A DNA stretch of 64,000 nucleotides from Cyanobacteria bacterium FACHB-471 (GTDB lineage: Bacteria; Cyanobacteriota; Cyanobacteriia; Elainellales; Elainellaceae). Shown here in pieces: positions 1 through 64,000 of the stretch. The position numbers were made by a program, and so were the translations under genes. Each line of letters starts with the position of its first letter. Position 1 is the first letter of the stretch. The DNA lies in the NCBI GenBank assembly GCA_014695345.1, contig JACJOC010000012.1, positions 1-64,000 of the forward strand, read 5' to 3'. The notes under the pieces were generated by a model. It saw nothing but the letters and a program-made list of their open reading frames with translations, was not told the DNA's origin and searched no databases.

Positions 1-156
1 TGTGTGGTTCCCGTTTCGTTCCTCATGTACATCAATGTATTCGCTAACCTCGGCGCTGACGATGCCTAAAAGTTAGGAAAAGTTATGCTGTTTCTTAAGT
101 CGCTGCTGCAGCGTTGGAAATTAGGGCAAGAAGCAGCTTTTCAAGGTTACAGAACG

Positions 157-3100
157 CTATTGCTCGATCGCCCCTAACGCATACAGAGCCAACTTTTGAG
201 CGGCTGTGATACCCGTCACTCCTTTGATGTTAGTGCCGTCATAGGGGCGATTGGGAGTTAACGTATTCAGGCATTCTCCAGTTGGAATATTCCAGATTTG
301 AATGGTGCCGCTGTGACTGCCGATCGTCAATTTGTTTTGAGTGGCAAGGTTCTTTGGAGTAGGGGATGAAACTGGGCAAAAGGCGATCGCTGACCTAACA
401 GAGCGAGAAGGTACAGACAAAGTTTTACGGCAAACGCCCGTGCTGACCTCCCATAGTTTCACGGTTTGGTCGAGGCTGCGGCTGGCAAGGGTTTGACCAT
501 CAGGACTAAAAGCAACTGACCAAACGTCGTTGTCGTGTCCGCGCAGAGTGTAGAGACATTCACCTGTATGGACTGACCAGAGCCGTACCGTTTCATCGCT
601 GCTGCCGCTAGCCAGGAGTTGCCCATCGGGGCTGAAAGCGATCGCCTTCACTCGTCCGCTATGGTCTTGCAGCCTGTGAACACACTGAAGCCCTGTAGTT
701 GACCAGAGGCAAATCGTCTGGTCCTCACTGCTGCTGGCTAACAGTTCCCCCATGGGGCTAAAGGCGACTGACCAAACCCAACCGGAATGGGCTGCTAAAG
801 TGTGAAGGCATTCCCCAGATTGAACTGACCAGAGACGCAAAGTACAATCATCGCCCCCGCTAGCTAACACTTCTCCATCGGGGCTAAAGCTGACCGACTG
901 CACCCAATGGGAATGCCCCTGCAAGGTTCTAAGACACTGTCCGCTGCTAGCTTCCCAGAGCTTAATCGTTTCGTCGGCGCTACTGCTGGCGATCAGGTGA
1001 GCTTGGGGGTGAAAGGCTGCTGAGGTCACCCAGCCCGTATGTCCCTCAAAGGTTTTGAGGCATTGTCCGGTGTTCGTGTCCCACAGTTTAATCGTCTGGT
1101 CAGTACTGCTACTAATTAACTTTTCACCATTCGCACTGTAGGCAACGGAAAAGATGGAATTGGTGTAGCCACGTAGGGTTTTAAGGCACTGTCCGGTTTG
1201 GCTATGCCAAATTCTCACGGTTTGGTCGGCACTGCCGCTCACCACCATTTGACTCTCAGAATGGCAGGCAACGGAGAAGATGGAGTTGGTATGTCCCCAC
1301 AGGGTATGCAGACATTGTCCGGTGTCAACGGACCAGATTCGCACGGTGAGATCGTCGCTGCTGCTGATTAGGGTTTGCCCATCAGCACTGAAGCTGACAG
1401 AACGAACGCGATCGCCATGTTCTGAAAATGTTTTGAGGCATTTCCCCGTCTTCACCTGCCAAAGTTTGAGGGTGCGATCGGCGCTGCCGCTGGCGAGCAA
1501 TTCACCATTAGGACTAAAGGCAACTGACCACACTCGGTCGGCGTGTCCCTGATAAACCTGGTGGCATTTCCCTGACTGGACATTCCATAGGCGAATACTG
1601 CTGTCTTCACTGCCACTTGCCAGCAGGAGCGCTGAGCTTTTCTCAATAGCAGCATGACAAAACGCAACCGAGAGAATGCGTCCCGTATGTCCAGCCAGTT
1701 GCTTAATACAGGTTCCCTTAGAGGCATCCCACAGCATTACACTGGGTTCGTCTCCACCGCTGGCGAGGAGTTGACCATCAGGGCTAAACGATACCGACCA
1801 GATCGAACCGCTATGACCTCGAAGCGTGCTTAGACATTCACCTGTTTGGGTGTTCCAAAGCCGAATCGTTTTGTCACTACTGCAACTGGCGAGAGTTTGC
1901 CCATCGGCACTGAAGCTGACTGACCAAACCCAGCCCTGGTGACCCTCTAATGCCAGTAATAGGCTTCCCTGATTGACCTGCCAGAGACGTAGACCGCCTT
2001 CAGCGTCTCCGGTTGCGAGAACATCACCCGTCGGACTGAGAGCGACTGCAAACACAATACCGAGGATTTCTGCAAACATGGAGCGAGACAAATCAGCATA
2101 GGCAAAATTGATCTGGTGCAGCTGCATCTGGCGCAAGTCGGCTTGCCAGAGCGTTAAGTGTGAAAAGTCATAACTACTTAAGTGAGTTTTTCGCTGACCC
2201 AAAAGATTGAGTAGATTGCCCCCCGCATACCCACTTTCTGAAGTGGATTTGCCGCGCAAGCAGGTTAACTGTTGAATCAAGTCATCTTCCAACGCATCAT
2301 GAAGCGCATCCAACCGTTCGAGGATTGGAGTGAGAATCAGTCGAATTTGAGTTTCTCGAATGTAGTCTTTAGATTGAGCTTTGAGCAGGGCGTGATGTTT
2401 GAGCAGCGCGTCTTTTACGGCAATTCCCTGCACTCCTTGCTGAATTTCGGTGCAGATTTGGGTAATCAGGCGATCGCTCACATATTCCATCACCACAGGC
2501 TGAAGCGAGAATAGAGCGGATTGCTTTTCAATCAGCGATCGCTGCTCCAGCAGTTCCAGAACTTCGATTAACCGTTGCGGTGCAATAGATGGAAAGATAT
2601 CCATTCTCAACTCAGCAAAAGTAGCTGGTTCACGATAAATTGCCAGCCAATACATCACCGATTTTTCAAGCACTGACAACCGTTCAAACTGCTGGTCGAT
2701 CAGCGTGCGAATTCCGCCAAATACAAATGTGTCTTGTTGCAGAAACTCCGTTAGGTTGCCGTCAAATAGAGTTTGAATCGTGGTGGAGATAATTTTGAGC
2801 GCTAGCGGATTGCCAGAGTAGCCTGCGATTAAACGGTTCCAATCGGTGTCCGTGCCTTGGAAGCATCCCTTTAAACTCATTAATTCCTGGGCTTCTGAAA
2901 GCTGAAGTCCAGTAAGCGTGAGCGATCGCACTGGCAAAGTTTCCCCTTCTAGCAGAGCGACTTCTGGCGGCTTTTCACGGCTGGTCAACACCAAACAGCT
3001 TTGATGGCGCGTTTCGCCAATTTGCCGAAACAGTTCTCGATAAACTCCATAGCCCTGACTACTGACAGCGCTGAGTTCTGGTTCTTGAGCATAATGCAGA

Positions 3101-3888
3101 ACCGTTTCAATGTTGTCGAGAATGATCAGACAACGACGCGATCGCAACTGATGTAAAAGTTGGGCAATTTGTCTTTCGATCGGCTGTTCAACCTGCTGCT
3201 GGTTAGTGAGCAATTGCAACAGGTCAGACAGCAGTTCAGTAGGGGGTAGGGCATTCCGTAGCGATCGCCAAATTACCCACTCAAACTCAGATTGGAGCCG
3301 CTGGGACAGCCGAATCACCAGCGAGGTTTTGCCCATGCCGCCCATACCCAACACTGCTACCAGTCGGCAGGGCTGTTGGGATTGACTACCCAAAATCCAC
3401 TGTTCTAGACGAGTTAGCTCTGCTGCCCGTCCATAGAAGAAACTCACATCTGCGGCATCACCCCAATCCTGCCGAGGGGCAGAAGCAACCTGGGTCAGTA
3501 CAGCGCTCGGTTCGACCGCAGCGTCACTCACTCGACTTGCAGGTACCGCTTCAGCCGTAGGTTGAGAAATATGTAATTGATCCGGTTTAGCGGCTTGAGT
3601 TTGTGTAGAGATCCCATCGGTGTGAGATTTACGTTCGATCGCTGCTCGAAAGCTGGTTTTGTTAACTTTTTCACCGATGACTTCAGATAGCAACCTCCAA
3701 AGTTTAGGACCGACATCGTGCTTCAAGTAGGTGGGTGAATACCCATAGGTTTCTGCAATCTGGTCATAACTTTGACGTTGCCACGACCAGGATTCACGCA
3801 GCATTGCCTGTTGCAAATCGCTTAGATGAATGCCCGCCTTGGTAAAGACGAGCGCATCCGTAAAGGCAAGGGCTTGTTCGACATCCAT
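157..3888 (-). CDS. NB-ARC ATPase with C-terminal WD40 propeller(s), STAND-type signalling protein
   Basis: A 1243-residue STAND protein. Residues 1-90 match the small helical N-terminal domain common on cyanobacterial NB-ARC and WD40 proteins. A low-complexity linker runs to about 140. An NB-ARC ATPase follows, with P-loop GMGGMGKTS at about 181-189 and a Walker B-like CLIILDN near 255. From about 630 to 1220 there are roughly fourteen WD40 repeats with GH...W.V.FS and LASGS.D.T.RLW signatures, enough for two propellers. Family knowledge: such proteins act as ATP-driven oligomerising sensors, with WD40 as the ligand or autoinhibitory part and the N-terminal domain as adaptor. The target here is unknown. 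ATG start without a clear Shine-Dalgarno. It stands alone, divergent from the cyclase gene at 4043. A role in defence or regulated death is possible but not shown. Confidence 0.9.
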   Translation of the reverse strand: MDVEQALAFTDALVFTKAGIHLSDLQQAMLRESWSWQRQSYDQIAETYGYSPTYLKHDVGPKLWRLLSEVIGEKVNKTSFRAAIERKSHTDGISTQTQAAKPDQLHISQPTAEAVPASRVSDAAVEPSAVLTQVASAPRQDWGDAADVSFFYGRAAELTRLEQWILGSQSQQPCRLVAVLGMGGMGKTSLVIRLSQRLQSEFEWVIWRSLRNALPPTELLSDLLQLLTNQQQVEQPIERQIAQLLHQLRSRRCLIILDNIETVLHYAQEPELSAVSSQGYGVYRELFRQIGETRHQSCLVLTSREKPPEVALLEGETLPVRSLTLTGLQLSEAQELMSLKGCFQGTDTDWNRLIAGYSGNPLALKIISTTIQTLFDGNLTEFLQQDTFVFGGIRTLIDQQFERLSVLEKSVMYWLAIYREPATFAELRMDIFPSIAPQRLIEVLELLEQRSLIEKQSALFSLQPVVMEYVSDRLITQICTEIQQGVQGIAVKDALLKHHALLKAQSKDYIRETQIRLILTPILERLDALHDALEDDLIQQLTCLRGKSTSESGYAGGNLLNLLGQRKTHLSSYDFSHLTLWQADLRQMQLHQINFAYADLSRSMFAEILGIVFAVALSPTGDVLATGDAEGGLRLWQVNQGSLLLALEGHQGWVWSVSFSADGQTLASCSSDKTIRLWNTQTGECLSTLRGHSGSIWSVSFSPDGQLLASGGDEPSVMLWDASKGTCIKQLAGHTGRILSVAFCHAAIEKSSALLLASGSEDSSIRLWNVQSGKCHQVYQGHADRVWSVAFSPNGELLASGSADRTLKLWQVKTGKCLKTFSEHGDRVRSVSFSADGQTLISSSDDLTVRIWSVDTGQCLHTLWGHTNSIFSVACHSESQMVVSGSADQTVRIWHSQTGQCLKTLRGYTNSIFSVAYSANGEKLISSSTDQTIKLWDTNTGQCLKTFEGHTGWVTSAAFHPQAHLIASSSADETIKLWEASSGQCLRTLQGHSHWVQSVSFSPDGEVLASGGDDCTLRLWSVQSGECLHTLAAHSGWVWSVAFSPMGELLASSSEDQTICLWSTTGLQCVHRLQDHSGRVKAIAFSPDGQLLASGSSDETVRLWSVHTGECLYTLRGHDNDVWSVAFSPDGQTLASRSLDQTVKLWEVSTGVCRKTLSVPSRSVRSAIAFCPVSSPTPKNLATQNKLTIGSHSGTIQIWNIPTGECLNTLTPNRPYDGTNIKGVTGITAAQKLALYALGAIEQ

Positions 3889-4042
3889 CGCTAACTCGTA
3901 TCAGGTGAAGAAAATGGTCTATCTGCGCTCTTGCTTCCAAAAGCGTGTTTTAGTAGATTATCAGACTAGAAATGGCATGTACTAAGTTTTACTTCGAGGG
4001 GCGATCGCAATCAGACCCAAGCTTGGAAGGTGATCTCGTTCA

Positions 4043-5875
4043 ATGATGACTCGACTTTGGAATGGGTTTATGCATCTGCTGCTAAAGCAGATTGTCCTGG
4101 TGCTAACGGTGATGTTTTGCATCGGGGTAGGAGTTGCCCTATCAAATATGTTTCAACTCTCGTCAAACCTGATCCGATCGCAGGCTGTGTTAAACGCCAC
4201 CCTCTACATTCAAGCGTTTAACCAGGCGATCACGCTGTATAGCGATGCAGCCGCTGACCCAGCCAAAGAGAGTGGGCTGACGGTGACTCACGCCTATGTG
4301 ACTGAAGAGCAGGCAATTCCCCTACCTTCTACGTTTGCGATCGAGTTGAGCGACATGATTAGCGATCGCAACCCCGATCTATCTGTGCGCTTCTTCAGCG
4401 ATTATCCATTCCCCTGGCGACAGTCGGAAGGGGGGATTAGAGATGAATTTGAGCAAGCTTCCCTCGATTTTCTGCGGCAAAGCCCTAGAGAAAAGTTTGT
4501 GCGATTTGAGGAGCGTGACGGACATACGACGATGCGCTATGGCGAAGCCAGCATCATGAAAGCAACCTGCGTCGCCTGCCACAACACTCATCCTCAAAGC
4601 CCTAAAACCGATTGGGAGTTAGGAGACGTAGCGGGCGTTTGGGAAATTAAGCAGCCATTGGATACGTTCGTCCAAAAAGTAAATACCGATCTGCGGGAAA
4701 CCTTTTTTATGCTGGGCGGCATTTCCGTCTTAGGACTGTCTGGGCTAACCCTGGTGGTTGGAAAACTGCGCGACACCGCCAAAGGGCTGGAAGGACGGGT
4801 AAAAGAACGGACGGCTGACCTAGCACAAGCTAATGACGACCTGGAAAAGCGCAATCAGCTGATTCGTCAGGTGTTTGGGCGCTATTTGAGCGATGAAGTG
4901 GTAGTGAATCTGTTGGAAAGCCCAGGAGGGTTAAAACTGGGAGGCGATCGCCGCAAGATTACCATTCTCACCTCTGACCTGCGCGGCTTCACGTCCCTGT
5001 CAGAACGGTTATCACCAGAGGAAGTGATTAATATCCTCAATCTCTACCTGGAATACATGGCAGACGTGATCAACCAGTATCACGGCACGATTGATGAGTT
5101 TATGGGAGATGGCATTCTGGTCCTGTTTGGTGCGCCCAAGGCGAGAGAAGACGATGCGATTCGGGCGATCGCCTGTGCTTGTGCCATGCAGCTTGCAATG
5201 GGAGCCGTCAACGAACACATGAAAGTACTCGGCTTACCCCGACTGGAAATGGGAATCGGTATCAACACCGGAGAAGTCGTTGTCGGCAACATTGGCTCTG
5301 AAAAGCGCACCAAGTATGGCATCGTTGGCAGCCAAGTCAATCTCACCTATCGGATTGAATCTTACACGCGAGGCGGACAAATTCTGATCTCAGAGCAAAC
5401 CTTCAAAGAAGCTGGTCCAAACGTGCGAATCAGCGGTCAACAGCAAGTCCAGCCGAAGGGCGTAAAGCAACCGATTACCATTTACGAGGTATATGGAATC
5501 AGCGGCTTTCACAACTTGTATTTACCCAAAGAAGAAGAGGTCTTTTTGCCACTGCCTAAACCCGTTCCTCTCCAGTTCTCACTGTTGGAAGGCAAAGAGG
5601 TTAGCAAAACTCACCTTCAGGGAAACTTAGTGCAGCTTTCAGCAACCGGAGCACAAATTCGGGTAACAACACCCAATGGCATTTCTTCAATTAATGAGTT
5701 TGCCAACCTGAAACTCACTCTGTTAGCCTCAAATCCAGCACAGAACCTCAACGATATTTACGCTAAAGTTACAAAAACTCAAGCAAGCCAAGACGCATTT
5801 TCCATCTATTTCACCTCAATGCCACCCCATGTAGAAACTTGGCTGACTAACCTTTATCAATCCTGTACTAGATAG
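4043..5875 (+). CDS. Membrane sensor cyclase: DUF3365 (c-type heme) + class III nucleotide cyclase + PilZ-like tail
   Basis: A 610-residue protein. An N-terminal membrane helix (about 10-32) precedes a DUF3365 (Tll0287-like) sensor domain whose CVACH motif (C176, C179, H180) is a c-type heme attachment site, so this part should be extracytoplasmic. A second helix near 220-240 and a short coiled coil lead to a class III cyclase domain (about 300-485). Both metal aspartates are visible (TSDLRGF and MGDGILVLFGAP), as are the transition-state Asn and Arg (GSQVNLTYR). The usual purine-selecting Lys and Asp positions read Glu (DEFMGD) and Gly (KYGIVG), so substrate specificity is uncertain. The last 110 residues resemble a PilZ domain (QLSATG). 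ATG follows GGAAGG by 12 nt. It may be a heme or redox-gated cyclase. Product and ligand are inferred, not shown. Confidence 0.88.
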   Translation: MMTRLWNGFMHLLLKQIVLVLTVMFCIGVGVALSNMFQLSSNLIRSQAVLNATLYIQAFNQAITLYSDAAADPAKESGLTVTHAYVTEEQAIPLPSTFAIELSDMISDRNPDLSVRFFSDYPFPWRQSEGGIRDEFEQASLDFLRQSPREKFVRFEERDGHTTMRYGEASIMKATCVACHNTHPQSPKTDWELGDVAGVWEIKQPLDTFVQKVNTDLRETFFMLGGISVLGLSGLTLVVGKLRDTAKGLEGRVKERTADLAQANDDLEKRNQLIRQVFGRYLSDEVVVNLLESPGGLKLGGDRRKITILTSDLRGFTSLSERLSPEEVINILNLYLEYMADVINQYHGTIDEFMGDGILVLFGAPKAREDDAIRAIACACAMQLAMGAVNEHMKVLGLPRLEMGIGINTGEVVVGNIGSEKRTKYGIVGSQVNLTYRIESYTRGGQILISEQTFKEAGPNVRISGQQQVQPKGVKQPITIYEVYGISGFHNLYLPKEEEVFLPLPKPVPLQFSLLEGKEVSKTHLQGNLVQLSATGAQIRVTTPNGISSINEFANLKLTLLASNPAQNLNDIYAKVTKTQASQDAFSIYFTSMPPHVETWLTNLYQSCTR

Positions 5876-5948
5876 GAAGTAAGGGATTGCATCAACAGCG
5901 CTGTGATGCTTTACTCAGGGCAGTACTCCAGCGATCGCTCCTAACACC

Positions 5949-6863
5949 ATGCGCTACCGTTTTTACACCGCTGATGTGTTCACTGATCAGATTTTTGGCG
6001 GCAACCCGCTAGCCGTGTTTCCAGACGCTCGAGGATTATCCACTGAGCAAATGCAGCGGGTTGCTAAAGAACTTAACCTCTCAGAAACCGTTTTTGTATT
6101 TCCTCCCCAACAACCAGGAAGCGATCGTCAGCTTCGCATTTTTACCCCTGCAAGGGAGTTACCCTTTGCCGGACATCCCACCGTTGGCACCGCCTATGTT
6201 CTCGCTACACTGGGAGAAATCACCGCTCCCAAAGATACAACAGTAGTGTTTGAAGAAGGAGTCGGTCCCGTCTCAGTAGATATTCGAGTAGAGTCCGGCA
6301 AGCCCACGTTTGCGGACTTGACCGCCGCCAAACTGCCCGAATTCAGATCAGATCTTCCTTCTGTAGAAAAGCTAGCGGCTGTTCTCTCTCTGGACCCTGC
6401 CGATTTGCTTAATGGAGAAGACAAACCCCAAGCAATCTCCTGTGGTGTACCATTTTTGTTTGTGCCGTTGAGCGATCGCGCCGCTCTCAGCCGCATTCAA
6501 CTAAACCGCCAGGAGTGGCAGCAGTGCCTTGCTTCTGCCTGGGCACCCGACCTTTATGTGTTTGCCTACGACCCTCAAGATCCGTCTCATCTGTGGGCAC
6601 GAATGTTTGCCCCCACAATGAACATTGACGAAGACCCGGCGACAGGCGCCGCCGCAACGGCGATCGCAGGTTATTTGTGTAACCGCAACAGCCTTACTGA
6701 TGGCACATTGCGCTGGTCGATTGAACAAGGCGTTGAAATGGGTCGCCCCAGCTTGCTGCAAGTCGAAGCTGACCTGAAGAATGGTGAAATCCAAGCCATC
6801 CGCGTTGGTGGCTCCTCTATCCTGGTGAGTGAAGGCACAATGGAAATTCCCGATAGCCCTTAG
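5949..6863 (+). CDS. PhzF family isomerase/epimerase
   Basis: A 304-residue protein of the PhzF/diaminopimelate-epimerase fold. The paired half-domains are recognisable: the N-terminal DVFTDQIFGGNPLAVF signature, the catalytic glutamate E46 in NLSETVFV, GHPTVGTAYVL near 77, and the second-half DEDPATGAAATAIAGY near 228. Length is normal for the family. Family members perform proton-transfer isomerisations on small amino-acid-like substrates. Most, including probably this one, have no assigned substrate, and no phenazine genes are nearby. It lies 73 nt after the cyclase gene on the same strand and could be cotranscribed. No strong ribosome-binding site is seen before the ATG. Confidence 0.9.
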   Translation: MRYRFYTADVFTDQIFGGNPLAVFPDARGLSTEQMQRVAKELNLSETVFVFPPQQPGSDRQLRIFTPARELPFAGHPTVGTAYVLATLGEITAPKDTTVVFEEGVGPVSVDIRVESGKPTFADLTAAKLPEFRSDLPSVEKLAAVLSLDPADLLNGEDKPQAISCGVPFLFVPLSDRAALSRIQLNRQEWQQCLASAWAPDLYVFAYDPQDPSHLWARMFAPTMNIDEDPATGAAATAIAGYLCNRNSLTDGTLRWSIEQGVEMGRPSLLQVEADLKNGEIQAIRVGGSSILVSEGTMEIPDSP

Positions 6864-6971
6864 AAAGAGGTAAGGATGCAAGTTGGCGATCGCCCAATTA
6901 AACAAACTTTCTATTACCACAGCACAAATTACGCAACGGACAACGTCGCGTAATCGCTCCTTCAAGCAAAG

Positions 6972-7568
6972 TCACTTTCTAGTTTGAATTGCCTGTCGAA
7001 ACTCTCGAATTGCTTGCAGTCTTGAAGTTTCACCTAGCAACACGCAGCGAGTAAGCAGGTCAAAGTCGAGCATTGCTAGTTCAGGAATTTCGCTCTGAGT
7101 AATTTGCTCATATCTGTCCTGGCGCAATCGATACAGTGTAAACAAGCCATCCTGCCAGAACCAGACTTCGGGAACTTCTAACACCTGATATCGCTGTAGC
7201 TTCGCCGATCCGCCGCTAGTAAACACAACTTCAATCACCAGATCAGGAGTTAGCTTGGAAGTGCCGATGCAGTAAGACTCATCTGCTTGAGCCGATACGA
7301 CTTTTTCCCGTTCCTGAGTCATAGCTCCAGTTGGCTCAAACTCAATGTCATTCTCTTCAAAAAAGATGCCTAACAGAAGAGCAATAATTCCTTTGAAAAC
7401 CTCATGTTCACGACCGGGCATAAGAATTTCGACAGTACCGTCGTAGTAGAACAGATGAACACCGGGTGAAGCTTCAAAACCTTGCTGTATCAGCTTGAAC
7501 TGTTTCCAGGTACGCTCCGGTAAGACAATACGCTGATCGGTAGTTTGAGGTATTGTTGCGGGAGTCAT
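6972..7568 (-). CDS. Uma2 family (DUF820) putative restriction-like endonuclease
   Basis: A 198-residue Uma2-family protein with a PD-(D/E)XK fold. Visible are PDLVIEVVF (Asp and Glu of the nuclease core, about 110) and the downstream Lys in KLQRYQVLEVPEVWFW. Family members are found in dozens of copies in filamentous cyanobacteria, and no cellular role is established. It faces the PhzF gene convergently, with 108 nt between the stop codons. The ATG is followed by MTPATIPQTTDQRIVL, a usual start for this family. The active-site lysine sits in a shorter loop than in many relatives, so activity is likely but untested. Confidence 0.88.
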   Translation of the reverse strand: MTPATIPQTTDQRIVLPERTWKQFKLIQQGFEASPGVHLFYYDGTVEILMPGREHEVFKGIIALLLGIFFEENDIEFEPTGAMTQEREKVVSAQADESYCIGTSKLTPDLVIEVVFTSGGSAKLQRYQVLEVPEVWFWQDGLFTLYRLRQDRYEQITQSEIPELAMLDFDLLTRCVLLGETSRLQAIREFRQAIQTRK

Positions 7569-7861
7569 AGTTTACCTCGTGATAGCCGTGATCGCTCTAA
7601 AAATTCCGCGTTTTCGGGCGATCGCACTACACTTGCACAACTAACAAAACCACTTGCATATTTCCTGCTAGTAATTTGGCGATCACCATTTTCTAAAAGC
7701 AGAACTGTAAAATGAGAGAACAGTGGTTTGACCCTAACTGGCGTTTAGAACTTTCACTTATTCTAACGGACTAGAGAGAATCGTAGAATGGAAGCACTCT
7801 GACAAGTAACAACAGGGTTGATTTCATTAGGAGGTCTTTTGTGGCGATCGCCGCAAAGGAT

Positions 7862-9031
7862 TCATTTCAGCCATTTTCTCTTCCGTTTTGGCGAGGATCG
7901 CCGATCATTCCTAATCCCTGTAAAGTTCTCAAACCAACCCTTGCGCCAAAAGAAAATAATCATACCAACTGCAATAACTGCCATTACGGCTAGCGTCGCA
8001 ACATATCCCCAGTACCAGTTGAGTTCAGGCATATTAAAGGGAGAAGTTTCAGTATTAAAGTTCATGCCATAGATCCCGGCAATGAACGTTAAAGGAATAA
8101 AGATACTGGAAATGATAGTCAGAAGCTTCATCACCTCGTTCATGCGATTACTAACAGAGGATAAGTACACATCCGTTAAGCTTGCAGCAAGTTCTCGGTA
8201 AGTTTCAACAATATCTAAAACTTGAACGGCATGGTCATAGCAATCCCTCAGAAACGTCCGCACATCCTGGCTGATTAAGTCACTACTGTCACGGATGAGT
8301 GCATTGATCGCATCTCGTTGCGGCCAAATAGCACGCCGAAGCTCCAAGAGTTCTCGCTTAATTTGATAAATTTCTTCCAGGGTTTGGGGTGTTGGAACAG
8401 ATACAACTTCGGCTTCCAAATCCTCAATTAATTCTCCATACATTTCTAGGATTGGATAAAAGCCATCAATGATGGCATCGATTAAGGTGTACAACAGATA
8501 ATCCGCCCCTGCCTTACGAATGAGCGATCGCCCCAATTGAATCTGTTCTCGAACGAATCCCAGGCAATCATAGTAAGGTTCCTCTTGAACCGTGAGCAGA
8601 TAATGTTTACCCAACACCAGGCTAATTTGTTCAGTCATAACGCTGCGGCCGTCTTCCCGCAGTGAGACCATCCGCGCGATCAAAACCAATTGTTCCTCGT
8701 ATTCCTGCATATGAGGACGTTGAGGAACATGGATAATGTCTTCCAGTGCCAACGGATGCAGGTTGAACACTTGCTTGATTTGTTGCCAAGTCTGTTCATC
8801 CCCCAGCCCACTCACATCAACCCAGGAAACTGATTCACTGTCTAAATAGGGAATACACTCTTCAGGTTTGTTGATGTCAACTTTCTTGACTTCCGATCGA
8901 CTGTAGTCAATCAGGGTAATTTTGGGCGGAGGTGCATCAGGATGAAAGTGAACGGCTCCAGGAACACCTCTCCGTTCATTAAAGAATCGGGGTCGATTAG
9001 AAGAGGAGGAACGAGGGGGCTGAGCTTGCAT
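7862..9031 (-). CDS. corA: CorA-type magnesium/cobalt transporter
   Basis: A 389-residue CorA channel. A cytoplasmic alpha/beta funnel (about 30-290) precedes two C-terminal membrane helices (about 303-322 and 345-366). The diagnostic selectivity motif GMN is at 322-324, after the first helix in IAGIYGMNF. In this family the protein forms a pentamer in the cytoplasmic membrane and mediates Mg2+ (and Co2+ or Ni2+) uptake gated by intracellular Mg2+. The sequence starts with a Ser/Arg-rich stretch and ends with a basic tail, both usual. A longer frame overlaps the 5' end but is not convincing. The gene appears monocistronic. Confidence 0.95.
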   Translation of the reverse strand: MQAQPPRSSSSNRPRFFNERRGVPGAVHFHPDAPPPKITLIDYSRSEVKKVDINKPEECIPYLDSESVSWVDVSGLGDEQTWQQIKQVFNLHPLALEDIIHVPQRPHMQEYEEQLVLIARMVSLREDGRSVMTEQISLVLGKHYLLTVQEEPYYDCLGFVREQIQLGRSLIRKAGADYLLYTLIDAIIDGFYPILEMYGELIEDLEAEVVSVPTPQTLEEIYQIKRELLELRRAIWPQRDAINALIRDSSDLISQDVRTFLRDCYDHAVQVLDIVETYRELAASLTDVYLSSVSNRMNEVMKLLTIISSIFIPLTFIAGIYGMNFNTETSPFNMPELNWYWGYVATLAVMAVIAVGMIIFFWRKGWFENFTGIRNDRRSSPKRKRKWLK

Positions 9032-9397
9032 TAGCGATTTTCTCCAAGTTGCTCACAGGCACCAATACTGACCCAACTGTAGAACCGTTTGCTGACGTTC
9101 GTTTTTCCGGCAAGGTGTAAGACTCCATGCTATATAAATGCTTTATATCAAGCAAACTGATGAACTTACTAGAAATCAGAGTTCCATTATCCTTTGCTTT
9201 CCGTCCACTGCTTTCTGTCCACTCCCTAAGTTGATACTTTAACGCGATCGCCGAATTGAAGTAATGAATATATTTGCAAAGAACGAATGAATGAAATTTT
9301 GTGAGAAGCAACACGAAGCTCTGCTGCTTACAAAAAGTCTCCGGTTATGATCAGGGATGAGGGAACTCAATTTAGTGGAATATCGAGGAATCTGTAG
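9032..9397. other. Intergenic region between divergent corA and DUF1838 genes
   Basis: This 366-nt divergent spacer must hold both promoters. I see an AT-rich tract around 9120-9180 and a HIP1 octamer near 9245. There is no conserved riboswitch-like structure, strong inverted repeat or credible small gene. A minus-strand open frame here lacks protein-like composition and overlaps the start of corA. Confidence 0.5.
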
Positions 9398-10213
9398 ATG
9401 GCGACTGAAATTCAAGACTTTGACGCTCAGTACTGGGTCAAGACGCGCTCATCCCTCGATTCAAACCAATCAACCTTCTTAATTTGGTCAGGAGCAATCT
9501 ACGCGTTGGTTCCTGGTGAAAAGAGAAATCGCCTCTTTAAGATGGTAGGCGTGAGTGTCAGCAGATGCATTCCTACAGAAGAGGGAAGTTGGGATTTTAC
9601 CTCTCGGGAATTGACGTACTACCTTCACCCAGAAACGGGTGAAATTTTGCGACAGTGGGAAAATCCCTGGACGGGAGAGTTACTTCCTGTAATGCATGTC
9701 GCCAACAATCCAGTGCAGGGTCACTTTAAGGGCAAATTTCCGGCACGCACACACGCAGATAGTACAACCTTCGTGTTTGATATATTTATGGCTTACCCCA
9801 ATCCTCTCGCTACAGAGCCAAAATTTGCTGATTACAGCCCCAACCTAACCTATCAGGCAGCCGAGTTATTTAAGTTAACTGTTCCAACTGAAGACCTATT
9901 GAACCCTGAAATTCTCTCGGTTTCTAAACTACAGCTTTACTGGGATCGGATAGGTCCGTGGGTTCCCTGGATGAAAATGGGCGATCGCCCAGGTCAACTC
10001 GTCTACAGTGCTTATGGTGGCAAAGTCAATGGTTTCGATGAATTACCACAACTGCTACAGGACGAAATTAATACTCGCGTCCCTCTCTATAAAAATGCGC
10101 CCCCATCTTACTTAGATACAGAAGACAGCACCTCCTGGCTATATTTTCAAAAGTACTTTGATGCTTATTTAGCGGGAGAGATCTTTCCTTTGCCACAATC
10201 AGAGGAGGTTTAA
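9398..10213 (+). CDS. DUF1838 family protein
   Basis: A 271-residue protein recognised as DUF1838 from its overall pattern: an early DAQYWVKTRSSL segment, the WSGAIYALVPGEKR and FKMVGVSVSR stretches, YYLHPETGEIL.W.NPWTGE in the middle, and the late GDRPGQLVYSA plus YLDTEDSTSWLYF segments. No catalytic motif, signal peptide or membrane helix is visible. It looks like a soluble beta-rich protein. Family function is unknown. It stands alone between divergent corA and a convergent NTF2-like gene, with 28 nt between the two stop codons. Confidence 0.82.
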   Translation: MATEIQDFDAQYWVKTRSSLDSNQSTFLIWSGAIYALVPGEKRNRLFKMVGVSVSRCIPTEEGSWDFTSRELTYYLHPETGEILRQWENPWTGELLPVMHVANNPVQGHFKGKFPARTHADSTTFVFDIFMAYPNPLATEPKFADYSPNLTYQAAELFKLTVPTEDLLNPEILSVSKLQLYWDRIGPWVPWMKMGDRPGQLVYSAYGGKVNGFDELPQLLQDEINTRVPLYKNAPPSYLDTEDSTSWLYFQKYFDAYLAGEIFPLPQSEEV

Positions 10214-10241
10214 CTTGAGATGACCGCTAAACTCAGTTAAA

Positions 10242-10637
10242 TCAATTCGATTGACCATCGCTGCCTAAGTACTCTCGGTATCCACAAATTTTGTCGTCAC
10301 GGATATCAAACGAAACAGCAACTCGGTTTTTGTAAGGTTTTCCTCGCATGAGTCCTTCATCGCGAAACTCAAAAACAACTGTTGTTTCGTTGCTGGTTAT
10401 CTGATCGAGCGTTAAGGTTAACCCTTCACTATAGACCTCGGAGACATAGTGGAAAAATGCGATCGCCCGTGCTTTTCCGACATTTAAGCCTTGAAACTGA
10501 CCCAGCGGGAACCAGAATGAAAAATCGTCAGTGAGCATATCGAAAAACGCTTGCCAGTCTCCGGTCGCAAGTCCATGCTCAAAGTGGGCAAAGGCTTGCT
10601 GAGCAACCGCTAATGTATTGGCTGATTCTGTCGTCAT
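10242..10637 (-). CDS. NTF2-like / SnoaL-like small protein
   Basis: A soluble protein of about 131 residues with the cone-shaped alpha+beta fold of the NTF2/SnoaL family: an N-terminal helix (QQAFAHFEHGLATGDWQAF), then DDFSFWFPLG and alternating strands ending in KICGYREYLG. I chose the ATG at 10637, six codons inside the longest frame, whose first codon would be TTG. The fold supports small-molecule isomerases, cyclases and binding proteins, and residues here do not settle which. It is the last gene of a likely operon with the VOC protein (49 nt gap) and the ROCO GTPase, so it may act on or sense the same ligand. Confidence 0.78.
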   Translation of the reverse strand: MTTESANTLAVAQQAFAHFEHGLATGDWQAFFDMLTDDFSFWFPLGQFQGLNVGKARAIAFFHYVSEVYSEGLTLTLDQITSNETTVVFEFRDEGLMRGKPYKNRVAVSFDIRDDKICGYREYLGSDGQSN

Positions 10638-10686
10638 ATCAGCGCACGCTCTCAACTATCACCCCATCATGGTAGAGGCTAGGTTA

Positions 10687-11664
10687 TCATGCTTCGTGTT
10701 CAATAATGACCCAGGTCATTTCGTCAGGTGCCACCAAACCAAACGAGCGTTCATTAAACTCATTCGATAAAATTGGTGTTACTGAGCGGGCATTGCTGCG
10801 GCTGACGCGATCGCGAAACGTTTGGATATCTTCAACCTGATAGGTAAAAAGAGATGCCCCCAAGGCTCCAGGTTGAGCAAACTCAAGCTTATTAGGAGTT
10901 GAGTACAGTGGCGTATAAACCTGCAATACGCCTACGTCCGTTTTGGGTGACGAGAATGAAGATAGAAGAAATTCATTTCCTTCTTCTAACATTAAAATTT
11001 GCCGAGTTGCAGGATTTTGATAGCCCGATCGCTTCCGGGTATTGTTAGCAGGAACTAAACCAAAAACATCTGTGTAGAATGCAACGGTATCATGATCAGC
11101 CGTAACAATACTGGAGTGAGTTCCCTCACTGACACCCAGGGGAGAAGTCGGGTCAATCACACCATAACCTGGACGAGTATAGTTGTAGCGTTGAAAGAAA
11201 GCTTGTCGCGTTTCTGATCCAACCACAAAAAACTCGCGCACACCCGTAAATCGCTGATAGAAGTTGGTGCCTGGTTGACCGATAAATTCGATCCCTCGAA
11301 TCGGTTCAGTGACAATCCAATCTCCGCCATGAGCGTTGTCGTCGTTAAAGGCATCAGCAACGGCATAGATATCTTGCACCAAAGAAGCAAACCAGCGGCT
11401 ACCGATCACGAACGGATGAGATTTTTGTAGACCTGCGTTGCGAGGTTGCTCCCACACCATGATGCGAACCAAGCCATGATCAGCTGAGTTTCCGTTTTGC
11501 AGGCGGATTGATGTCAGGTTAGAAGCGTGTCCATAGAGCGCGTGAGCCGTTTCCGCTGACAACTGTCCTCTCTGGATTTCTCGATATCCTAACTCAGCCC
11601 AATATTGAAGCGCAGGCTCGGCTTGCCCGGAACCAATACAATTCTCGAAGATGCCACTGATCAT
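10687..11664 (-). CDS. VOC superfamily (glyoxalase/dioxygenase-like) protein with two modules
   Basis: A 325-residue protein with two VOC-type beta-alpha-beta-beta-beta modules, the second clearest at HSSIVTADHDTVAFYTDVFGL (about 180-200). Metal-ligand candidates are His and Glu residues near the module starts and ends (for example the closing TWVIIEHE). Family members include glyoxalases, extradiol dioxygenases and binding proteins, and I cannot name the substrate. It starts 15 nt after the stop of the upstream LRR-ROCO gene on the same strand, so cotranscription, perhaps translational coupling, is likely. The link to a GTPase sensor makes it a candidate effector or ligand-modifying enzyme. 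That link is inference from gene order only. Confidence 0.78.
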   Translation of the reverse strand: MISGIFENCIGSGQAEPALQYWAELGYREIQRGQLSAETAHALYGHASNLTSIRLQNGNSADHGLVRIMVWEQPRNAGLQKSHPFVIGSRWFASLVQDIYAVADAFNDDNAHGGDWIVTEPIRGIEFIGQPGTNFYQRFTGVREFFVVGSETRQAFFQRYNYTRPGYGVIDPTSPLGVSEGTHSSIVTADHDTVAFYTDVFGLVPANNTRKRSGYQNPATRQILMLEEGNEFLLSSFSSPKTDVGVLQVYTPLYSTPNKLEFAQPGALGASLFTYQVEDIQTFRDRVSRSNARSVTPILSNEFNERSFGLVAPDEMTWVIIEHEA

Positions 11665-11679
11665 GATTTGCAGAATATA

Positions 11680-14600
11680 TTAGTACTCGTCTACAAAATT
11701 TGAATGAACCCAAAGGAACTCACGCCGCTTGTTCTGCACTCGCACCAACCCACCAAATCCTGGATCTTTTTCCTTCAACATTGTATGCAATTCTCGTAGC
11801 ATGGAGCCTTGAGCACGAATAGCTTCACCCTGTTCAAACTCAGAGGAATCGCGTTTGGTTTGCCAATCGATCGCCATATCACTGCCTTTAATACCAAATT
11901 CAAGACTTTTTTGACCCAGATCTAATTCCTCTTGAATACTTTTTAAGGTGATATCATCAAGCATGAATTGAGTCATTGAAGCAGCAACGGGTAGAACTAA
12001 GCTTAGGGTTCCAGTCAGCAGTTTGAAGTAGGGAACAGCTTTTGTAAACCATTCGCGATTGAGTTCCAATTCATAAACTCCCTGCTTGCTACCCGGAGGA
12101 TTCAAAGAGGGAAGCGGTTTGCACGAATGTTCGCACCAGAGGGTGAGTTGAAACTTTTCGCTGATCCATTTGGGGCGATCGAAGAATTCTGGATCAATGG
12201 GCTTAAAGCTGAACAATCGAGGTCCGTCTTTGACCTCATCGGTAAGCATTTGCATCAGGTAGGCAAACTGCTGATCGATCTGACTCATGATGGCACGCTG
12301 TTCCTGTGACAACGCCTGAAATCGCTGTTGGTCTCGGCGATCGAGTGTCAGCAAATCTTTGCGAATCACCTTCAGTTCATCTTTAACAACGTCTCGGAAT
12401 TGTTCAATACCAATGTCTTGAGATAGAGGAGGCGCGATTGGTGCGTTACTCAGCAATTGATCAATGTTTTGCCATTCACCACGTCGTTCACAAGGGTATT
12501 CATCTCTACTCTTCTTTTTACTTTTAATCAAGTTTTGAGCCTCGAATAGCCAGCTTCCAGGAGCATTAATCCCGCAAGGGTCAATGCAAGGCGCCATGAC
12601 CTTGCATTGCAGTCCTTTCCAACCAAAGGGATTATTGGGACTTTCAACCAGCCATTTAATTTCTTCTGTAAGATAAGCCAAAAAACGCTCTGGATAAGCA
12701 GCTCGGACGGTAATTTTGACATCATTGCCGATGTGTTCTAGCAAGGCGCGACCATTGTAGTCATTGTCGAGCATCAAACCTCGCTGCCAGTGAACGCTGT
12801 TTTCGTAGTTGGTGCGCCCTAACGAGTATTTATGTAGACGAACAATAAGCTGATAAAATAGCCCTTCTGCATTCGCACTCTGACCGCGATCGTCCACAAT
12901 ACGGCAGATTTGCACCTGTTGTCTGTCTCCCTCTTCTGGTTGTTCGCCCCAATTAGGTAATTTCTCTGGGCGATTGTCGGGAACCAGTTGAGCGGTCAAA
13001 CTGGTGGTGCTTTCCTCTCTCGAAGCTGGATCGAGGACGACTTTGTAAGACAGATCGAAGCGTTCCATCAGCCGCAGAAATACTGGATGGAGAACTTTGG
13101 GATAACCTGTTTCACCTTTAAACGGAGGATCACTCCAAATCTGGCTGAGATAATCAAACTCCACCAGACCGTTACGATGACGAATATTTTTATCATCCAT
13201 AACAAAGCTGATGGCTTTAGCTAACCAATCGGGCTTGAGGATAACAATATCTCGCAGGATGGGGTCGTAATGGTAGTGAATCAAATATCCCAAGGTGTGA
13301 GATACACGAACAAACAGTTCGGCTGCAAAACCTTCCAGTCCTTGTTCTTCACAAAGGGCGATCGCATCCTTATAAGGCAAATGGGTTCTGCCAAATGACT
13401 CCAATAATTTCCGAATGCGCTGCCATTTGGCAGGAACAGAACGACCCATGCCGGGTAGAGTGGCGGCAATTTTGGCAACCGCTTCTCTCAACTCGGTAAT
13501 ACCAGTACCCAACTGACTATCAACGTGAAAGAAATCAACAACGGTATCGTTGCCAAACAGGTCAATCAATTCCTGGCGATCGATATCAGGTTGTCGCTGT
13601 CTGGGACCGCCGTGGGTTGCCACCACCAGCACTTTTGCATCGGGTTCTCGATGTTTGATCAGCGTAATCCACTCTTTGACAAACCCCTGCTGTGGACCTT
13701 CTCGTGGCTTCCAAACCACTAGATAAACCGCAGAGGAACTAAAAAATAGCTGATGGGTTGGACGATAAACTCGCTGTCCTCCAAAATCCCAACCATTTAG
13801 CGTAATCTCCGTCTCACTATTAGGAGCAGTGACAATCACAGGCTTGATTTCAATTCCATGCGTTGTGGAGCGATTGTCTACCCATGCATCTCCCCGCAAT
13901 GCTCCCAGCAAACAACTCTTGCCTACTTCCCCTTCACCCACCAAAATCAGCTTTGCTTCGTTCAGCATCATCTCACCCTCTGCTCTTGATCGCAGGTATT
14001 GCATTACAGCTTCAATACCTTGTTCATTAGCAGCAGCAAGGTCAGGGTTAAGTGGATTACCTACAAGGTCAGGACCGTTTGGAGAAGTTGTAAGGTCTAG
14101 TGTTTGAAGATTCTCTAATTTTGCAAGTGTTAATGGTAAATCTGTAAGTTGATTACCTGTCCTAAAATACAATCCATATTTGCCAATTTCTTCCAATAAA
14201 CCTAAATACAGATGCTGAAGTTTTGATAGACTTCCGAACCATTCTGGCAATTTTACTAAATTATTACTAGCTAGACTAACAGTCCGTAATCTGGTCAGAT
14301 GAACTAGTGATTCTGATAATGATGTTAGTTGATTTCCACCAAGACCAAGTGCCTCTAACTGAGTTAGTTGAACCAGTGATTTCGGTAATGATGCTAGTTG
14401 ATTTCTACCAAGATCAAGTACTTTCAATTGTGTCAGAAAGCCTATTTTCTCTGAAAGAACTGTTAATTGATTTTCATGCAAATAAAGCTCTTGTAGTTGA
14501 ATGAGTAGATTTAGGTACGCTGGCAACTCCATTAATAGGTTGCGGGACAGGTCAAGCGATTGCAACTGGGTGAGAGAAGCGATCGCCACTGGCAGTTCCG

Positions 14601-15180
14601 TTAATTGGTTGCGGGAGAGGTTAAGTGTTTGTAACTGGGTGAGAGAGGTGATTACCTCTGATAGTTCCACCAATTGGTTGCCAGACAGGTTAAGTGTTTG
14701 TAACTGGGTGAGAGAAGTGATCGCTTCTGGTAGTTCCGCCAAGCGGTTGTCAGACAGGTTAAGTGTTTGTAACTGGGTGAGAGAAGCGATCGCTTCTGGT
14801 AGTTCCGTCAGTTGGTTGCTGGATAGGTCAAGTGATTGCAACTGGGTGAGAGAGGTGATTACCTCTGGTAGTTCCACCAGTTGGTTGTCGGAGAGGTGAA
14901 GCTTTTGCAACTGAGTGAGAGAGGTGATCATCTCCGGTAGTTCGGTCAGTTGGTTTCTGGAGAGGCGAAGCTTTTGCAACTGGGTGAGAGCGGCGATCGC
15001 TTCCGGTAGTTCGGTCAATTGGTTTCTGTAGAGGTCAAGCTTTTGTAATTGGGTGAGAGCGGCGATCGCCTCTGGCAACTCCGTCAATCCCATTCCACTG
15101 AGATCGAGTTCTGTAGTTCCTTCCTGTCGTGCGGCTTCAATGCGCTGCTCTGCTTCTTGACACGCTTTGTCTCGCGCCAT
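11680..15180 (-). CDS. LRR-ROCO protein (leucine-rich repeats, Roc GTPase, COR domain)
   Basis: A 1166-residue ROCO protein. About fourteen leucine-rich repeats, most exactly 23 residues, fill residues 32-372 (LTELPEAIASLTQLQ.L.LS.NQ type). The Roc GTPase follows, with P-loop GEGEVGKS near 414 and G3-like DFGGQ. The G4 position reads THGG, where bacterial ROCO proteins usually have TH.D, so nucleotide specificity may be altered. A COR dimerisation domain spans roughly 580-830. A C-terminal part with a coiled coil (about 960-1010) ends the protein. Family knowledge: ROCO proteins, relatives of LRRK2, dimerise through COR and cycle on GTP. The repeat DNA is nearly identical between units, a sign of recent expansion. 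Leads an operon with the VOC and NTF2-like genes. Confidence 0.93.
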   Translation of the reverse strand: MARDKACQEAEQRIEAARQEGTTELDLSGMGLTELPEAIAALTQLQKLDLYRNQLTELPEAIAALTQLQKLRLSRNQLTELPEMITSLTQLQKLHLSDNQLVELPEVITSLTQLQSLDLSSNQLTELPEAIASLTQLQTLNLSDNRLAELPEAITSLTQLQTLNLSGNQLVELSEVITSLTQLQTLNLSRNQLTELPVAIASLTQLQSLDLSRNLLMELPAYLNLLIQLQELYLHENQLTVLSEKIGFLTQLKVLDLGRNQLASLPKSLVQLTQLEALGLGGNQLTSLSESLVHLTRLRTVSLASNNLVKLPEWFGSLSKLQHLYLGLLEEIGKYGLYFRTGNQLTDLPLTLAKLENLQTLDLTTSPNGPDLVGNPLNPDLAAANEQGIEAVMQYLRSRAEGEMMLNEAKLILVGEGEVGKSCLLGALRGDAWVDNRSTTHGIEIKPVIVTAPNSETEITLNGWDFGGQRVYRPTHQLFFSSSAVYLVVWKPREGPQQGFVKEWITLIKHREPDAKVLVVATHGGPRQRQPDIDRQELIDLFGNDTVVDFFHVDSQLGTGITELREAVAKIAATLPGMGRSVPAKWQRIRKLLESFGRTHLPYKDAIALCEEQGLEGFAAELFVRVSHTLGYLIHYHYDPILRDIVILKPDWLAKAISFVMDDKNIRHRNGLVEFDYLSQIWSDPPFKGETGYPKVLHPVFLRLMERFDLSYKVVLDPASREESTTSLTAQLVPDNRPEKLPNWGEQPEEGDRQQVQICRIVDDRGQSANAEGLFYQLIVRLHKYSLGRTNYENSVHWQRGLMLDNDYNGRALLEHIGNDVKITVRAAYPERFLAYLTEEIKWLVESPNNPFGWKGLQCKVMAPCIDPCGINAPGSWLFEAQNLIKSKKKSRDEYPCERRGEWQNIDQLLSNAPIAPPLSQDIGIEQFRDVVKDELKVIRKDLLTLDRRDQQRFQALSQEQRAIMSQIDQQFAYLMQMLTDEVKDGPRLFSFKPIDPEFFDRPKWISEKFQLTLWCEHSCKPLPSLNPPGSKQGVYELELNREWFTKAVPYFKLLTGTLSLVLPVAASMTQFMLDDITLKSIQEELDLGQKSLEFGIKGSDMAIDWQTKRDSSEFEQGEAIRAQGSMLRELHTMLKEKDPGFGGLVRVQNKRREFLWVHSNFVDEY

Positions 15181-15340
15181 TTTCTCTCACCCAGTTTTCT
15201 CCGATTCTGTTATAGCCTTTTGTACTGAAAAATCTGCGGCTTCTTCAGTACATTGCAAATTTGTAGGGATGCGCGATCGCCCCCAACAGATAGCGATGTT
15301 GAAATCGGGTGAGTGTAGAGAGTAAGAAATTGTGGAATGT

Positions 15341-15844
15341 TTAAGGTTGTAATTGTTCTCCTGCAAGTTGCAGGGCTTCCCTGTATAGCTGAGGATTAAT
15401 CGGAAAATTTGCTTGCTGAATTAATGCATCCATCACTGGATGAACTTCTGAAAGTAAAGCTTTATTCTTAGCAGCGAGTAAAACACCTAATATTCCGGTG
15501 ATTCGTAAGCCTCGGCGTTTCGCTTCGAGTCGCCCAAGACGGTCATCGATGAGGAGTTGAGTTGCCTGAAGTTCCAGTGCCAAGACGATTGTATTGGCTT
15601 CTCCAGAATCAAAGTTGCGATCGCGCTCTAAAGCTTCAACCTGTTGTTAATTAGTAACGGAGCGAACTTCTAGCCAGTCAACGGCTTGTATCGTTTCAGT
15701 AATGGAGTAGTTGCTGCCGTTGGCGAGTAGTTCTTGATAAACTGCTTCGGGAATAATGATGGTGCCGAAAAGCTGAGGAAGCAGGTGGATGTGATCCACC
15801 AAAATTAGGTTGGAAACTGGGGACGTATCACTGACAACAATCAC
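15341..15844 (-). pseudogene. DUF3368 (PIN-like) toxin interrupted by one in-frame TAA
   Basis: The frame begins GTGATTGTT at 15844 with VSDTSPVSNL, the first acidic PIN motif, and runs 65 residues to a TAA at 15649-15647. Reading on in the same frame, with no frameshift, gives QQVEALERDRNFDSGEANTI and then the C-terminal half (LIDDRLGRLEAKRRGLRITG) to 15341. The full length of 168 codons matches intact DUF3368 proteins, and all expected acidic residues (D6, E42-like, GEAN, DDR) remain. So a single nonsense codon separates two otherwise normal halves. The product is probably inactive unless the stop is read through or the site is a sequencing error. The GTG start overlaps the antitoxin stop codon by 4 nt, the usual arrangement. 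Confidence 0.85.
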
Positions 15845-16086
15845 AGCAAGCCTAGCTCTTGCAGTTTTCTGACATCTTCATAGAGATCTTCAACATCATA
15901 GTGAATGTAGAGGTCGCGGCTAGCAAGGAGTGTCTGAAATTCGAGTTGAGTCATGCCGAGAAGACGACTCGCTTTACCAAGGGTCAGTTTCTCGCGCTGA
16001 AATAGCAGCAGCACTAGCTCTTGTAGCAATTCTGCTTCGGAAAGCCCAGAAGCTTGAACTAATTCATCGGAGATTAGCAGACTCAT
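15841..16086 (-). CDS. UPF0175 family antitoxin
   Basis: An 81-residue UPF0175 protein beginning MSLLISDELVQASGLSEAEL, followed by the helix-turn-helix-like LTLGKASRLLGMTQLEFQTL and the C-terminal YDVEDLYEDVRKLQELG. The frame stays open further upstream, but the extra residues are unlike the family and run into moaE, so I place the start at the ATG at 16086. Known pairing: UPF0175 proteins sit upstream of DUF3368 PIN-like proteins and serve as DNA-binding antitoxins. Here the antitoxin looks intact while its partner carries a stop codon, which fits a decaying module. The two frames overlap by GTGA. Confidence 0.87.
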   Translation of the reverse strand: MSLLISDELVQASGLSEAELLQELVLLLFQREKLTLGKASRLLGMTQLEFQTLLASRDLYIHYDVEDLYEDVRKLQELGLL

Positions 16087-16145
16087 AATGGAAGGTAGTA
16101 GGAAAGCCTGTTTTGAGTATAGCGATCGCGATCGTGTTGCAAAAC

Positions 16146-16643
16146 TCAGCAACCTTGTGGCAACTGTTCACAAGCTCCAATGCTAACCCAACTAGTAGAG
16201 CCATCTGCCCAATGTTCTTTCTTCCAAATAGGGGCATTATGCTTTAAGGTATCGATCGCATATTTGCATGCAGCAAACGCTTCTGAACGGTGTGGACAAC
16301 CAACCGCAACTAACACACTAATTTCACCAACGCTCAACTTACCCGTGCGATGGTGAATCACAACTCGTGTGACATCTGTCCAGGTTTGACGAATCTCTGC
16401 GGCAATCTGTTTGAATACTTGAATTGCCATTGGTTCATAAGCCTGATATTCCAGGGCTACGACGGGTTGCCCATCAGTCTGATTCCGCACCATGCCGCTC
16501 ATCACGACGATCGCCCCATTTGCCGAATCGTCTGCCCGCGCATACACTTCTTCCAGGGAAAGGGGTGCAAAGGTGATAGCGAAGTGATCGAGAGTTTGGG
16601 GTTGAGTCGAATTCGATGAAAGGATGGGGGTAACTGAGTTCAT
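16146..16643 (-). CDS. moaE: Molybdopterin synthase catalytic subunit
   Basis: A 165-residue MoaE, the large subunit of molybdopterin synthase. With thiocarboxylated MoaD it converts cyclic pyranopterin monophosphate to molybdopterin in the cytoplasm. Characteristic segments are GAIVVMSGMVRNQTDG, LEYQAYEPMA, the HHRTGKLSVGEISVLVAVGCPHR core near 105-130, and PIWKKE carrying the catalytic lysine. Length is slightly above 150 because of a Ser/Thr-rich N-terminus. No moaD is adjacent. The cofactor is needed by NarB, encoded about 10 kb away in this window. The gene precedes the toxin-antitoxin module on the same strand, but the gap suggests separate transcription. Confidence 0.94.
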   Translation of the reverse strand: MNSVTPILSSNSTQPQTLDHFAITFAPLSLEEVYARADDSANGAIVVMSGMVRNQTDGQPVVALEYQAYEPMAIQVFKQIAAEIRQTWTDVTRVVIHHRTGKLSVGEISVLVAVGCPHRSEAFAACKYAIDTLKHNAPIWKKEHWADGSTSWVSIGACEQLPQGC

Positions 16644-16839
16644 AACAGTCTGTCACACCAGGTAAGAGGCATTCCCCTATTGTGACTCAGGCTGAACGAA
16701 ATAATAGAGAGGGTAGTCAAATTGATTAAGCGAGAGGCGATCGCCACTCCATTACGACTAAAGCAGAGTAGCTACTCCTCTAACCCCCTCACCCCCAATA
16801 CCCCCACTCTCTTACTCTTACGCCAGAACAACCACCTGC

Positions 16840-17346
16840 TTACTTCAAATCAAGCTTGACATTATCAGCCGGATTTGCTCTTTCACCTGTAGCGATCGAT
16901 TTTGCTAAACCGATGGTTTTTGCAACCCATCCAGCAGGAGCATCCCAATATTCTGCCTTGTTTACATTTACCTTTATTAAAGCAATTCCCGGTTCCTCTA
17001 GTCCTTTGGGAAACCAGGCTTTCAGGTCAGGCTGCCACATTAGCTCTAGTCGTTTGCGATCGCGCACTAGTTCAGCTACGCCTGACATCGAAACATACTG
17101 TTGTCTATCAGGTGCCGAGAAACTCACATTCACCTGCTGGTGTTGCTGCACTTCAAGCACTTTATGAGAATCCGCATAAGTAAAAAACCACAGATCACCG
17201 TCAAACTCAATCTGCTTATTAACTGCCATTGGACGGCTGTGCAGACTGCCATCTGTATCAATCGTGGTTAACATACCATAATCAATGTCTTTAACCATGT
17301 CGCGCAACTTGCGAATTTGGTCACTGCGATCGCTAGAAGTTGTCAT
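16840..17346 (-). CDS. Pyridoxamine 5'-phosphate oxidase-like FMN-binding protein (general stress type)
   Basis: A 168-residue single-domain split-barrel flavin protein. The pattern MLTTIDTDGSLHSRPMAV then DLWFFTYADSHKVLEVQQHQQVNVSF, and the later LELMWQPDLKAWFPKGLEEPGIALIKV with AEYWDAP, matches the general-stress-protein-26 branch of the pyridoxamine-phosphate-oxidase superfamily. Such proteins bind FMN or related cofactors. The physiological reaction is generally unknown and probably not vitamin B6 synthesis. It is flanked by moaE and an M48 protease on the same strand with spacers over 100 nt, so it is likely transcribed alone. Confidence 0.88.
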   Translation of the reverse strand: MTTSSDRSDQIRKLRDMVKDIDYGMLTTIDTDGSLHSRPMAVNKQIEFDGDLWFFTYADSHKVLEVQQHQQVNVSFSAPDRQQYVSMSGVAELVRDRKRLELMWQPDLKAWFPKGLEEPGIALIKVNVNKAEYWDAPAGWVAKTIGLAKSIATGERANPADNVKLDLK

Positions 17347-17484
17347 ATTTCACCCATGTTTACTTACATCTTCCTGCCAGTGTTAAAGGTTATTTCCCGG
17401 ATTACCTGAGTCTAGGGACAGAAACTCGTTTACTCAGGTGTAAGAAAGGAGTTCATTCTAAATTTGTTGTTATTTTGGGTCGTC

Positions 17485-18342
17485 CTATCCACCGCTAGAC
17501 AGGCGAGTTCGCACATTGCTAGAAAACTCCTCTTGTCCAGACGTGAGTTCAGCCGGAATCCCGTTTGGATAAGTTTCTGCAACCAGTGCCTCTAATCGTT
17601 CAATTCGGTTGCTGGGGTTTGGATGGGTGCTAAAAAACTCTGGCGATCCACCGCCTCCGCCTGCTCGACCCAACACTTCCATCAGCTCCACAATGCCTGT
17701 GGGGTCATATCCAGCTTCGGTCATAAAGCGAAAACCAAGGCGATCGCTTTCCAACTCATCTTCCCGCCCATACTGTAAATTGACTACCTGATTTACAGCC
17801 TGAGCGATTACCGCTGCCTGCCGACCGCCATCCTGACCATCGCTAGCCGCAACCCCCACCGCTGTTGCCAAAGACTGTCCTAACTGTTGCTTTGCTAACT
17901 GCTCTGCCGCGTGTCGCCCTACCACATGCCCTACCTCGTGCCCCAACACTCCAGCCAATTGAGCTTCTGAGGAAAGCTGACTGAGCAACGCCGCTGTAAT
18001 AAAAATCGGGCCACCGGGCAGCGCAAAGGCGTTTACAGTTTGTGGATCGCTCAGCAAATAAAACTCAAACGGATAGGGCGCTTGAGCTGCCGCAGACTGC
18101 TGCACGACTCGCTCCCCGACCTGATCAATGTATTGTTGCAGAGCTTCATCCGGAAACAGCCCCCCATGCTGAGCCCCAATTTCCTGGATTGCCTGCTGTC
18201 CCAATGTAATCTCTTGCTGTGGTGAAAGTGAGACTCGCTGACTCTCTCCTGTAATCGGATTTTCTACAGCGCTGCTGCAATAGCCAATGAAACCAAACAG
18301 AGCAAACAGCAGTGCGATAATCAGTCTGATGGGGAATGCCAC
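17485..18342 (-). CDS. M48 family zinc metalloprotease, exported
   Basis: A 285-residue M48 peptidase of the BepA/LoiP-like periplasmic type. A hydrophobic N-terminal segment (about 5-22) looks like a signal peptide. The zinc motif HEVGH is at 135-139, and the third ligand glutamate follows in EDELESDRLGFRFM near 195. The C-terminal HPNPSNRIERLEAL is typical of the family. Expected role: quality control of envelope proteins in the periplasm or at the outer membrane. The start is GTG. No tetratricopeptide tail is present, unlike BepA. Adjacent genes on both sides have unrelated functions. Confidence 0.91.
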   Translation of the reverse strand: MAFPIRLIIALLFALFGFIGYCSSAVENPITGESQRVSLSPQQEITLGQQAIQEIGAQHGGLFPDEALQQYIDQVGERVVQQSAAAQAPYPFEFYLLSDPQTVNAFALPGGPIFITAALLSQLSSEAQLAGVLGHEVGHVVGRHAAEQLAKQQLGQSLATAVGVAASDGQDGGRQAAVIAQAVNQVVNLQYGREDELESDRLGFRFMTEAGYDPTGIVELMEVLGRAGGGGGSPEFFSTHPNPSNRIERLEALVAETYPNGIPAELTSGQEEFSSNVRTRLSSGG

Positions 18343-18435
18343 AACAGTTTCTCCCTCATTTACATGGGATGATTTTTGCAGGAGCCTACCACTTTATCGA
18401 CCGATGAAGTATCTATCTGAAGAGTAGCGTCCAGG

Positions 18436-19191
18436 ATGAAATTTTTGGGAATTGACTTTGGTTGGCGATCGCAGCCCAGCGGACTATGCTGTCTAACTTT
18501 GCAGAATAAAATCCTACATTTGCTAGACCTAACTCGTTTAGATGAAGTTGAAGCAGTGTTGTCCTGGGTTGATGCTCAGGTTTCAGCTCAAGAGCCCGCA
18601 CTCATTGCCGTTGATGCTCCCACCCTAATTCCCAACGATAGCGGCATGAGACTACCTGATCGCCTTGCCCACAAATATTTTGGTCGCTATCACGCAGGCT
18701 GCTACCCCGCCAACCTAGGCAGTCCCTTTGCCACACGGACCCTAGAACTAGGCTTGAGCCTAGAGGCACGCGGCTTTGCCCACGCTCCGACATTAACCGC
18801 TCAACAGCCTGGACGCTATCAGATTGAAGTATTTCCCCATCCGGCAATGGTGCATCTCTTTAAGCTAGAACGCATTCTGAAATACAAAAAAGGCAAGCTG
18901 GCAGAGCGACGGGTAGAATTACTCAAACTGCGTCAATACATCCTTGACACCCTACCGACCCTGGAACCTGCGCTGAATTTATCTACACTCCAAGGGAACA
19001 ACTCATTACCCGAAGTTCCCCAAACTGGCAGAGACTTAAAGGAACTCGAAGATAAATTAGACAGCTTAGTCTGTGCCTATGTTGCAGCCCACTGGTGGTA
19101 TTGGGGAATAGAGCGAAATTTGGTGCTAGGCGACCGCACCGCAGGCTACATCGTCGTACCTGACCCATTTAACCGTACTCGACCCATTTAA
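18436..19191 (+). CDS. DUF429 family protein
   Basis: A 251-residue DUF429 protein. The N-terminal FLGIDFGWRSQPSGLCCL and AVDAPTLIPNDSGMR segments carry acidic residues arranged like an RNase H/actin-type fold, followed by the conserved CYPANLG and IEVFPHPAM stretches and a C-terminal DSLVCAYVAAHW. Biochemical role unknown; nuclease or nucleotide-handling activity has been proposed from the fold only. ATG 6 nt after AGGA-like bases. The gene is convergent with glgP, and a perfect palindrome in between probably terminates both. Confidence 0.83.
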   Translation: MKFLGIDFGWRSQPSGLCCLTLQNKILHLLDLTRLDEVEAVLSWVDAQVSAQEPALIAVDAPTLIPNDSGMRLPDRLAHKYFGRYHAGCYPANLGSPFATRTLELGLSLEARGFAHAPTLTAQQPGRYQIEVFPHPAMVHLFKLERILKYKKGKLAERRVELLKLRQYILDTLPTLEPALNLSTLQGNNSLPEVPQTGRDLKELEDKLDSLVCAYVAAHWWYWGIERNLVLGDRTAGYIVVPDPFNRTRPI

Positions 19192-19198
19192 CAAAGTA

Positions 19199-19220
19199 GG
19201 GGCGAATCGCGATTCGCCCC
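19199..19220. terminator. Perfect 22-bp palindrome between DUF429 and glgP
   Basis: GGGGCGAATCG followed directly by its exact reverse complement. It lies 8 nt after the DUF429 stop and 31 nt after the end of glgP. It can form an 11-bp GC-rich stem in either transcript. There is no strong U-run, so it may equally be one of the dispersed palindromes common in cyanobacterial genomes, acting as a bidirectional terminator or mRNA 3'-end protector. Confidence 0.65.
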
Positions 19221-19250
19221 CACCTTAAAGTAAGCAGTTATAAATTCGGT

Positions 19251-21965
19251 CTAGTGGGTCACTGCTTCAGTCATAACGGCTTCTGGCTCCAGCACATGAC
19301 CATTTCCGTTAGACTGCAAATTGATCGACACCTTCTCAGGTTCAGCCCACAACACCAAACCAGGTTCATAAGGGCTGCTGAGATAATCATGGCTAGGCAG
19401 CACTCGCAGTGACAAACCTTGTAAGCCACTGTTGGTATAGCTGATGTTGACGGTATAGAGACTATTACCCTGGCTGTCCTGACCCTGGTAAACCATTGTC
19501 ACCGGGACACCATTAGTAATTTCTCCTGTTGCGCTCACCGAACCCTGGTACAGCTCTACCCGGACATCCTCATCCGTCAAAGCTCCTAGACTGATTTTGG
19601 CCTTCACCGCGATCTCCTGATTCACCTTGATCTCAGCAGGCTCTGAGATTTTGATGTCTTCAATTCTGATGTCATACCAGTGGTCAAATAAGTGAGTTTC
19701 CCAGTGTGCCAGTGACTTCGCTGGACTGTATTGATCTTGAATCATGTTGAAGTAGCGATCGCTTGCTGGGAAATACCCCCGCAGCGCATATTCACCCACC
19801 ATACGAGCCGTGTTAAACAAAGGGCAATTCAGCCGAATCGCATCCTTCATCTTAGACACCCACCCTCTCGGCAGATCCTCATCATCGCGGGTGTAAAACA
19901 GCGGCATGACTTCCTGCTCAATTAGGTCATACAGTGCATTTGCCTCAACCTCGTCCTGATATTCCAGGTCATCGTAGTCTTCACCATGACCAATTGGCCA
20001 ACCTGTGCGAACATAGTCTGCTTCATCCCACCAGCCGTCCAGCACGCTCAGGTTAGGCAGTCCGTTCATTGCTGCCTTCATACCGCTGGTTCCAGACGCT
20101 TCACGGGGACGGCGCGGTGTATTCAGCCAGATATCACAACCCGCTACCATCAACCGAGATACATGGATGTCATAGTTTGGAATGAATACAACGGAGCGGC
20201 TCAGCGCTTCATCTCGCGTAAAGTGAATGATCTGACGAATCAGTTCCTTTCCAGGAATATCCTTTGGATGAGCCTTACCCGCTATAACGAACTGAACCCG
20301 ACGCTTGCCGCCAGCCTGAGAAGAATCATGCAAAATCTGCTTAATTCGCTCCAGGTCACGCAAAAACAGAGTGGCTCGTTTGTAGGTCGCAAAGCGACGG
20401 GCAAAACCGATCGTTAGCACTGAAGGATCTAAAACCTCCTGCGCTTCCGCAATCTCAGTGACAGATGCACCGCGATCGCGCAAACTCCTTTGCAGTCGGT
20501 CCCGCACAAACACCACCAGTTCCGATCGCTGCCGTTCATGGTTGCGCCACAACTCCTCATCAGGAATTGAGTTAACTCGCTCCCACAGCGGACTGTCTGT
20601 AGTCGCTTGTGACCAGCTCGGGCCAAGATAACGGTCATAGAGTTCCTGGGTAGGCTTCGCCACACAGCTACGCGCATGAACTCCATTTGTGATGGACGTA
20701 ATCGGCACCTCTATCACGGGCAAATTTGGCCACAAATTCTGGAACATAGAACGAGAAACGGCTCCGTGCAAACGGCTTACCCCATTCACAAAAGAAGCCA
20801 TCTTAAGCGCCAGAATCGCCATACTGAACGGGGCTGCCAAATCTCCGGAGTTTTCCCGTCCGAGCGACAAAAACTCCTCTTTAGACAAGCCAAACGTGTT
20901 GGCATAGCGTCCTAAATAATAGGTAATCTTTTCTGGGGGAAACAAATCAATCCCAGCCGGAACGGGTGTATGAGTGGTAAACACCTGGCTCGACTGGGCA
21001 ACTTGTTTTGCCTCTGCAAAGGTCAACCCACTCTCCTGGATCATCATGCGAATCCGCTCTAATGCTAGAAACGCAGAATGTCCTTCATTCATGTGGTAAG
21101 CCGTAGGATGTAGCCCCAGCGCCTTCAACATTCGCACGCCGCCAATTCCCAGCATAATTTCCTGGTGAATCCGGACATCAATGTCGCCCCCATAGAGCTG
21201 ATCGGTGATGTCCTGGTCGTACTGATTGTTTGGCTCAATGTTGGTGTCGAGCAAATACAGCGGCACAGTACCGATCTGGACGCGCCATACCCTGGCAAAC
21301 ACCTCACGTCCTGGGTAGTCTACGCTGATCCTCAATTCTGAGCCATCTGGATTGCGCTCCAGATGCAGTGGCATGTTGTAAAAGTCGTTGATAGGATAGC
21401 GCTCTTGCTGCCAACCATCAGCGTTTAAGTACTGAGCAAAGTAGCCCTCCTGGTAGAGTAAGCCAACCCCGACCAGCGGCAGTCCTAAATCACTAGCAGA
21501 CTTTAAATGGTCTCCCGCCAACACCCCCAAACCACCAGAGTAGATCGGCAAGCAGGAAGTTAGTCCAAATTCGGCTGAGAAGTAGGCATAGCAATCTTTA
21601 GAGGGAGGCGGGGTGGAGGGGGAAGCAGGGATTTCTTTGGGTTTTTCGCTGGTAAGTTTGCGATCGCGGTGTTTGCGATACCAGGTGCGCTCTGTAAGAT
21701 AACCTTCTAGCTGTTGTGCAGCACGATCCATCTGAGCCAAAAAGCCCTCGTCTTCAGCCACTTCTCTCAGGCGCTCCTGGCTAATCGTGCCTAACATCAG
21801 CACTGGGTTATAGCGACTCGACTCCCACAGGTCGCGATCTAGGCGACGAAATAGATCTGTTGTGTCGAAGTTCCAGTCCCAATGTAGGTTGTAAGCTAAC
21901 TTACGGAGCGGTTCTAGCCGCTTAGGCAGGGAGGGGGAGACATTGAATGTACGAATTGGCTTCAT
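19251..21965 (-). CDS. glgP: Alpha-glucan (glycogen) phosphorylase
   Basis: A 904-residue phosphorylase of the DUF3417/TIGR02094-like lineage. The N-terminal LEPLRKLAYNLHWDW domain is characteristic, then CYAYFSAEFGLTSCLPIYSGGLGVLAGDHLKSASDLG. The pyridoxal-phosphate site is in EASGTSGMKAAMNG near 600. A beta-sandwich tail (about 740-860) ends the protein. Reaction: phosphorolysis of alpha-1,4-glucan to glucose-1-phosphate, mobilising glycogen in the cytoplasm in the dark or under stress. A Pro/Ser-rich linker at about 105-120 is unusual but tolerated. ATG start. The 730-nt upstream region is shared with the sigma factor gene transcribed the other way. Confidence 0.95.
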   Translation of the reverse strand: MKPIRTFNVSPSLPKRLEPLRKLAYNLHWDWNFDTTDLFRRLDRDLWESSRYNPVLMLGTISQERLREVAEDEGFLAQMDRAAQQLEGYLTERTWYRKHRDRKLTSEKPKEIPASPSTPPPSKDCYAYFSAEFGLTSCLPIYSGGLGVLAGDHLKSASDLGLPLVGVGLLYQEGYFAQYLNADGWQQERYPINDFYNMPLHLERNPDGSELRISVDYPGREVFARVWRVQIGTVPLYLLDTNIEPNNQYDQDITDQLYGGDIDVRIHQEIMLGIGGVRMLKALGLHPTAYHMNEGHSAFLALERIRMMIQESGLTFAEAKQVAQSSQVFTTHTPVPAGIDLFPPEKITYYLGRYANTFGLSKEEFLSLGRENSGDLAAPFSMAILALKMASFVNGVSRLHGAVSRSMFQNLWPNLPVIEVPITSITNGVHARSCVAKPTQELYDRYLGPSWSQATTDSPLWERVNSIPDEELWRNHERQRSELVVFVRDRLQRSLRDRGASVTEIAEAQEVLDPSVLTIGFARRFATYKRATLFLRDLERIKQILHDSSQAGGKRRVQFVIAGKAHPKDIPGKELIRQIIHFTRDEALSRSVVFIPNYDIHVSRLMVAGCDIWLNTPRRPREASGTSGMKAAMNGLPNLSVLDGWWDEADYVRTGWPIGHGEDYDDLEYQDEVEANALYDLIEQEVMPLFYTRDDEDLPRGWVSKMKDAIRLNCPLFNTARMVGEYALRGYFPASDRYFNMIQDQYSPAKSLAHWETHLFDHWYDIRIEDIKISEPAEIKVNQEIAVKAKISLGALTDEDVRVELYQGSVSATGEITNGVPVTMVYQGQDSQGNSLYTVNISYTNSGLQGLSLRVLPSHDYLSSPYEPGLVLWAEPEKVSINLQSNGNGHVLEPEAVMTEAVTH

Positions 21966-22696
21966 GCTCGACAGACTCTCCGTGTCTACATCTTCATGCA
22001 GGGTATTGTGTACTCAACTTAGTTCAAAAGTCGTTTCTCTTAACACTATTTTCTAGGGGTTGCTGTCCTGCCTTAGCTTCAGACTAAGCTGCTGTGCTGA
22101 GATTCAGCTTGCATAAGAGTATTTACTCATTAAACGTTAAGAAAATTAAAAATTCCTGCTGTCAGGGAGGTGTTACGCAAACCTAAAATTTGCTGAAATT
22201 TGTTCCCCAGGATGCATTCAGAAGCGGGTTTACTGGGTACGCTAGAGCTATGAGTTCGATGCACGAGGGACAAACTCTAGTACTAGAGAGGTATACGAAA
22301 TCCTTTCATAAATGTTACAGTTTTTAATATATTCACACACTTAAGGAGTGAGAGGAACGTGAGGCAACCGGAACATTGCTAGCCCCAAAATAGGTCTAGG
22401 AATAGTTCAAGGGAGTACTCAAGGATCTACCAGACAATGTTCAGGTATGGAAAGTCTAATCTTTCCTACGCGAGGTATCTCAAACTTCCTTAGAACCCTA
22501 AGTGTTGATTAAATATAGTCTTTAGGTTTGGAATCGAGCTGTAAGCTGTACTCCAGTTCGGCCATTCTAGGTCGGGTTTAGATTTAATCCGGTCTTAACT
22601 CGATTTATTTGAGCCGCTTTCGAATTTTGCGTACTTGCTACGTTAATTAGATTCCCTTTTATCCCTGCCATCTGACATTCTCTGACATTCAGTGAT
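21966..22696. other. Long divergent regulatory region between glgP and the sigma factor gene
   Basis: A 731-nt gap without a credible gene. It is AT-rich around 22120-22350 and 22500-22640. The last bases before the sigma factor ATG hold an exact 10-bp tandem duplication, TCTGACATTC twice at 22671-22690, in place of a Shine-Dalgarno. I looked for GTA-N8-TAC and CIRCE-like elements and found none. It probably carries both promoters and long leaders. I cannot place transcription starts. Confidence 0.5.
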
Positions 22697-23653
22697 ATGA
22701 AAACTGCTCAAACTTCCACAGATTTAGTTCGTGCTTACTTGCGAGAGATTGGTCGTGTACCTCTCCTGACCCATGAGCAGGAAATTCTCTATGGTAAGCA
22801 GGTACAGCGCTCTACAGCCCTTCAGGAAACCAGGGAGGCACTTGTCGATCGCCTTGGCTGTGAACCCAGTGATATGGAGTGGGCAGAGCACGCTGGGGTG
22901 TCGGTGGATGAGTTGCAGCAAACAATTGCCGACGGAGAAATTGCTAAGCGCAAGATGGTCGAGGCAAACCTGCGTTTGGTTGTCTCGGTTGCCAAGAAAT
23001 ACATCAAGCGCAACGTAGACTTGTTGGATTTGATCCAGGAAGGCACGATTGGGATGCAGCGTGGCGTCGAGAAGTTTGACCCGACGAAAGGCTATCGCTT
23101 TTCAACCTATGCCTACTGGTGGATTCGTCAGGCAATTACACGGGCGATCGCAGAGAAAGGTCGCACAATTCGCCTTCCGATTCACATCACTGAGAAACTG
23201 AACAAAATTAAGAAAGCCCAGCGTCAACTGGCTCAGCAGTTGGGACGGGCTGCAACTGCGGCAGAACTTGCTCAAGAGCTAGATCTAACTTCCAAGCAAG
23301 TGCGGGAATATCTGGAGCGGGCAAGACAACCTTTGTCTCTAGACCTGCGAGTTGGCGATAACCAAGACACGGAACTGGGTGAGCTACTAGAAGATACTGG
23401 CCCTTCCCCCGAAGACTTTGCCATGCAGTCTTCGCTCAAGACTGAGTTAGAGCAACTCATGGCTGATTTGACCCCGCAGCAGCGAGAGGTGTTGTCTCTA
23501 CGATTTGGCTTGGAAGACGGACAAGCGTTGACTCTGGCTAAAATCGGCGATCGCCTCAACATCAGCCGTGAGCGGGTACGCCAAATTGAGCGGGAAGCGC
23601 TAACCAAGCTCCGCAAACGCAGAGCCGACATTCGTGAATACCTCGCTAGCTAA
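22697..23653 (+). CDS. Group 2 RNA polymerase sigma factor (RpoD/SigA-like)
   Basis: A 318-residue sigma-70 factor lacking region 1.1. Region 1.2 is [21 protein letters not shown]. Region 2 has [39 protein letters not shown] and [17 protein letters not shown]. Region 3 follows. Region 4.2 has [28 protein letters not shown]. Size and regions identify a non-essential group 2 factor of the cyanobacterial SigB/C/D/E set. I cannot say which from memory, so no symbol is given. Such factors mediate responses to carbon, nitrogen, light or heat. Divergence from glgP is suggestive, since a group 2 sigma factor (SigE) controls glycogen breakdown in Synechocystis, but this is inference. Confidence 0.93.
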
Positions 23654-23676
23654 CAAATACTAGATATCAATCTAAG

Positions 23677-23704
23677 ACAGGCGTGTAGGCAACTGCGCGC
23701 CTGT
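23677..23704 (+). terminator. Hairpin after the sigma factor gene
   Basis: Arms ACAGGCGTG and CGCGCCTGT (one G-U pair) with a 10-nt loop, then TTGGCTTTTGG. It lies 23 nt after the stop codon and ends 15 nt before the stop of the convergent PsiE-like gene. Probable intrinsic terminator with a weak U-tract. Confidence 0.6.
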
Positions 23705-23718
23705 TGGCTTTTGGGTTC

Positions 23719-24225
23719 TTAAGCTGATGGACGGGTGGTGTGGCGGATAATCCAATAACTGACGGAAAGGGCAAACACGGAGACTGCTAAACCAATCAAT
23801 TGCAGCCCTGTGGTTTTATCCAGGTCAAGAATGATAATTTTGCGGGCGACAGCGACCAGCGATGTAGCAACTACAAGCTCTACTTGAACGACGTGCTTTC
23901 TTAAATAGGCAGTGATATTCTCCAGGATTTCTAGAGCGATCAGAATATTGAGGAACAGCCCAAAGATTTCAATGAGAGAGGTTGTAAAAAATCCGTAAGG
24001 TTCAGAAAATAGCTCCTGAGATAGAAATAGAGCTAGATCAAAGAGCGAAACTAAAATCACAACGACCATTGCCACAGATAAAACCTTGGCAACAAACCCC
24101 TCTAGTCGATGCAAAGAAGTTAAGAAGTTTTCATTGCTGCCTGCGTCCTTGGTCTGTTTGAACAGCCTTTGCAACCGCCTCATCTCGTCTGCTCCCCAAT
24201 GGCTCGGCAATCCACGCCCAAGCAT
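23719..24225 (-). CDS. PsiE-like (phosphate-starvation-inducible E) membrane protein
   Basis: A 168-residue inner-membrane protein. A basic N-terminus is followed by four hydrophobic segments (about 47-68, 80-103, 118-137, 142-162) and the conserved LEILENITAYLRKHVVQVELVVATSLVAVARKIII core of the PsiE family. In enteric bacteria psiE is induced by phosphate limitation, and function is unknown throughout the family. No Pho-box was recognised upstream. It is convergent with the sigma factor. The start could instead be the Met at residue 15. Confidence 0.8.
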   Translation of the reverse strand: MLGRGLPSHWGADEMRRLQRLFKQTKDAGSNENFLTSLHRLEGFVAKVLSVAMVVVILVSLFDLALFLSQELFSEPYGFFTTSLIEIFGLFLNILIALEILENITAYLRKHVVQVELVVATSLVAVARKIIILDLDKTTGLQLIGLAVSVFALSVSYWIIRHTTRPSA

Positions 24226-24291
24226 AGCGGATGGTAGCTACAGACGTAAACTATCCAGCAAACTTTAGAAGTTTCGGTGAACGGGAATGGG

Positions 24292-25806
24292 TTAAGGGTC
24301 AATTTGCCCCTGACCGTAAACTTGTGCCGCTACCCCGCTGTGTGCGATCGCTTCTGGCTCATCCTCATGGGAACCGACAGGTTCTCGAAGGCAAAATGCA
24401 CAGAGGCTAGCTGAAATCAAAGCCACAACTCCCAGCATTTGAAAGAAGATGCGATCGCCTACTTCTCCCGCCGGTAGCAAGCTGTAAATTGTGAGAAAAG
24501 CAACCGCCCCTACATTTCCGTAAGCACCTACATTGCCAGCAATTTGCCCCGTTACTCGACGCTTGATCAGCGGCACAATCGCAAACGTTGCCCCCTCAGA
24601 AGCCATGACAAAGAATCCGGCCGCCATTGCTACCCCGATCGCAAACATCAAACTCCAGTCTTCGTTTGCGCCACTCATGAGCAAGTAACCCAAACCCATA
24701 AGTGCCGTCACAACGGTCATTGTCCATTTGCGACTGCCAATCTTGTCAGAAATCAAACCGCCACCCGGACGAGCAATCAGGTTCATAAAGGAGTAGCTAG
24801 CCGCGATTCCACCCGCTAAAGCCGCACTCAGGCTAAACGTCCGCTCAAAGAATGCAGGCAGCATCGATACAATTGCTAGCTCTGAGCCAAAACAGGCAAG
24901 ATAGCCAATCTCCAACACAGACACCTGAGAAAACTTGTAGCGTTCTTCGGCTGGGTAACGCTTTTGCCCAGTCATCAGCAGCTTATTTGCCCGCCAGATA
25001 TTGTAAGCCTGAAACAAATACAGCGCCACCAAAAGCAGCCAGGTGACGTAAAGCCCAGTTTGGCTGAGAAAACCAACTTTGGTTAAACGCCAGGCGATTA
25101 CCCCCAGGATTCCAACTAGGGGAATGTTCATCGCGAGCAACGCCCAGAAAGATTTTTGGGAGGTAACTTCCATCCCGGCACTGCTGGCTGGACGTTCATA
25201 TACTTTGCCGGGTGGCGTGTCGGAAACGTTGAGGTAGTAAATCACGCCATAGATAGCAGAAACAATGCCTGTGAGGGCGATCGCCAATCGCCAGTTGACC
25301 TGCCCCGCAGCCAAAAAAGACCCAGCCATCGCGATCGTCGGAACGGTGAAGGCAGCTCCAGCCGAACCAAAATTTCCCCAGCCGCCGTAGATGCCTTCTG
25401 CTAAACCAATCTCTTTAGCTGAAAACCACTCGGCGATCATGCGAATGCCAATCACAAATCCGCAGCCAACAATGCTTAGAGCTAAACGACTGATCACCAA
25501 TTGCCCAAAGTCTTGAGCTAGCGCAAAGGCAAAGCAGGGAATCGCTGTATAGATTAGCAAACAGGAATAAGTTAGCCGTGGACCATAGCGGTCTAACAGC
25601 ATTCCAATGATGATTCGGGCTGGAACGGTGAGCGCCACGTTACAAATAGCCAGTGTTCTAAGCTGTGCTTCAGTTAGCCCTAAATCTGCCTGCACTGCAG
25701 TAGCCAAAGGAGCAAAGTTAAACCAAACTACAAACGTTAGAAAAAAGGCAAACCAGGTTAAGTGTAAGATGCGGTGTCGTCCGCTAAAAGACCATAATCC
25801 AGCCAC
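24292..25806 (-). CDS. nrtP: NNP-family nitrate/nitrite permease (NarK/NrtP type, MFS)
   Basis: A 504-residue major facilitator protein with about twelve membrane helices. Both nitrate-signature glycine motifs are present: YGGWGNFGSAGAAFTVP (about 140) and GQIAGNVGAYGNVGAVAF (about 425). These identify the nitrate-nitrite porter family rather than a general MFS carrier. Expected role: nitrate/nitrite uptake across the cytoplasmic membrane. The start is GTG, supported by a strong AAGGAGG 9 nt upstream. It lies beside narB and the nrt ABC transporter genes, so this strain seems to encode two nitrate uptake systems. An exact TGTA-N8-TACA box sits 90 nt upstream. The symbol is by homology. Confidence 0.92.
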   Translation of the reverse strand: MAGLWSFSGRHRILHLTWFAFFLTFVVWFNFAPLATAVQADLGLTEAQLRTLAICNVALTVPARIIIGMLLDRYGPRLTYSCLLIYTAIPCFAFALAQDFGQLVISRLALSIVGCGFVIGIRMIAEWFSAKEIGLAEGIYGGWGNFGSAGAAFTVPTIAMAGSFLAAGQVNWRLAIALTGIVSAIYGVIYYLNVSDTPPGKVYERPASSAGMEVTSQKSFWALLAMNIPLVGILGVIAWRLTKVGFLSQTGLYVTWLLLVALYLFQAYNIWRANKLLMTGQKRYPAEERYKFSQVSVLEIGYLACFGSELAIVSMLPAFFERTFSLSAALAGGIAASYSFMNLIARPGGGLISDKIGSRKWTMTVVTALMGLGYLLMSGANEDWSLMFAIGVAMAAGFFVMASEGATFAIVPLIKRRVTGQIAGNVGAYGNVGAVAFLTIYSLLPAGEVGDRIFFQMLGVVALISASLCAFCLREPVGSHEDEPEAIAHSGVAAQVYGQGQIDP

Positions 25807-25895
25807 AGTAGATTTCCCCTCCTTAAATAAAAGCGAAAATTAACGGCTAAAACTCTAGAGTAGAAAGGTGGAATATCCAGAAATCAAGATATTTC

Positions 25896-25911
25896 TGTAT
25901 CCAAAGCTACA
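25896..25911. promoter_or_regulatory. Candidate NtcA-binding site (TGTA-N8-TACA)
   Basis: TGTATCCAAAGCTACA is an exact match to the extended NtcA consensus. It lies between the divergent permease gene (90 nt from its GTG) and the 67-residue protein gene (62 nt from its ATG). In neither direction is a textbook TAN3T box found at 22 nt, so which gene it controls is open. A plain GTA-N8-TAC occurs by chance about once per 4 kb, and the outer T/A pair makes this rarer. The nitrate context favours function. Confidence 0.65.
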
Positions 25912-25972
25912 GAATCTTAGGTAATCTAGTAGATGAGAATATTTAGCCATTCAGTCATCTGAAGAGTTTCAA

Positions 25973-26176
25973 ATGAATACACAGGATCGGATTCACTGGA
26001 GTAAACCTGAGCAGCACCACAATTCCATCCTCTTAGTGCTGTTAATTGCTTTAGGATCTTTTGTGGTTGGGGTTATGCCGATTGTTTATAGCTCCTTATC
26101 GGCTGATACAGCAGCGCAGACTTCAGCAATCGCAGGTGAAACAAGCCTTTGGGGGGCATTCAGCGAAAAAGAGTAG
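25973..26176 (+). CDS. Small single-pass membrane protein of unknown function (67 residues)
   Basis: The frame encodes a hydrophilic head (about 1-17, two His in QHHN), one clear membrane helix (about 19-40, ILLVLLIALGSFVVGVMPIV) and a short soluble tail with an acidic end. A GAAGAG sequence precedes the ATG by about 7 nt. I do not recognise a family. It is divergent from the nitrate permease across an exact NtcA-type box and convergent with narB (29 nt between stops), so it may be nitrogen-regulated and associate with a nitrate transporter or membrane-bound partner. Codon content looks normal for the window. Coding status is likely but not certain. Confidence 0.6.
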   Translation: MNTQDRIHWSKPEQHHNSILLVLLIALGSFVVGVMPIVYSSLSADTAAQTSAIAGETSLWGAFSEKE

Positions 26177-26205
26177 CCACTGCCGCCGGAGTGACTTAAT
26201 GCAGA

Positions 26206-28431
26206 CTATTGAGCGATCGCCGTTGGAACCGCTCGTAGCGCTCCAAAATCTGCGGCAATTGGTACCAGTTGAACAGCACAAGCTTTCAGTTCGGGCTGCA
26301 AGGAGTCAGGACACGCTTCAGGATGAGTCAAGGCATTTGCTTCAGCCTGTTCTGCCCACAGTTCACCCCAGTGCATGGGCACGAAAACGGTATTGGGGGC
26401 GATCGCTTGCGTGACTTTGGCAGGAAAGCGAGCTGTACCTCGGCGCGATCGCACCTCTAACCAATCCCCTTCTTTTACGCCCAACGCTTTGGCGTCACGC
26501 GGATGAATTTCCAAAAATGGGTTGGGATGCATTTGCTGAGTTTTGTCAGTGCGTCCGGTCCGGGTCAGCGTATGCCAGTGTCCATAGAGTCGGCCCGTTG
26601 TCAGCACGTAAGGATACTGGGCATCCGGTGGTTCTGCCAATCCTTTGGAGTGGTATGCCCCAAATCGAGCGCGTCCGTCAGCAGTGGGAAAGCGCAGGTC
26701 GGTGTAAAGGCGTTTGGAGGGGATAGGGGCTGAGGGCTGGGGGTTAGGAGCTGGCGGGTTGGCAGTATTACGCTCTATGGCTGGGCAGGGCCACTGGAGC
26801 GGTCCTTCTTGTCTCAATCGTTCGTGGCTAATGCCAGTCATGTCGCAGGGGCGATCGCGCGTCAGTTGGACAAATTCTGCGTGAACTTCGGCGGAACTGG
26901 TAAAAGGGAATTGAGCCGCGAATCCGAGACGGCGACCCACTTCGGCAAAAACAGCCCAGTCTTCTCTGGCTTCACCCCGAGGACGTTGAAAAGCAGGGCA
27001 TAGAGTGACGCGGCGTTCGGAGTTAGTCATGGTGCCTGATTTTTCGCTCCACTGAGTGGCAGGCAGCAGCAAGTGGGCGTAGGCAGTTGTCTCAGTCGGG
27101 GAGTAGGCTTCCTGGTAGACGGTGAAGGGCGATCGCCGCAAAGCTGCTTTTACTCGCTCTAAGTCGGGCAAGCTGACCACCGGGTTAGTTGCAGCAATCC
27201 ACAGGAAATGAACCTCGCCGCTTTCCAAGCCCGTGATCATATCCCAGACGGTGCGTCCGGGTTGGGCAGCAATTTGTCCGGGGGACAATCCCCAGAACTG
27301 CTCAACCTCGGCTCGATGCTGCGGATTTTTGACGGAACGATAACCCGGTAACAGATGCGAAAGTCCACCCACTTCGCGTCCACCCATCGCGTTGGGTTGT
27401 CCGGTTAAGGAGAATGGCCCCGTACCAGGCGTGCCAATTTGTCCGGTCATCAGGTGCAGGTTGATCAGTGTGCGCACTTTGGCAGTGCCTTCGCTAGACT
27501 GATTCATGCCCATTGACCACATCGACAAAACCCGCTTAGCATCTCCCCAATAGCGGGCGGCTGTTTCCAATGCTTTCACCTCAATGCCGCAGCGCTGAGC
27601 GACGACCTCTGGTGGGTAGTGCTGGATCACTTGAGCAAAAGCTGAGAAATCTTTGGTGCAGTCCTCAATAAACAGAGAATCGTAATCACCCCATCGCAGC
27701 AGTAAATGAGCAATGCCGTTCAGCAGGTCAATGTCAGTGCCAGGTCGAATTGCCAGATGTAAATCGGCCGCTTCCGCCGTTGGGGTGCAGCGCGGATCAA
27801 CCACAATCATTTTGACGTGGTTGTTTTGCTTGTGATGTTTGCGCAGGCGGTTAAAGGCGATCGGGTGGCACTCGGCGGCATTGGTGCCAATCAGAAAGGC
27901 ACAGTCGGTGAGTTCTAAATCTTCATAGCAACAGGGCGGCCCGTCAGAGCCGAGACTTTGAATGTAGCCACTCACAGCGGAAGACATGCACAGCCGTGAG
28001 TTGGCATCAAAGTTGTTGGTACCTAAGCAACCCTTAAATAACTTTTGAGCGGTGTAGTAATCCTCTGTGACAAATTGACCAGAGCCATACATGCACAGCG
28101 CATCTGCTCCATGCGTGTGGCGTACTGTCTGGATGCGTTCGACTAAGGTGTTGAGTGCCTCATCCCAACTGACTCGCCGAAAGGGTTCGTCTAGCGAGTC
28201 GCGCAGCATCGGGTAGAGCAAACGATCTTTGTGGATGGACTCAGCAATCGTTGCGCCTTTCACACAGACCATTCCCTGACTGGAAGGATGAGTGCGATCG
28301 CCCTTCACCTTCCAGATGGGAGTTCCCTGACTATCTCGATTAACTGGCTTTCCTGGCTGAGCTGGGGGTGAGACTTCAAGCCCACACCCTACGCCACAGT
28401 AAGGACACAGTGTTTTGATGCTGTCTGTCAC
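26206..28431 (-). CDS. narB: Ferredoxin-nitrate reductase
   Basis: Assimilatory nitrate reductase of about 741 residues. It reduces nitrate to nitrite with electrons from ferredoxin. The 4Fe-4S ligands are C9, C12, C16 and C56 (LCPYCGVGC ... GMVCVKG). Bis-MGD binding segments follow, including [10 protein letters not shown] with the probable molybdenum-ligand Cys, [11 protein letters not shown], and [14 protein letters not shown]. The C-terminal MGD-binding domain begins near [21 protein letters not shown] prefer the GTG at 28431 ([13 protein letters not shown], the usual NarB start) to the TTG eight codons earlier. It is the last gene of the nirA-nrtABCD-narB cluster, 103 nt after nrtD. A Pro-rich, HIP1-free insertion around 565-580 is unusual. 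Confidence 0.94.
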
Positions 28432-28534
28432 GGTGTTAAAAGGTAGCTTTTGCAAGAGGGGCTAGGGGCTAGGGTATAAGAACCAAAAGCCAAAAGCCTT
28501 GCTTCATCCTTCATCCCTCATCCCTCATTCTTTC

Positions 28535-29371
28535 TTAAGCGTCATCATGAGCAAATCGACGGTAGAGGAAGTCGAGTGCGTGGTTCCGTAGGTCGTAGTA
28601 GTGGGGGTCTTCCATCAAGCGGGTGCGGTTGCGAGGACGGGGGAAGGGAATGTCGAGAATTTCACCAATTTGGGCAGCGGGGCCATTGGTCATCATCACC
28701 AGGCGATCGCCCAAAAACAGCGCTTCGTCAATGTCGTGGGTAATCATTAGCACGGTGACACGATGATCTGTCCAAATCTTCAGCAGCTCTTCCTGTAACT
28801 CTTCGCGGGTAATCGGATCGAGTGCCCCAAAGGGTTCATCTAGAATCAGCACTTGTGGACGTAGTGCCAGGGCACGAGCAATGCAAACGCGCTGCTTCAT
28901 GCCGCCAGAGAGTTCTTTTGGTTTCTTGTCGGCTGCGTCGGAGAGCCCAACCAGTGCCAGGTGATCGCGCACGATCGCCCGCTTTTCTGCCTCTGGTTTG
29001 TCTGGAAAGACCGATTTCACGCCTAAGTAAATGTTCTCGAAGGCAGTCATCCAGGGGAGCAGTGAGTAGTTTTGAAACACCACCATGCGATCGGGTCCGG
29101 GTTCGGTGATGCGCTTGGTCTGGAGGCGGACTTCGCCTTCGGTGGGTTTGCGGAAACCAGATACCATATCCAACAAAGTGGATTTGCCGCAGCCGGAATG
29201 TCCAATCAGGCAAATAAATTCACCCTCATAGACGGTCAGGTTAATGCCATCCAGCACTACGTATGCTCCATCCGGTGAGGGATAGGCTTTAGAAACGTTG
29301 TCGATCACCAGGTAGGGATCGCGGTTCAAAGGCGGGTTGACGTTGAAGTCGGTAGGTTTAAGGGTTTGCAT
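28535..29371 (-). CDS. nrtD: Nitrate ABC transporter ATP-binding subunit NrtD
   Basis: A 278-residue ABC ATPase. Walker A is [10 protein letters not shown] near 57, the signature is LSGGMKQR near 150, and Walker B is [12 protein letters not shown] near 172, followed by the switch His in MITHDID. Family closeness to NrtC and the cluster position identify it as NrtD, which pairs with NrtC to power nitrate/nitrite import through NrtB. The N-terminal 17 residues precede the ABC fold. It is separated from nrtC by 422 nt of tandem-repeat DNA, an unusual gap in an otherwise compact operon. Confidence 0.93.
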   Translation of the reverse strand: MQTLKPTDFNVNPPLNRDPYLVIDNVSKAYPSPDGAYVVLDGINLTVYEGEFICLIGHSGCGKSTLLDMVSGFRKPTEGEVRLQTKRITEPGPDRMVVFQNYSLLPWMTAFENIYLGVKSVFPDKPEAEKRAIVRDHLALVGLSDAADKKPKELSGGMKQRVCIARALALRPQVLILDEPFGALDPITREELQEELLKIWTDHRVTVLMITHDIDEALFLGDRLVMMTNGPAAQIGEILDIPFPRPRNRTRLMEDPHYYDLRNHALDFLYRRFAHDDA

Positions 29372-29422
29372 GGGGTTGGGGGATGGAGGACGAAGAATAG
29401 AGGACGAAAGACGAAATTGAAG

Positions 29423-29702
29423 ATTTGAAGTTTTGGAGTTTGAGGGTAGAGTTTCGAGTTCTGAGGTCGAAGTTTCGAGTTCTGAGCTTGGGATTTCAGG
29501 TTCTCAGCTTGAAGCTTCGAGTTCTAACGTCGGAGCTTTGAGTTTTGAGCTTGAAGCTTGAAGTCTGGGAGTCAAACTTTTGAGCTGTAAGGTCGGAGTT
29601 TTGGATTCTGAGGTCGGAGCTTTGAGTTCTAAGCTTGAAATTTGGGGTCTGAAGATTAAAGCATTAGGTTCTGAGGTCGAAATATGAATTTATCAAGTCG
29701 CA
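29423..29702. repeat. Degenerate heptanucleotide tandem array, 21-nt superperiod
   Basis: About forty consecutive heptamers of the type G[TC]TT[TC]GA / GTTCTGA / GGTCGAA, aligning in register as twelve 21-nt units from 29451 on, with a few heptamers before. Units are degenerate, but length is kept exactly at 21, and the strand bias is purine/T-rich on the plus strand. The type resembles the short tandemly repeated repetitive (heptanucleotide) sequences known from filamentous cyanobacteria. It fills the nrtC-nrtD spacer. The following 29703-29793 holds a dispersed-repeat-like tract with AACCCAACCTACG. No gene is seen. Confidence 0.85.
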
Positions 29703-29793
29703 GACTGGGTTGAAGTATGGAACCTAACAAACGCAAACCTTTGTGGTTGTTTGTTTCGTGGGCTTAACCCAACCTACGGCTCTAACCCAGCTT

Positions 29794-31800
29794 TTAGCTC
29801 CTAGCCCCCACTAGCTCATCCAGACTAATTTCCTCAATGCGAGTCTCACGTTTGATTGGCAGGTCTTTGAGATATTGGATAGGGTCGTCAGGGTTGAAGA
29901 CGGTGCCATCGAATAAGTAAATGGGATGGCGATCGCGCCCCATATCTTGCAGTCCCAGTTCTCTAGCAGCCTGACCAAATACGTCAATTCGGCGAACTCG
30001 CTCCAGAATTTCAATCCAGTTGCGGGGGAAGGAGGTAATGCCCCAACGTGCCATTTGGGTCAGGATCCACAGCCCTTCAACGTGGTCGGGGCAGTTGGTT
30101 TTGTTGACGTAAAACTGGTTATAGTGCAAGTCCATCTGGGGAGCAGTGCCATCGCCGCGATTATAGGAATCGATGAAGCCAGGACGGGTGTAGACGGCTT
30201 CTGAACCGACGTATTCGGGCTGGCAAAGTAGATCTAAAATTTCCTGGCGATTGCGGCGATCATCGCAATATTCGCAAGCTTCTAATAATGCTTTGACCAG
30301 TGCCAGGTGGGTTTGTGGGTACTGGTTTGCCCAGTCTTCACGTACACCCAAAACTTTTTCGCAGTGACCTTGCCAGATATCCAGATCGGTAGCAATGACA
30401 AAACCTAACCCTTCATGGACAGCACGAGAATTCCAGGGTTCTCCAGCGCAGTAGCCGTCGATGTTGCCTGCTTTCAGGTTGGACACCATCTGGGCAGGCG
30501 GAATTACGGTCAGGCTGACATCACGGTCGGGGTCAATGCCGCCTGCCGCTAACCAGTAGCGCAACATCAGGTTGTGCATGGAAGAGGGATGCACAACGCC
30601 AAGGGTAGGAACTTTGTCAGGCGTTCGGGCGATCGCCGCCTTAAAATCTGCCAGCGTTCGCACGCCCTGGTCGAATAATCTTTTGCTCAACGTAATCGCG
30701 TTGCCGTTGCGCGATAGGGTCAGGGCTGTGATCACTGGGGTAGGGGGTTTGCCGTTCATGCCGAGAGTCATACCCAGGGGCATTCCAGCAACCATTGCCG
30801 CTGCATCAAGCCGCTTTGTCGCTACGCCTTCTGCGATCGCCTTCCAACTTGGCTCACGGCTGAGGGTGACTTCCTCTAAGCCATGCTTTTGAAAGAAGCC
30901 TTTTTCTTTGGCAACGATCATGGGCGCGCAGTCGGTCAGTGGAATGAAGCCAAGCTCCAGGTTGACTTTCTCTAAACCGTTGCGGGCGATCGCCGTGGCA
31001 TGTTGCACCTTCAGTTTCTTTGCTCGTTTCTGCTGGTTGAGGAAATAAACAATCTCGCTCCGCAGGCTGTAATAGTTGGGATGGTTGACCACATCCATAC
31101 GGCTGCGGGGACGCGGAAACGGCACGTCAATGATTTGACCAACATGGGCTTCAGGTCCGTTTGTCAGCATCACGATCCGGTCGGATAGCAGCAGCGCTTC
31201 GTCTACGTCGTGCGTCACCATGATGCAGGTAACGTGACTTTCTTCGCAGATTTTCATTAACTGTTCCTGCAAGCCGCCTCGGGTCAATGCATCGAGTGCA
31301 CCGAAGGGTTCGTCTAACAGCAGCAGTTTTGGACGAATAGCCAGGGCGCGGGCGATCGCCACCCGCTGTTTCATGCCGCCAGACAGTTGCCCCGGTCGCT
31401 TATCAGCAGCATGGCGCAACCCCACCATATCGATGTGATGTTCGACAATGCTGCGCCGCTCACCTTGGGGCAATTTGTTCATCACTCGGTTGACTGCCAG
31501 AGAAATATTCTCCCGCACCGACAGCCAGGGCAGCAGCGAGTAGTTTTGGAAGACCACCATGCGATCAGGTCCAGGTTCCTTAACCTGCCGCCCTTCCAAA
31601 ATTACGCCGCCGTGAGTGGGCTGATCTAGCCCTGCCACAATGTTGAGCAGCGTAGACTTGCCGCAGCCAGAGTGTCCAATCAGAGTAACGAATTCACCCT
31701 TGCGAATCTTGAGTTCAATGTTTCTCAACGCAACATAGCTATTGCCGTTGGGCATTGAGAAAATGCGATCGACGTGATCAACTTCGACGAAGACTGACAT
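29794..31800 (-). CDS. nrtC: Nitrate ABC transporter NrtC: ATPase fused to NrtA-like regulatory domain
   Basis: A 668-residue NrtC. Residues 1-260 are an ABC ATPase with [18 protein letters not shown] and [11 protein letters not shown]. After a basic linker, residues about 283-660 repeat the solute-binding fold of NrtA ([44 protein letters not shown]). Known from Synechococcus: the C-terminal domain mediates ammonium- and nitrate-dependent regulation of transport, not substrate capture. Domain order and length are standard. It lies 41 nt after nrtB. Repeat DNA follows before nrtD. Confidence 0.95.
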
Positions 31801-31841
31801 GGTTGTGGAGGGGGTTGGGGATTAGGGATGGGGAATTGGAG

Positions 31842-32684
31842 TTAGCCTTGCTTTTGTTCTTCGGGAACGACAAACCTGGCGATCTGGCTGACCAGCCAGT
31901 CGAGCAGTAAGCCGACTAAGCCGACATAGATGATGGCAATGATAATGTCGCTGATACGAGAGCTATTCCAGGCATCCCAGATGAAGAAGCCAATGCCAAC
32001 GCCGCCAATCAGCATCTCGGCTGCAACGATCGCCAACCAGGAGAGTCCAATGCCGATCTTCAGTCCTGTGAAGATGTAGGGCACAGTAGCAGGCATGAGA
32101 ATTTTGAAGAAGTACTCGGTGCGAGACAGGCGCAGCACTTTAGCCACGTTGTTGTAGTCTTGGGGAATTTGGCGCACCCCTTCAGCCGTGTTGATGATGA
32201 TTGGCCAAATTGCCGTAATGAAAATCACGAAGATGGCAGACGGATTTGCTTGTTGAAAAGCAGCCAGGGAAATCGGCAACCAGGCTAGCGGCGGCACGGT
32301 TCGCAGAACCTGAAAGATAGGGTCGAGAGCCCGAAACATGAAGGTGCTGGTGCCAATCAAAATGCCCAACCCAATTCCAGCGATGGCGGCTAGAGTGTAA
32401 CCCAGGGCGACTCGTTGCAAACTGGTTAAGACTTGCCAAAACAGTCCTTTGTCATTACCACCGTTATCAAAGAAGGGGTTGATGATTAGTTCCCAGGTTT
32501 CCTCAACGGTCTGGATTGGGCTGGGTAGGGTTGCTGATGGCAGGGAGGTGAGAGCTTGCCAGATGACCAGGAAAATGAGCAGGGCGATCGCTGGAGGATA
32601 CAGCACTTTAGCCTGTTTCCCCAGCATCGAAACCAAGTTTTCGCTGCTAAAACGTTTCGGTCTTGCGTCCAGTCTTGCGGTCAT
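31842..32684 (-). CDS. nrtB: Nitrate ABC transporter permease NrtB
   Basis: A 280-residue BPD-type permease with about six membrane helices. The EAA-loop region reads NVAKVLRLSRTEYFFKILMPATVPYIFTGLKIGIGLSW, which is the contact to the ABC ATPases. A soluble N-terminal stretch of about 25 residues precedes the first helix (LYPPAIALLIFLVIW). It forms the channel for the NrtA-delivered nitrate or nitrite. The neighbours are nrtA upstream (202-nt gap with a hairpin) and nrtC downstream. Confidence 0.94.
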   Translation of the reverse strand: MTARLDARPKRFSSENLVSMLGKQAKVLYPPAIALLIFLVIWQALTSLPSATLPSPIQTVEETWELIINPFFDNGGNDKGLFWQVLTSLQRVALGYTLAAIAGIGLGILIGTSTFMFRALDPIFQVLRTVPPLAWLPISLAAFQQANPSAIFVIFITAIWPIIINTAEGVRQIPQDYNNVAKVLRLSRTEYFFKILMPATVPYIFTGLKIGIGLSWLAIVAAEMLIGGVGIGFFIWDAWNSSRISDIIIAIIYVGLVGLLLDWLVSQIARFVVPEEQKQG

Positions 32685-32832
32685 CTCAATGATCTCCTGG
32701 TGGCGGGGTAATAGATTGGGATCGTGAACTCAATCATCTGCGGGGTGGGTTTCTCCCCCGTCTGGGTAGGCACAATGCCCATCCTCGAAGCGTGCAGTCT
32801 ATTTGATTTCCATTCCTTAACCTTCCTGGCTT

Positions 32833-32875
32833 GTAGAGACGAGATTCATTGCGTCTCTGCTAACCACGTCTCTAC
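32833..32875 (-). repeat. Inverted repeat in the nrtA-nrtB spacer
   Basis: GTAGAGACG at 32833-32841 has its exact complement CGTCTCTAC at 32867-32875, and an internal CGTCTCT at 32852 offers an alternative pairing. The element resembles dispersed repeats with GAGACG arms seen in many cyanobacterial genomes. In the nrt transcript it could form a stem-loop protecting nrtA mRNA or lowering expression of the membrane subunit relative to the binding protein. Confidence 0.55.
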
Positions 32876-32886
32876 CAAGTGAGAAA

Positions 32887-34194
32887 TTAAATTTTCTTGA
32901 TTTCCAGGCTGTCCAGGTAAGCCGTTGGATTTTCAGGGTCAAACTGCTTGCCGTCAAAGAAGGTTTCAACGCCGCGAGAGGTGCTAGCTGGAATCGCTGC
33001 CTCCTGACCGATCGCCTTTGCCGCTTCCTGCCACAGGTCTTCCCGGTTGACGCTATCGACGAGTGCCTGGAGGTCGGTGTCAGGTGGCAGATAGCCCCAA
33101 CGCACTTCTTCGGTCAAGAACCAGAGATCATGACTCTTAAAGGGATAGGACGCATCCTCACTCCAGTACTTCATCATGTGTTCACTCTCACCCTCAACGC
33201 GACCATCGCCGAAGTCGTAGTTGCCCTTAGTCCGCTCTATGATGTCCTTTGCAGGGACGTTAAACCAGGCACGCTTGGAAATGATGTCTACCATTTCCTC
33301 TTTGTTTTCTGCCTGGTCACACCAGATCTGCGCCTCCAGCACCCCTTTCAGCAGTGCCTGCGTTGCTTTCGGGTTTTGGTCTACCCAATCCGCCCGCATT
33401 GCAAATGCTTTTTCAGGGTGATTATTCCAGAACTGTCCTGTTGTGAGAGCAGAGTAACCAATGTTTTGGTTGATCAACTGCGCGTTCCAGGGTTCACCCA
33501 CGCAGAAAGCATCCATCGTCCCAGTTTTCATGTTGGCGACCATCTGGGGCGGGGGTACCACAATCGTTGAAGCGTCGTTGTCTGGGTCGATTCCACCTGC
33601 AGCTAACCAGTAGCGCATCCACAGGTCATGGTTACCACCCGGGAAAGTAACGGCAAATTTCAGTGGATTGCCAGCCGCCTTTGCCTCATCAATACTAGAT
33701 CTGAGTAAAGAACTGTCTAGTTGAACATTTAGCTCTTTATACTTATTCGCAACCGAGATAGACTGACCATTCACATTCAGTCGCGCCAGGATGTACATGG
33801 GAATCTTTCTGCCATCCGTAACCGTGCCCTCAGAGATCAGGTAAGGCATGGGAGTGAGAATGTGAGCGCCGTCAATGCCGTCTCCTCCAGAACCCAGAAC
33901 CAGGTTGTCGCGGGTGGTTCCCCAGGAGGCTTGCTTGATGACCTCTACCTCGGTCATACCGTACTTGGCAAAGAAACCTTTTTCCTGAGCAATGATTAGC
34001 GGTGCGGAGTCGGTTAAGGCAATGAAGCCTAGCCTTGCGGCTGTAACCTCTGGAGCATCTTCTGGGGCAATTTCGGCAGCAGGAACGGGATCAGAACTGG
34101 CTGTTTCGTTGCTGCTACAGCCATGCAGCCAGAGACTACCTGCTGCGGTTGCGCCTGCGGTGATGATGAATTGCCGTCTAGAAAATCTTGCCAT
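32887..34194 (-). CDS. nrtA: Nitrate-binding lipoprotein NrtA
   Basis: A 435-residue solute-binding protein. The N-terminus is a twin-arginine-type signal (FSRRQFIITAGATAAG) with lipobox LHGC, acylated cysteine C26, then a Ser/Glu/Pro-rich tether. The mature part has the CmpA/NrtA pattern [45 protein letters not shown] and MDAFCVGEPWNAQL. It captures nitrate and nitrite at the outer face of the cytoplasmic membrane and delivers them to NrtB. The Trp and Lys residues used for oxyanion binding in known structures appear conserved. It is second in the operon, 166 nt after nirA. Confidence 0.95.
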   Translation of the reverse strand: MARFSRRQFIITAGATAAGSLWLHGCSSNETASSDPVPAAEIAPEDAPEVTAARLGFIALTDSAPLIIAQEKGFFAKYGMTEVEVIKQASWGTTRDNLVLGSGGDGIDGAHILTPMPYLISEGTVTDGRKIPMYILARLNVNGQSISVANKYKELNVQLDSSLLRSSIDEAKAAGNPLKFAVTFPGGNHDLWMRYWLAAGGIDPDNDASTIVVPPPQMVANMKTGTMDAFCVGEPWNAQLINQNIGYSALTTGQFWNNHPEKAFAMRADWVDQNPKATQALLKGVLEAQIWCDQAENKEEMVDIISKRAWFNVPAKDIIERTKGNYDFGDGRVEGESEHMMKYWSEDASYPFKSHDLWFLTEEVRWGYLPPDTDLQALVDSVNREDLWQEAAKAIGQEAAIPASTSRGVETFFDGKQFDPENPTAYLDSLEIKKI

Positions 34195-34360
34195 TTACGT
34201 TCACCAAGTCCTTTCGGTAAGTAGTCGTTGAGGGTTAAAAGATTTAGGGTTTGTGGAGCAATTGGGCTGCACAGACAGTCCTCCATTCCAAAAGGAGTGC
34301 AGCTTTGAGGAGGCTGACGATAGAAGGTAGCCCGTACCAGGAGAAAACACCCAACCACAT

Positions 34361-35917
34361 CTAAGTTGAAGTCACGGCTTCCTCCTTCAGTTGTGCGCCG
34401 AAGTGTTCAACCAGTAAATTCCGCAGCACGGGTTTGAGGTCATCACAGGGCACAGATTTCATCACACAGGTACCCAAGTGAGCATCTTTGCCCACCTTGC
34501 CCCCCATGTAGATGTCAACGGCTTCCACCGTTTTGCCATCCTTGCGAGCTTTAGTGCCCATCAGACCGATATCGGCAACCTGCGGCTGTCCGCAGGAATT
34601 GGGGCAACCCGTCCAGTGAACTCGCACGGGCTGTGAGCAAGAGACCTCTGCTTCCAGTTCCCGAATTAGCCCCAGGGCACGATTTTTGGTTTCAATCAGG
34701 GCAAAGTTGCAGAACTGGCTGCCTGTGCAGGAAACGAGCGATCGCTCTAACATTGCCGGACTGACCGAAAACCGTTCCAGTAGTGGCTCCTTCAGCAGCA
34801 ATTCCAGCCGTGAGTCCGACACGTTAGGAATGATCACGTTTTGCTCGACGGTCAGCCGCAGTTCGCCACTGCCATAGACCTCGGCAATTCGCGCCAGTTC
34901 AACCATGTCTTGGGCAAACAACCGACCGACGGGCACATGTAGACCGACATAGTTCAAGCCAGATTGCTTTTGAGCATAAACCCCGATGTGATCCCGCTTG
35001 TCCCAAGCAATCTCGTCTTTTTCTGCCGCCGTTTGTAGGGAGGTCCCTAATTGCTGCTCGACTGCTGCGCGGAATTTTTCAACACCCCACTCGTCAATCA
35101 GCCACATTAGTCGTGCTTTTTGCCGATTTGCCCGCAGCCCGTGATCGCGGTAAACGATCAAAATCGCCTCGCACAGCGCCACCACTTGGCTGGGATCAAC
35201 CCAGATATCCATCGGGATCGCCGCTTCGCAACGCTTGGCAGAAAAGAAGCCACCGACCAAAACGTTGAAACCTAACGCGCCGTCCTTAAAGGCTGGAACA
35301 AAGGCAATGTCGTTAATTTCAGCATGGACGGAGTTGTCGCGGCATCCGGCGATCGCAATGTTAAACTTGCGCGGCAAGTTGGTAAATGCTGGATTTCCCT
35401 CGCCACTGTTCGTGATCATGTCCTGCACCTGCTGCACCAGGTCGCGGGTGTCGATCAGTTCGTCGGCATCAATTCCAGCAACGGGGGAACCTGTGATATT
35501 GCGAACGTTGTCCATGCCCGACTGAACGCTGGTTAAGCCTACCTGCTCGAATCGTTGAAAAATATCGGGAATGTCCTCAAGCCGAATGCCACGAAGCTGA
35601 AGGTTTTGGCGAGTCGTGATGTCGGCGTTGCCGTCCTCGCCATAGCGCTGCACGACTTCCGCTAGCGTTCGCATTTGCCCACTGGTGAGAATTCCACTAG
35701 GAATTCGCATCCGCAGCATAAACTTACCTGGAGTGACCGGGCGAAAGAAAACTCCCAGCCATTTCAGCCGATGATCCCGGTCCGTTTCATCCATTGCCTC
35801 CCAACCAATTTGGGCAAAGCGATCAATTTCCTGCTTAACCGCCAAGCCATCTTTCTCAGCTTTAAATTTTTCAAATTTATTCAGTGTTGCAGTAGGGTTT
35901 GTTGCTGCTTGAGTCAC
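34361..35917 (-). CDS. nirA: Ferredoxin-nitrite reductase
   Basis: A 518-residue siroheme/4Fe-4S nitrite reductase catalysing the six-electron reduction of nitrite to ammonium with ferredoxin. The cluster ligands are C397, C403, C438 and C442 (SCTGSQFCNFA and GCPNSCGQPQ). The two half-repeats (RIPSGILTSGQMRTLAEV and VPVGRLFAQDMVELARIAE) are both seen. The start is GTG with AGAGGA 8 nt upstream. First gene of the operon nirA-nrtABCD-narB. A putative NtcA-dependent promoter lies about 370-415 nt upstream, implying a long leader. Confidence 0.95.
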   Translation of the reverse strand: MTQAATNPTATLNKFEKFKAEKDGLAVKQEIDRFAQIGWEAMDETDRDHRLKWLGVFFRPVTPGKFMLRMRIPSGILTSGQMRTLAEVVQRYGEDGNADITTRQNLQLRGIRLEDIPDIFQRFEQVGLTSVQSGMDNVRNITGSPVAGIDADELIDTRDLVQQVQDMITNSGEGNPAFTNLPRKFNIAIAGCRDNSVHAEINDIAFVPAFKDGALGFNVLVGGFFSAKRCEAAIPMDIWVDPSQVVALCEAILIVYRDHGLRANRQKARLMWLIDEWGVEKFRAAVEQQLGTSLQTAAEKDEIAWDKRDHIGVYAQKQSGLNYVGLHVPVGRLFAQDMVELARIAEVYGSGELRLTVEQNVIIPNVSDSRLELLLKEPLLERFSVSPAMLERSLVSCTGSQFCNFALIETKNRALGLIRELEAEVSCSQPVRVHWTGCPNSCGQPQVADIGLMGTKARKDGKTVEAVDIYMGGKVGKDAHLGTCVMKSVPCDDLKPVLRNLLVEHFGAQLKEEAVTST

Positions 35918-36289
35918 GGAACTGTCCTCTTGATGCTTGTGCCTGAAATGTAGTCCTGCATGAGTAATGAGGAACTATCAAATGGTTCTAGTTAAATCTG
36001 AAGAAACCTAGTTGTGAGAAGTTGAGTACTTTGAAATGACCTGTATAAGGACAAACCTAAAATGAATTCACCGTGAGAATTCTCAATAAGCCTTCAGGAG
36101 AATCTGAAAAGTCAAGTTGACGACTAGATTTGAAAAAGAAAATTTTTAACAGCACACAGAAGGTAAAAGTAGCGATCGCCAAGCTCATTCAACTTTATTA
36201 AAGAATGTACAATTCAAATGCAGCTTAGCTAACACTTTAAGCTCCTAAACTCAAACTTTATTGCGCCCGTCTATGCCCGATTTCTCAAT

Positions 36290-36331
36290 AATTTATTCGG
36301 ATTCAAGCAGAGTTTTCGTATCTTTAGTTAC
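36290..36331 (-). promoter_or_regulatory. Predicted NtcA-activated promoter of the nirA operon
   Basis: Read on the minus strand, GTAACTAAAGATAC (36331-36318) is an exact GTA-N8-TAC box. Exactly 22 nt further is TAAATT (36295-36290), matching the TAN3T -10 element. This is the known arrangement of NtcA class II promoters. Transcription would begin near 36283, leaving a leader of about 365 nt before the nirA GTG. Just upstream at 36357-36373 is TGCA-N9-TGCA, a possible LysR-type (NtcB-like) site. A weaker GTN10AC match lies at 36043-36056. Confidence 0.72.
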
Positions 36332-36657
36332 AAAATATTTTCTAAGATGAAGTTTTTGCATAATGCTCATGCATGTCTTACATCAACGGCTGAAAACCCT
36401 CTCAAATCAAGCTTTTTCCGACCTGTTTAACTAACATTGATCTGATTCCAAGGGATAGAGAGCAAAATTTTCGCTGTTCTTTTGCTTAATTCTGTAGTTT
36501 GCTTTACCAAAACTACACAAAATGCACAGATCAGTCAGATGTGCGTTTGCTTCTTTCAATATCAATTTGGCTGCATTGTAGGAAAAGTGTTCAAGGTCTG
36601 AATCAACCTTTAGTAAGGTCACACACCACAGCAAGCCAAGATATTCTTAAATAGGGG

Positions 36658-36673
36658 TGTTACGTAAGTAACA
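36658..36673. promoter_or_regulatory. Perfect-armed inverted repeat, possible CRP/NtcA-family operator
   Basis: TGTTAC and GTAACA arms around GTAA give a 16-nt element with the half-site spacing of CRP-family sites (TGTTA-N6-TAACA). It lies about midway between nirA and the HEAT-repeat gene, 300 nt from the latter. It does not match the NtcA consensus exactly. Function is inferred from symmetry and place only. Confidence 0.4.
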
Positions 36674-36852
36674 ACTAGAACGCTTGAAGAACAAATTAGT
36701 ATTAAAAGCAACCAAATTTTCTCAAAAGGGTTCCTACTTTAATGCGGGGAGCAATTCAAACCACAATGTGCGAAAGTTAACTAAAAGCAAAAAATCGAGT
36801 GTGAATACTAGACTTCTAATTCTTTGAGTGACAGGGTATTTAGATTGGCACG

Positions 36853-36866
36853 GTAGAACCGTATAC
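36853..36866 (+). promoter_or_regulatory. Candidate NtcA box upstream of the HEAT-repeat gene
   Basis: GTAGAACCGTATAC is an exact GTA-N8-TAC. After 22 nt comes TATGTA (36889-36894), a partial -10 box. A start near 36901 would give a leader of about 58 nt to the TTG codon. Overlapping the -10 is a 15-nt palindrome ATGTAG-TGA-CTACAT (36890-36904) that could be a repressor or activator site. Together these suggest nitrogen control of the divergent gene. Confidence 0.58.
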
Positions 36867-36958
36867 TCAGTTACAAAACCTATTTCAATATGTAGTGACT
36901 ACATTAGCCTGATGCTCGATTGACAGGATGGTCTTGTAGATTTTAAGGAATACTAAGT

Positions 36959-38230
36959 TTGCTAGATACAGCTGAAAACGACACGCAGTTTAGTCACTCT
37001 TGGAGCAACTGTTCTCCGCCTTTGTCTGCTCTGGCAAACCAGTATGGCTGGGCAACTCCAGAAGACGGCATCAATCCAGAGCTATGGCTTGATCTGGCGT
37101 TAGACCTATTTATAGAAGGGGATTTTCAGACGCGATGGGATGTTGCGAAACTCTTGCCTCGCTTTGGGACAAAGGCGATCGCTCCCCTGATTGCGATTCT
37201 TGAGCACGAGGACACTGACTGGGAATTGCTCTGGTTTACTGTGCGAACCCTAGGCGAGTTTGACCATCCTGTCGTAGTTGAGGTTTTAATCAGTTTGCTA
37301 AAAACCGCTGAAGGAGAACTCAGTGCGGTTGCTGCAGAAGCTCTAGCAAATTTGGGCAATCAGGCGATTGCTCCGCTAACAGAACTGCTGTCGATGGAGC
37401 AGTTTCGGCTTTTGGCAGTGCGATCGCTCTCCCGCATTCGCCATTCTCAAACGATCGCCCCTTTGCTCAGCATTACAAACGATGCGCAGCCCGAAATTCG
37501 TGCAGCAGCAATTGAGGCATTGAGCAGCTTTCACGACCCGCGTGTCTTTCCGGTGTTGGTCAATGCGCTTCAAGATCCGGCAGCGGCAGTTCGGCGAGAG
37601 GCAGTAATTGCTGTGGGTTTGAGAGCCAACCTGCAAGCCGAGATCGACCTGGTCAATCTGCTGATTCCTCATTTAACAGACTTAAATTTGCAGGTTTGTC
37701 AGCAAGCGGCGATTGCCCTAGGGCGACTGAGCAACCCTGCCGCAGCCCAAGCTCTCGCTGACATGCTGCACTCCCCTCATACCCCTTCAGCTTTTCAGAT
37801 CGAAATTGTTCGATCGCTAAGCTGGGGCATGACCGCAACCGTTCTCAAAAAAATTCAGTCCATTCTGCCTTGCGTTTCGGCAGAGGTCTATCGTGAAATG
37901 ATTGCCGCTCTCGGAAAAGTGGAAGATCCAGCGCTAAAGCCTCAAGCAGCGGAAATTTTGATCACTTTGCTTGATTCTGAGTCCTCGCCGCAGTCACCAG
38001 GAAAACAAGCGATCGCCCTTAGCTTAGGACATTTAGGCGAAATTAAGGCTCTAGACCCATTGATCGGGCTGCTGTCAGAGTCAGATCCAGGAGTACAGCT
38101 ACACGCGATCGCCGCCCTCAAGCAACTTGCCCCAGATGCTGCTCATGAGCAGCTAAAGATGATGGCGAAAGACACAAATTTGCCAGAAGCGCTACAGTGC
38201 GGAGTAGCAAACGCTCTCAGGGAATGGTAA
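36959..38230 (+). CDS. HEAT-repeat protein next to nirA, candidate NirB
   Basis: A 423-residue all-helical repeat protein. From about 55 to the end it consists of PBS-lyase-type HEAT repeats (for example AIAPLIAILEHEDTDWELLWFTVRTLGEF and DALVNALQDPAAAVRREAVIAVG-like units). No lyase-specific catalytic feature is visible. The start is TTG with AAGGA 10 nt upstream. It is divergent from nirA, across a 1-kb region carrying two exact NtcA-type boxes. Established elsewhere: a gene called nirB, adjacent to nirA in Anabaena and Synechococcus, is needed for full nitrite reductase activity. I think this gene may be its counterpart, but I cannot confirm the homology here, so no symbol is given. Confidence 0.82.
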   Translation: MLDTAENDTQFSHSWSNCSPPLSALANQYGWATPEDGINPELWLDLALDLFIEGDFQTRWDVAKLLPRFGTKAIAPLIAILEHEDTDWELLWFTVRTLGEFDHPVVVEVLISLLKTAEGELSAVAAEALANLGNQAIAPLTELLSMEQFRLLAVRSLSRIRHSQTIAPLLSITNDAQPEIRAAAIEALSSFHDPRVFPVLVNALQDPAAAVRREAVIAVGLRANLQAEIDLVNLLIPHLTDLNLQVCQQAAIALGRLSNPAAAQALADMLHSPHTPSAFQIEIVRSLSWGMTATVLKKIQSILPCVSAEVYREMIAALGKVEDPALKPQAAEILITLLDSESSPQSPGKQAIALSLGHLGEIKALDPLIGLLSESDPGVQLHAIAALKQLAPDAAHEQLKMMAKDTNLPEALQCGVANALREW

Positions 38231-38491
38231 GTCTTGTGTGATTGGATTAAGTTATTTGTCAGTAAATAACTTCAAATCAACAAATTAGATTGAATTATTA
38301 AATTATTACGAAAACTTTCATAGAATAACTTCAGGCCAAGTCAGTGGGATCTTTGCGATCGCAGTGCAGCTTTGCCGCCAATAAAAGCGTTAAAAGGTTT
38401 AAATCGGTAGAAATACGTTCCAAAAAGTCTAATCAAGCAGCTATGCAACGGGCGATCGCCCGTTGAAATAAGGCACCCAAGGATTTGATTG

Positions 38492-39037
38492 ATGAGTATT
38501 ACTGAAACCGATACAAAAAATGGACACGGTGGGGAACTAAAGGAGGGAGCGATGAGCAGCGAAAACGAATCTCAAACTACGGCGGTTGAATCTAACAATG
38601 ATTCACAGGGGGCTGACCATGCTACTAAATCTGGACAGTCTGAATCAAACAAATCTTCAAGTCAGATCCAGTTTCGTCCATCGGGTGAGTTGGCTAACCG
38701 CCCTATTGGTCCCAGTGACATCGAAGTTGAAAATGCCCTTAGCATGTCAGGCTATCGCCCGATCGCTGCTAGCAAGCTGGAGATTTCAGGGTATCTGCTA
38801 GGCAACCGCCCAATTTCTGCTAGCCACCTGCGGGTTGTGGACGTTGACAGCCTTCCGGGTCATCGCCCCGTTTTCGCCAATGACTTTGAAGTACTGGATG
38901 TCGATACGCTGCCTGGACATCGCCCCATTGTCGCCAGCAGCGCCGATCTGATGAGAGGTAGCCACCTCCCCGGCAATCGCCCGGTCGCCTCTAACGAGAT
39001 CGACCAGCCCGAAGGACTCATGGGCTTCCTCGACTAG
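38492..39037 (+). CDS. Unknown protein with 19-residue 'GxRP[IV]' repeats
   Basis: A 181-residue protein. Residues 1-60 are hydrophilic, Ser/Asn/Gln/Glu-rich and probably disordered. Residues 61-175 carry six copies of a short motif ([GA]-[NYH]-R-P-[IV], then often [AS]S..L or D) with RP at 70, 89, 106, 125, 144 and 163, that is steps of 19, 17, 19, 19 and 19. The C-terminus is acidic/hydrophobic (LMGFLD). No signal peptide, membrane helix or Cys. I chose the ATG at 38492, 8 nt after AAGGA, over the TTG one codon earlier. I do not recognise a characterised family. It may be a cyanobacteria-restricted repeat or scaffold protein, or a multi-core precursor. No modifying enzyme is adjacent. Confidence 0.8.
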   Translation: MSITETDTKNGHGGELKEGAMSSENESQTTAVESNNDSQGADHATKSGQSESNKSSSQIQFRPSGELANRPIGPSDIEVENALSMSGYRPIAASKLEISGYLLGNRPISASHLRVVDVDSLPGHRPVFANDFEVLDVDTLPGHRPIVASSADLMRGSHLPGNRPVASNEIDQPEGLMGFLD

Positions 39038-39066
39038 AGATCACAGATCATTGCGATTCAAACTTC

Positions 39067-39103
39067 AAGCGGGAGTAAGGTTCAACCCTTCTTCCGCTTT
39101 TTT
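39067..39103 (+). terminator. Hairpin with T-run after the GxRP-repeat gene
   Basis: AAGCGG...CCGCTT arms with an inner AAGG/CCTT pairing, followed by TTTTTT at 39098-39103. It begins 29 nt after the stop codon. The best-formed rho-independent terminator of this part; it also faces the end of the convergent phosphatase gene. Confidence 0.7.
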
Positions 39104-39113
39104 AAGTGTTGGG

Positions 39114-39662
39114 TTAACGGCAAGAATCCAAAAGAGCGTTCAACTGAGAGATTCCCTTCCAAGGATTTCTGCCCATTAGCGTTCCAGCGATCGCCGCTTC
39201 GTAGGGATTGCGCCCGGTTCTTTTGACAGCAGCGATCGCATCCTTATTTAATAATCCTCGTCTAAACACTAACCAGGCTGCGAGAATGTGCCCCGTGCGT
39301 CCCACTCCACCAGAGCAGTGAACGACCACCTTTTCACGCTGCCAATCAGCTTCAGCTAAAAACGGCAGAATTCTCTGGGTGAGCATTTCTGGTTCGACCA
39401 GATGAAAATCCTTCACAGGTGCCCACAGGATTTTACCGTCCCCAAATGCTTGTCGGTAGGTGTCTAGCAAGTCTGGATACGGAGTGAGTTGCTTTTGTGG
39501 AAGTAAACAGCAAACTCGTTGAATCCCTTGCTGCTGCATAAACTGAACCCATTGCAAGACCTGCTGTTCAGAAGCTCCGGGTTTCGCTGCGCCAAACACA
39601 ATCAGTTCAGATTCAGAAGCTGCTGCAAATCTGTACATCGGATCTGGGTGGAAACCATCCAA
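39114..39662 (-). CDS. Dual-specificity/tyrosine protein phosphatase-like protein
   Basis: A 182-residue Cys-based phosphatase. The P-loop HCSGGVGRTG holds the nucleophile C116 and R122, and D84 in APVKDF is a plausible general acid. The downstream WLVFRRGLLNKDAIAAVKRTGRNPYEA is typical of cyanobacterial and plant-like DSPs. Substrate unknown: phosphotyrosine, phosphoserine or a phosphoglucan are possible for this fold. The longest frame starts with TTG; the ATG at residue 9 (39638) is an alternative, and neither has a good Shine-Dalgarno. The upstream region has a direct repeat of AATTAATTAAAG at about 39661-39686. Confidence 0.85.
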   Translation of the reverse strand: MDGFHPDPMYRFAAASESELIVFGAAKPGASEQQVLQWVQFMQQQGIQRVCCLLPQKQLTPYPDLLDTYRQAFGDGKILWAPVKDFHLVEPEMLTQRILPFLAEADWQREKVVVHCSGGVGRTGHILAAWLVFRRGLLNKDAIAAVKRTGRNPYEAAIAGTLMGRNPWKGISQLNALLDSCR

Positions 39663-39683
39663 TTAATTAAAGCAAATTAATTA

Positions 39684-39697
39684 AAGACATTTGTACT
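39684..39697. promoter_or_regulatory. Weak LexA-like element upstream of nurA
   Basis: On the minus strand AGTACAAATGTCTT fits RGTACNNNDGT, the first 11 positions of the cyanobacterial LexA consensus, but misses the W and C positions. It lies 109 nt before the NurA start codon and 22 nt before the divergent phosphatase start. It shares TTAGTAC with the better recA element. Low specificity; listed because nurA and recA are both repair genes. Confidence 0.25.
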
Positions 39698-39805
39698 AAT
39701 TTAATTCAAGTTGGGCTACGATTCTACCCAGACAGGGCGATCGCCATTCTCCAGCGTTTTCAGTGATCCCCAAATAATGCTCATTGCCCTTCAACTGATC
39801 CCTTC

Positions 39806-41047
39806 ATGCTCGACTTGATCAAACTAGCGCGACAGATGCAGGACATTAGCCAGCATCTCTCCCATGAAGCGGCTGCAACACGACAGCGGTTAGAGTTGGC
39901 GCAGCAGTTGCTAGAGCAGGCGCGAAGTCACCAGGCAGAACTAGTGACGCTACAAGAAACCTGGGGCGATCGCCTTGGTTTTGCAGCTGCGGAACCGATT
40001 GAACCCCTCGACACGCGAATTGATCTAACCGCTGCACCTAATATCCACACCGTTTTAGCGACTGACGGGTCGCAGATTGCCCCCAGCCACCATGAAATTG
40101 CCTACTGCTATCTGATCAACGTCGGTCGGGTTGTGCTGCGCTATGCCCAAAATCGCCATCCGCTGCTAGACAGTTTGCCGGAAGTGTTTTACCGTCCTGA
40201 AGACCTGTACATTTCCCGCCAATGGGGAATTCGGACTGAGGAATGGATGGGCTATCGGCGAACCGTCTCAGAAGCCACAGTGCTGGCAGAATTGGCTACT
40301 GGAACAGAAATTCAAAGTCGGGAATTAGTCAGCAAAGTTGCTTCGCCACACCTGCAACTGTCAATGCTGTCAAATGAACCTCCACCGACTCTGGCAATGG
40401 TAGACGGTTCGCTGATTCACTGGTTTCTGGAGCCGCTGCCTGCGGATGCCCGCGCGCGCATCCTACCGCCCATTCTTCACGCCTGGGATCAGTTAAAGGC
40501 TGCAAAGATTCCCCTGGTTGGCTATCTCAGCGCCTCTCGCAGCGGTGAGGCACTCAACTTTTTGCGGCTGCACACCTGCCCCTACGACATACCCGACTGT
40601 GCTACCCACTGCCCCGGACAAACAGAACAGGCTCCCTGCCAAGTGTTTGCACCGTTGCGCGACACTGCGCTGTGGTCACTGTTACTCAGCCCCGGTCAGC
40701 GCAGTCCTCTCTGGCGCAGCTCTGCTAAAATCCTGGATCTCTACGGAGATCACGCTATCTACTTCTGCTACGCCCACGTTGGCTCAGAAGTCGCCCGAAT
40801 AGAATTTCCTGCCTGGGTTGCAGAAGATGCAGAACTGCTCAACATTGCCCTCAGCCTGACGCTGACTCAAGTACAAAAAGGGTACGGTTATCCTGTAGCA
40901 CTAGCTGAAGCACATAATCAAGCTGTAGTTAGGGGAGGCGATCGCGCCCGTTTCTTTGCCCTACTCGAACAGCAAATGATCCGTGCCGGACTGCGCGGCA
41001 TCGGCACTTCCTATAAAGAAGCCAGGAAGCGAGGCAGCATTGCCTAG
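39806..41047 (+). CDS. nurA: NurA-domain 5'-3' nuclease
   Basis: A 413-residue NurA-domain protein. An N-terminal helical region (about 1-60) precedes the nuclease core with the first catalytic Asp in [15 protein letters not shown], the second in [13 protein letters not shown], and a late acidic site. A Cys cluster ([15 protein letters not shown]) at about 253-267 is usual in cyanobacterial forms. In archaea NurA works with HerA in DNA end resection. A helicase partner is not nearby. It overlaps the end of convergent xseB by 4 nt. The setting among xseA, xseB and recA supports a DNA repair role. The symbol is by domain. Confidence 0.85.
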
Positions 41048-41334
41048 AACCCTTCTGGCTCGTCCATCAACGTTTCGACCAACACATCCATCTGCCGCTG
41101 CTGATGAGAGAGGAAGATTTCGCACTCGCGCAGATGCTCAACGGCGGTGGCAAACTGCTCAAATACGTCGGCCAACTCCAGGTCACCTAACTCAATCCGC
41201 GTGATGATTGCTTCAATTTGAGCGACCGTTTGCTCGTAACTCCAGCTTTGAGCAGTCTGAGAATCGGAGGCGATCGCTTTAGAACTTAGGCTGGATTTGG
41301 AATAGGCAGTTCCAGGGGAAGTTGAATCGCTCAT
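41044..41334 (-). CDS. xseB: Exodeoxyribonuclease VII small subunit
   Basis: A 96-residue XseB. A Ser/Thr-rich N-terminal extension of about 25 residues precedes the paired helices [50 protein letters not shown] that wrap the large subunit. Several small subunits bind one XseA to form ExoVII, which degrades single-stranded DNA from both ends into oligonucleotides. Its ATG overlaps the xseA stop codon (ATGA, 41331-41334), showing translational coupling. Confidence 0.93.
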
Positions 41335-42596
41335 AGAGAGTCCTGATGCTGTGGGTCATGGGTTGAACTCGGAATTTCTGAAACTTTAACTTTAATCTGC
41401 CCCTGAGCAAGCTGTACCGCCAGGTCTTGTCCCGGAGTGAGCTCAGCGGAGGACCGTACGACGCTCCCATTTGTCTCTCGCACAACAGCATAACCGCGCC
41501 GCAAGACCGCCTTAGGATCTAGGGTAATCAGCTTTTGGCGCAAAAGCTGGCAATGCTGGTTTGCCTGCTGAAGCTGTTGGGCCGTTCCGTGCAGCAAGCG
41601 TTGACGCATCCAGGCAATAGCCTGGGTTTCCCGCTGAATCTGGCGATCGGGCTGAAGTCGTCGTAACCGTTCTCGCAGCCGATGCAGATGGTCATAGCTG
41701 GCAGTGAGCCGATGCTCAATTGCCTGAGCGAGTGCATTGACCCGCTCTTGATGCTCACTCAGCAAATCTGCTAGCTCCGGCACAGCCTGCTCTGCGGCCG
41801 CAGTCGGCGTATGGGCGCAGACATCTGCAACCAGGTCAGCCAGAGATTCATCTCGCTGATGCCCAATCCCGGCAACAACAGGAATCGGACAGGTGGCGAT
41901 CGCCCGCACCACTCGCTCATCGTTAAAGCAAGCCATATCCTCAATTGCTCCACCGCCTCGCGATAGAATCAGCACCTCTGCTCGCCCATCCTGCTCAACT
42001 CGTTGAATCGCATTCACAATCGAAGCTGGAGCTTGATCCCCCTGAACCAATGCTGGAGAAAATAACACACACAGTCCTGGATAGCGACGCTTCAAAGTCC
42101 GTTTAATGTCGCCCCAAGCAGCCGCTTGCGGTGAAGTGACGACGGCGATCGTTTGCGGATGAGCCGGCAAAGGACGTTTCCGCTCAGCGTCAAATAGCCC
42201 TTCCGCTTCCAACCGCAGCCGCAGTTGCCGATAGCGCAATGCCCGCAACCCCTCACCCGCTGGAAGCGCTTGCCAAACAATGAGCTGATAGTTGCCCCGT
42301 TGGGGATGCACATGAATGCGACCCAAAATGATGAACTGCTCCCCCTGAACAGGCACAGTTGCTAACTTGGTTAGCTGACTATTCCATATCACACAGCTAA
42401 TCGCTGCTTTTGCATCCGGGTCTTGCAGCGTAAAAAACAACCCGCTGCGATAGCGACTGGCACTCGATACCTCCCCAGTGACCCAAACCTGACGCAACTG
42501 GTTATCCTGTTCCAGCAATTCCTGAATGTAGGCAGTCAGCCCTGCCACTGACAGGGCTGTATCAGGAACAAGCAGATTGGGAAGATTAGTTGTCAT
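41331..42596 (-). CDS. xseA: Exodeoxyribonuclease VII large subunit
   Basis: A 421-residue XseA. An N-terminal OB-fold ([30 protein letters not shown]) precedes the catalytic domain with [40 protein letters not shown] and [31 protein letters not shown], a coiled coil, and the C-terminal [19 protein letters not shown]. Catalyses metal-dependent ssDNA hydrolysis with XseB. Length is slightly under the E. coli enzyme. Divergent from recA across 564 nt. Coupled to xseB by a 4-nt overlap. Confidence 0.95.
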
Positions 42597-43160
42597 TCTG
42601 TGTAAAAGATTGAAATCTGCAATGGGTGAAGTCTGGATCTTGAGGGAACAATCCTTCTAACGCATGTGGTTCTGAAAAATCTAAGACAACTCAATACTAA
42701 ATTTTTGCTGAACTTTTTACCCGAAATCAGGCACTAGAAATAAAAAGGTAGCTAGTGGGGTCTCTCCGCCTTGCAGAACCCAGAAATATCTAGACATTGG
42801 TTTGAGTTGGGCACCCGTTTAACGGCAATGCAGCCCTTTTCACTGCATTTCACTCTGGACATTGGTTAGTACATTTGTATGCAATTAAAGCTCAAATGCC
42901 TTACAATGGACAAGATGCAACTGTTTACAGCGTAACCAGATTCAGACAGATCAGACAGTAAGCTGGATTGCATAGTGCAACTCTAAGCCGTTACATTGCT
43001 GCTCCAACCTCACACCCCAACGCATTCAACTTTATATCCAACTTCAATTTACATCCGCTTATTGCATCTTGCTGGCGGAACGGAAGCCTAGAATATAAAT
43101 CTGCTTCCCTGTAAATTTTATTGACCCCTGTACTCTCCACACATCCGTTTTGAGGCGCTA
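42597..43160. other. Regulatory region between divergent xseA and recA
   Basis: This 564-nt spacer holds no credible gene. At 42868-42881 AGTACATTTGTATG matches the cyanobacterial LexA consensus RGTACNNNDGTWCB at 13 of 14 positions (T for the conserved C), about 280 nt before recA. The segment near recA (43080-43160) is AT-rich and ends in GAGGCGCTA before the ATG, a plausible Shine-Dalgarno. No other repeats were noticed. Confidence 0.5.
42868..42881 (+). promoter_or_regulatory. Candidate LexA/SOS-type element upstream of recA
   Basis: AGTACATTTGTATG agrees with RGTACNNNDGTWCB except for one position. The distance of about 280 nt to the recA ATG implies either a long leader or a role for another start. 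LexA in some cyanobacteria does not control recA, so function is uncertain. A near-copy (TTAGTACCTTTGTAT) lies at 52661-52675. Confidence 0.4.
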
Positions 43161-44237
43161 ATGGCTAAAACCAGCAGTGAAGATTCTGAAAAAACTAAAG
43201 CTCTAAATCTGGTACTTAACCAGATCGACCGCACCTTTGGCAAGGGAACTATTGTGCGGTTGGGTGACGCTACCCGTATGAAGGTAGAAACAATTCCTAG
43301 TGGTGCCTTGACGCTCGATTTGGCGTTGGGTGGTGGGCTGCCGAAGGGACGAGTGATCGAAATCTATGGTCCAGAAAGCTCGGGTAAGACGACTTTGGCA
43401 CTTCATGCGATCGCCGAAGTCCAAAAAGCAGGAGGCATCGCTGCTTTCGTCGATGCAGAACACGCCCTCGACCCTACCTATTCCAAGGCGCTAGGAGTAG
43501 ACATTGAGAACTTGCTGGTATCTCAGCCTGACACAGGTGAAGCTGCCCTAGAAATCGTTGATCAGCTCGTGCGCTCTACTGCTGTCGATGTGGTCGTAGT
43601 AGACTCTGTTGCGGCGCTCGTACCCAGAGCTGAGATTGAAGGGGAAATGGGTGACGCTCACGTAGGCTTGCAGGCCAGGCTGATGAGCCAAGCGCTCCGC
43701 AAGATCACAGGCAACATCGGCAAGACTGGCTGTAGCGTCATCTTTTTGAACCAGTTGCGCCAGAAAATCGGCATTTCTTACGGCAACCCCGAAACCACAA
43801 CGGGGGGGAATGCGCTCAAATTCTACGCCTCGGTCAGGCTAGACATCCGCCGCATTCAAACTCTGAAGAAAGGGACGGAAGAATTTGGTATTCGTGCCAA
43901 AGTCAAAGTTGCCAAAAACAAGGTTGCTCCCCCCTTCCGCATTGCGGAGTTTGACATCATCTTTGGTGAAGGCATTTCTACTTACGGTTGCTTAGTTGAC
44001 CTGGCAGAAGAAACTGGAGTCATTGCACGTCGGGGAGCCTGGTATAGCTATAACGGCGAAAATATTAGCCAGGGTCGCGACAACGCAATTAAGTACACGA
44101 AGGAAAAACCTGAATTTGCTAAAGAAATTGAGCAAAAGGTGCGTGAAAAGCTAGAGATGGGCGTTGCAGTTTCGGCAACTTCTGTGGCTCCGATGAGTGA
44201 AGACGAGGAAGAGGAAGAATACGTCGAAGAAGAATAA
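43161..44237 (+). CDS. recA: Recombinase RecA
   Basis: A 358-residue RecA. Walker [10 protein letters not shown] starts at about 70. Also visible are the Walker B region [24 protein letters not shown], the L2 loop segment [28 protein letters not shown] and an acidic C-terminal tail ([12 protein letters not shown]). It forms ATP-dependent filaments on ssDNA for homologous recombination and SOS co-protease activity. It begins [15 protein letters not shown] as in relatives. Divergent from xseA and ended by a strong hairpin. Confidence 0.98.
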
Positions 44238-44276
44238 AAATATAGGGGCTTGGCAATGCCAAGCCCCTATATTTTT
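44236..44276. terminator. Strong bidirectional terminator after recA
   Basis: A 19-bp perfect stem (arms AAAAATATAGGGGCTTGGC and its complement, loop AAT) ending in six T. It starts within the recA stop codon and ends 23 nt before the stop of the convergent DUF3181 gene. The A-run and T-run on either side make it work for both transcripts. Confidence 0.9.
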
Positions 44277-44298
44277 TAAGCTCACCTACTAAAGTTTT

Positions 44299-44607
44299 CT
44301 AAAGCTTGCGCTGATACTCTTCTAGAAGCTCGACTAAGTTGCTTTGAACCGAGGAAGGCAGCAGATCAGATAAGGGAAGTTCACGCTTACCGCCGCCTAA
44401 CTTTACGGGGATATTTCTCAGCGTTTCTGTCACCTTGCTTTCATCAATTTTGCTGTCTGTCAGCATCGGATAAAACCGCTCTGCCAGAAGTGTGTGTAAA
44501 TGGGCATCTCTGAGATAGAGGTGCCATTTTGCAACATCAATGTAGATATTTTCACCAATTTCTGCTGCTAGCGATTCGATCGCCTCTGTTGTGCCGGAGT
44601 AAGCCAT
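44299..44607 (-). CDS. DUF3181 family protein
   Basis: A 102-residue soluble protein of the cyanobacteria-specific DUF3181 family: N-terminal IESLAAEIGENIYIDVAKWHLYLRDAHLH, central LAERFYPMLTDSKIDE and C-terminal ELPLSDLLPSSVQSNLVELLEEYQ. Mostly helical, no cofactor motif. Function is unknown. Conserved across cyanobacteria. Convergent with recA, and followed upstream by a 2TM-domain gene on the same strand with a 94-nt gap. Confidence 0.86.
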   Translation of the reverse strand: MAYSGTTEAIESLAAEIGENIYIDVAKWHLYLRDAHLHTLLAERFYPMLTDSKIDESKVTETLRNIPVKLGGGKRELPLSDLLPSSVQSNLVELLEEYQRKL

Positions 44608-44701
44608 TGCAGTTTACCTAATTCGTCTGCCTGGGCAGAGACAATACTCTACTCAGTCATAGCTTTAACCTAACGCACTCTAGAAGGGCGATCGCCTTGC
44701 T

Positions 44702-44974
44702 CTAGGAGGATTTGGGTAGTTTGTCTGAGGCAGTTGAGTTGGAATAGTCGGCGATCGCAAAAATGTACACCGCATGGACGACTAACAGCAACAGCCACCC
44801 ACCCGTCACCCAAACCGTCCAAGGCCAGTTTTGAGATTGGAGCGTACGAACGAACCAAAGTCCAGAATTTGTGGCGGCAAAGATTGCAACGTGGATTGCA
44901 AAGTTCATCCGATCATCGAGCTTACGGTAGGCAGGATCGTTGCGATCGGGTTCACGGGGCCAACGAGGAGGCAT
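44702..44974 (-). CDS. 2TM domain-containing small membrane protein
   Basis: A 90-residue protein with a basic Arg/Pro-rich head (PPRWPREPDRNDPAYRKLDDRMNF), then two membrane helices (about 26-43 and 54-74, WVTGGWLLLLVVHAVYIFAIAD) and a polar tail. This is the 2TM-domain pattern found alone in cyanobacteria or fused to histidine kinases elsewhere. Role unknown. Lies upstream of the DUF3181 gene on the same strand, possibly cotranscribed. Confidence 0.82.
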   Translation of the reverse strand: MPPRWPREPDRNDPAYRKLDDRMNFAIHVAIFAATNSGLWFVRTLQSQNWPWTVWVTGGWLLLLVVHAVYIFAIADYSNSTASDKLPKSS

Positions 44975-45086
44975 GAGCTAAATCAGGTATAGAAAGGACT
45001 AAACAGTCGAGGTCTTAGACAAACTCGCCTCTTCATTGTAGTAGTACAAGCTGTTTACCCAGAAATCAATCAGCACATGCTTGCAG

Positions 45087-45595
45087 CTAGTGCGATCGCT
45101 CCTCCAACCAAGCCTGCAGCTCAGCCACACTCGTGAAATCTAGTAGTGCTTCGCTTAACATTTCCAGGGTTGGTAGCGGCAAATTAATAACAAGGGAACG
45201 CAATCCATCAGGGAGTTCTCCAAACCGCCTGGTTAGCTAGCGGTTAACAAGGCTGACAGCTTCTTCCTGTCGTCCTTCTTCCCTGATTTCTCGGTAAACT
45301 CTGGTTTCCTTTAGCGTGATGTCCAGCATTGCTTCTATTTCTACTCGACTCAGATGTTCAAACCGATAGGACATGACGGTTGTGACCATCTCAATTATCG
45401 CATGGCTGCTTAACGGAGATGATTCAGCACGGGTCCGGCTCAGCAGATACCGGGCTTCTGCCGGAGCTTTGGCTTCCTCCACGGTTGTTAATACCATCAC
45501 GGACACCCGGCGTTGGCAGGAGGGTGAGACAAAAGCTCAAATAGAAGGGTGGGGGATTGCTGGAACAGCTTGTAGAAGATTGAATCGCGTCTCAT
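45087..45595 (-). pseudogene. Remnant of an Rpn/DUF4351-type recombination-promoting nuclease gene
   Basis: Three decayed pieces can be read in order. From 45595 the frame gives MRRDSIFYKLFQQSPTLLFE, the usual start of these proteins, for about 32 codons, then leaves frame. The central nuclease part (over 100 residues in relatives) is missing. From 45506 a GTG-started frame gives VMVLTTVEEAKAPAEARYLL and the linker EGRQEEAVSLVNR, ending in TAG at 45239-45237. Beyond that TAG, in the same frame, comes the DUF4351 end (LTRRFGELPDGLRSL ... LEMLSEALLDF) to 45087. The TAG stands where relatives have Leu, so one base change explains it. So: internal deletion with frame loss, plus nonsense mutation. 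Confidence 0.82.
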
Positions 45596-45757
45596 GAAGC
45601 AGTTCTTTGAGTGTCGCGGTTAGCCCTGTTCTAATCTTGAAGCACATTCAGTTTGGCTTCTAATTGACTGACAAATCTTTGAATTGTAGGTTGAGTTGAG
45701 ACCGTTTACCTTTACCATTCAAGGCTGCTGTTACAACTAATCGATGACCAGTGACAC

Positions 45758-46996
45758 ATGACAGATGACAATTCCATCCAGGGAATCAAGGGCAGGCGAA
45801 TTCTAATCGGGGTAGGCGGCGGCATTGCTGCATACAAAATTTGTGAAATAATCTCGACGCTGGCAAAAGCTGGGGCTGACGTTAGAGCAATTTTGACTAA
45901 TTCGGCACAGGAATTTATTACACCGTTGACGATCGCCACCCTTTGCCGCCACCCAGCCTATACGGATCAAAGCTTTTGGCAGCCTACTCACCACCGTCCC
46001 CTACACATTGAACTGGGCGAGTGGGCAGAGATATTTGCGATCGCCCCCCTCACTGCAAACACCCTGGCAAAGCTCACCTATGGTCTGGCAGACAATCTGT
46101 TGACCAATACTGTCCTGGCTTCTGCCTGTCCGGTGCTGCTGGCTCCAGCCATGAATACGGAGATGTGGCAGCAGCAGTCTGTTCAGCGAAATTGGCAGCA
46201 AGTGCAGACGGACAAACGTTATCACACGGTTGGTCCGTCTGCAGGAATTTTAGCGTGCGATCGCATCGGCAACGGTCGCATGGCAGAACCCAGTGAAATT
46301 TTGGCGCAGTTGCGATCGCTCCTACACACTGGCGGCAAACGAGATTTGGCTGGAAAGCAAATTTTGATTAACGCGGGCGGCACCCGTGAACATTTCGACC
46401 CTGTGCGGTTTATTGGCAATCCCTCAACCGGAAAGATGGGAGTGGCTCTGGCACAAGCTGCACTGCATCGAGGTGCAGCAGTGACATTAGTTCACGCGCC
46501 AATGGAGGCTGAGTTGCTGGCTGATCTGTCAGGGGTGCGGCTGATTCCGGTTACCAGTGCCGCAGAGATGCACCAAATGATGCTGAATTACTTTACGGCT
46601 GCTGACTGGACGATTTTGGCGGCAGCAGTGGCAGATGTGAAGCCAACCGACTATAGCTCTATGAAATTGCCGAAGCGATCGCTCCCTACTGCTTTGCCGC
46701 TATCACCCGTGTCTGATATTGCAGCAGACTTAGGCGATCGCAAACGTCCTCATCAGCGCTTGATTGGCTTCGCGGCTCAGACGGGCGACATTCTTCCCCC
46801 CGCTCTAGAGAAGTTGCAGCGCAAGAAGTTAGATGCGATCGCTGCCAATCCAGTTGATCAACCTGATAGCGGATTTGGCAGCAACCAAAATCAGGCAATC
46901 TTTTTGGACAAATCAGGCAATAAGCAGGCGATCGCTCCGTGCAGCAAGCTAGAAATGGCGCACCACCTGCTAGATTTTGTGCAGAGGATATCTTGA
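45758..46996 (+). CDS. coaBC: Bifunctional phosphopantothenoylcysteine decarboxylase/phosphopantothenate-cysteine ligase
   Basis: A 412-residue CoaBC (Dfp). The N-terminal CoaC half has [10 protein letters not shown], the active-site His in [11 protein letters not shown], the substrate-recognition PAMNTEMW and an FMN-binding pattern. The CoaB half begins near 195 with [26 protein letters not shown] and continues to [18 protein letters not shown]. It makes 4'-phosphopantetheine precursors for coenzyme A: ligation of cysteine to phosphopantothenate, then decarboxylation. Length is normal. Stands alone after the Rpn remnant and convergent with sixA. Confidence 0.96.
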
Positions 46997-47027
46997 TAGG
47001 CTATTGGTCATAGTGCCAGTTGCTCAA

Positions 47028-47546
47028 TCAAAGCAAAAATTTGGGAGGCGTGAGCCAAAAGAGCTGACTTTGTCCCACTGGAGGTTTTGCTTGGGGTAGA
47101 AGCAAGCCAATCACTCCTGCTTTTTTGAGAACAATTTGCTGTTTGGACTCACCCCAAATCAAAGTTTCTGCCCAATCCCCTAAATCAGGCTGATGGCCAA
47201 CTAATGCCAACTGCGTCCCGCCTGCTTGCCATTGGTTGAGCCAAGTTAACCAGTGATCGAAGTCTCCTTCCGGGGCGAGATCATCTGATTCTTTTAGGCG
47301 GTCGCTCAATCCCACAGACTGCAAAATTTTGGCAGTTTGCTTTGCCCGTACCAGCGGACTGGTCAAAATCAGGTCGAAGCGCACGCCTAATTCGTACAGT
47401 CGTTCTGCGACCTTTGTGGTTTTGTGTTGCCCCACTTCAGTCAGGGGGCGATCGCCATCTTCCTGATAGGTGCCTCGCTCTGCCGCAATGCCGTGGCGAA
47501 TCAGGTAAAGTTCGGTCAGCTCAGTTGATTCAGTCACGCTCATCAA
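47028..47546 (-). CDS. sixA: SixA-type phosphohistidine phosphatase
   Basis: A 172-residue histidine-phosphatase-fold protein. The catalytic RHG is at 17-19 (LYLIRHGIAAERG), followed by DRPLTEVGQHKTTKVAERL, LTSPLVRAKQTAKIL and the second His in LALVGHQPDLGDWAETL. In E. coli SixA dephosphorylates phosphohistidine on phosphotransfer proteins. Cyanobacterial substrates are not defined. Its ATG lies 12 nt after the stop of the DHH phosphoesterase gene, so the two are probably one transcript. Confidence 0.9.
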   Translation of the reverse strand: MMSVTESTELTELYLIRHGIAAERGTYQEDGDRPLTEVGQHKTTKVAERLYELGVRFDLILTSPLVRAKQTAKILQSVGLSDRLKESDDLAPEGDFDHWLTWLNQWQAGGTQLALVGHQPDLGDWAETLIWGESKQQIVLKKAGVIGLLLPQAKPPVGQSQLFWLTPPKFLL

Positions 47547-47558
47547 ACCGCCTAAACA

Positions 47559-48830
47559 TTAAGCCGTACGGATTACGCCCTCTTCTGGGTCAACCAGCCT
47601 CAGCAGTTTTTGCTTGACCTGAGCATCAAACACTTCCCACTTGATTCGGGTGTATTCAGAATTTTCGTTGAAGCCCGAAAGAAAGCCCATCGGAATCTCA
47701 AAGCCACCCGCCATCGCTCGTCCACCACCAAAAAAGCGACCCTGCGTGTCTTGTCCAAACGCTTCTTTAATGAATTCGTCAGGGTCAAGGGTAATCTTGC
47801 TGGTGCGGAGAGAGCCAATCACAACTTCCAGATCTTCATCTTCATCATGGACAATGCCATAGACGACAGCCGTATGCACGTTTTCTTCTGTCACCAAGAA
47901 GTCTGCTGCCTGCGGAATCGCGTCTCGGTCGTCGTAGCGCAAATAGCCAACCCCAGCAATTGAAAAGCTGTTTTGCAAAATGCGGTTTCTGAGCGATCGC
48001 TCAATTACATCCATCACTCGCTTGGAGCGAGAAGCCTGCAGCACAGAGTTGAGCAACTGGCTGTCATAAAATCGACTGAGATAACCTGCTGCCAGAAAAT
48101 CTTCTTCCTGAGCCTGCATCAACCGATTTGTATCAGACCGCAAACCGTGCATCAGGGCAGTTGCACACTTGATGTGTTCCCCGTTGTTGTTGTCTAACTT
48201 AAGTAGACCAGCTTGCAGATATTGGGTCAGGATTGTTGCGGTAGCGCGAGTTTGAGAACGAATATCCGAAAACTCCGCCTCCAAATCTCCCTGGGAACTG
48301 TGGTGATCAATCACAACGGTCACAGGAATATGAGCTTGCTGCACCAGAGGCATCAATTGAGTCGTGGTGCCCTGGTTGTCGATAAAAACAGATCCCTGGT
48401 AAACCGAAAAGTCTTTCTCGCGAGCAGCTTGCACTGACCAACGCTGTACAGGTAAGGCCGTGAGCTTGACCAGGGCAATATTTTCCTGATGGCTCAAAGT
48501 ACCTGCGTAGACGATATCGCAGCGAATGCCAAATTGCTGTGCAATCAGCTTGTATGCCCAAGCACAGGAAAGCGCATCAGGATCTGGAAAGTCTTGCAGA
48601 ATTACCAAATGGCGGTCGCCCCGACGCTTTTCCAAGACTTGTCGTAATGCTTCTACTTTCTGTTCAGAGAACCGTCGTCCTGGAGAGTTTAGAGGTGCCT
48701 GACTGATCTCTACTCCCGAATATTCTACGTCTTCATAATCAACTACCCGGCTCACTGACTTAGAACCTTTCAAGTTAGGTTCTGTCACTGTGGATAATCC
48801 ATCACTAGAGATGAGCGAGTTGGATTGCAT
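47559..48830 (-). CDS. DHH/DHHA1 family phosphoesterase (NrnA-like)
   Basis: A 423-residue DHH phosphoesterase. Motif I is LQDFPDPDALSCAWAY (80-95), motif II is VFIDNQGTT, and the DHH triad is at 175-177 (VIDHHSSQGD). A DHHA1 C-terminal part with GGGRAMAGGFEIPMG follows near 375. Relatives hydrolyse nanoRNA, pAp or cyclic-dinucleotide-derived pGpG/pApA. Substrate preference is not readable here. A roughly 55-residue Ser-rich N-terminal extension precedes the domain. Upstream of sixA in a likely two-gene operon. Confidence 0.9.
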   Translation of the reverse strand: MQSNSLISSDGLSTVTEPNLKGSKSVSRVVDYEDVEYSGVEISQAPLNSPGRRFSEQKVEALRQVLEKRRGDRHLVILQDFPDPDALSCAWAYKLIAQQFGIRCDIVYAGTLSHQENIALVKLTALPVQRWSVQAAREKDFSVYQGSVFIDNQGTTTQLMPLVQQAHIPVTVVIDHHSSQGDLEAEFSDIRSQTRATATILTQYLQAGLLKLDNNNGEHIKCATALMHGLRSDTNRLMQAQEEDFLAAGYLSRFYDSQLLNSVLQASRSKRVMDVIERSLRNRILQNSFSIAGVGYLRYDDRDAIPQAADFLVTEENVHTAVVYGIVHDEDEDLEVVIGSLRTSKITLDPDEFIKEAFGQDTQGRFFGGGRAMAGGFEIPMGFLSGFNENSEYTRIKWEVFDAQVKQKLLRLVDPEEGVIRTA

Positions 48831-49197
48831 AAGTACAGGTGTAAAAAAAGCGGGCTGGCGCTTTCAGCAAGGTGATGTTTCAGCTTAGCAACAGCCCAGT
48901 TAATATTTTTAGTTGCATTTACGATCTTCGCAAAAAAAAAGAAATCTGACACCTCATCTTTAGGAGCATATCAATGGCAGCTTTTGTGAATAAATCCCGT
49001 ATCCTATGACTGAAACCGCATCTATCGCAGGTTTGAAACTATCCTTTTCTGCCGCCTTGCAACTTAACCACAACTTAATCTCCAATTTGATTGAGTGTTC
49101 CGGCATTTAAAGGGGTGCAAGAGCAACTTAATCAACCCTGATGCGGCTAAAGTAGCGCTGTGTACCTATGCTGTAGACTAGCCTGAGTAAATTCCTG
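48831..49197. other. Intergenic region upstream of the DHH gene
   Basis: A 367-nt gap between the DHH gene start and the 3' end of the HNH gene. It has an A9 run at about 48931 and AT-rich sequence that could hold the DHH promoter. A 34-codon plus-strand frame (49006-49110) is too short to support. No hairpin terminator for the HNH gene was identified. Confidence 0.45.
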
Positions 49198-49695
49198 TTA
49201 AATGCCGATGACGTACTTCTGCCATTCCTGGTGTACGCCACTCTTGATGTGCTTGGTGACTTCAAAGTAAAGTCCGCTGTAGGGCTTGTGTGGAGGGTGC
49301 CGCAGCGGCATATTCGCTTCTTTGGGGGTGCGACTGCCCTTCTTGACATTGCAACGCACACAAGCAGTGACAATGTTTTCCCAGGAATCCCCCCCGCCTC
49401 GCGACCGCGGGATCACATGATCTAGCGTCAGGTCGTCTCCGGTGTACCCACAATATTGACAGGAATGACTGTCTCGGTGGAGGAGATTTCGGCGGGTTAA
49501 AGGAATTTCCTTGTAGGGTACCCGCACATAGTGACGAAGCCGGATCACCGTTGGCAGAGGCAACTCAGCATAAACTATCTTGCCATTATGCTCGACCTGC
49601 TCTGCTTTTCCCTTAATCAACAGCACAACCGCCCGTCGCCAGCTCGTGATGTTGAGCGGCTCATAGGAGGCATTCAGCACCAATACCTTGCCCAT
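49198..49695 (-). CDS. HNH endonuclease
   Basis: A 165-residue protein. N-terminal VLVLNASYEPLNITSWRRAVVLLIKGKAE is the usual leader of this widespread cyanobacterial HNH family. The zinc-supported HNH core has C79, C82, H93, N108, C112 and C115 (CQYCGY, LDHVIPRSRGG, NIVTACVRCN). Function in cells is unknown. It is chromosomal and conserved rather than phage-like in context, so a housekeeping DNA-processing role is possible. ATG is certain from the conserved MGKVLVLNASYEP start. Confidence 0.92.
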   Translation of the reverse strand: MGKVLVLNASYEPLNITSWRRAVVLLIKGKAEQVEHNGKIVYAELPLPTVIRLRHYVRVPYKEIPLTRRNLLHRDSHSCQYCGYTGDDLTLDHVIPRSRGGGDSWENIVTACVRCNVKKGSRTPKEANMPLRHPPHKPYSGLYFEVTKHIKSGVHQEWQKYVIGI

Positions 49696-49924
49696 TATGG
49701 CTCAGTGAGAAGAGGGTTTCACAGATGGTAACACGGACGGCCAAATTCTGGGGGGATGCTGGGATCATCTCAACCGAAGGAAATACGAAATTTCCAGGTG
49801 TTTACAATCTTTGACATTCGTAGGTAAATATAGCAACCCTGTCCGGGTTGTAGAAGAAATTCTTTAGACCTCTTACATTTTGTGTGAGTGGTGATTGGTG
49901 TGAGTGACAGAGGAGGAAATTGAG

Positions 49925-51190
49925 ATGTTGAGTTGGGAGCAATCTTCGAGTGTTGCTTCGATGAAGCGAGAGCGAGCCTGGGTAGAAATTGACTTGGCTG
50001 CGCTGGCTCATAATGTGCAGCAGTTAAAGCGGCTGCTATCACCTGGAACCGAGCTAATGACGGTAGTGAAGGCTGATGCCTATGGACATGGAGCCATAAC
50101 GATCGCCCAAACCGCTTTACAACATGGCGCAACCTGGCTGGGCGTGGCGACGATTCCAGAAGGAATTGAACTGCGAGAGGCTGGGATCACGGCTCCAATT
50201 TTGCTATTAGGGGCAACAAATACGCCAGAACAGGTACGGGCGATCGCTCGCTGGCAGCTTCAGCCCACCCTCGCTACGCTCAAACAAGCTTTGGTTTGTG
50301 CTGAAACCTTAAGTCGTTCTCAGAACCAATCTGCTCAACGCTCTCCACTTCCAGTTCACTTGAAGCTAGATACAGGGATGTCTCGGCTGGGCGCACCCTG
50401 GCAGCAAGCGGCCGAGTTTGTGCAGTTGGTACAGCGGTTGCCCCAGTTGCAGATTGCCAGCGTTTACTCCCACCTGGCAACGGCAGATGATCCTGATGAA
50501 ACAGTGATGCGGCAGCAGCAAGCTCGATATGAGCAGGCGATCGCCCAAATTCGTGCCACTGGCATTTCCTTACCCCGGCTGCACTTGGCAAACTCTGCTG
50601 CGACTCTAGCTGACACGAACTTACACTACGATTTAGTGCGGGTTGGACTGGCGACCTACGGACTTCACCCAGCCCCTCACCTTCAGCCTAAAGTTGACCT
50701 GAAACCTGTACTGCAAGTGAAGGCGCGGGTGACGCAAGTAAAAGCGCTTCAACCTGGAACAGGCGTTAGTTATGGACATCAGTTCATTACCGATCGCCAG
50801 ATGCCACTCGCAGTCATTGGGATTGGGTATGCCGATGGTATTCCTCGCAACCTGTCTAACCGCATGGACGTACTGATTCGAGGACAGCGGGTGCAGCAGG
50901 TGGGAGCGATTACGATGGATCAACTCATGCTGGACGTAACGAACCTGCCCGATTTACAGGAAGGGGAAATCGTCACCCTATTAGGGCAAGATGGCAAAGA
51001 ACACATTTCAGCAGACGACTGGGCGACCCTACTGAATACGATTTCCTGGGAAATCCTGTGCAGCTTTAAGCATCGCCTCCCTCGACTAACGGTAAATCAG
51101 CCTGCTTTGCCTCAAATCGAGGAGCGGGAAGGTTTTGAGGCTCACTTTGAACCGGAAACTGTGGCCCGATCTAACTCTTTAGATAGCTGA
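49925..51190 (+). CDS. alr: Alanine racemase
   Basis: A 421-residue PLP enzyme converting L- to D-alanine for peptidoglycan. The PLP lysine is K49 in VVKADAYGHGA. The catalytic tyrosine lies in GTGVSYGHQF and the second-domain substrate site around MDQLMLDVT. I place the start at the ATG at 49925, 8 nt after AGGAGG, rather than the GTG seven codons earlier. The 3' end overlaps the convergent glycosyltransferase gene by 49 nt, so the last 16 codons are shared on opposite strands. Confidence 0.95.
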   Translation: MLSWEQSSSVASMKRERAWVEIDLAALAHNVQQLKRLLSPGTELMTVVKADAYGHGAITIAQTALQHGATWLGVATIPEGIELREAGITAPILLLGATNTPEQVRAIARWQLQPTLATLKQALVCAETLSRSQNQSAQRSPLPVHLKLDTGMSRLGAPWQQAAEFVQLVQRLPQLQIASVYSHLATADDPDETVMRQQQARYEQAIAQIRATGISLPRLHLANSAATLADTNLHYDLVRVGLATYGLHPAPHLQPKVDLKPVLQVKARVTQVKALQPGTGVSYGHQFITDRQMPLAVIGIGYADGIPRNLSNRMDVLIRGQRVQQVGAITMDQLMLDVTNLPDLQEGEIVTLLGQDGKEHISADDWATLLNTISWEILCSFKHRLPRLTVNQPALPQIEEREGFEAHFEPETVARSNSLDS

Positions 51191-52473
51191 TTGGCAACCG
51201 AATTAGCAGATGAGCTGGTTTTCTCGCCAGCCATTTGATTGATCAGTAAGTGACTGTATAAACCACTCAGTTGGGAGGCAACCCCATCCCAACTGAAGTA
51301 TTGCTCGACGCGAGTACGGGCAGCTCGACCCAGGCGATCGCCCAGTCCAGGTTCGGTCAGAACGCGATCGATTGCTGCTGCAAACGCTGCGTCATCTTTC
51401 ACCGGAACCAACAGCCCCGTTTCTTCTGGGATCACTGTGAACTGAAACCCGCCCACATCGCTAGCTACTACCGGAATACCGGAAGCCATCGCCTCAATCG
51501 CCACTAGCCCAAACGGTTCGTAGTGGCTTGGCGTGACGCAAACATCCGATGCAGCGTAGTAGATCGGTAGTTCAACCTCACCGACTCGACCAGGAAAATG
51601 GGTGAATTCAGTCATGCCCAACTCGGCGACGATTCCTTCAATGCGATCGCGCTCAATGCCATCGCTGTGTCCAGGACGACTGCCGCCACCGATAATGAGC
51701 TTTAGTTTTTCCTTGCCGCGCAGTTGAGAACGTCCGACTGCCCGCACAAGTGTCTCAATTCCCTTGCGGCGATCAAACCGTCCTACGTAGAAAATGACCT
51801 TCGTATCAGGATCGATGCCTAATTGCTGCCGAACTTCAGCACGAGAAACGGAGCCAAATTTGCAAATATCCGTGCCACAGGGAATGATCTCGATGTTGCC
51901 CTCGATGGAAACGAGCGATCGCAAATGCTCTTGTTCCTGAGGGCTAGTTGACACGACACGCTCCACTGTTTCCAGGCAGGCTTTCTCGGTAGCTAAGCGA
52001 GTAGAGGCGATCGGCGGAATCTGGTCAACTGCCTGATACTTTACCGCTCCAACTGAGTGGTAAGTATGCACCTGCTGAATTGGCTGAAACTTCTTCAGCT
52101 CCATTCCAACCCAGGATGACAGCCAATAGTTGGTGTGAACAAGGGGATAGTAGGTCTTCGCCTGCTGCTGAAAGTTGAGAAACTCCTGCACAAAGGCTGG
52201 CAGATATTCAAACAGTTCGTCTCTAGGAACAAACTCAGCCGCTCCAGCAGTCAGGCGAATCGTGCGGCAGTTGGGAGTGTGTTCAACAATTGCAGGCTGA
52301 TCGGGGCTAACCCGACGGGTAAACATATCAACCTGCCACCCCAATCGCGATAGAGCTTCGCCAACCTGACGAACGTAAACGTTCTGCCCTCCAGCCTCTT
52401 CCCGGCCAATATCAATCGCGGGGTCACCATGAACCGAGATCAGGGCGATGCATTGCTTGTTTGGAGAAAACAT
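51142..52473 (-). CDS. GT4-family glycosyltransferase, sucrose-phosphate-synthase-like
   Basis: A 443-residue GT-B glycosyltransferase. N-terminal ALISVHGDPAIDIGREEAGGQNVYVRQVGEALSRLGWQVDMFTRR is the sucrose-phosphate-synthase/sucrose-synthase-type donor of the family. The C-terminal half has FYVGRFDRRKGIETL and the E-x7-E motif in SHYEPFGLVAIEAMASG. Length matches single-domain cyanobacterial SPS (no phosphatase domain). Divergent neighbour: a PfkB fructokinase-like gene, then GH57, which supports sucrose/glycogen metabolism. Alternatively it makes another glucoside. ATG start. Confidence 0.85.
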   Translation of the reverse strand: MFSPNKQCIALISVHGDPAIDIGREEAGGQNVYVRQVGEALSRLGWQVDMFTRRVSPDQPAIVEHTPNCRTIRLTAGAAEFVPRDELFEYLPAFVQEFLNFQQQAKTYYPLVHTNYWLSSWVGMELKKFQPIQQVHTYHSVGAVKYQAVDQIPPIASTRLATEKACLETVERVVSTSPQEQEHLRSLVSIEGNIEIIPCGTDICKFGSVSRAEVRQQLGIDPDTKVIFYVGRFDRRKGIETLVRAVGRSQLRGKEKLKLIIGGGSRPGHSDGIERDRIEGIVAELGMTEFTHFPGRVGEVELPIYYAASDVCVTPSHYEPFGLVAIEAMASGIPVVASDVGGFQFTVIPEETGLLVPVKDDAAFAAAIDRVLTEPGLGDRLGRAARTRVEQYFSWDGVASQLSGLYSHLLINQMAGEKTSSSANSVANQLSKELDRATVSGSK

Positions 52474-52801
52474 GATTCGTTTTGTTGAATTCTACGATCG
52501 CCCTGAAGCGGCTAAGTACCTAGCTTCCACGACTTAGAAACTAAAGTTTGAAACCCAGCTTAGAAGCTGATGAAAGCCGCAAATTCAAAGTCTGAATCTG
52601 AGTTAAAAACACACTTTGAAAGGAAGTACGTCTCTGCTTCGGAGATTACCTTAACATTGCTTAGTACCTTTGTATAGCAGGGGATTAGCTAAATTCCTCT
52701 GACAAAACCAAAACCCAAAACCGAAAAACTTTCCGTAAATGTGATTCACCTAAAGCGCGACGAGAATCGGTCTGATAGGCTGGGATGAGGTTTAAGAGAG
52801 A
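52474..52801. other. Divergent region between the GT4 and PfkB genes
   Basis: A 328-nt spacer. TTAGTACCTTTGTAT at 52661-52675 nearly repeats the element found upstream of recA (TTAGTACATTTGTAT, one difference). It is about 190 nt upstream of the GT4 start and 130 nt from the kinase start. Otherwise I see no gene, hairpin or riboswitch-like sequence. Confidence 0.45.
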
Positions 52802-53788
52802 TTGATAGCTGTGACTAACCCCCGTGTCCTCTGTCTCGGCGAAATTCTATTTGACTTATTGTCTGATCAACCTGGACGACCGCTCGAACAAGTTACCTCC
52901 TGGACTCCCTATCCCGGCGGCGCACCTGCAAACGTTGCTTGCTCACTGGTGAAACTAGGCACCAGTGCTGGATTTATTGGCTGTGTAGGTGAAGATGAGC
53001 CAGGGCAAACGCTGGTCGATTTGCTCAAAGAGATTGGCGTAGACGGAACTGGCATTCAGCGCCACCCGACCGCCCCAACTCGTGAGATCTATGTAGTTCG
53101 GACTGACACCAACGATCGCATCTTTGCTGGGTTTGGCGATCGCGACACGGCTGAGTTTGCAGATACTCGCCTCCAGGCAAATTCCTTGCCCGTTTCCTTA
53201 TTTGATGCTGCCGATTTTTTGGTGTTAGGGACACTAGAGCTTGCCTATCCTGAAACGCGGCAGGCGATCGAGCAGGCGTTAGAGTTGGCAGAGCAGCATT
53301 ACGTCAAGATCATAGTCGATGTAAACTGGCGACCAATGTTTTGGCAAGACCCAGAAGCCGCCCGATCAACCATTCAAGACCTGATCAAGCGGGTTGACTT
53401 CCTCAAACTCTCTGACGAGGAAGCCGAATGGCTGTTTGATACGCAAGATCCAGGCATCATCGCTCACAGACTAGATGATGTGGAAGGCGTGTTAGTGACG
53501 GCAGGTAGCCAAGGCAGCGCCTATTGCCTGAGTGAAAACGAGGGGAAATTGCCCGCTTTCTCAATCGAGGCAGAAGACACCACCGGAGCCGGAGACAGCT
53601 TTGTAGCGGGTTTCTTGCATCAGGTTTGTCAAAACGGAGTTCAGTCGCTCAGTGACCCTGGTGAGGCAAAGCGAACTGTCACCTATGCTAGTGCGGTAGG
53701 GGCATTGACCACAGTGCGGGCGGGGGCGATCGCCGCTCAACCCACGGCTGCCGAGGTGGAAGCTTTTCTCTATCTAAATCAGCAATAA
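52802..53788 (+). CDS. PfkB family carbohydrate kinase, probable fructokinase
   Basis: A 328-residue ribokinase-fold sugar kinase. N-terminal VLCLGEILFDLL and YPGGAPANVACSLVKLG are fructokinase-like. The anion-hole/catalytic motif EDTTGAGDSFVAGFLHQ is near 258-274. Expected reaction: ATP-dependent phosphorylation of fructose to fructose-6-phosphate, here likely recycling fructose from sucrose. The longest frame begins TTG; the GTG three codons later (52811) is an equal candidate, and the Shine-Dalgarno does not decide. 18 nt before the GH57 gene, probably one operon. Confidence 0.9.
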   Translation: MIAVTNPRVLCLGEILFDLLSDQPGRPLEQVTSWTPYPGGAPANVACSLVKLGTSAGFIGCVGEDEPGQTLVDLLKEIGVDGTGIQRHPTAPTREIYVVRTDTNDRIFAGFGDRDTAEFADTRLQANSLPVSLFDAADFLVLGTLELAYPETRQAIEQALELAEQHYVKIIVDVNWRPMFWQDPEAARSTIQDLIKRVDFLKLSDEEAEWLFDTQDPGIIAHRLDDVEGVLVTAGSQGSAYCLSENEGKLPAFSIEAEDTTGAGDSFVAGFLHQVCQNGVQSLSDPGEAKRTVTYASAVGALTTVRAGAIAAQPTAAEVEAFLYLNQQ

Positions 53789-53806
53789 CTCAACAGGTTT
53801 ATCCTT

Positions 53807-55306
53807 ATGGCTTCTATCCAGACTGCTCCATCCGTCTCAGCCGATTTTCCAGAGCTGATTGAGGGCTTGCCCAACATCTGCGGCTGGGAGTCACAGGTGC
53901 AGGAGGTGGCCCAGCAAAATCAGCCTGTTTTCCTGCCCCGTACCAATATTCGGCTAGAGGATGTCTCAGCGGCGTTTGCGATCGCCCTGCACATGCATCA
54001 GCCCACTGTTCCCGCTGGCGCAAATGGTGAGCTGATCGGGCATCTGCAATACATGTTTGAACACACCCACGAAGGCGACAACCACAATGCTGGTCCGTTT
54101 TCCTGGTGTTATTCCCGCATTGCCGACTTTATTCCCGAACTGGTGTCTCAGGGCTGCAACCCTCGCGTCATGCTCGACTACTCCGGCAACTTACTGTGGG
54201 GGTTACGGCAGATGGGCAGGGGCGACATTTTAGAGAACCTGAAGCGTGTTGCCTGTGACCCAACCTATCAACCCTACGTGGAATGGCTGGGAACCATGTG
54301 GAGCCACGCCGTTGCGCCATCTACCCCGATTCCTGACCTGAAGCTGCATATCCAGGCGTGGCAGCATCACTTTGCCGCAATTTTTGGCTGGGATGCACTA
54401 GCTCGTGTGAAGGGCTTCTCACCGCCAGAGATGCACCTACCCAACCATCCCGACACGCTGTATGAGTTTGTCAAAGCGTTAAAGGAATGTGGCTACCGCT
54501 GGCTGCTGGTGCAGGAACACGCCGTAGAAACGCTAGAGGGGCAACCGCTGTCTAACAAACACTTGCCTCACCGTTTGGCTGCCCGTAACTCTCATGGCGA
54601 GACAATCAGTATCACTGCTCTGATTAAGACCCAGGGTTCGGACACCAAGCTGGTGGCGCAGATGCAGCCATACTATGAGGCAAAAACGCTATCTCGGCAG
54701 CAGTTGGGTGGGGTGACGATTCCGCCACTGGTGTCGCAGATTGGCGATGGCGAGAATGGCGGCGTGATGATGAATGAGTTTCCCTCCGGGTTTAAGAATG
54801 CCTGGTATGACATGAGGCAGTCAGGCGGCGGCAAAACGGGCGTAGTGGGGCTAAACGGGACTGAATATCTGGAGCTAATTGAGGCGGCAGGGGTTCAACC
54901 AGCAGACTATCCTACCTGTCAGGCAGTGGGGCAGCACCAGATCTGGCAGCAGATTGGAGACGCGGTTAGTCCAGAGGCAGTGAGTGGGGCGATCGCCCGC
55001 CTCAAGCAAGCTAACCCCAACTTTCACATGGATGGTAGCTCCTGGACAAACGACCTGAGCTGGGTGAAAGGCTACGAAAACGTCCTCACGCCAATGAATC
55101 AACTCAGTGCCCTATTTCACCAGACGATTGATCCGTTGCTGGCAGACGATCCGTCGCTCACCCGGCAACCCCGCTACCGTAACGCGCTGCTGCACAATCT
55201 GCTGTTGCAGACTAGTTGCTTTCGCTATTGGGGTCAGGGCACCTGGACGGAGTATGCGCGAGAACTGTATCGGCGCGGAGAAGCTATTTTGCAAGCCGAT
55301 TTTTGA
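53807..55306 (+). CDS. Glycoside hydrolase family 57 protein
   Basis: A 499-residue GH57 protein. After 50 divergent residues, AFAIALHMHQPTVPAG is the first GH57 motif, then HTHEGDNHNAGPFSWCYSRIADF, the middle PPEMHLPNHPDTLYEFVKALKECGYRWLLVQEH, and late GDGENGGVMMNEFPSGF with acidic residues. GH57 enzymes act on alpha-glucans (amylase, branching, 4-alpha-glucanotransferase). This subgroup is cyanobacterial and uncharacterised, so the glucan reaction is not assigned. Starts 18 nt after the kinase gene, likely co-transcribed, with RBS not obvious. Confidence 0.87.
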   Translation: MASIQTAPSVSADFPELIEGLPNICGWESQVQEVAQQNQPVFLPRTNIRLEDVSAAFAIALHMHQPTVPAGANGELIGHLQYMFEHTHEGDNHNAGPFSWCYSRIADFIPELVSQGCNPRVMLDYSGNLLWGLRQMGRGDILENLKRVACDPTYQPYVEWLGTMWSHAVAPSTPIPDLKLHIQAWQHHFAAIFGWDALARVKGFSPPEMHLPNHPDTLYEFVKALKECGYRWLLVQEHAVETLEGQPLSNKHLPHRLAARNSHGETISITALIKTQGSDTKLVAQMQPYYEAKTLSRQQLGGVTIPPLVSQIGDGENGGVMMNEFPSGFKNAWYDMRQSGGGKTGVVGLNGTEYLELIEAAGVQPADYPTCQAVGQHQIWQQIGDAVSPEAVSGAIARLKQANPNFHMDGSSWTNDLSWVKGYENVLTPMNQLSALFHQTIDPLLADDPSLTRQPRYRNALLHNLLLQTSCFRYWGQGTWTEYARELYRRGEAILQADF

Positions 55307-56401
55307 ATCGCACCAGACCTTTGGCGGTTGGAACTGCCGCTGTTGAAACAAAACCAACCTGCTTCGGTTCGTTACAGCACCACTTGGATAGACCACAAAT
55401 CCCTGTAGGGCAGTTCGCGAACTACCCCTACGCTAGGGCTCACCCATCCGAAAGTGGCTGTAAGACCAAATACCATCTGTAGAGTAGCGGTAGCGGTAGG
55501 GGCAAAGCGTTCGGCAAAAGAATTGTGCTTCAGTGGCAAGGATTATGACCGAATGCTTCGCCCGTACACCCAATAGTGCTTCTTTACGAAACGGATTCCG
55601 TATAAGTTCTGGGCTTTCAGTAGCCTGCAAGGCAGGTTGATTCCTGCGGCTACGAATTAGATTCGTTAGACGCTTGATCTCTAACTGCTGTGAACTTGAT
55701 TCAACATGTCAGGTGAGCCAGCTTCGTGGTCGTCTAAGCGAACTTCACGTCTGGCTAGGCTAACTTCCCGGTAAGTGAAGCTGGCTTTATGGCTAACTGG
55801 GCCGGCTTCGTAGCTGACGAAGCTAGCTTCGTGGCTGACTAAGCTGGCTTCCCAGCAGGTGAAGCTGACTTCATGGCTAACTAGGCTGGCTTAGGGGGTG
55901 GCTAAGCTGGCTTCGTAGTTAGGTAGGCTGGCTTCATAGCTAGCTAGGCTGACCTCCTATTCAGCGAGGTCAGCTTTGATTGGAGCCTGGAGGCACATCA
56001 TTTTGTAGAGAGAGTCAGTTTAGTTTTAGATGCAGGTGAGTTGAGGGCGTGAGGACTAGTCGCAGTCAGACCCGTCGCATTCAAGGGACTGTTGGGTTCC
56101 GCTTTGCTTCACCCAACCTACGAATTTAGGACCAAAGGTTTGGGACAATGCACGACTATGGAAGTAGGCTTACACAGCTATGCTCAATTTCCATAGAATG
56201 AGGCTCGTTTTGACGAAAGTTGCTGTAATAGGAAAGAGTGGAAAAGGCGATCGCTAAGCCAGTCATACTAAAATCAAGACATTGCTTGCAGCAGTAAGAC
56301 AGGGCTGTTGCTCGAAAGGGGCATAATCCTGTCTGACTTCTAAAGGAAGTATTCTATTTAACTCATGTTTGGCTACTTCGGATTAATGTAAGTCCAATGG
56401 C
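55307..56401. other. 1.1-kb non-coding region: dispersed repeats, 21-nt array, DnaJ-gene promoter
   Basis: No supported gene. 55405-55431 is an imperfect palindrome (GTAGGGCAGTTCG with CGAACTACCCCTAC), 99 nt after the GH57 stop. Around 55549-55563 is a CGAATGCTTCGCCC tract, and at 55610-55655 GTAGCC...GGCTAC with inner GCAGG/CCTGC, all resembling dispersed cyanobacterial repeats. 55717-55989 is a tandem array (separate entry). 56091-56117 has GTTGGGT...ACCCAAC arms. The last 200 nt should include the promoter of the DnaJ-pentapeptide gene. Confidence 0.6.
55717..55989. repeat. Degenerate tandem array, thirteen units of exactly 21 nt
   Basis: Thirteen consecutive 21-nt units, most starting GCTGGCTTC, GCTAACTTC or GCTGACTTC and ending CTAA, CTAG or TGAA; heptamer sub-structure GCTGGCT/TCGTAGC/TGACTAA. 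Sequence diverges but length never changes. On the minus strand several units in a row read as the heptapeptide L-V-S-H-E-A-S, interrupted by stop codons, so it does not code now. Same 21-nt period as the array at 29423-29702, with different sequence. Confidence 0.87.
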
Positions 56402-57421
56402 TTGCCGAAAGGTGGTGATATCTTGTTAAGAAAGAACGACTTGGAGCGTTACTATCGAGTGCTAGACCTGGAGCCTGGAGCATCACTGGAAGAAGTGAAC
56501 CAGGCTTACAAGGATTTGGTTTTCATCTGGCATCCCGATCGTATTCCGCAAGACAACCCACGTTTGCTGCAAAAGGCCCAGGAGAAACTGAAGGAGATTA
56601 ACCAGGCGCGAGATCGGTTGCGATCGCACCACAGTACCCAATCCAGCCAATCCAAATCGTCCAGCTCGTCCAATTCATCTCAAACCACCCAGACGCAAGC
56701 TCGACGCGAACCCATCCATCCTCGCTATTACTACCAACCACCGCCCCGACCCTACTATCAGCCGCCCCAAACCAGTTCCCAATCCAACAACCAGGCTGCT
56801 TCTAACAACCAGACTGCTTCTACTTATAGACAAGATGCTTACCAGCAGCCTCGCGACCAGCAGCCCGTTTCTGAGTCGCAGCAGTCTCGTCACAGTCCAT
56901 CCCGAACTAATCAGTCAACCTATCGTCAGTCTCAGTCATCCCCAACTCACTCCCAAGCTCAGCCTCCTAGCTCGGCGCAAGCTCATTCGTCTTCGGCTCA
57001 CCACACCTATCAGCCCGCTCCACGTCAGCCCAAACCACAGGCTCCTGACCTAAGTGGGTCAAACCTGAGTGGGTCAGACCTGCGAGAAAAAGACCTATCT
57101 GGTAGAAACTTGAGCAACTCCGACCTGAGCGGGGCTAACCTGACCGACGCATTTCTACACAATGTCAACTTAAACGGTGCGAATCTCCAGAAAGCAAACC
57201 TGTTTCGAGCGAATTTGCTTCAGGCTGATTTGAGTAACGCTGATTTGAGAGAGGCGAATTTGATTGGGGCTGATTTGAGCGGCGCTGACTTGAGTGGCGC
57301 TGATTTGAGTGGTGCTCGAATTGGATTTAGCGATCGCATCATGGTCAAAATGACAGGGGCAATCTTGACTGGAACTCGGATGCCCGATGGCAGTTTGTAT
57401 GGCACGAAGAACGGGGGATGA
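56402..57421 (+). CDS. DnaJ-domain protein with C-terminal pentapeptide repeats
   Basis: A 339-residue fusion. The N-terminal J domain (YYRVLDLEPGASLEEVNQAYKDLVFIWHPD) has the HPD that stimulates DnaK at 44-46. Residues about 75-215 are Ser/Gln/Pro/Tyr-rich, probably disordered. From about 220 to 320 about twenty pentapeptide repeats A[DN]LxX form a right-handed beta helix (ADLSGADLSGADLSGA). The frame begins TTG at 56402. A better start may be the TTG at 56423, 7 nt after AAAGGTGG. Expected role: recruiting Hsp70 to an unknown client, the repeat helix being a scaffold. The gene follows a long repeat-rich spacer. Confidence 0.88.
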   Translation: MPKGGDILLRKNDLERYYRVLDLEPGASLEEVNQAYKDLVFIWHPDRIPQDNPRLLQKAQEKLKEINQARDRLRSHHSTQSSQSKSSSSSNSSQTTQTQARREPIHPRYYYQPPPRPYYQPPQTSSQSNNQAASNNQTASTYRQDAYQQPRDQQPVSESQQSRHSPSRTNQSTYRQSQSSPTHSQAQPPSSAQAHSSSAHHTYQPAPRQPKPQAPDLSGSNLSGSDLREKDLSGRNLSNSDLSGANLTDAFLHNVNLNGANLQKANLFRANLLQADLSNADLREANLIGADLSGADLSGADLSGARIGFSDRIMVKMTGAILTGTRMPDGSLYGTKNGG

Positions 57422-57489
57422 AGGGAAGACAACGTGCTAAGTTTGTATGCATAACTATATACAACTTAGAACTGTTTTAAGTTAACCCG

Positions 57490-57846
57490 ATGACTGCTCA
57501 AGCTTCGAATCTACCGCTCGCCCACATCAGCGTTGAGGAATTAGCTGAGCGTTTGGCTGCTGGCGATCGCCTGCAACTGATTGACGTCAGAGAGCCTGAA
57601 GAACTGGCGATCGCTAGTCTAGACTCGTTTCACAGCCTGCCGCTGAGCCAGTTTGCTCAGTGGTCAGGGCAGGTTCAGACGCAACTTGACCCTCACGCAG
57701 AAACCGTCGTCATGTGTCACCACGGGGTGCGCTCTGCCCAGATGTGTCACTGGTTGCTCAATCAAGGCTTTACCCATGTCAAAAACTTGACGGGTGGCAT
57801 TGATGCCTACTCAACCGCTGTTGATCCAACTGTTCCTCGTTATTAA
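57490..57846 (+). CDS. Rhodanese-like domain protein
   Basis: A 118-residue single rhodanese domain. CDC25/rhodanese features: LQLIDVREPEELAIASL (30-45) and active-site loop MCHHGVRS with C76, then GFTHVKNLTGGIDAYS. Such small proteins carry persulfide sulfur for transfer reactions; partner unknown. Lies between the DnaJ-pentapeptide gene (68-nt gap) and hrcA (128-nt gap) on the same strand. Confidence 0.93.
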   Translation: MTAQASNLPLAHISVEELAERLAAGDRLQLIDVREPEELAIASLDSFHSLPLSQFAQWSGQVQTQLDPHAETVVMCHHGVRSAQMCHWLLNQGFTHVKNLTGGIDAYSTAVDPTVPRY

Positions 57847-57974
57847 CCTTACGGTTTAACCCGATTTAACCCTGTTCTCCCTGCGCTGCTCGGCTCGGTA
57901 TTAGCCCCTACCAACTAGGCAACGACAGGTCAGCTAAATTACGATCAGTAAACAGCACTTTAGCTCTGGCTCAA

Positions 57975-59069
57975 ATGTCAATACAACTCAAGCTTAGCGA
58001 TCGCCAGCAGCAAGTTCTCTGGGCAACGGTGCGTCACTACATCGCTACTGCTAAGCCCGTCGGCTCTGAAGCGCTGGTGGAAGGATTTAATCCCAGGGTC
58101 AGCCCCGCTACGATTCGCAATGCGATGGGCTACCTGGAAAAGGCAGGCTTGCTCTATCAGCCTCACACCTCAGCAGGACGAGTTCCCTCTGACTCTGGCT
58201 ATCGCATCTATGTCGATCAGCTAATTACGCCCTCAGAAGCGCTGGCTCGTCGAGCCGACCAAATGCTCTCAGACCAGTTGAACTGGGACAATTGCAGCTT
58301 TGAGGCACTGATGCGCGGTGCGGCTCAAATTCTCTCAACCTTGAGTGGCTACATTGCGCTAATCACTATGCCCCAAGCCAGCACGGTGCAACTGCGTCAC
58401 CTGCAACTGGTGCAAATTGACCCCGGACGGGTGATGCTGATTGTGGTGCTAGATTCATACGAAACTCAATCCACCCTGGTCAACTTGCCCAAACTGAGCA
58501 GCGATACGCAACCCGATGCCGAACTGCTCGACCGGGAGCTGCAAATTCTCTCCAATTTCCTCAATAGCCATCTACGGGGGCGATCGCTCAGTGAGATCTC
58601 CACACTCGACTGGAGCGACCTTGGACGAGAATTCGAGCGCTACGCAGACCTGTTGCGCGTATCTCTCCAAGAATTAGCAAGCCGCAGTCAGGTGCCCGTT
58701 TCTACCCAAATTTTGATTAGCGGCGTTGCTGAAGTGTTGCGCCGTCAGCCAGAGTTTTCAGAGTTACAGCAGGTTCAAACGATCATTCAACTTCTAGAAG
58801 AAGAGCAAGACCAGCTTTGGTCGCTAATCTGCGAGTCTACTGAACCTGAAAACCCTGGCAAGCGAGTCACCGTTAGAATCGGCTCTGAAAATCCGCTGGA
58901 GCCGATTCGCACATGCACCCTGGTTTCTGCAACCTATCAACGGGGAAATACCCAGGTTGGCAGTGTGGGAATGCTAGGGCCAACGCGAATGGTGTACGAA
59001 AATGCGATCGCCCTCGTCGAGGCTACCGCCGATTACCTCTCGGAAGCTCTTAGCCAGTCTGGACAATAA
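57975..59069 (+). CDS. hrcA: Heat-inducible transcription repressor HrcA
   Basis: A 364-residue HrcA. The N-terminal winged helix-turn-helix ([68 protein letters not shown]) precedes a GAF-like dimerisation core and the C-terminal [28 protein letters not shown]. HrcA represses groE (and in some bacteria dnaK) operons by binding CIRCE elements, with GroEL as the thermosensor. No CIRCE was seen upstream of hrcA or elsewhere in the window, so autoregulation is not supported here. Confidence 0.96.
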
Positions 59070-59100
59070 AGTCTAGACAATGAAAACAACTGCCTCACTA

Positions 59101-59472
59101 TTAAGTATCCGTACCGCCAAAAGTAATCAAGCGGCTATCTCCCGCAAATCGATGCGCCCCATGTTCGCCAACAACGGCAGGAAACCGTCCTGCCCGCAGA
59201 ATCACCTGGATTGATTCCAAATCCCAGTTGTCTGCTGTTTCTGTGCCTTTCTCCTGAGAAACATGCTGCAATTGGAAAAACTCCACCTGATTAGGGTCTG
59301 TCAATTCAGGAACCTCCACTTGAGTAATGGTCTCCGAACCTCCCCCCAATCCTCCAACCAGTCTCATAAACTCTTTGACCGGCGAATTTTGCAGTTTGAC
59401 GTAAAAGTTTGCGTGGCTGCCGCTGCGTAGATCATCCCCACCTGTCTTAATAGTGACATCCAAAGTTGCCAT
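59101..59472 (-). CDS. Small beta-rich protein, possibly PLAT/LH2-like
   Basis: A 123-residue soluble protein opening with LDVTIKTGGDDLRSGSHANFYVKL, which resembles the first strands of PLAT/LH2 beta-sandwich domains, then a Gly-rich loop (VGGLGGGSE), and a C-terminal WDLESIQVILRAG with HRFAGDSRLITFGG. Lengths fit a single domain. PLAT domains mediate lipid or protein contacts. This assignment is a weak pattern match. ATG with GGAGAAG about 6-7 nt upstream. Convergent with hrcA. Confidence 0.68.
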   Translation of the reverse strand: MATLDVTIKTGGDDLRSGSHANFYVKLQNSPVKEFMRLVGGLGGGSETITQVEVPELTDPNQVEFFQLQHVSQEKGTETADNWDLESIQVILRAGRFPAVVGEHGAHRFAGDSRLITFGGTDT

Positions 59473-59772
59473 AGCTTTACTTCTCCTGTTCTACGTTTTG
59501 TTGTTGCAAGTGTATTGAACAGGTCATAAAAAGCTGCCTCTATGAATAGGAATTGCAACTTTTTTTACCTGTCAAATTCACGTTTTTATCCTAAGCAAGC
59601 AAGCTAAATGGCAGCATTACCCTAGAGGGTACTGATAGCGTTTTAGTGGCGATGTTCTAGCGACAGTGTTCTAGCCCGTTTCAACCTGATGATTCGTGGT
59701 TTCCGTTAATGCAAAGTTAGCCTTTGTATCCCGTCAATATCACTGGTCTAATCTTTCAGGGAGGCATTGTCG

Positions 59773-60273
59773 ATGGCGTGGAAATCCGACCACATTCTGG
59801 CAGAACCGGGACTGCGGCTGACATCTGAAGAGAAGGCAGACATCTTAAGTCGAATGCCTCCTCCTGCTTCGATAGATGGTCAAATTTACATAGACGGCGT
59901 GTTTGAAGGAGGCGGTGTACGGGGAATCGCTTTTCTAGGTGCGTTGCGCTGCTGCGATGACTTGGGCTTTCGCTGGCGCAAACTGGCAGGCACTTCGGCT
60001 GGAGCAATTACAGCGGTACTGGTAGCGGCTAATTTTCAGATTGATGAGTTGGAACAAATTGTAGGCGGACTGAATTACATGGAGTTCCTAACTCAAAAGA
60101 CAAGTTGGCTGATTCGGAATGGCAACCCGGCTGATGATTTGCGATCGCCCGTCCGTCTCATTCTTAACTTATTAATAGCCCGTCGCCTGGGAGAGTACAA
60201 TTTCTTTAGCAATGAGAATTCTCTTAACCAAACTAATCACTCAAGCCAAAACAGAAAATGGGGCAAGGTCTAG
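59773..60273 (+). pseudogene. Truncated patatin-like phospholipase
   Basis: About 166 residues. N-terminal IYIDGVFEGGGVRGIAFLGAL holds the patatin oxyanion motif, and KLAGTSAGAITAVLVAANF the nucleophile elbow serine. The sequence then continues for about 90 residues but lacks the second catalytic Asp (D-G/A motif) and the C-terminal half found in relatives of over 300 residues. The last residues (NQTNHSSQNRKWGKV) are unrelated, and the TAG stop lies in the loop of a strong hairpin. I conclude that a deletion joined a patatin fragment to a terminator. I set the start at the ATG at 59773 (AGGGAGG 8 nt before) rather than the TTG two codons earlier. Probably inactive. Confidence 0.72.
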
Positions 60274-60289
60274 CCTTGCCCCATTTTCT
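60253..60289. terminator. 16-bp hairpin terminator overlapping the end of the patatin fragment
   Basis: Arms AGAAAATGGGGCAAGG and exact complement, loop TCTAG (60269-60273). The A-run before and T-run within the arms allow termination in both directions. The stop codon TAG of the truncated patatin frame is within the loop. Confidence 0.85.
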
Positions 60290-60411
60290 ATCTCAACTAA
60301 TATGACTCTACTCTTCCCTCCAGGAAGAGCTTTCAAACGTATCCCTGCTGGAAGGAGGTAGGAAGCAGGTTCAAGTCCAATAATCCAGTTTAGAAGTAGA
60401 TATTATCTGCT

Positions 60412-61125
60412 CTATTGCACAGGATTAGCAGCAGGAGGTACCGGCTCAGATACTTGTGGTTGTGCTGGCTCGGGCTGCACGGCTTCTGGTTGTGTTGCCT
60501 CTGGTTGTGCTGTTTCTGGTTGTGCTGTTTCTGGCTGCACGGCTTCTGGCTGCGTCGTGCTGGCTGGAGGAACAGCGGGTGCAGGTTCAGCAGCAGGTTG
60601 CTGAGGTGCAGGAGCTTGAGGCTGCGGTACAGGTACTATTTCACGAGTCCGCTCAATAATTCGCTCACGAACTTCTGTGTTGTTTGTCTCGGTTTCCTCT
60701 TGGGGTTCTACAGGGACGGGTACGGGCACAACCGGAGTTTGGCTCTGCTGATTGACAAAATACAGAGCACCTACGGTTAAGCCCAGAAGAGAAGTCAGCA
60801 GAATGCCAAGCAATAAACCTCGTGAAGCGCTATTGTCGTCTCTAACTCGCAAGTTCTCTTCGTATGCCTGACGCTCGACAACACGTCCCTGCGTATATCC
60901 ATTCTGATAGGAGGCGGGAGAAGCAGTTCGGTTACCGTTGCCGATGGATGGGTTGGGGTTTACTAAATCCTGATTTACTAGCTCTACCTCGCGGTCGTTC
61001 AAGATGCGGCGACGGTCAGAGACTTGATTACCAGAATTAGGATAAACCTGATGATGATCGTTTTGGATAGAGGTAGGGCGATCGCTCTGAATGCGAGTTC
61101 GATCGTTATTATTTGAGTGAGTCAT
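60412..61125 (-). CDS. Membrane-anchored protein with proline-rich repeat tail
   Basis: About 237 residues from the ATG at 61125 (MTHSNNNDRTRIQSD); the frame stays open eight codons further. Residues 1-105 are Asn/Gln/Arg-rich and hydrophilic, then one membrane helix (about 108-127, LLLGILLTSLLGLTVGALYF), then a Pro/Val/Glu linker and a tail of five-residue repeats (TQPEA, AQPET, VQPEP). Topology is probably cytoplasmic N-terminus, periplasmic tail. No catalytic domain. Perhaps a peptidoglycan-spanning or adaptor protein. I do not recognise a family beyond low-complexity similarity. Confidence 0.75.
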   Translation of the reverse strand: MTHSNNNDRTRIQSDRPTSIQNDHHQVYPNSGNQVSDRRRILNDREVELVNQDLVNPNPSIGNGNRTASPASYQNGYTQGRVVERQAYEENLRVRDDNSASRGLLLGILLTSLLGLTVGALYFVNQQSQTPVVPVPVPVEPQEETETNNTEVRERIIERTREIVPVPQPQAPAPQQPAAEPAPAVPPASTTQPEAVQPETAQPETAQPEATQPEAVQPEPAQPQVSEPVPPAANPVQ

Positions 61126-61149
61126 ATTACACCAACAGAATTCAATCAA

Positions 61150-61543
61150 AAAGACATTTATATTAATCTGACCGTTCTCAATAGCCTTTAATTTACTATT
61201 GTTAAATCAAGGTCAAAGCTTCTTCTGGCAGAGCTTTAGAGCTATGAGAACTACATCAGGAGATGCACTTTTAACTGAGCAATGCAGACATCTATGAAAG
61301 GAGCGAACAAATACAAGTTAACAAGAACCATCCAGAAAGAACTCCTTCTGAGGAAATGGATGTTGTGATCTATCTTTGGACTGAATTCACCTCAAAAAGC
61401 AGCAAAAAATTATCCCATTTGAAAGAATGGCTTCCGTAAGATGGAGCGGTCTGCAATAGGGTATAAACATCAAGACCTCCAATTTCTTGAAGAAGTTGGA
61501 GGTCACAATAGGACTGCTACAAATAGGTTGAATTGAATGCCCT
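61150..61543. other. Spacer between two minus-strand genes, with hairpin
   Basis: This 394-nt stretch has no supported gene. 61474-61504 forms a 14-bp hairpin (arms GACCTCCAATTTCT and AGAAGTTGGAGGTC, one G-U pair, loop TGA), 40 nt after the end of the peptidoglycan-binding gene, a likely terminator though its U-tract is weak. The rest is AT-rich and should contain the promoter of the proline-rich protein gene. Confidence 0.6.
61474..61504 (-). terminator. Hairpin downstream of the peptidoglycan-binding gene
   Basis: Complementary arms of 14 nt (GACCTCCAATTTCT with AGAAGTTGGAGGTC, one wobble) around a TGA loop. On the minus strand it follows the stop codon by 39 nt. The downstream minus-strand bases TTGATGTTTATA form only a weak U-tract. 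Confidence 0.6.
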
Positions 61544-62497
61544 TTAACGCAGCAAAGCGTCCCAAGTTGCGGGTCCAACTACTCCGTCTGACTCAAGCCC
61601 AGAATTACGCTGAGCAGCTCTGACTGCGTTCTGAGTTTCTGTGCCAAAAACGCCATCTACGGGGCCATTAAAAAATCCTGTGGCTCGTAGCCGTTCTTGT
61701 AGTTGAGTGACGGCTGGTCCGCGCATTCCCACTCTAAGGATAGGCAGATCTACGCTGGACTGAGCCGTTGCTTGAGTGCTGGAGTTGGCTGCTTGGGCAG
61801 ATGTTCCGCCTTCCGTATTGCCTGCACTAGCAGCAGGTGTAGGGTTGGGCGCTGTATTGGCTGTCTCACTTGCATTAGCCGTAGCAGCCGATGGAGTCGC
61901 AGTCGACTCAACGGAAGAAGGCGTTGGGAAAGCAAGGGTCGCAGCCGTTGTTTCAGCGGTATCGGGTGTAGCCGAACTACTTGCAGAGGGAGCGATCGCC
62001 CCAGTCGCAGAGGACACTCCGTTTACTGAAGGAGACGCAGGTAGCAATCGTTCCCATGTTCCAGGTCCAACAACTCCATCTGCGGTCAACCCTGCTGCTT
62101 GTTGAAAGGCGGTAACGGCGATCGCAGTACTCTCCTGATACACACCGTCCACTACGCCGCTGTAGTAGCCCAAAAGCTTGAGCATTGCCTGCAACTCTGC
62201 AACCTGTGTGCCCTGACTACCCACTCGCAACGTGATGCGGCTACTTTCCAGTGGCAAAATCTCAGCATTCGGTGCAGGCGCTTGAGCTTCCTGGCTACTG
62301 CCGGGTGAAGCGCTTAAGCCAAGCAGCATAAAGCAGCCAATCAGTGCTACCTGCCCAATTTGCAGGCATCGAGGGAATGGGGTGGCGGTCCCCGGATTTT
62401 GCATCAAGTGAGTGCGGCTGGGCTGGAGTCCTGTTTGCATTGAGAGACCACGACTGCGGATCAAAATCCTTCTGAGTTTATCCCAAATTCTTGTCAT
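61544..62497 (-). CDS. Exported protein with two peptidoglycan-binding (PG_binding_1) domains
   Basis: A 317-residue protein. After a basic head, a hydrophobic segment (about 47-66, IGQVALIGCFMLLGLSASPG) acts as signal peptide or anchor. Domain 1 (about 88-152) is LRVGSQGTQVAELQAMLKLLGYYSGVVDGVYQ.STAIAVTAFQQAAGL.ADGVVGPGTWERLL. An Ala/Ser/Thr-rich linker follows (about 155-250). Domain 2 (about 254-316) repeats the pattern. Such domains bind the glycan or peptide of the wall. No hydrolase domain is attached, so a structural or targeting role is likely. The start ATG overlaps that of the longest form of the divergent gene. Confidence 0.9.
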   Translation of the reverse strand: MTRIWDKLRRILIRSRGLSMQTGLQPSRTHLMQNPGTATPFPRCLQIGQVALIGCFMLLGLSASPGSSQEAQAPAPNAEILPLESSRITLRVGSQGTQVAELQAMLKLLGYYSGVVDGVYQESTAIAVTAFQQAAGLTADGVVGPGTWERLLPASPSVNGVSSATGAIAPSASSSATPDTAETTAATLAFPTPSSVESTATPSAATANASETANTAPNPTPAASAGNTEGGTSAQAANSSTQATAQSSVDLPILRVGMRGPAVTQLQERLRATGFFNGPVDGVFGTETQNAVRAAQRNSGLESDGVVGPATWDALLR

Positions 62498-62537
62498 GAT
62501 GAATGAGGCGATCGCCAGAAATCCACAGATACAGTCA

Positions 62538-63656
62538 ATGCGCTATTCACTTTCCAGCCGATTTCAAGCTGTTTTACTGGGAGCCGCCCTGGGAGAAATT
62601 TTAGGCACTCAGTGTCAGGTTATGCAAAGCCAACAGCCGCAAGTCAAACAGCCCTCTCAGTGGACGAGTCTAAGCCGTTGGGGGTTTAGCGACTCAACGC
62701 TTGCAAACAGGATTGCGATCGCACCAGCTTGGGGTCGCGTAGCTGTCCAGCTGATAAAAGGACTGATTCGAGGCGGCGGTGGCGAAACAAGCTGGATTAA
62801 TGAGGTATTGGATGTCTTAGAAATTCCGTTTGAACAGTCGAACAGAGAACCGAATTCTGAACGAAATTCATCTGAACAAGATGAGGGCAGCCCCCTTCCA
62901 GACTTTCCACAGATTGACGCGGGGTTGGCGATCGCTGCCCTTCCGATTACTCTGTTTTTTCATGCTGACCCTCATCAGCTAGAACAGGAGCTTCAACAGG
63001 CAGACAAAGTTTGGCGACATCGACCAGAGTTGAGTGATGGAGTTCTTGCCATCAGTTATGCCCTTTCCCTAGCGCTGAGAGAACAGCTTGACCCAACCCA
63101 ACTCATTGCTGAAATCGTTGAAGAACTGGAGCTGAACCGCGATCGTCCCACAACGACAGACCCATCCGCTCCATCTAATTCTGCTAATTTTGTTGAGCAG
63201 CTTCGATTCGCGCAATCCTTAAACCAGACTAGCCTTGATAGAGCGACAGCTCAGATTCGCGACCAGCTTAGCAAATCACAAACTGGATTAGATGCGCTGA
63301 CCATTGCGATCGCCTTTCACTGTTTTCTAAACACACCAGAAGACTTTTGCCTTTCCGTTACTCGTGCTGCCCAGCTTCACCGAAACCCGCAAACCACCTG
63401 CCTTACAGCAGCCCTATCTGGAGCTTACAACGGGATTAGCAGCATTCCCTTAAACTGGCGGAGTGCTCTGAGTCGCGGCAGTTCTGAACACTCACCCCTA
63501 AACCACCTGTGGGGCGTCGCTACCGAAGCGGAACTGCAACAGCTGTCTGATCAACTTTTAGCCGCTTGGTCTGGAGCCTATGACCTGGTTCACCTACTCA
63601 ATTACCCCGGGCAGACTTTTGCGATCGCGGCCCCAAAGGTCATTCGTCCCCACTAA
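62538..63656 (+). CDS. ADP-ribosylglycohydrolase-like protein
   Basis: About 372 residues from the ATG at 62538. The start MRYSLSSRFQAVLLGAALGEILG corresponds to the RF.G.LLG.A.GD.LG opening of ADP-ribosylglycohydrolases, and the late CLTAALSGAYNGISSIP matches the GAL.GA.YG...IP element. The usual metal-binding Asp in GD reads Glu (GEILG) and the second DD pair is not obvious, so catalytic activity is doubtful. The insert at 95-130 is low-complexity. Upstream in-frame ATG at 62496 and an even longer frame (62412) would overlap the divergent gene. Function unknown in cyanobacteria. Confidence 0.72.
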   Translation: MRYSLSSRFQAVLLGAALGEILGTQCQVMQSQQPQVKQPSQWTSLSRWGFSDSTLANRIAIAPAWGRVAVQLIKGLIRGGGGETSWINEVLDVLEIPFEQSNREPNSERNSSEQDEGSPLPDFPQIDAGLAIAALPITLFFHADPHQLEQELQQADKVWRHRPELSDGVLAISYALSLALREQLDPTQLIAEIVEELELNRDRPTTTDPSAPSNSANFVEQLRFAQSLNQTSLDRATAQIRDQLSKSQTGLDALTIAIAFHCFLNTPEDFCLSVTRAAQLHRNPQTTCLTAALSGAYNGISSIPLNWRSALSRGSSEHSPLNHLWGVATEAELQQLSDQLLAAWSGAYDLVHLLNYPGQTFAIAAPKVIRPH

Positions 63657-63699
63657 ACCCCACTCAGCAGCCCTATAGCGTTTAGCGTTAATTGTAAGT

Positions 63700-63740
63700 A
63701 GATGGAAGGGCTCCCCGCTCCCCGGGGTGCCCTTCCATCT
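63700..63740 (+). terminator. 18-bp stem-loop downstream of the ADP-ribosylglycohydrolase-like gene
   Basis: Arms AGATGGAAGGGCTCCCCG (63700-63717) and CGGGGTGCCCTTCCATCT (63723-63740), one T-T mismatch, loop CTCCC. It begins 44 nt after the stop. No U-run follows, so it may act as a stable 3' end or be a dispersed repeat. The rest of 63741-63903 shows no gene. Confidence 0.65.
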
Positions 63741-63903
63741 GTAGCCTCGTGCACCAACCTGTTTAGCTACAGCAATGAGTTCATACTTTCAACTACAAAT
63801 ACTCGGCACTCTTTACTGTATCTTTCGCCTGGCTTTACAAATTTACATGCCTAAAATCTGGCTTGGATATACTATTACTCAGGGTTAGCTTTTTTGCTGC
63901 AAA

Positions 63904-64000
63904 TCAGACAACGTGAAGTCGCCACTGTTCATGTCCATCTACCAAAACTCCCGCCTTTAGTGTGGCGTTGGTATCTCCAAAAGTTCCATTGTTTTTGCTA
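63904..64000 (-). CDS. 3' end of an unidentified gene, cut by the window edge
   Basis: An open minus-strand frame enters from the right edge and ends with TGA at 63906-63904. It reads NGTFGDTNATLKAGVLVDG then HEQWRLHVV, with protein-like composition. Only about 31 codons are present, so neither start nor function can be given. Confidence 0.42.
   Translation of the reverse strand, partial: SKNNGTFGDTNATLKAGVLVDGHEQWRLHVV

Follow-up and report, generated by a model that had tools for sequence, protein, structure and literature searches.

According to the available text of PMC11365436, the middle repeats of CsoS2 interact with the carboxysome shell, and its C-terminal domain, which carries a conserved end peptide, is shell-binding as well. 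Here, we describe a gene located on a 64,000-nucleotide stretch of DNA (hereafter the window) from Cyanobacteria bacterium FACHB-471, whose product, the RPI-repeat protein (RPI), shares several of the features given for CsoS2 in that same text, namely short repeated motifs and a highly conserved C-terminal peptide, as well as a disordered chain and two isoforms, the latter two being predicted in the case of RPI. The two proteins differ in size (about 130-250 amino acids in most RPI members versus about 90 kDa) and in motif (RP[IV] at intervals of 19 residues versus (V/I)(T/S)G triplets), and the isoforms of RPI, unlike those of CsoS2, would arise from an internal start. The Pfam model of CsoS2 matched none of 72 RPI members (E 0.1), and the RPI family was found, in our sample, only in genomes without CsoS2.

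McdB proteins, the adaptors of the ParA-type protein McdA, reach carboxysomes via a C-terminal aromatic motif; α-McdB ends in R(V/I)WPD, while the end of the β-McdB of S. elongatus is described as necessary, not sufficient (PMC11321042, available text). The parallel with RPI would be best for α-McdB, which, like the RPI tail, has an acidic and aromatic C-terminus with an aromatic residue at position -3 and an Asp at -1 (same text). However, McdB has an invariant C-terminal Trp and works with McdA, whereas the window protein has a Phe at this place and no ParA neighbour; indeed, no ParA was recognised by eye among the window ORFs, and a McdB-like context was found only for the ParA-partner ORFs of family f17, described below.

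CcmN and CcmM link cargo to the shell, CcmN via a C-terminal peptide, and CcmM has a short form that arises from an internal start. We saw no homology between RPI and either protein, and the CcmN end of one genome (G046) is a different sequence. In the window's own genome, the genes which we take by eye to be ccmM and ccmN are separate genes on contig C63. CcmS is a shell-assembly chaperone, an accessory factor that acts on the C-terminus of a shell protein (PMC11635287, available text); it is a folded dimer, unlike what is predicted for RPI. According to the available text of a 2026 review, species that lack CcmS or CcmK1 must rely on other mechanisms of assembly (PMC13249358), and the RPI family is a candidate for such a route.

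Gene structure and candidate translation starts

The features of the RPI gene are listed in Table 1. The mechanical ORF begins at TTG 38489, and ATG 38492 is the start that gives 181 amino acids. The original prediction, made from the window alone, had assigned this gene its own Shine-Dalgarno sequence and a terminator, and both were recovered: AAGGA precedes ATG 38492, with a stronger site, AAGGAGG, serving a second in-frame start at ATG 38552; and positions 39062-39106 fold into a hairpin whose stem is followed by a T run (-17.6 kcal/mol, z -4.7), although a terminator scan that covered only loops of 3-8 listed none for this gene. Cys is absent from all 181 residues, as had also been noted. 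The head of the protein was free, by eye, of long hydrophobic runs, and no secretion signals were seen by eye in the family ORFs viewed.

Table 1. Position of the RPI gene and its elements in the window.
Feature	Position	Strand	Basis
CDS of the RPI-repeat protein, long form, 181 aa	38492..39037	+	ORF list and homologs
AAGGA, candidate Shine-Dalgarno of the long form	38479..38483	+	sequence
N-terminal extension, residues 1-20, long form only	38492..38551	+	in frame in two congeners
AAGGAGG, internal Shine-Dalgarno for ATG 38552	38540..38546	+	sequence
Candidate short form, 161 aa, from internal ATG	38552..39037	+	start-site analysis
Repeat array, residues 61-161, RP motifs 1-5	38672..38974	+	relatives in same register
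Last unit and C-terminal tail, residues 162-181 (NRPVASNEIDQPEGLMGFLD)	38975..39034	+	tail comparison
C-terminal LMGFLD, [YF]-x-D end	39017..39034	+	tail count over family
Terminator hairpin, then T run	39067..39099	+	folding

The hypothesis of an internal start arose from inspection of the window, before the relatives were counted. Among 81 heads, an internal ATG or GTG behind a Shine-Dalgarno sequence of at least 5 bases was present in 30, versus 10.7-11.8 expected from synonymous shuffles; when only ATG was considered, 22 were found versus 6.5-6.8 expected. After the heads were thinned to 50 rows, the excess was 14 internal starts versus about 6 expected (P 0.0004-0.0007), or 9 versus about 4 for ATG alone (P 0.005-0.008). 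In three loci (L053, L059, and L138), an in-frame stop stands directly before the Met that matches ATG 38552, so that these genes are restricted to the internal-type start. The N-terminal extension is identical at 17 of its 20 residues in each of two congeners, and the pooled dN/dS of the extensions was about 0.43 (12 hand-chosen pairs, with internal starts set by hand). At least in the family to which the window belongs, the gene would thus appear, from these start-site comparisons, to yield two isoforms, one long and one short.

Repeat array and C-terminal tail

The six [NYH]-R-P motifs announced by the original prediction are all present (residues 70, 89, 106, 125, 144, and 163, preceded by N, Y, N, H, H, and N, respectively), at spacings of 19, 17, 19, 19, and 19 residues, and the same register recurs in an alignment of relatives. 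An extra FRP at residue 62, out of register, had been absent from that prediction. Homologs with conserved spacing do exist: in 91 distinct homologs, selected by at least three RP motifs and the tail pattern, 268 out of the 380 spacings were exactly 19 residues and 359 fell within 17-20 (21 outside). Counted per homolog, at least four RP motifs were found in 89 of the 91, with a maximum of 11; over the whole family, including single-unit proteins, the number of repeats ranges from 1 to 11. Purifying selection on the repeat region is strong, with a dN/dS of about 0.08 (12 hand-chosen pairs, which share members).

The constant part of the family is its C-terminus, which is nearly fixed. An end of the type [YF]-x-D was found in 108 of the 110 repeat ORFs, versus 5 of the 955 other long mechanical ORFs from the same loci, a count that set no tail requirement on ORFs of loci which had themselves been fetched with profiles including the tail. 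The two exceptions are L132 (G048) and L154 (G123). The aromatic residue at position -3 is Tyr or Phe in every listed end (Phe in the window), and the tail consensus is RP[IV]A.N......LMG[YF][LI]D. The acidic LMGFLD end noted in the original prediction is indeed present and, being nearly fixed over the family, is not incidental. The constancy of the tail, its sharing with other proteins, and the link to carboxysomes had all been missed.

Single-unit relatives and ccmK-type genes

The same tail occurs in multi-repeat proteins and in single-unit proteins of 48-75 amino acids, the latter found in several other families. In the window's own genome, a profile of 31 tails retrieved, at E < 0.1, the window gene and a one-unit ORF of 67 amino acids (contig C73). 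We examined eight single-unit loci outside f17, leaving out the single-unit genes of the congeners G001 and G002. In five of these eight loci, which belong to five families (L210, f28; L212, f38; L213, f29; L215, f4; and L217, f3), the tail gene shares its strand with two ccmK-type BMC genes and lies 90-950 bp from the closer one. No ccm genes were seen at the three others, i.e., the own-genome paralog on C73 (G000), the locus of G055, and that of the 48-residue protein of G089. The ccmK linkage is a property of the single-unit relatives, not of the multi-repeat gene.

In four of the five linked loci, a 195-amino-acid gene without a name, referred to here as MPYT, separates the tail gene from the two ccmK-type genes, and each of the eight f17 genomes sampled had a tail-MPYT pair, 13-48 bp apart. 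MPYT, which has the sequence pattern M.YTT.QLIQILEQEL.., was found at L212:4459-5052, L213:4184-4771, L215:658-1245, and L217:3002-3661, as well as in L156-L162 and L167, its place being either in the interval from the tail gene to the ccmK genes or immediately behind the tail gene. It gave no match in Pfam or NCBIfam (two copies searched in each) or in the PDB (one copy, E 1), and its identification as CcmS, for which that single PDB search gave no match, is unsupported. MPYT is another candidate for a carboxysome factor.

In four f17 genomes (G125, G069, G051, and G095), a further ORF has the tail at its end. In G125 and G069, this ORF directly follows a ParA gene and shares 4 bases with its end, the ParA type having been assigned by search in the former and by eye in the latter; in G051 and G095, the ORF alone was seen, without its flank. 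These ORFs (L216:4744-5762, L253:1498-2636, L252, and L254) end with LMG[FY]LD. The f17 ParA-partner ORF looks like a positioning adaptor, with a Tyr or Phe where known McdBs have a Trp.

Genome G048, which is Gloeobacter-like by our guess, possesses the family (11 RP motifs) and only four BMC hits. CcmK3/K4 is unlikely as the sole partner of the family, given its presence in G048 and the statement that, in four genomes from the most ancestral clade, CcmK1 and CcmK2 are the only ones encoded (PMC5853843, available text).

Proposed role of the RPI protein

We propose that RPI is a disordered, multivalent adaptor of β-carboxysomes that docks by its tail, and we give this reading, taken as a whole, an even chance of being right; the bare claim that the family is linked to carboxysomes is, in our opinion, somewhat more probable. 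In view of a build like that of CsoS2 and an end comparable to that of McdB, the C-terminal tail would bind the carboxysome, docking on one of its components, most likely a shell protein, and the upstream RP[IV] units would bind too, as weaker copies of the tail contact. A single molecule could then bridge several shell or cargo subunits. The two translation starts would provide a long and a short form, like the two forms of CsoS2; CcmM also has two forms.

This adaptor role is favoured by the ccmK linkage of the single-unit relatives, by the taxonomic range, by the joint decay with shell genes, and by the tail of the ParA partners, with weak support from the proximity of rbcL in G046 and from the adjacency of prk (see below). 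Against it stand the neighbours of the window gene, which are not carboxysomal, and the existence of some 99% complete genomes with BMC genes and without the family. In a broader formulation, which we consider possible with the balance somewhat against it, β-carboxysomes would own a disordered repeat scaffold, with a function like that of CsoS2, together with a C-terminal docking code, RP[IV]A.N...LMG[YF][LI]D, common to the scaffold, to the small proteins linked to ccmK genes (putatively of the ccmK3/ccmK4 type), and to a ParA-type positioning adaptor.

If the adaptor role is correct, RPI would be an overlooked component, present in most sampled cyanobacteria without CsoS2, of one of the best-studied bacterial organelles. 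β-carboxysomes would gain a disordered multivalent linker, as α-carboxysomes have; the tail would offer a short, portable targeting sequence for engineering; and the family would give a handle on shell assembly in species without CcmS.

Genomic neighbourhood

The neighbours of the window gene are nirA, a HEAT protein, a phosphatase, and a nurA-like gene, and this neighbourhood is conserved only within the genus, save for one nurA match. The HEAT-repeat protein (window positions 36959-38230) is related to NblB/CpcE models, and its gene adjoins the RPI gene only in the window's two congeners among the 62 named loci tested. The surroundings of the multi-repeat gene differ between families. In the loci read, ccm genes were never directly beside it; the nearest such case is G046, presumably of the S. 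elongatus type judging by its CcmN end, in which the repeat gene is about 7.2 kb from rbcL.

Of the 82 loci L062-L143, 11 have prk (NCBIfam) upstream of the repeat gene in the same orientation, at a distance of 7-500 bp; these 11 may represent a single clade. In the same 82 loci, uvrB was found within 500 bp in 5 and menD in 3. Neighbour clustering showed that the commonest neighbour was a Psb32-like gene (13 out of the 61 loci with a centre gene, window included). The names uvrB, menD, and Psb32-like are those that we presume from the sequences, as is that of a glcD-like gene, which lies about 0.9 kb from the RPI gene in L132 and 3.4-3.9 kb from it in six loci of the window's family (within L076-L091). 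A glycolate dehydrogenase would fit CO2 fixation too, but the distance is large.

These neighbourhoods bear on an alternative in which a carboxysomal role would be confined to the single-unit and ParA-partner proteins, and the tail of the multi-repeat protein would serve another partner, e.g., an enzyme of the Calvin cycle such as phosphoribulokinase, or the thylakoid. The distance to ccm genes is in line with it, and so are the adjoining prk, Psb32-like, and menD genes. However, both kinds of proteins end in the same tail, the multi-repeat gene is decayed or missing where the shell genes are decayed, and the neighbours themselves change from family to family. We consider this alternative unlikely.

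Taxonomic range and decay alongside shell genes

Homologs were found in 55 of 60 relatives (E 0.01), and the repeat family in 297 of the 388 genomes sampled from the class (E 0.001), including one pseudogene (G353). In a draw of 194 genomes from the phylum, the 73 matching genomes all belonged to the same class or nearer. No member was found in the viral contigs and phages searched. CsoS2 was present in 64 of the 388 genomes, all from family f2, and none of these 64 had the repeat family; the tail profile, run over 49 of them, retrieved no full tail and two partial matches (E 0.006 and 0.09). This mutual exclusion rests on one clade (f2) and may be a single event.

BMC shell proteins were present in 386 of the 388 genomes. 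Within genus g147, the repeat gene is intact in G347, where six BMC hits were found. G353 has one weak BMC hit and, in the same place beside uvrB as the intact gene of G347, a repeat pseudogene that is interrupted by an in-frame stop and has lost much of its motifs; G383 has two BMC hits and no family match. To guess from size, the g147 pair may be endosymbionts of diatoms. In another family, G141 (93% complete, 8% contaminated, 3.8 Mb) gave neither BMC nor family matches. G314 is the opposite case, with a repeat gene and no BMC hit in a genome that is 82% complete.

The repeat search came up empty in 27 of the 324 genomes without CsoS2. Seven of the 27 belong to f17 and carry tail proteins, and one of the seven, G105, also possesses a diverged member with five RP motifs (L155); the remaining 20, several of which are incomplete, gave no tail at E 0.05 either. 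G166, G208, and G371 are 99% complete, have 4-6 BMC hits, and yielded neither repeat nor tail, which rules out that the family is universal in β-carboxysome genomes. Since some near-complete genomes with BMC genes do without it, the family is common in, and not essential to, β-carboxysomes.

Range and decay could also be by-products of genome reduction and of a single clade split, with the function lying elsewhere; f2 is indeed one clade with small genomes, and G353 and G383 are small for their genus. This explanation, which leaves the ccmK linkage in five families unaccounted for and does not suit G141, whose genome is not among the smallest, seems to us quite improbable.

Family assignment and structure

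The window protein had no match in Pfam, NCBIfam, or PHROGs up to E 1 and no relative among PDB sequences (best E 0.95), and an alignment of the repeats of 72 members gave no PDB match up to E 10. This set of 72 was compiled without L002, L061, L097, L131, L132, L144-L147, and several near duplicates. Scanned singly, its members gave stray matches, the strongest of which was to the model of AIDA-I, an autotransporter with 19-residue repeats in its secreted passenger (3 out of 72 members, best E 4.1e-5), a score that would lie below the level of a family assignment. The earlier statement that no characterised family fits is therefore upheld by these searches.

AlphaFold2 returned a pLDDT of 45 and a pTM of 0.18 for the whole protein, and a pLDDT of 63 and a pTM of 0.27, with many short strands, for the repeat region; Foldseek gave a single, meaningless match (E 9). 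Given these low-confidence models and the lack of a Foldseek match, we claim no fold. The models fit a disordered protein, which is how we tentatively read RPI, and a poor alignment would give the same picture. The original prediction had left a choice between a solenoid, a precursor with repeated cores, and a multivalent scaffold of short motifs. The first is unsupported by the models and by Foldseek, and also because proteins with a lone unit exist, which cannot form a solenoid by themselves; the second is unsupported as well, since no processing genes were recognised by eye among the neighbours, members have anywhere between 1 and 11 repeats, and what stays constant is the C-terminal end. 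The multivalent scaffold is the best reading of the three.

A β-solenoid or another folded repeat protein of unrelated function would explain why the spacing of 19 is kept across families, and both the short strands of the repeat model and the AIDA-I matches point in this direction. The low scores of that same model, the lack of a Foldseek match, the variable repeat number, and the 21 spacings outside 17-20 argue against a folded repeat, which we regard as highly improbable. We give very little credence to the tail being a tag for degradation or general regulation that is recognised by some protease or adaptor of most cyanobacteria, since, although its short, hydrophobic, fixed C-terminus on unrelated proteins has the look of a C-degron, the full tail is absent from the 49 CsoS2 genomes tested, which possess ordinary proteases, and the observed linkage is to shell genes.

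A literature search did not find the letters of the motif or of the tail (subscription papers being mostly outside its coverage), and a search for a matching protein or carboxysome component gave nothing fitting among the matches listed. The words "hypothetical", "unknown", and "uncharacterized" are absent from the text of a paper on the composition of native β-carboxysomes (PMC11973430).

Divergent members

A second subfamily has DGxRPI repeats and ends such as DYID (L002:1444-1881 and L144-L147); it sits on contig C102 of the window's own genome and on plasmids of Nostocales. A plasmid search retrieved eight Nostocales records, seven annotated as "hypothetical protein" and one without annotation, and the four plasmid records examined were all of this divergent DGxRPI type. 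Finally, in L140:7008-8294 and L245:1498-2772, the repeats are preceded by a very long, Ala/Lys/Thr-rich, histone-H1-like head.
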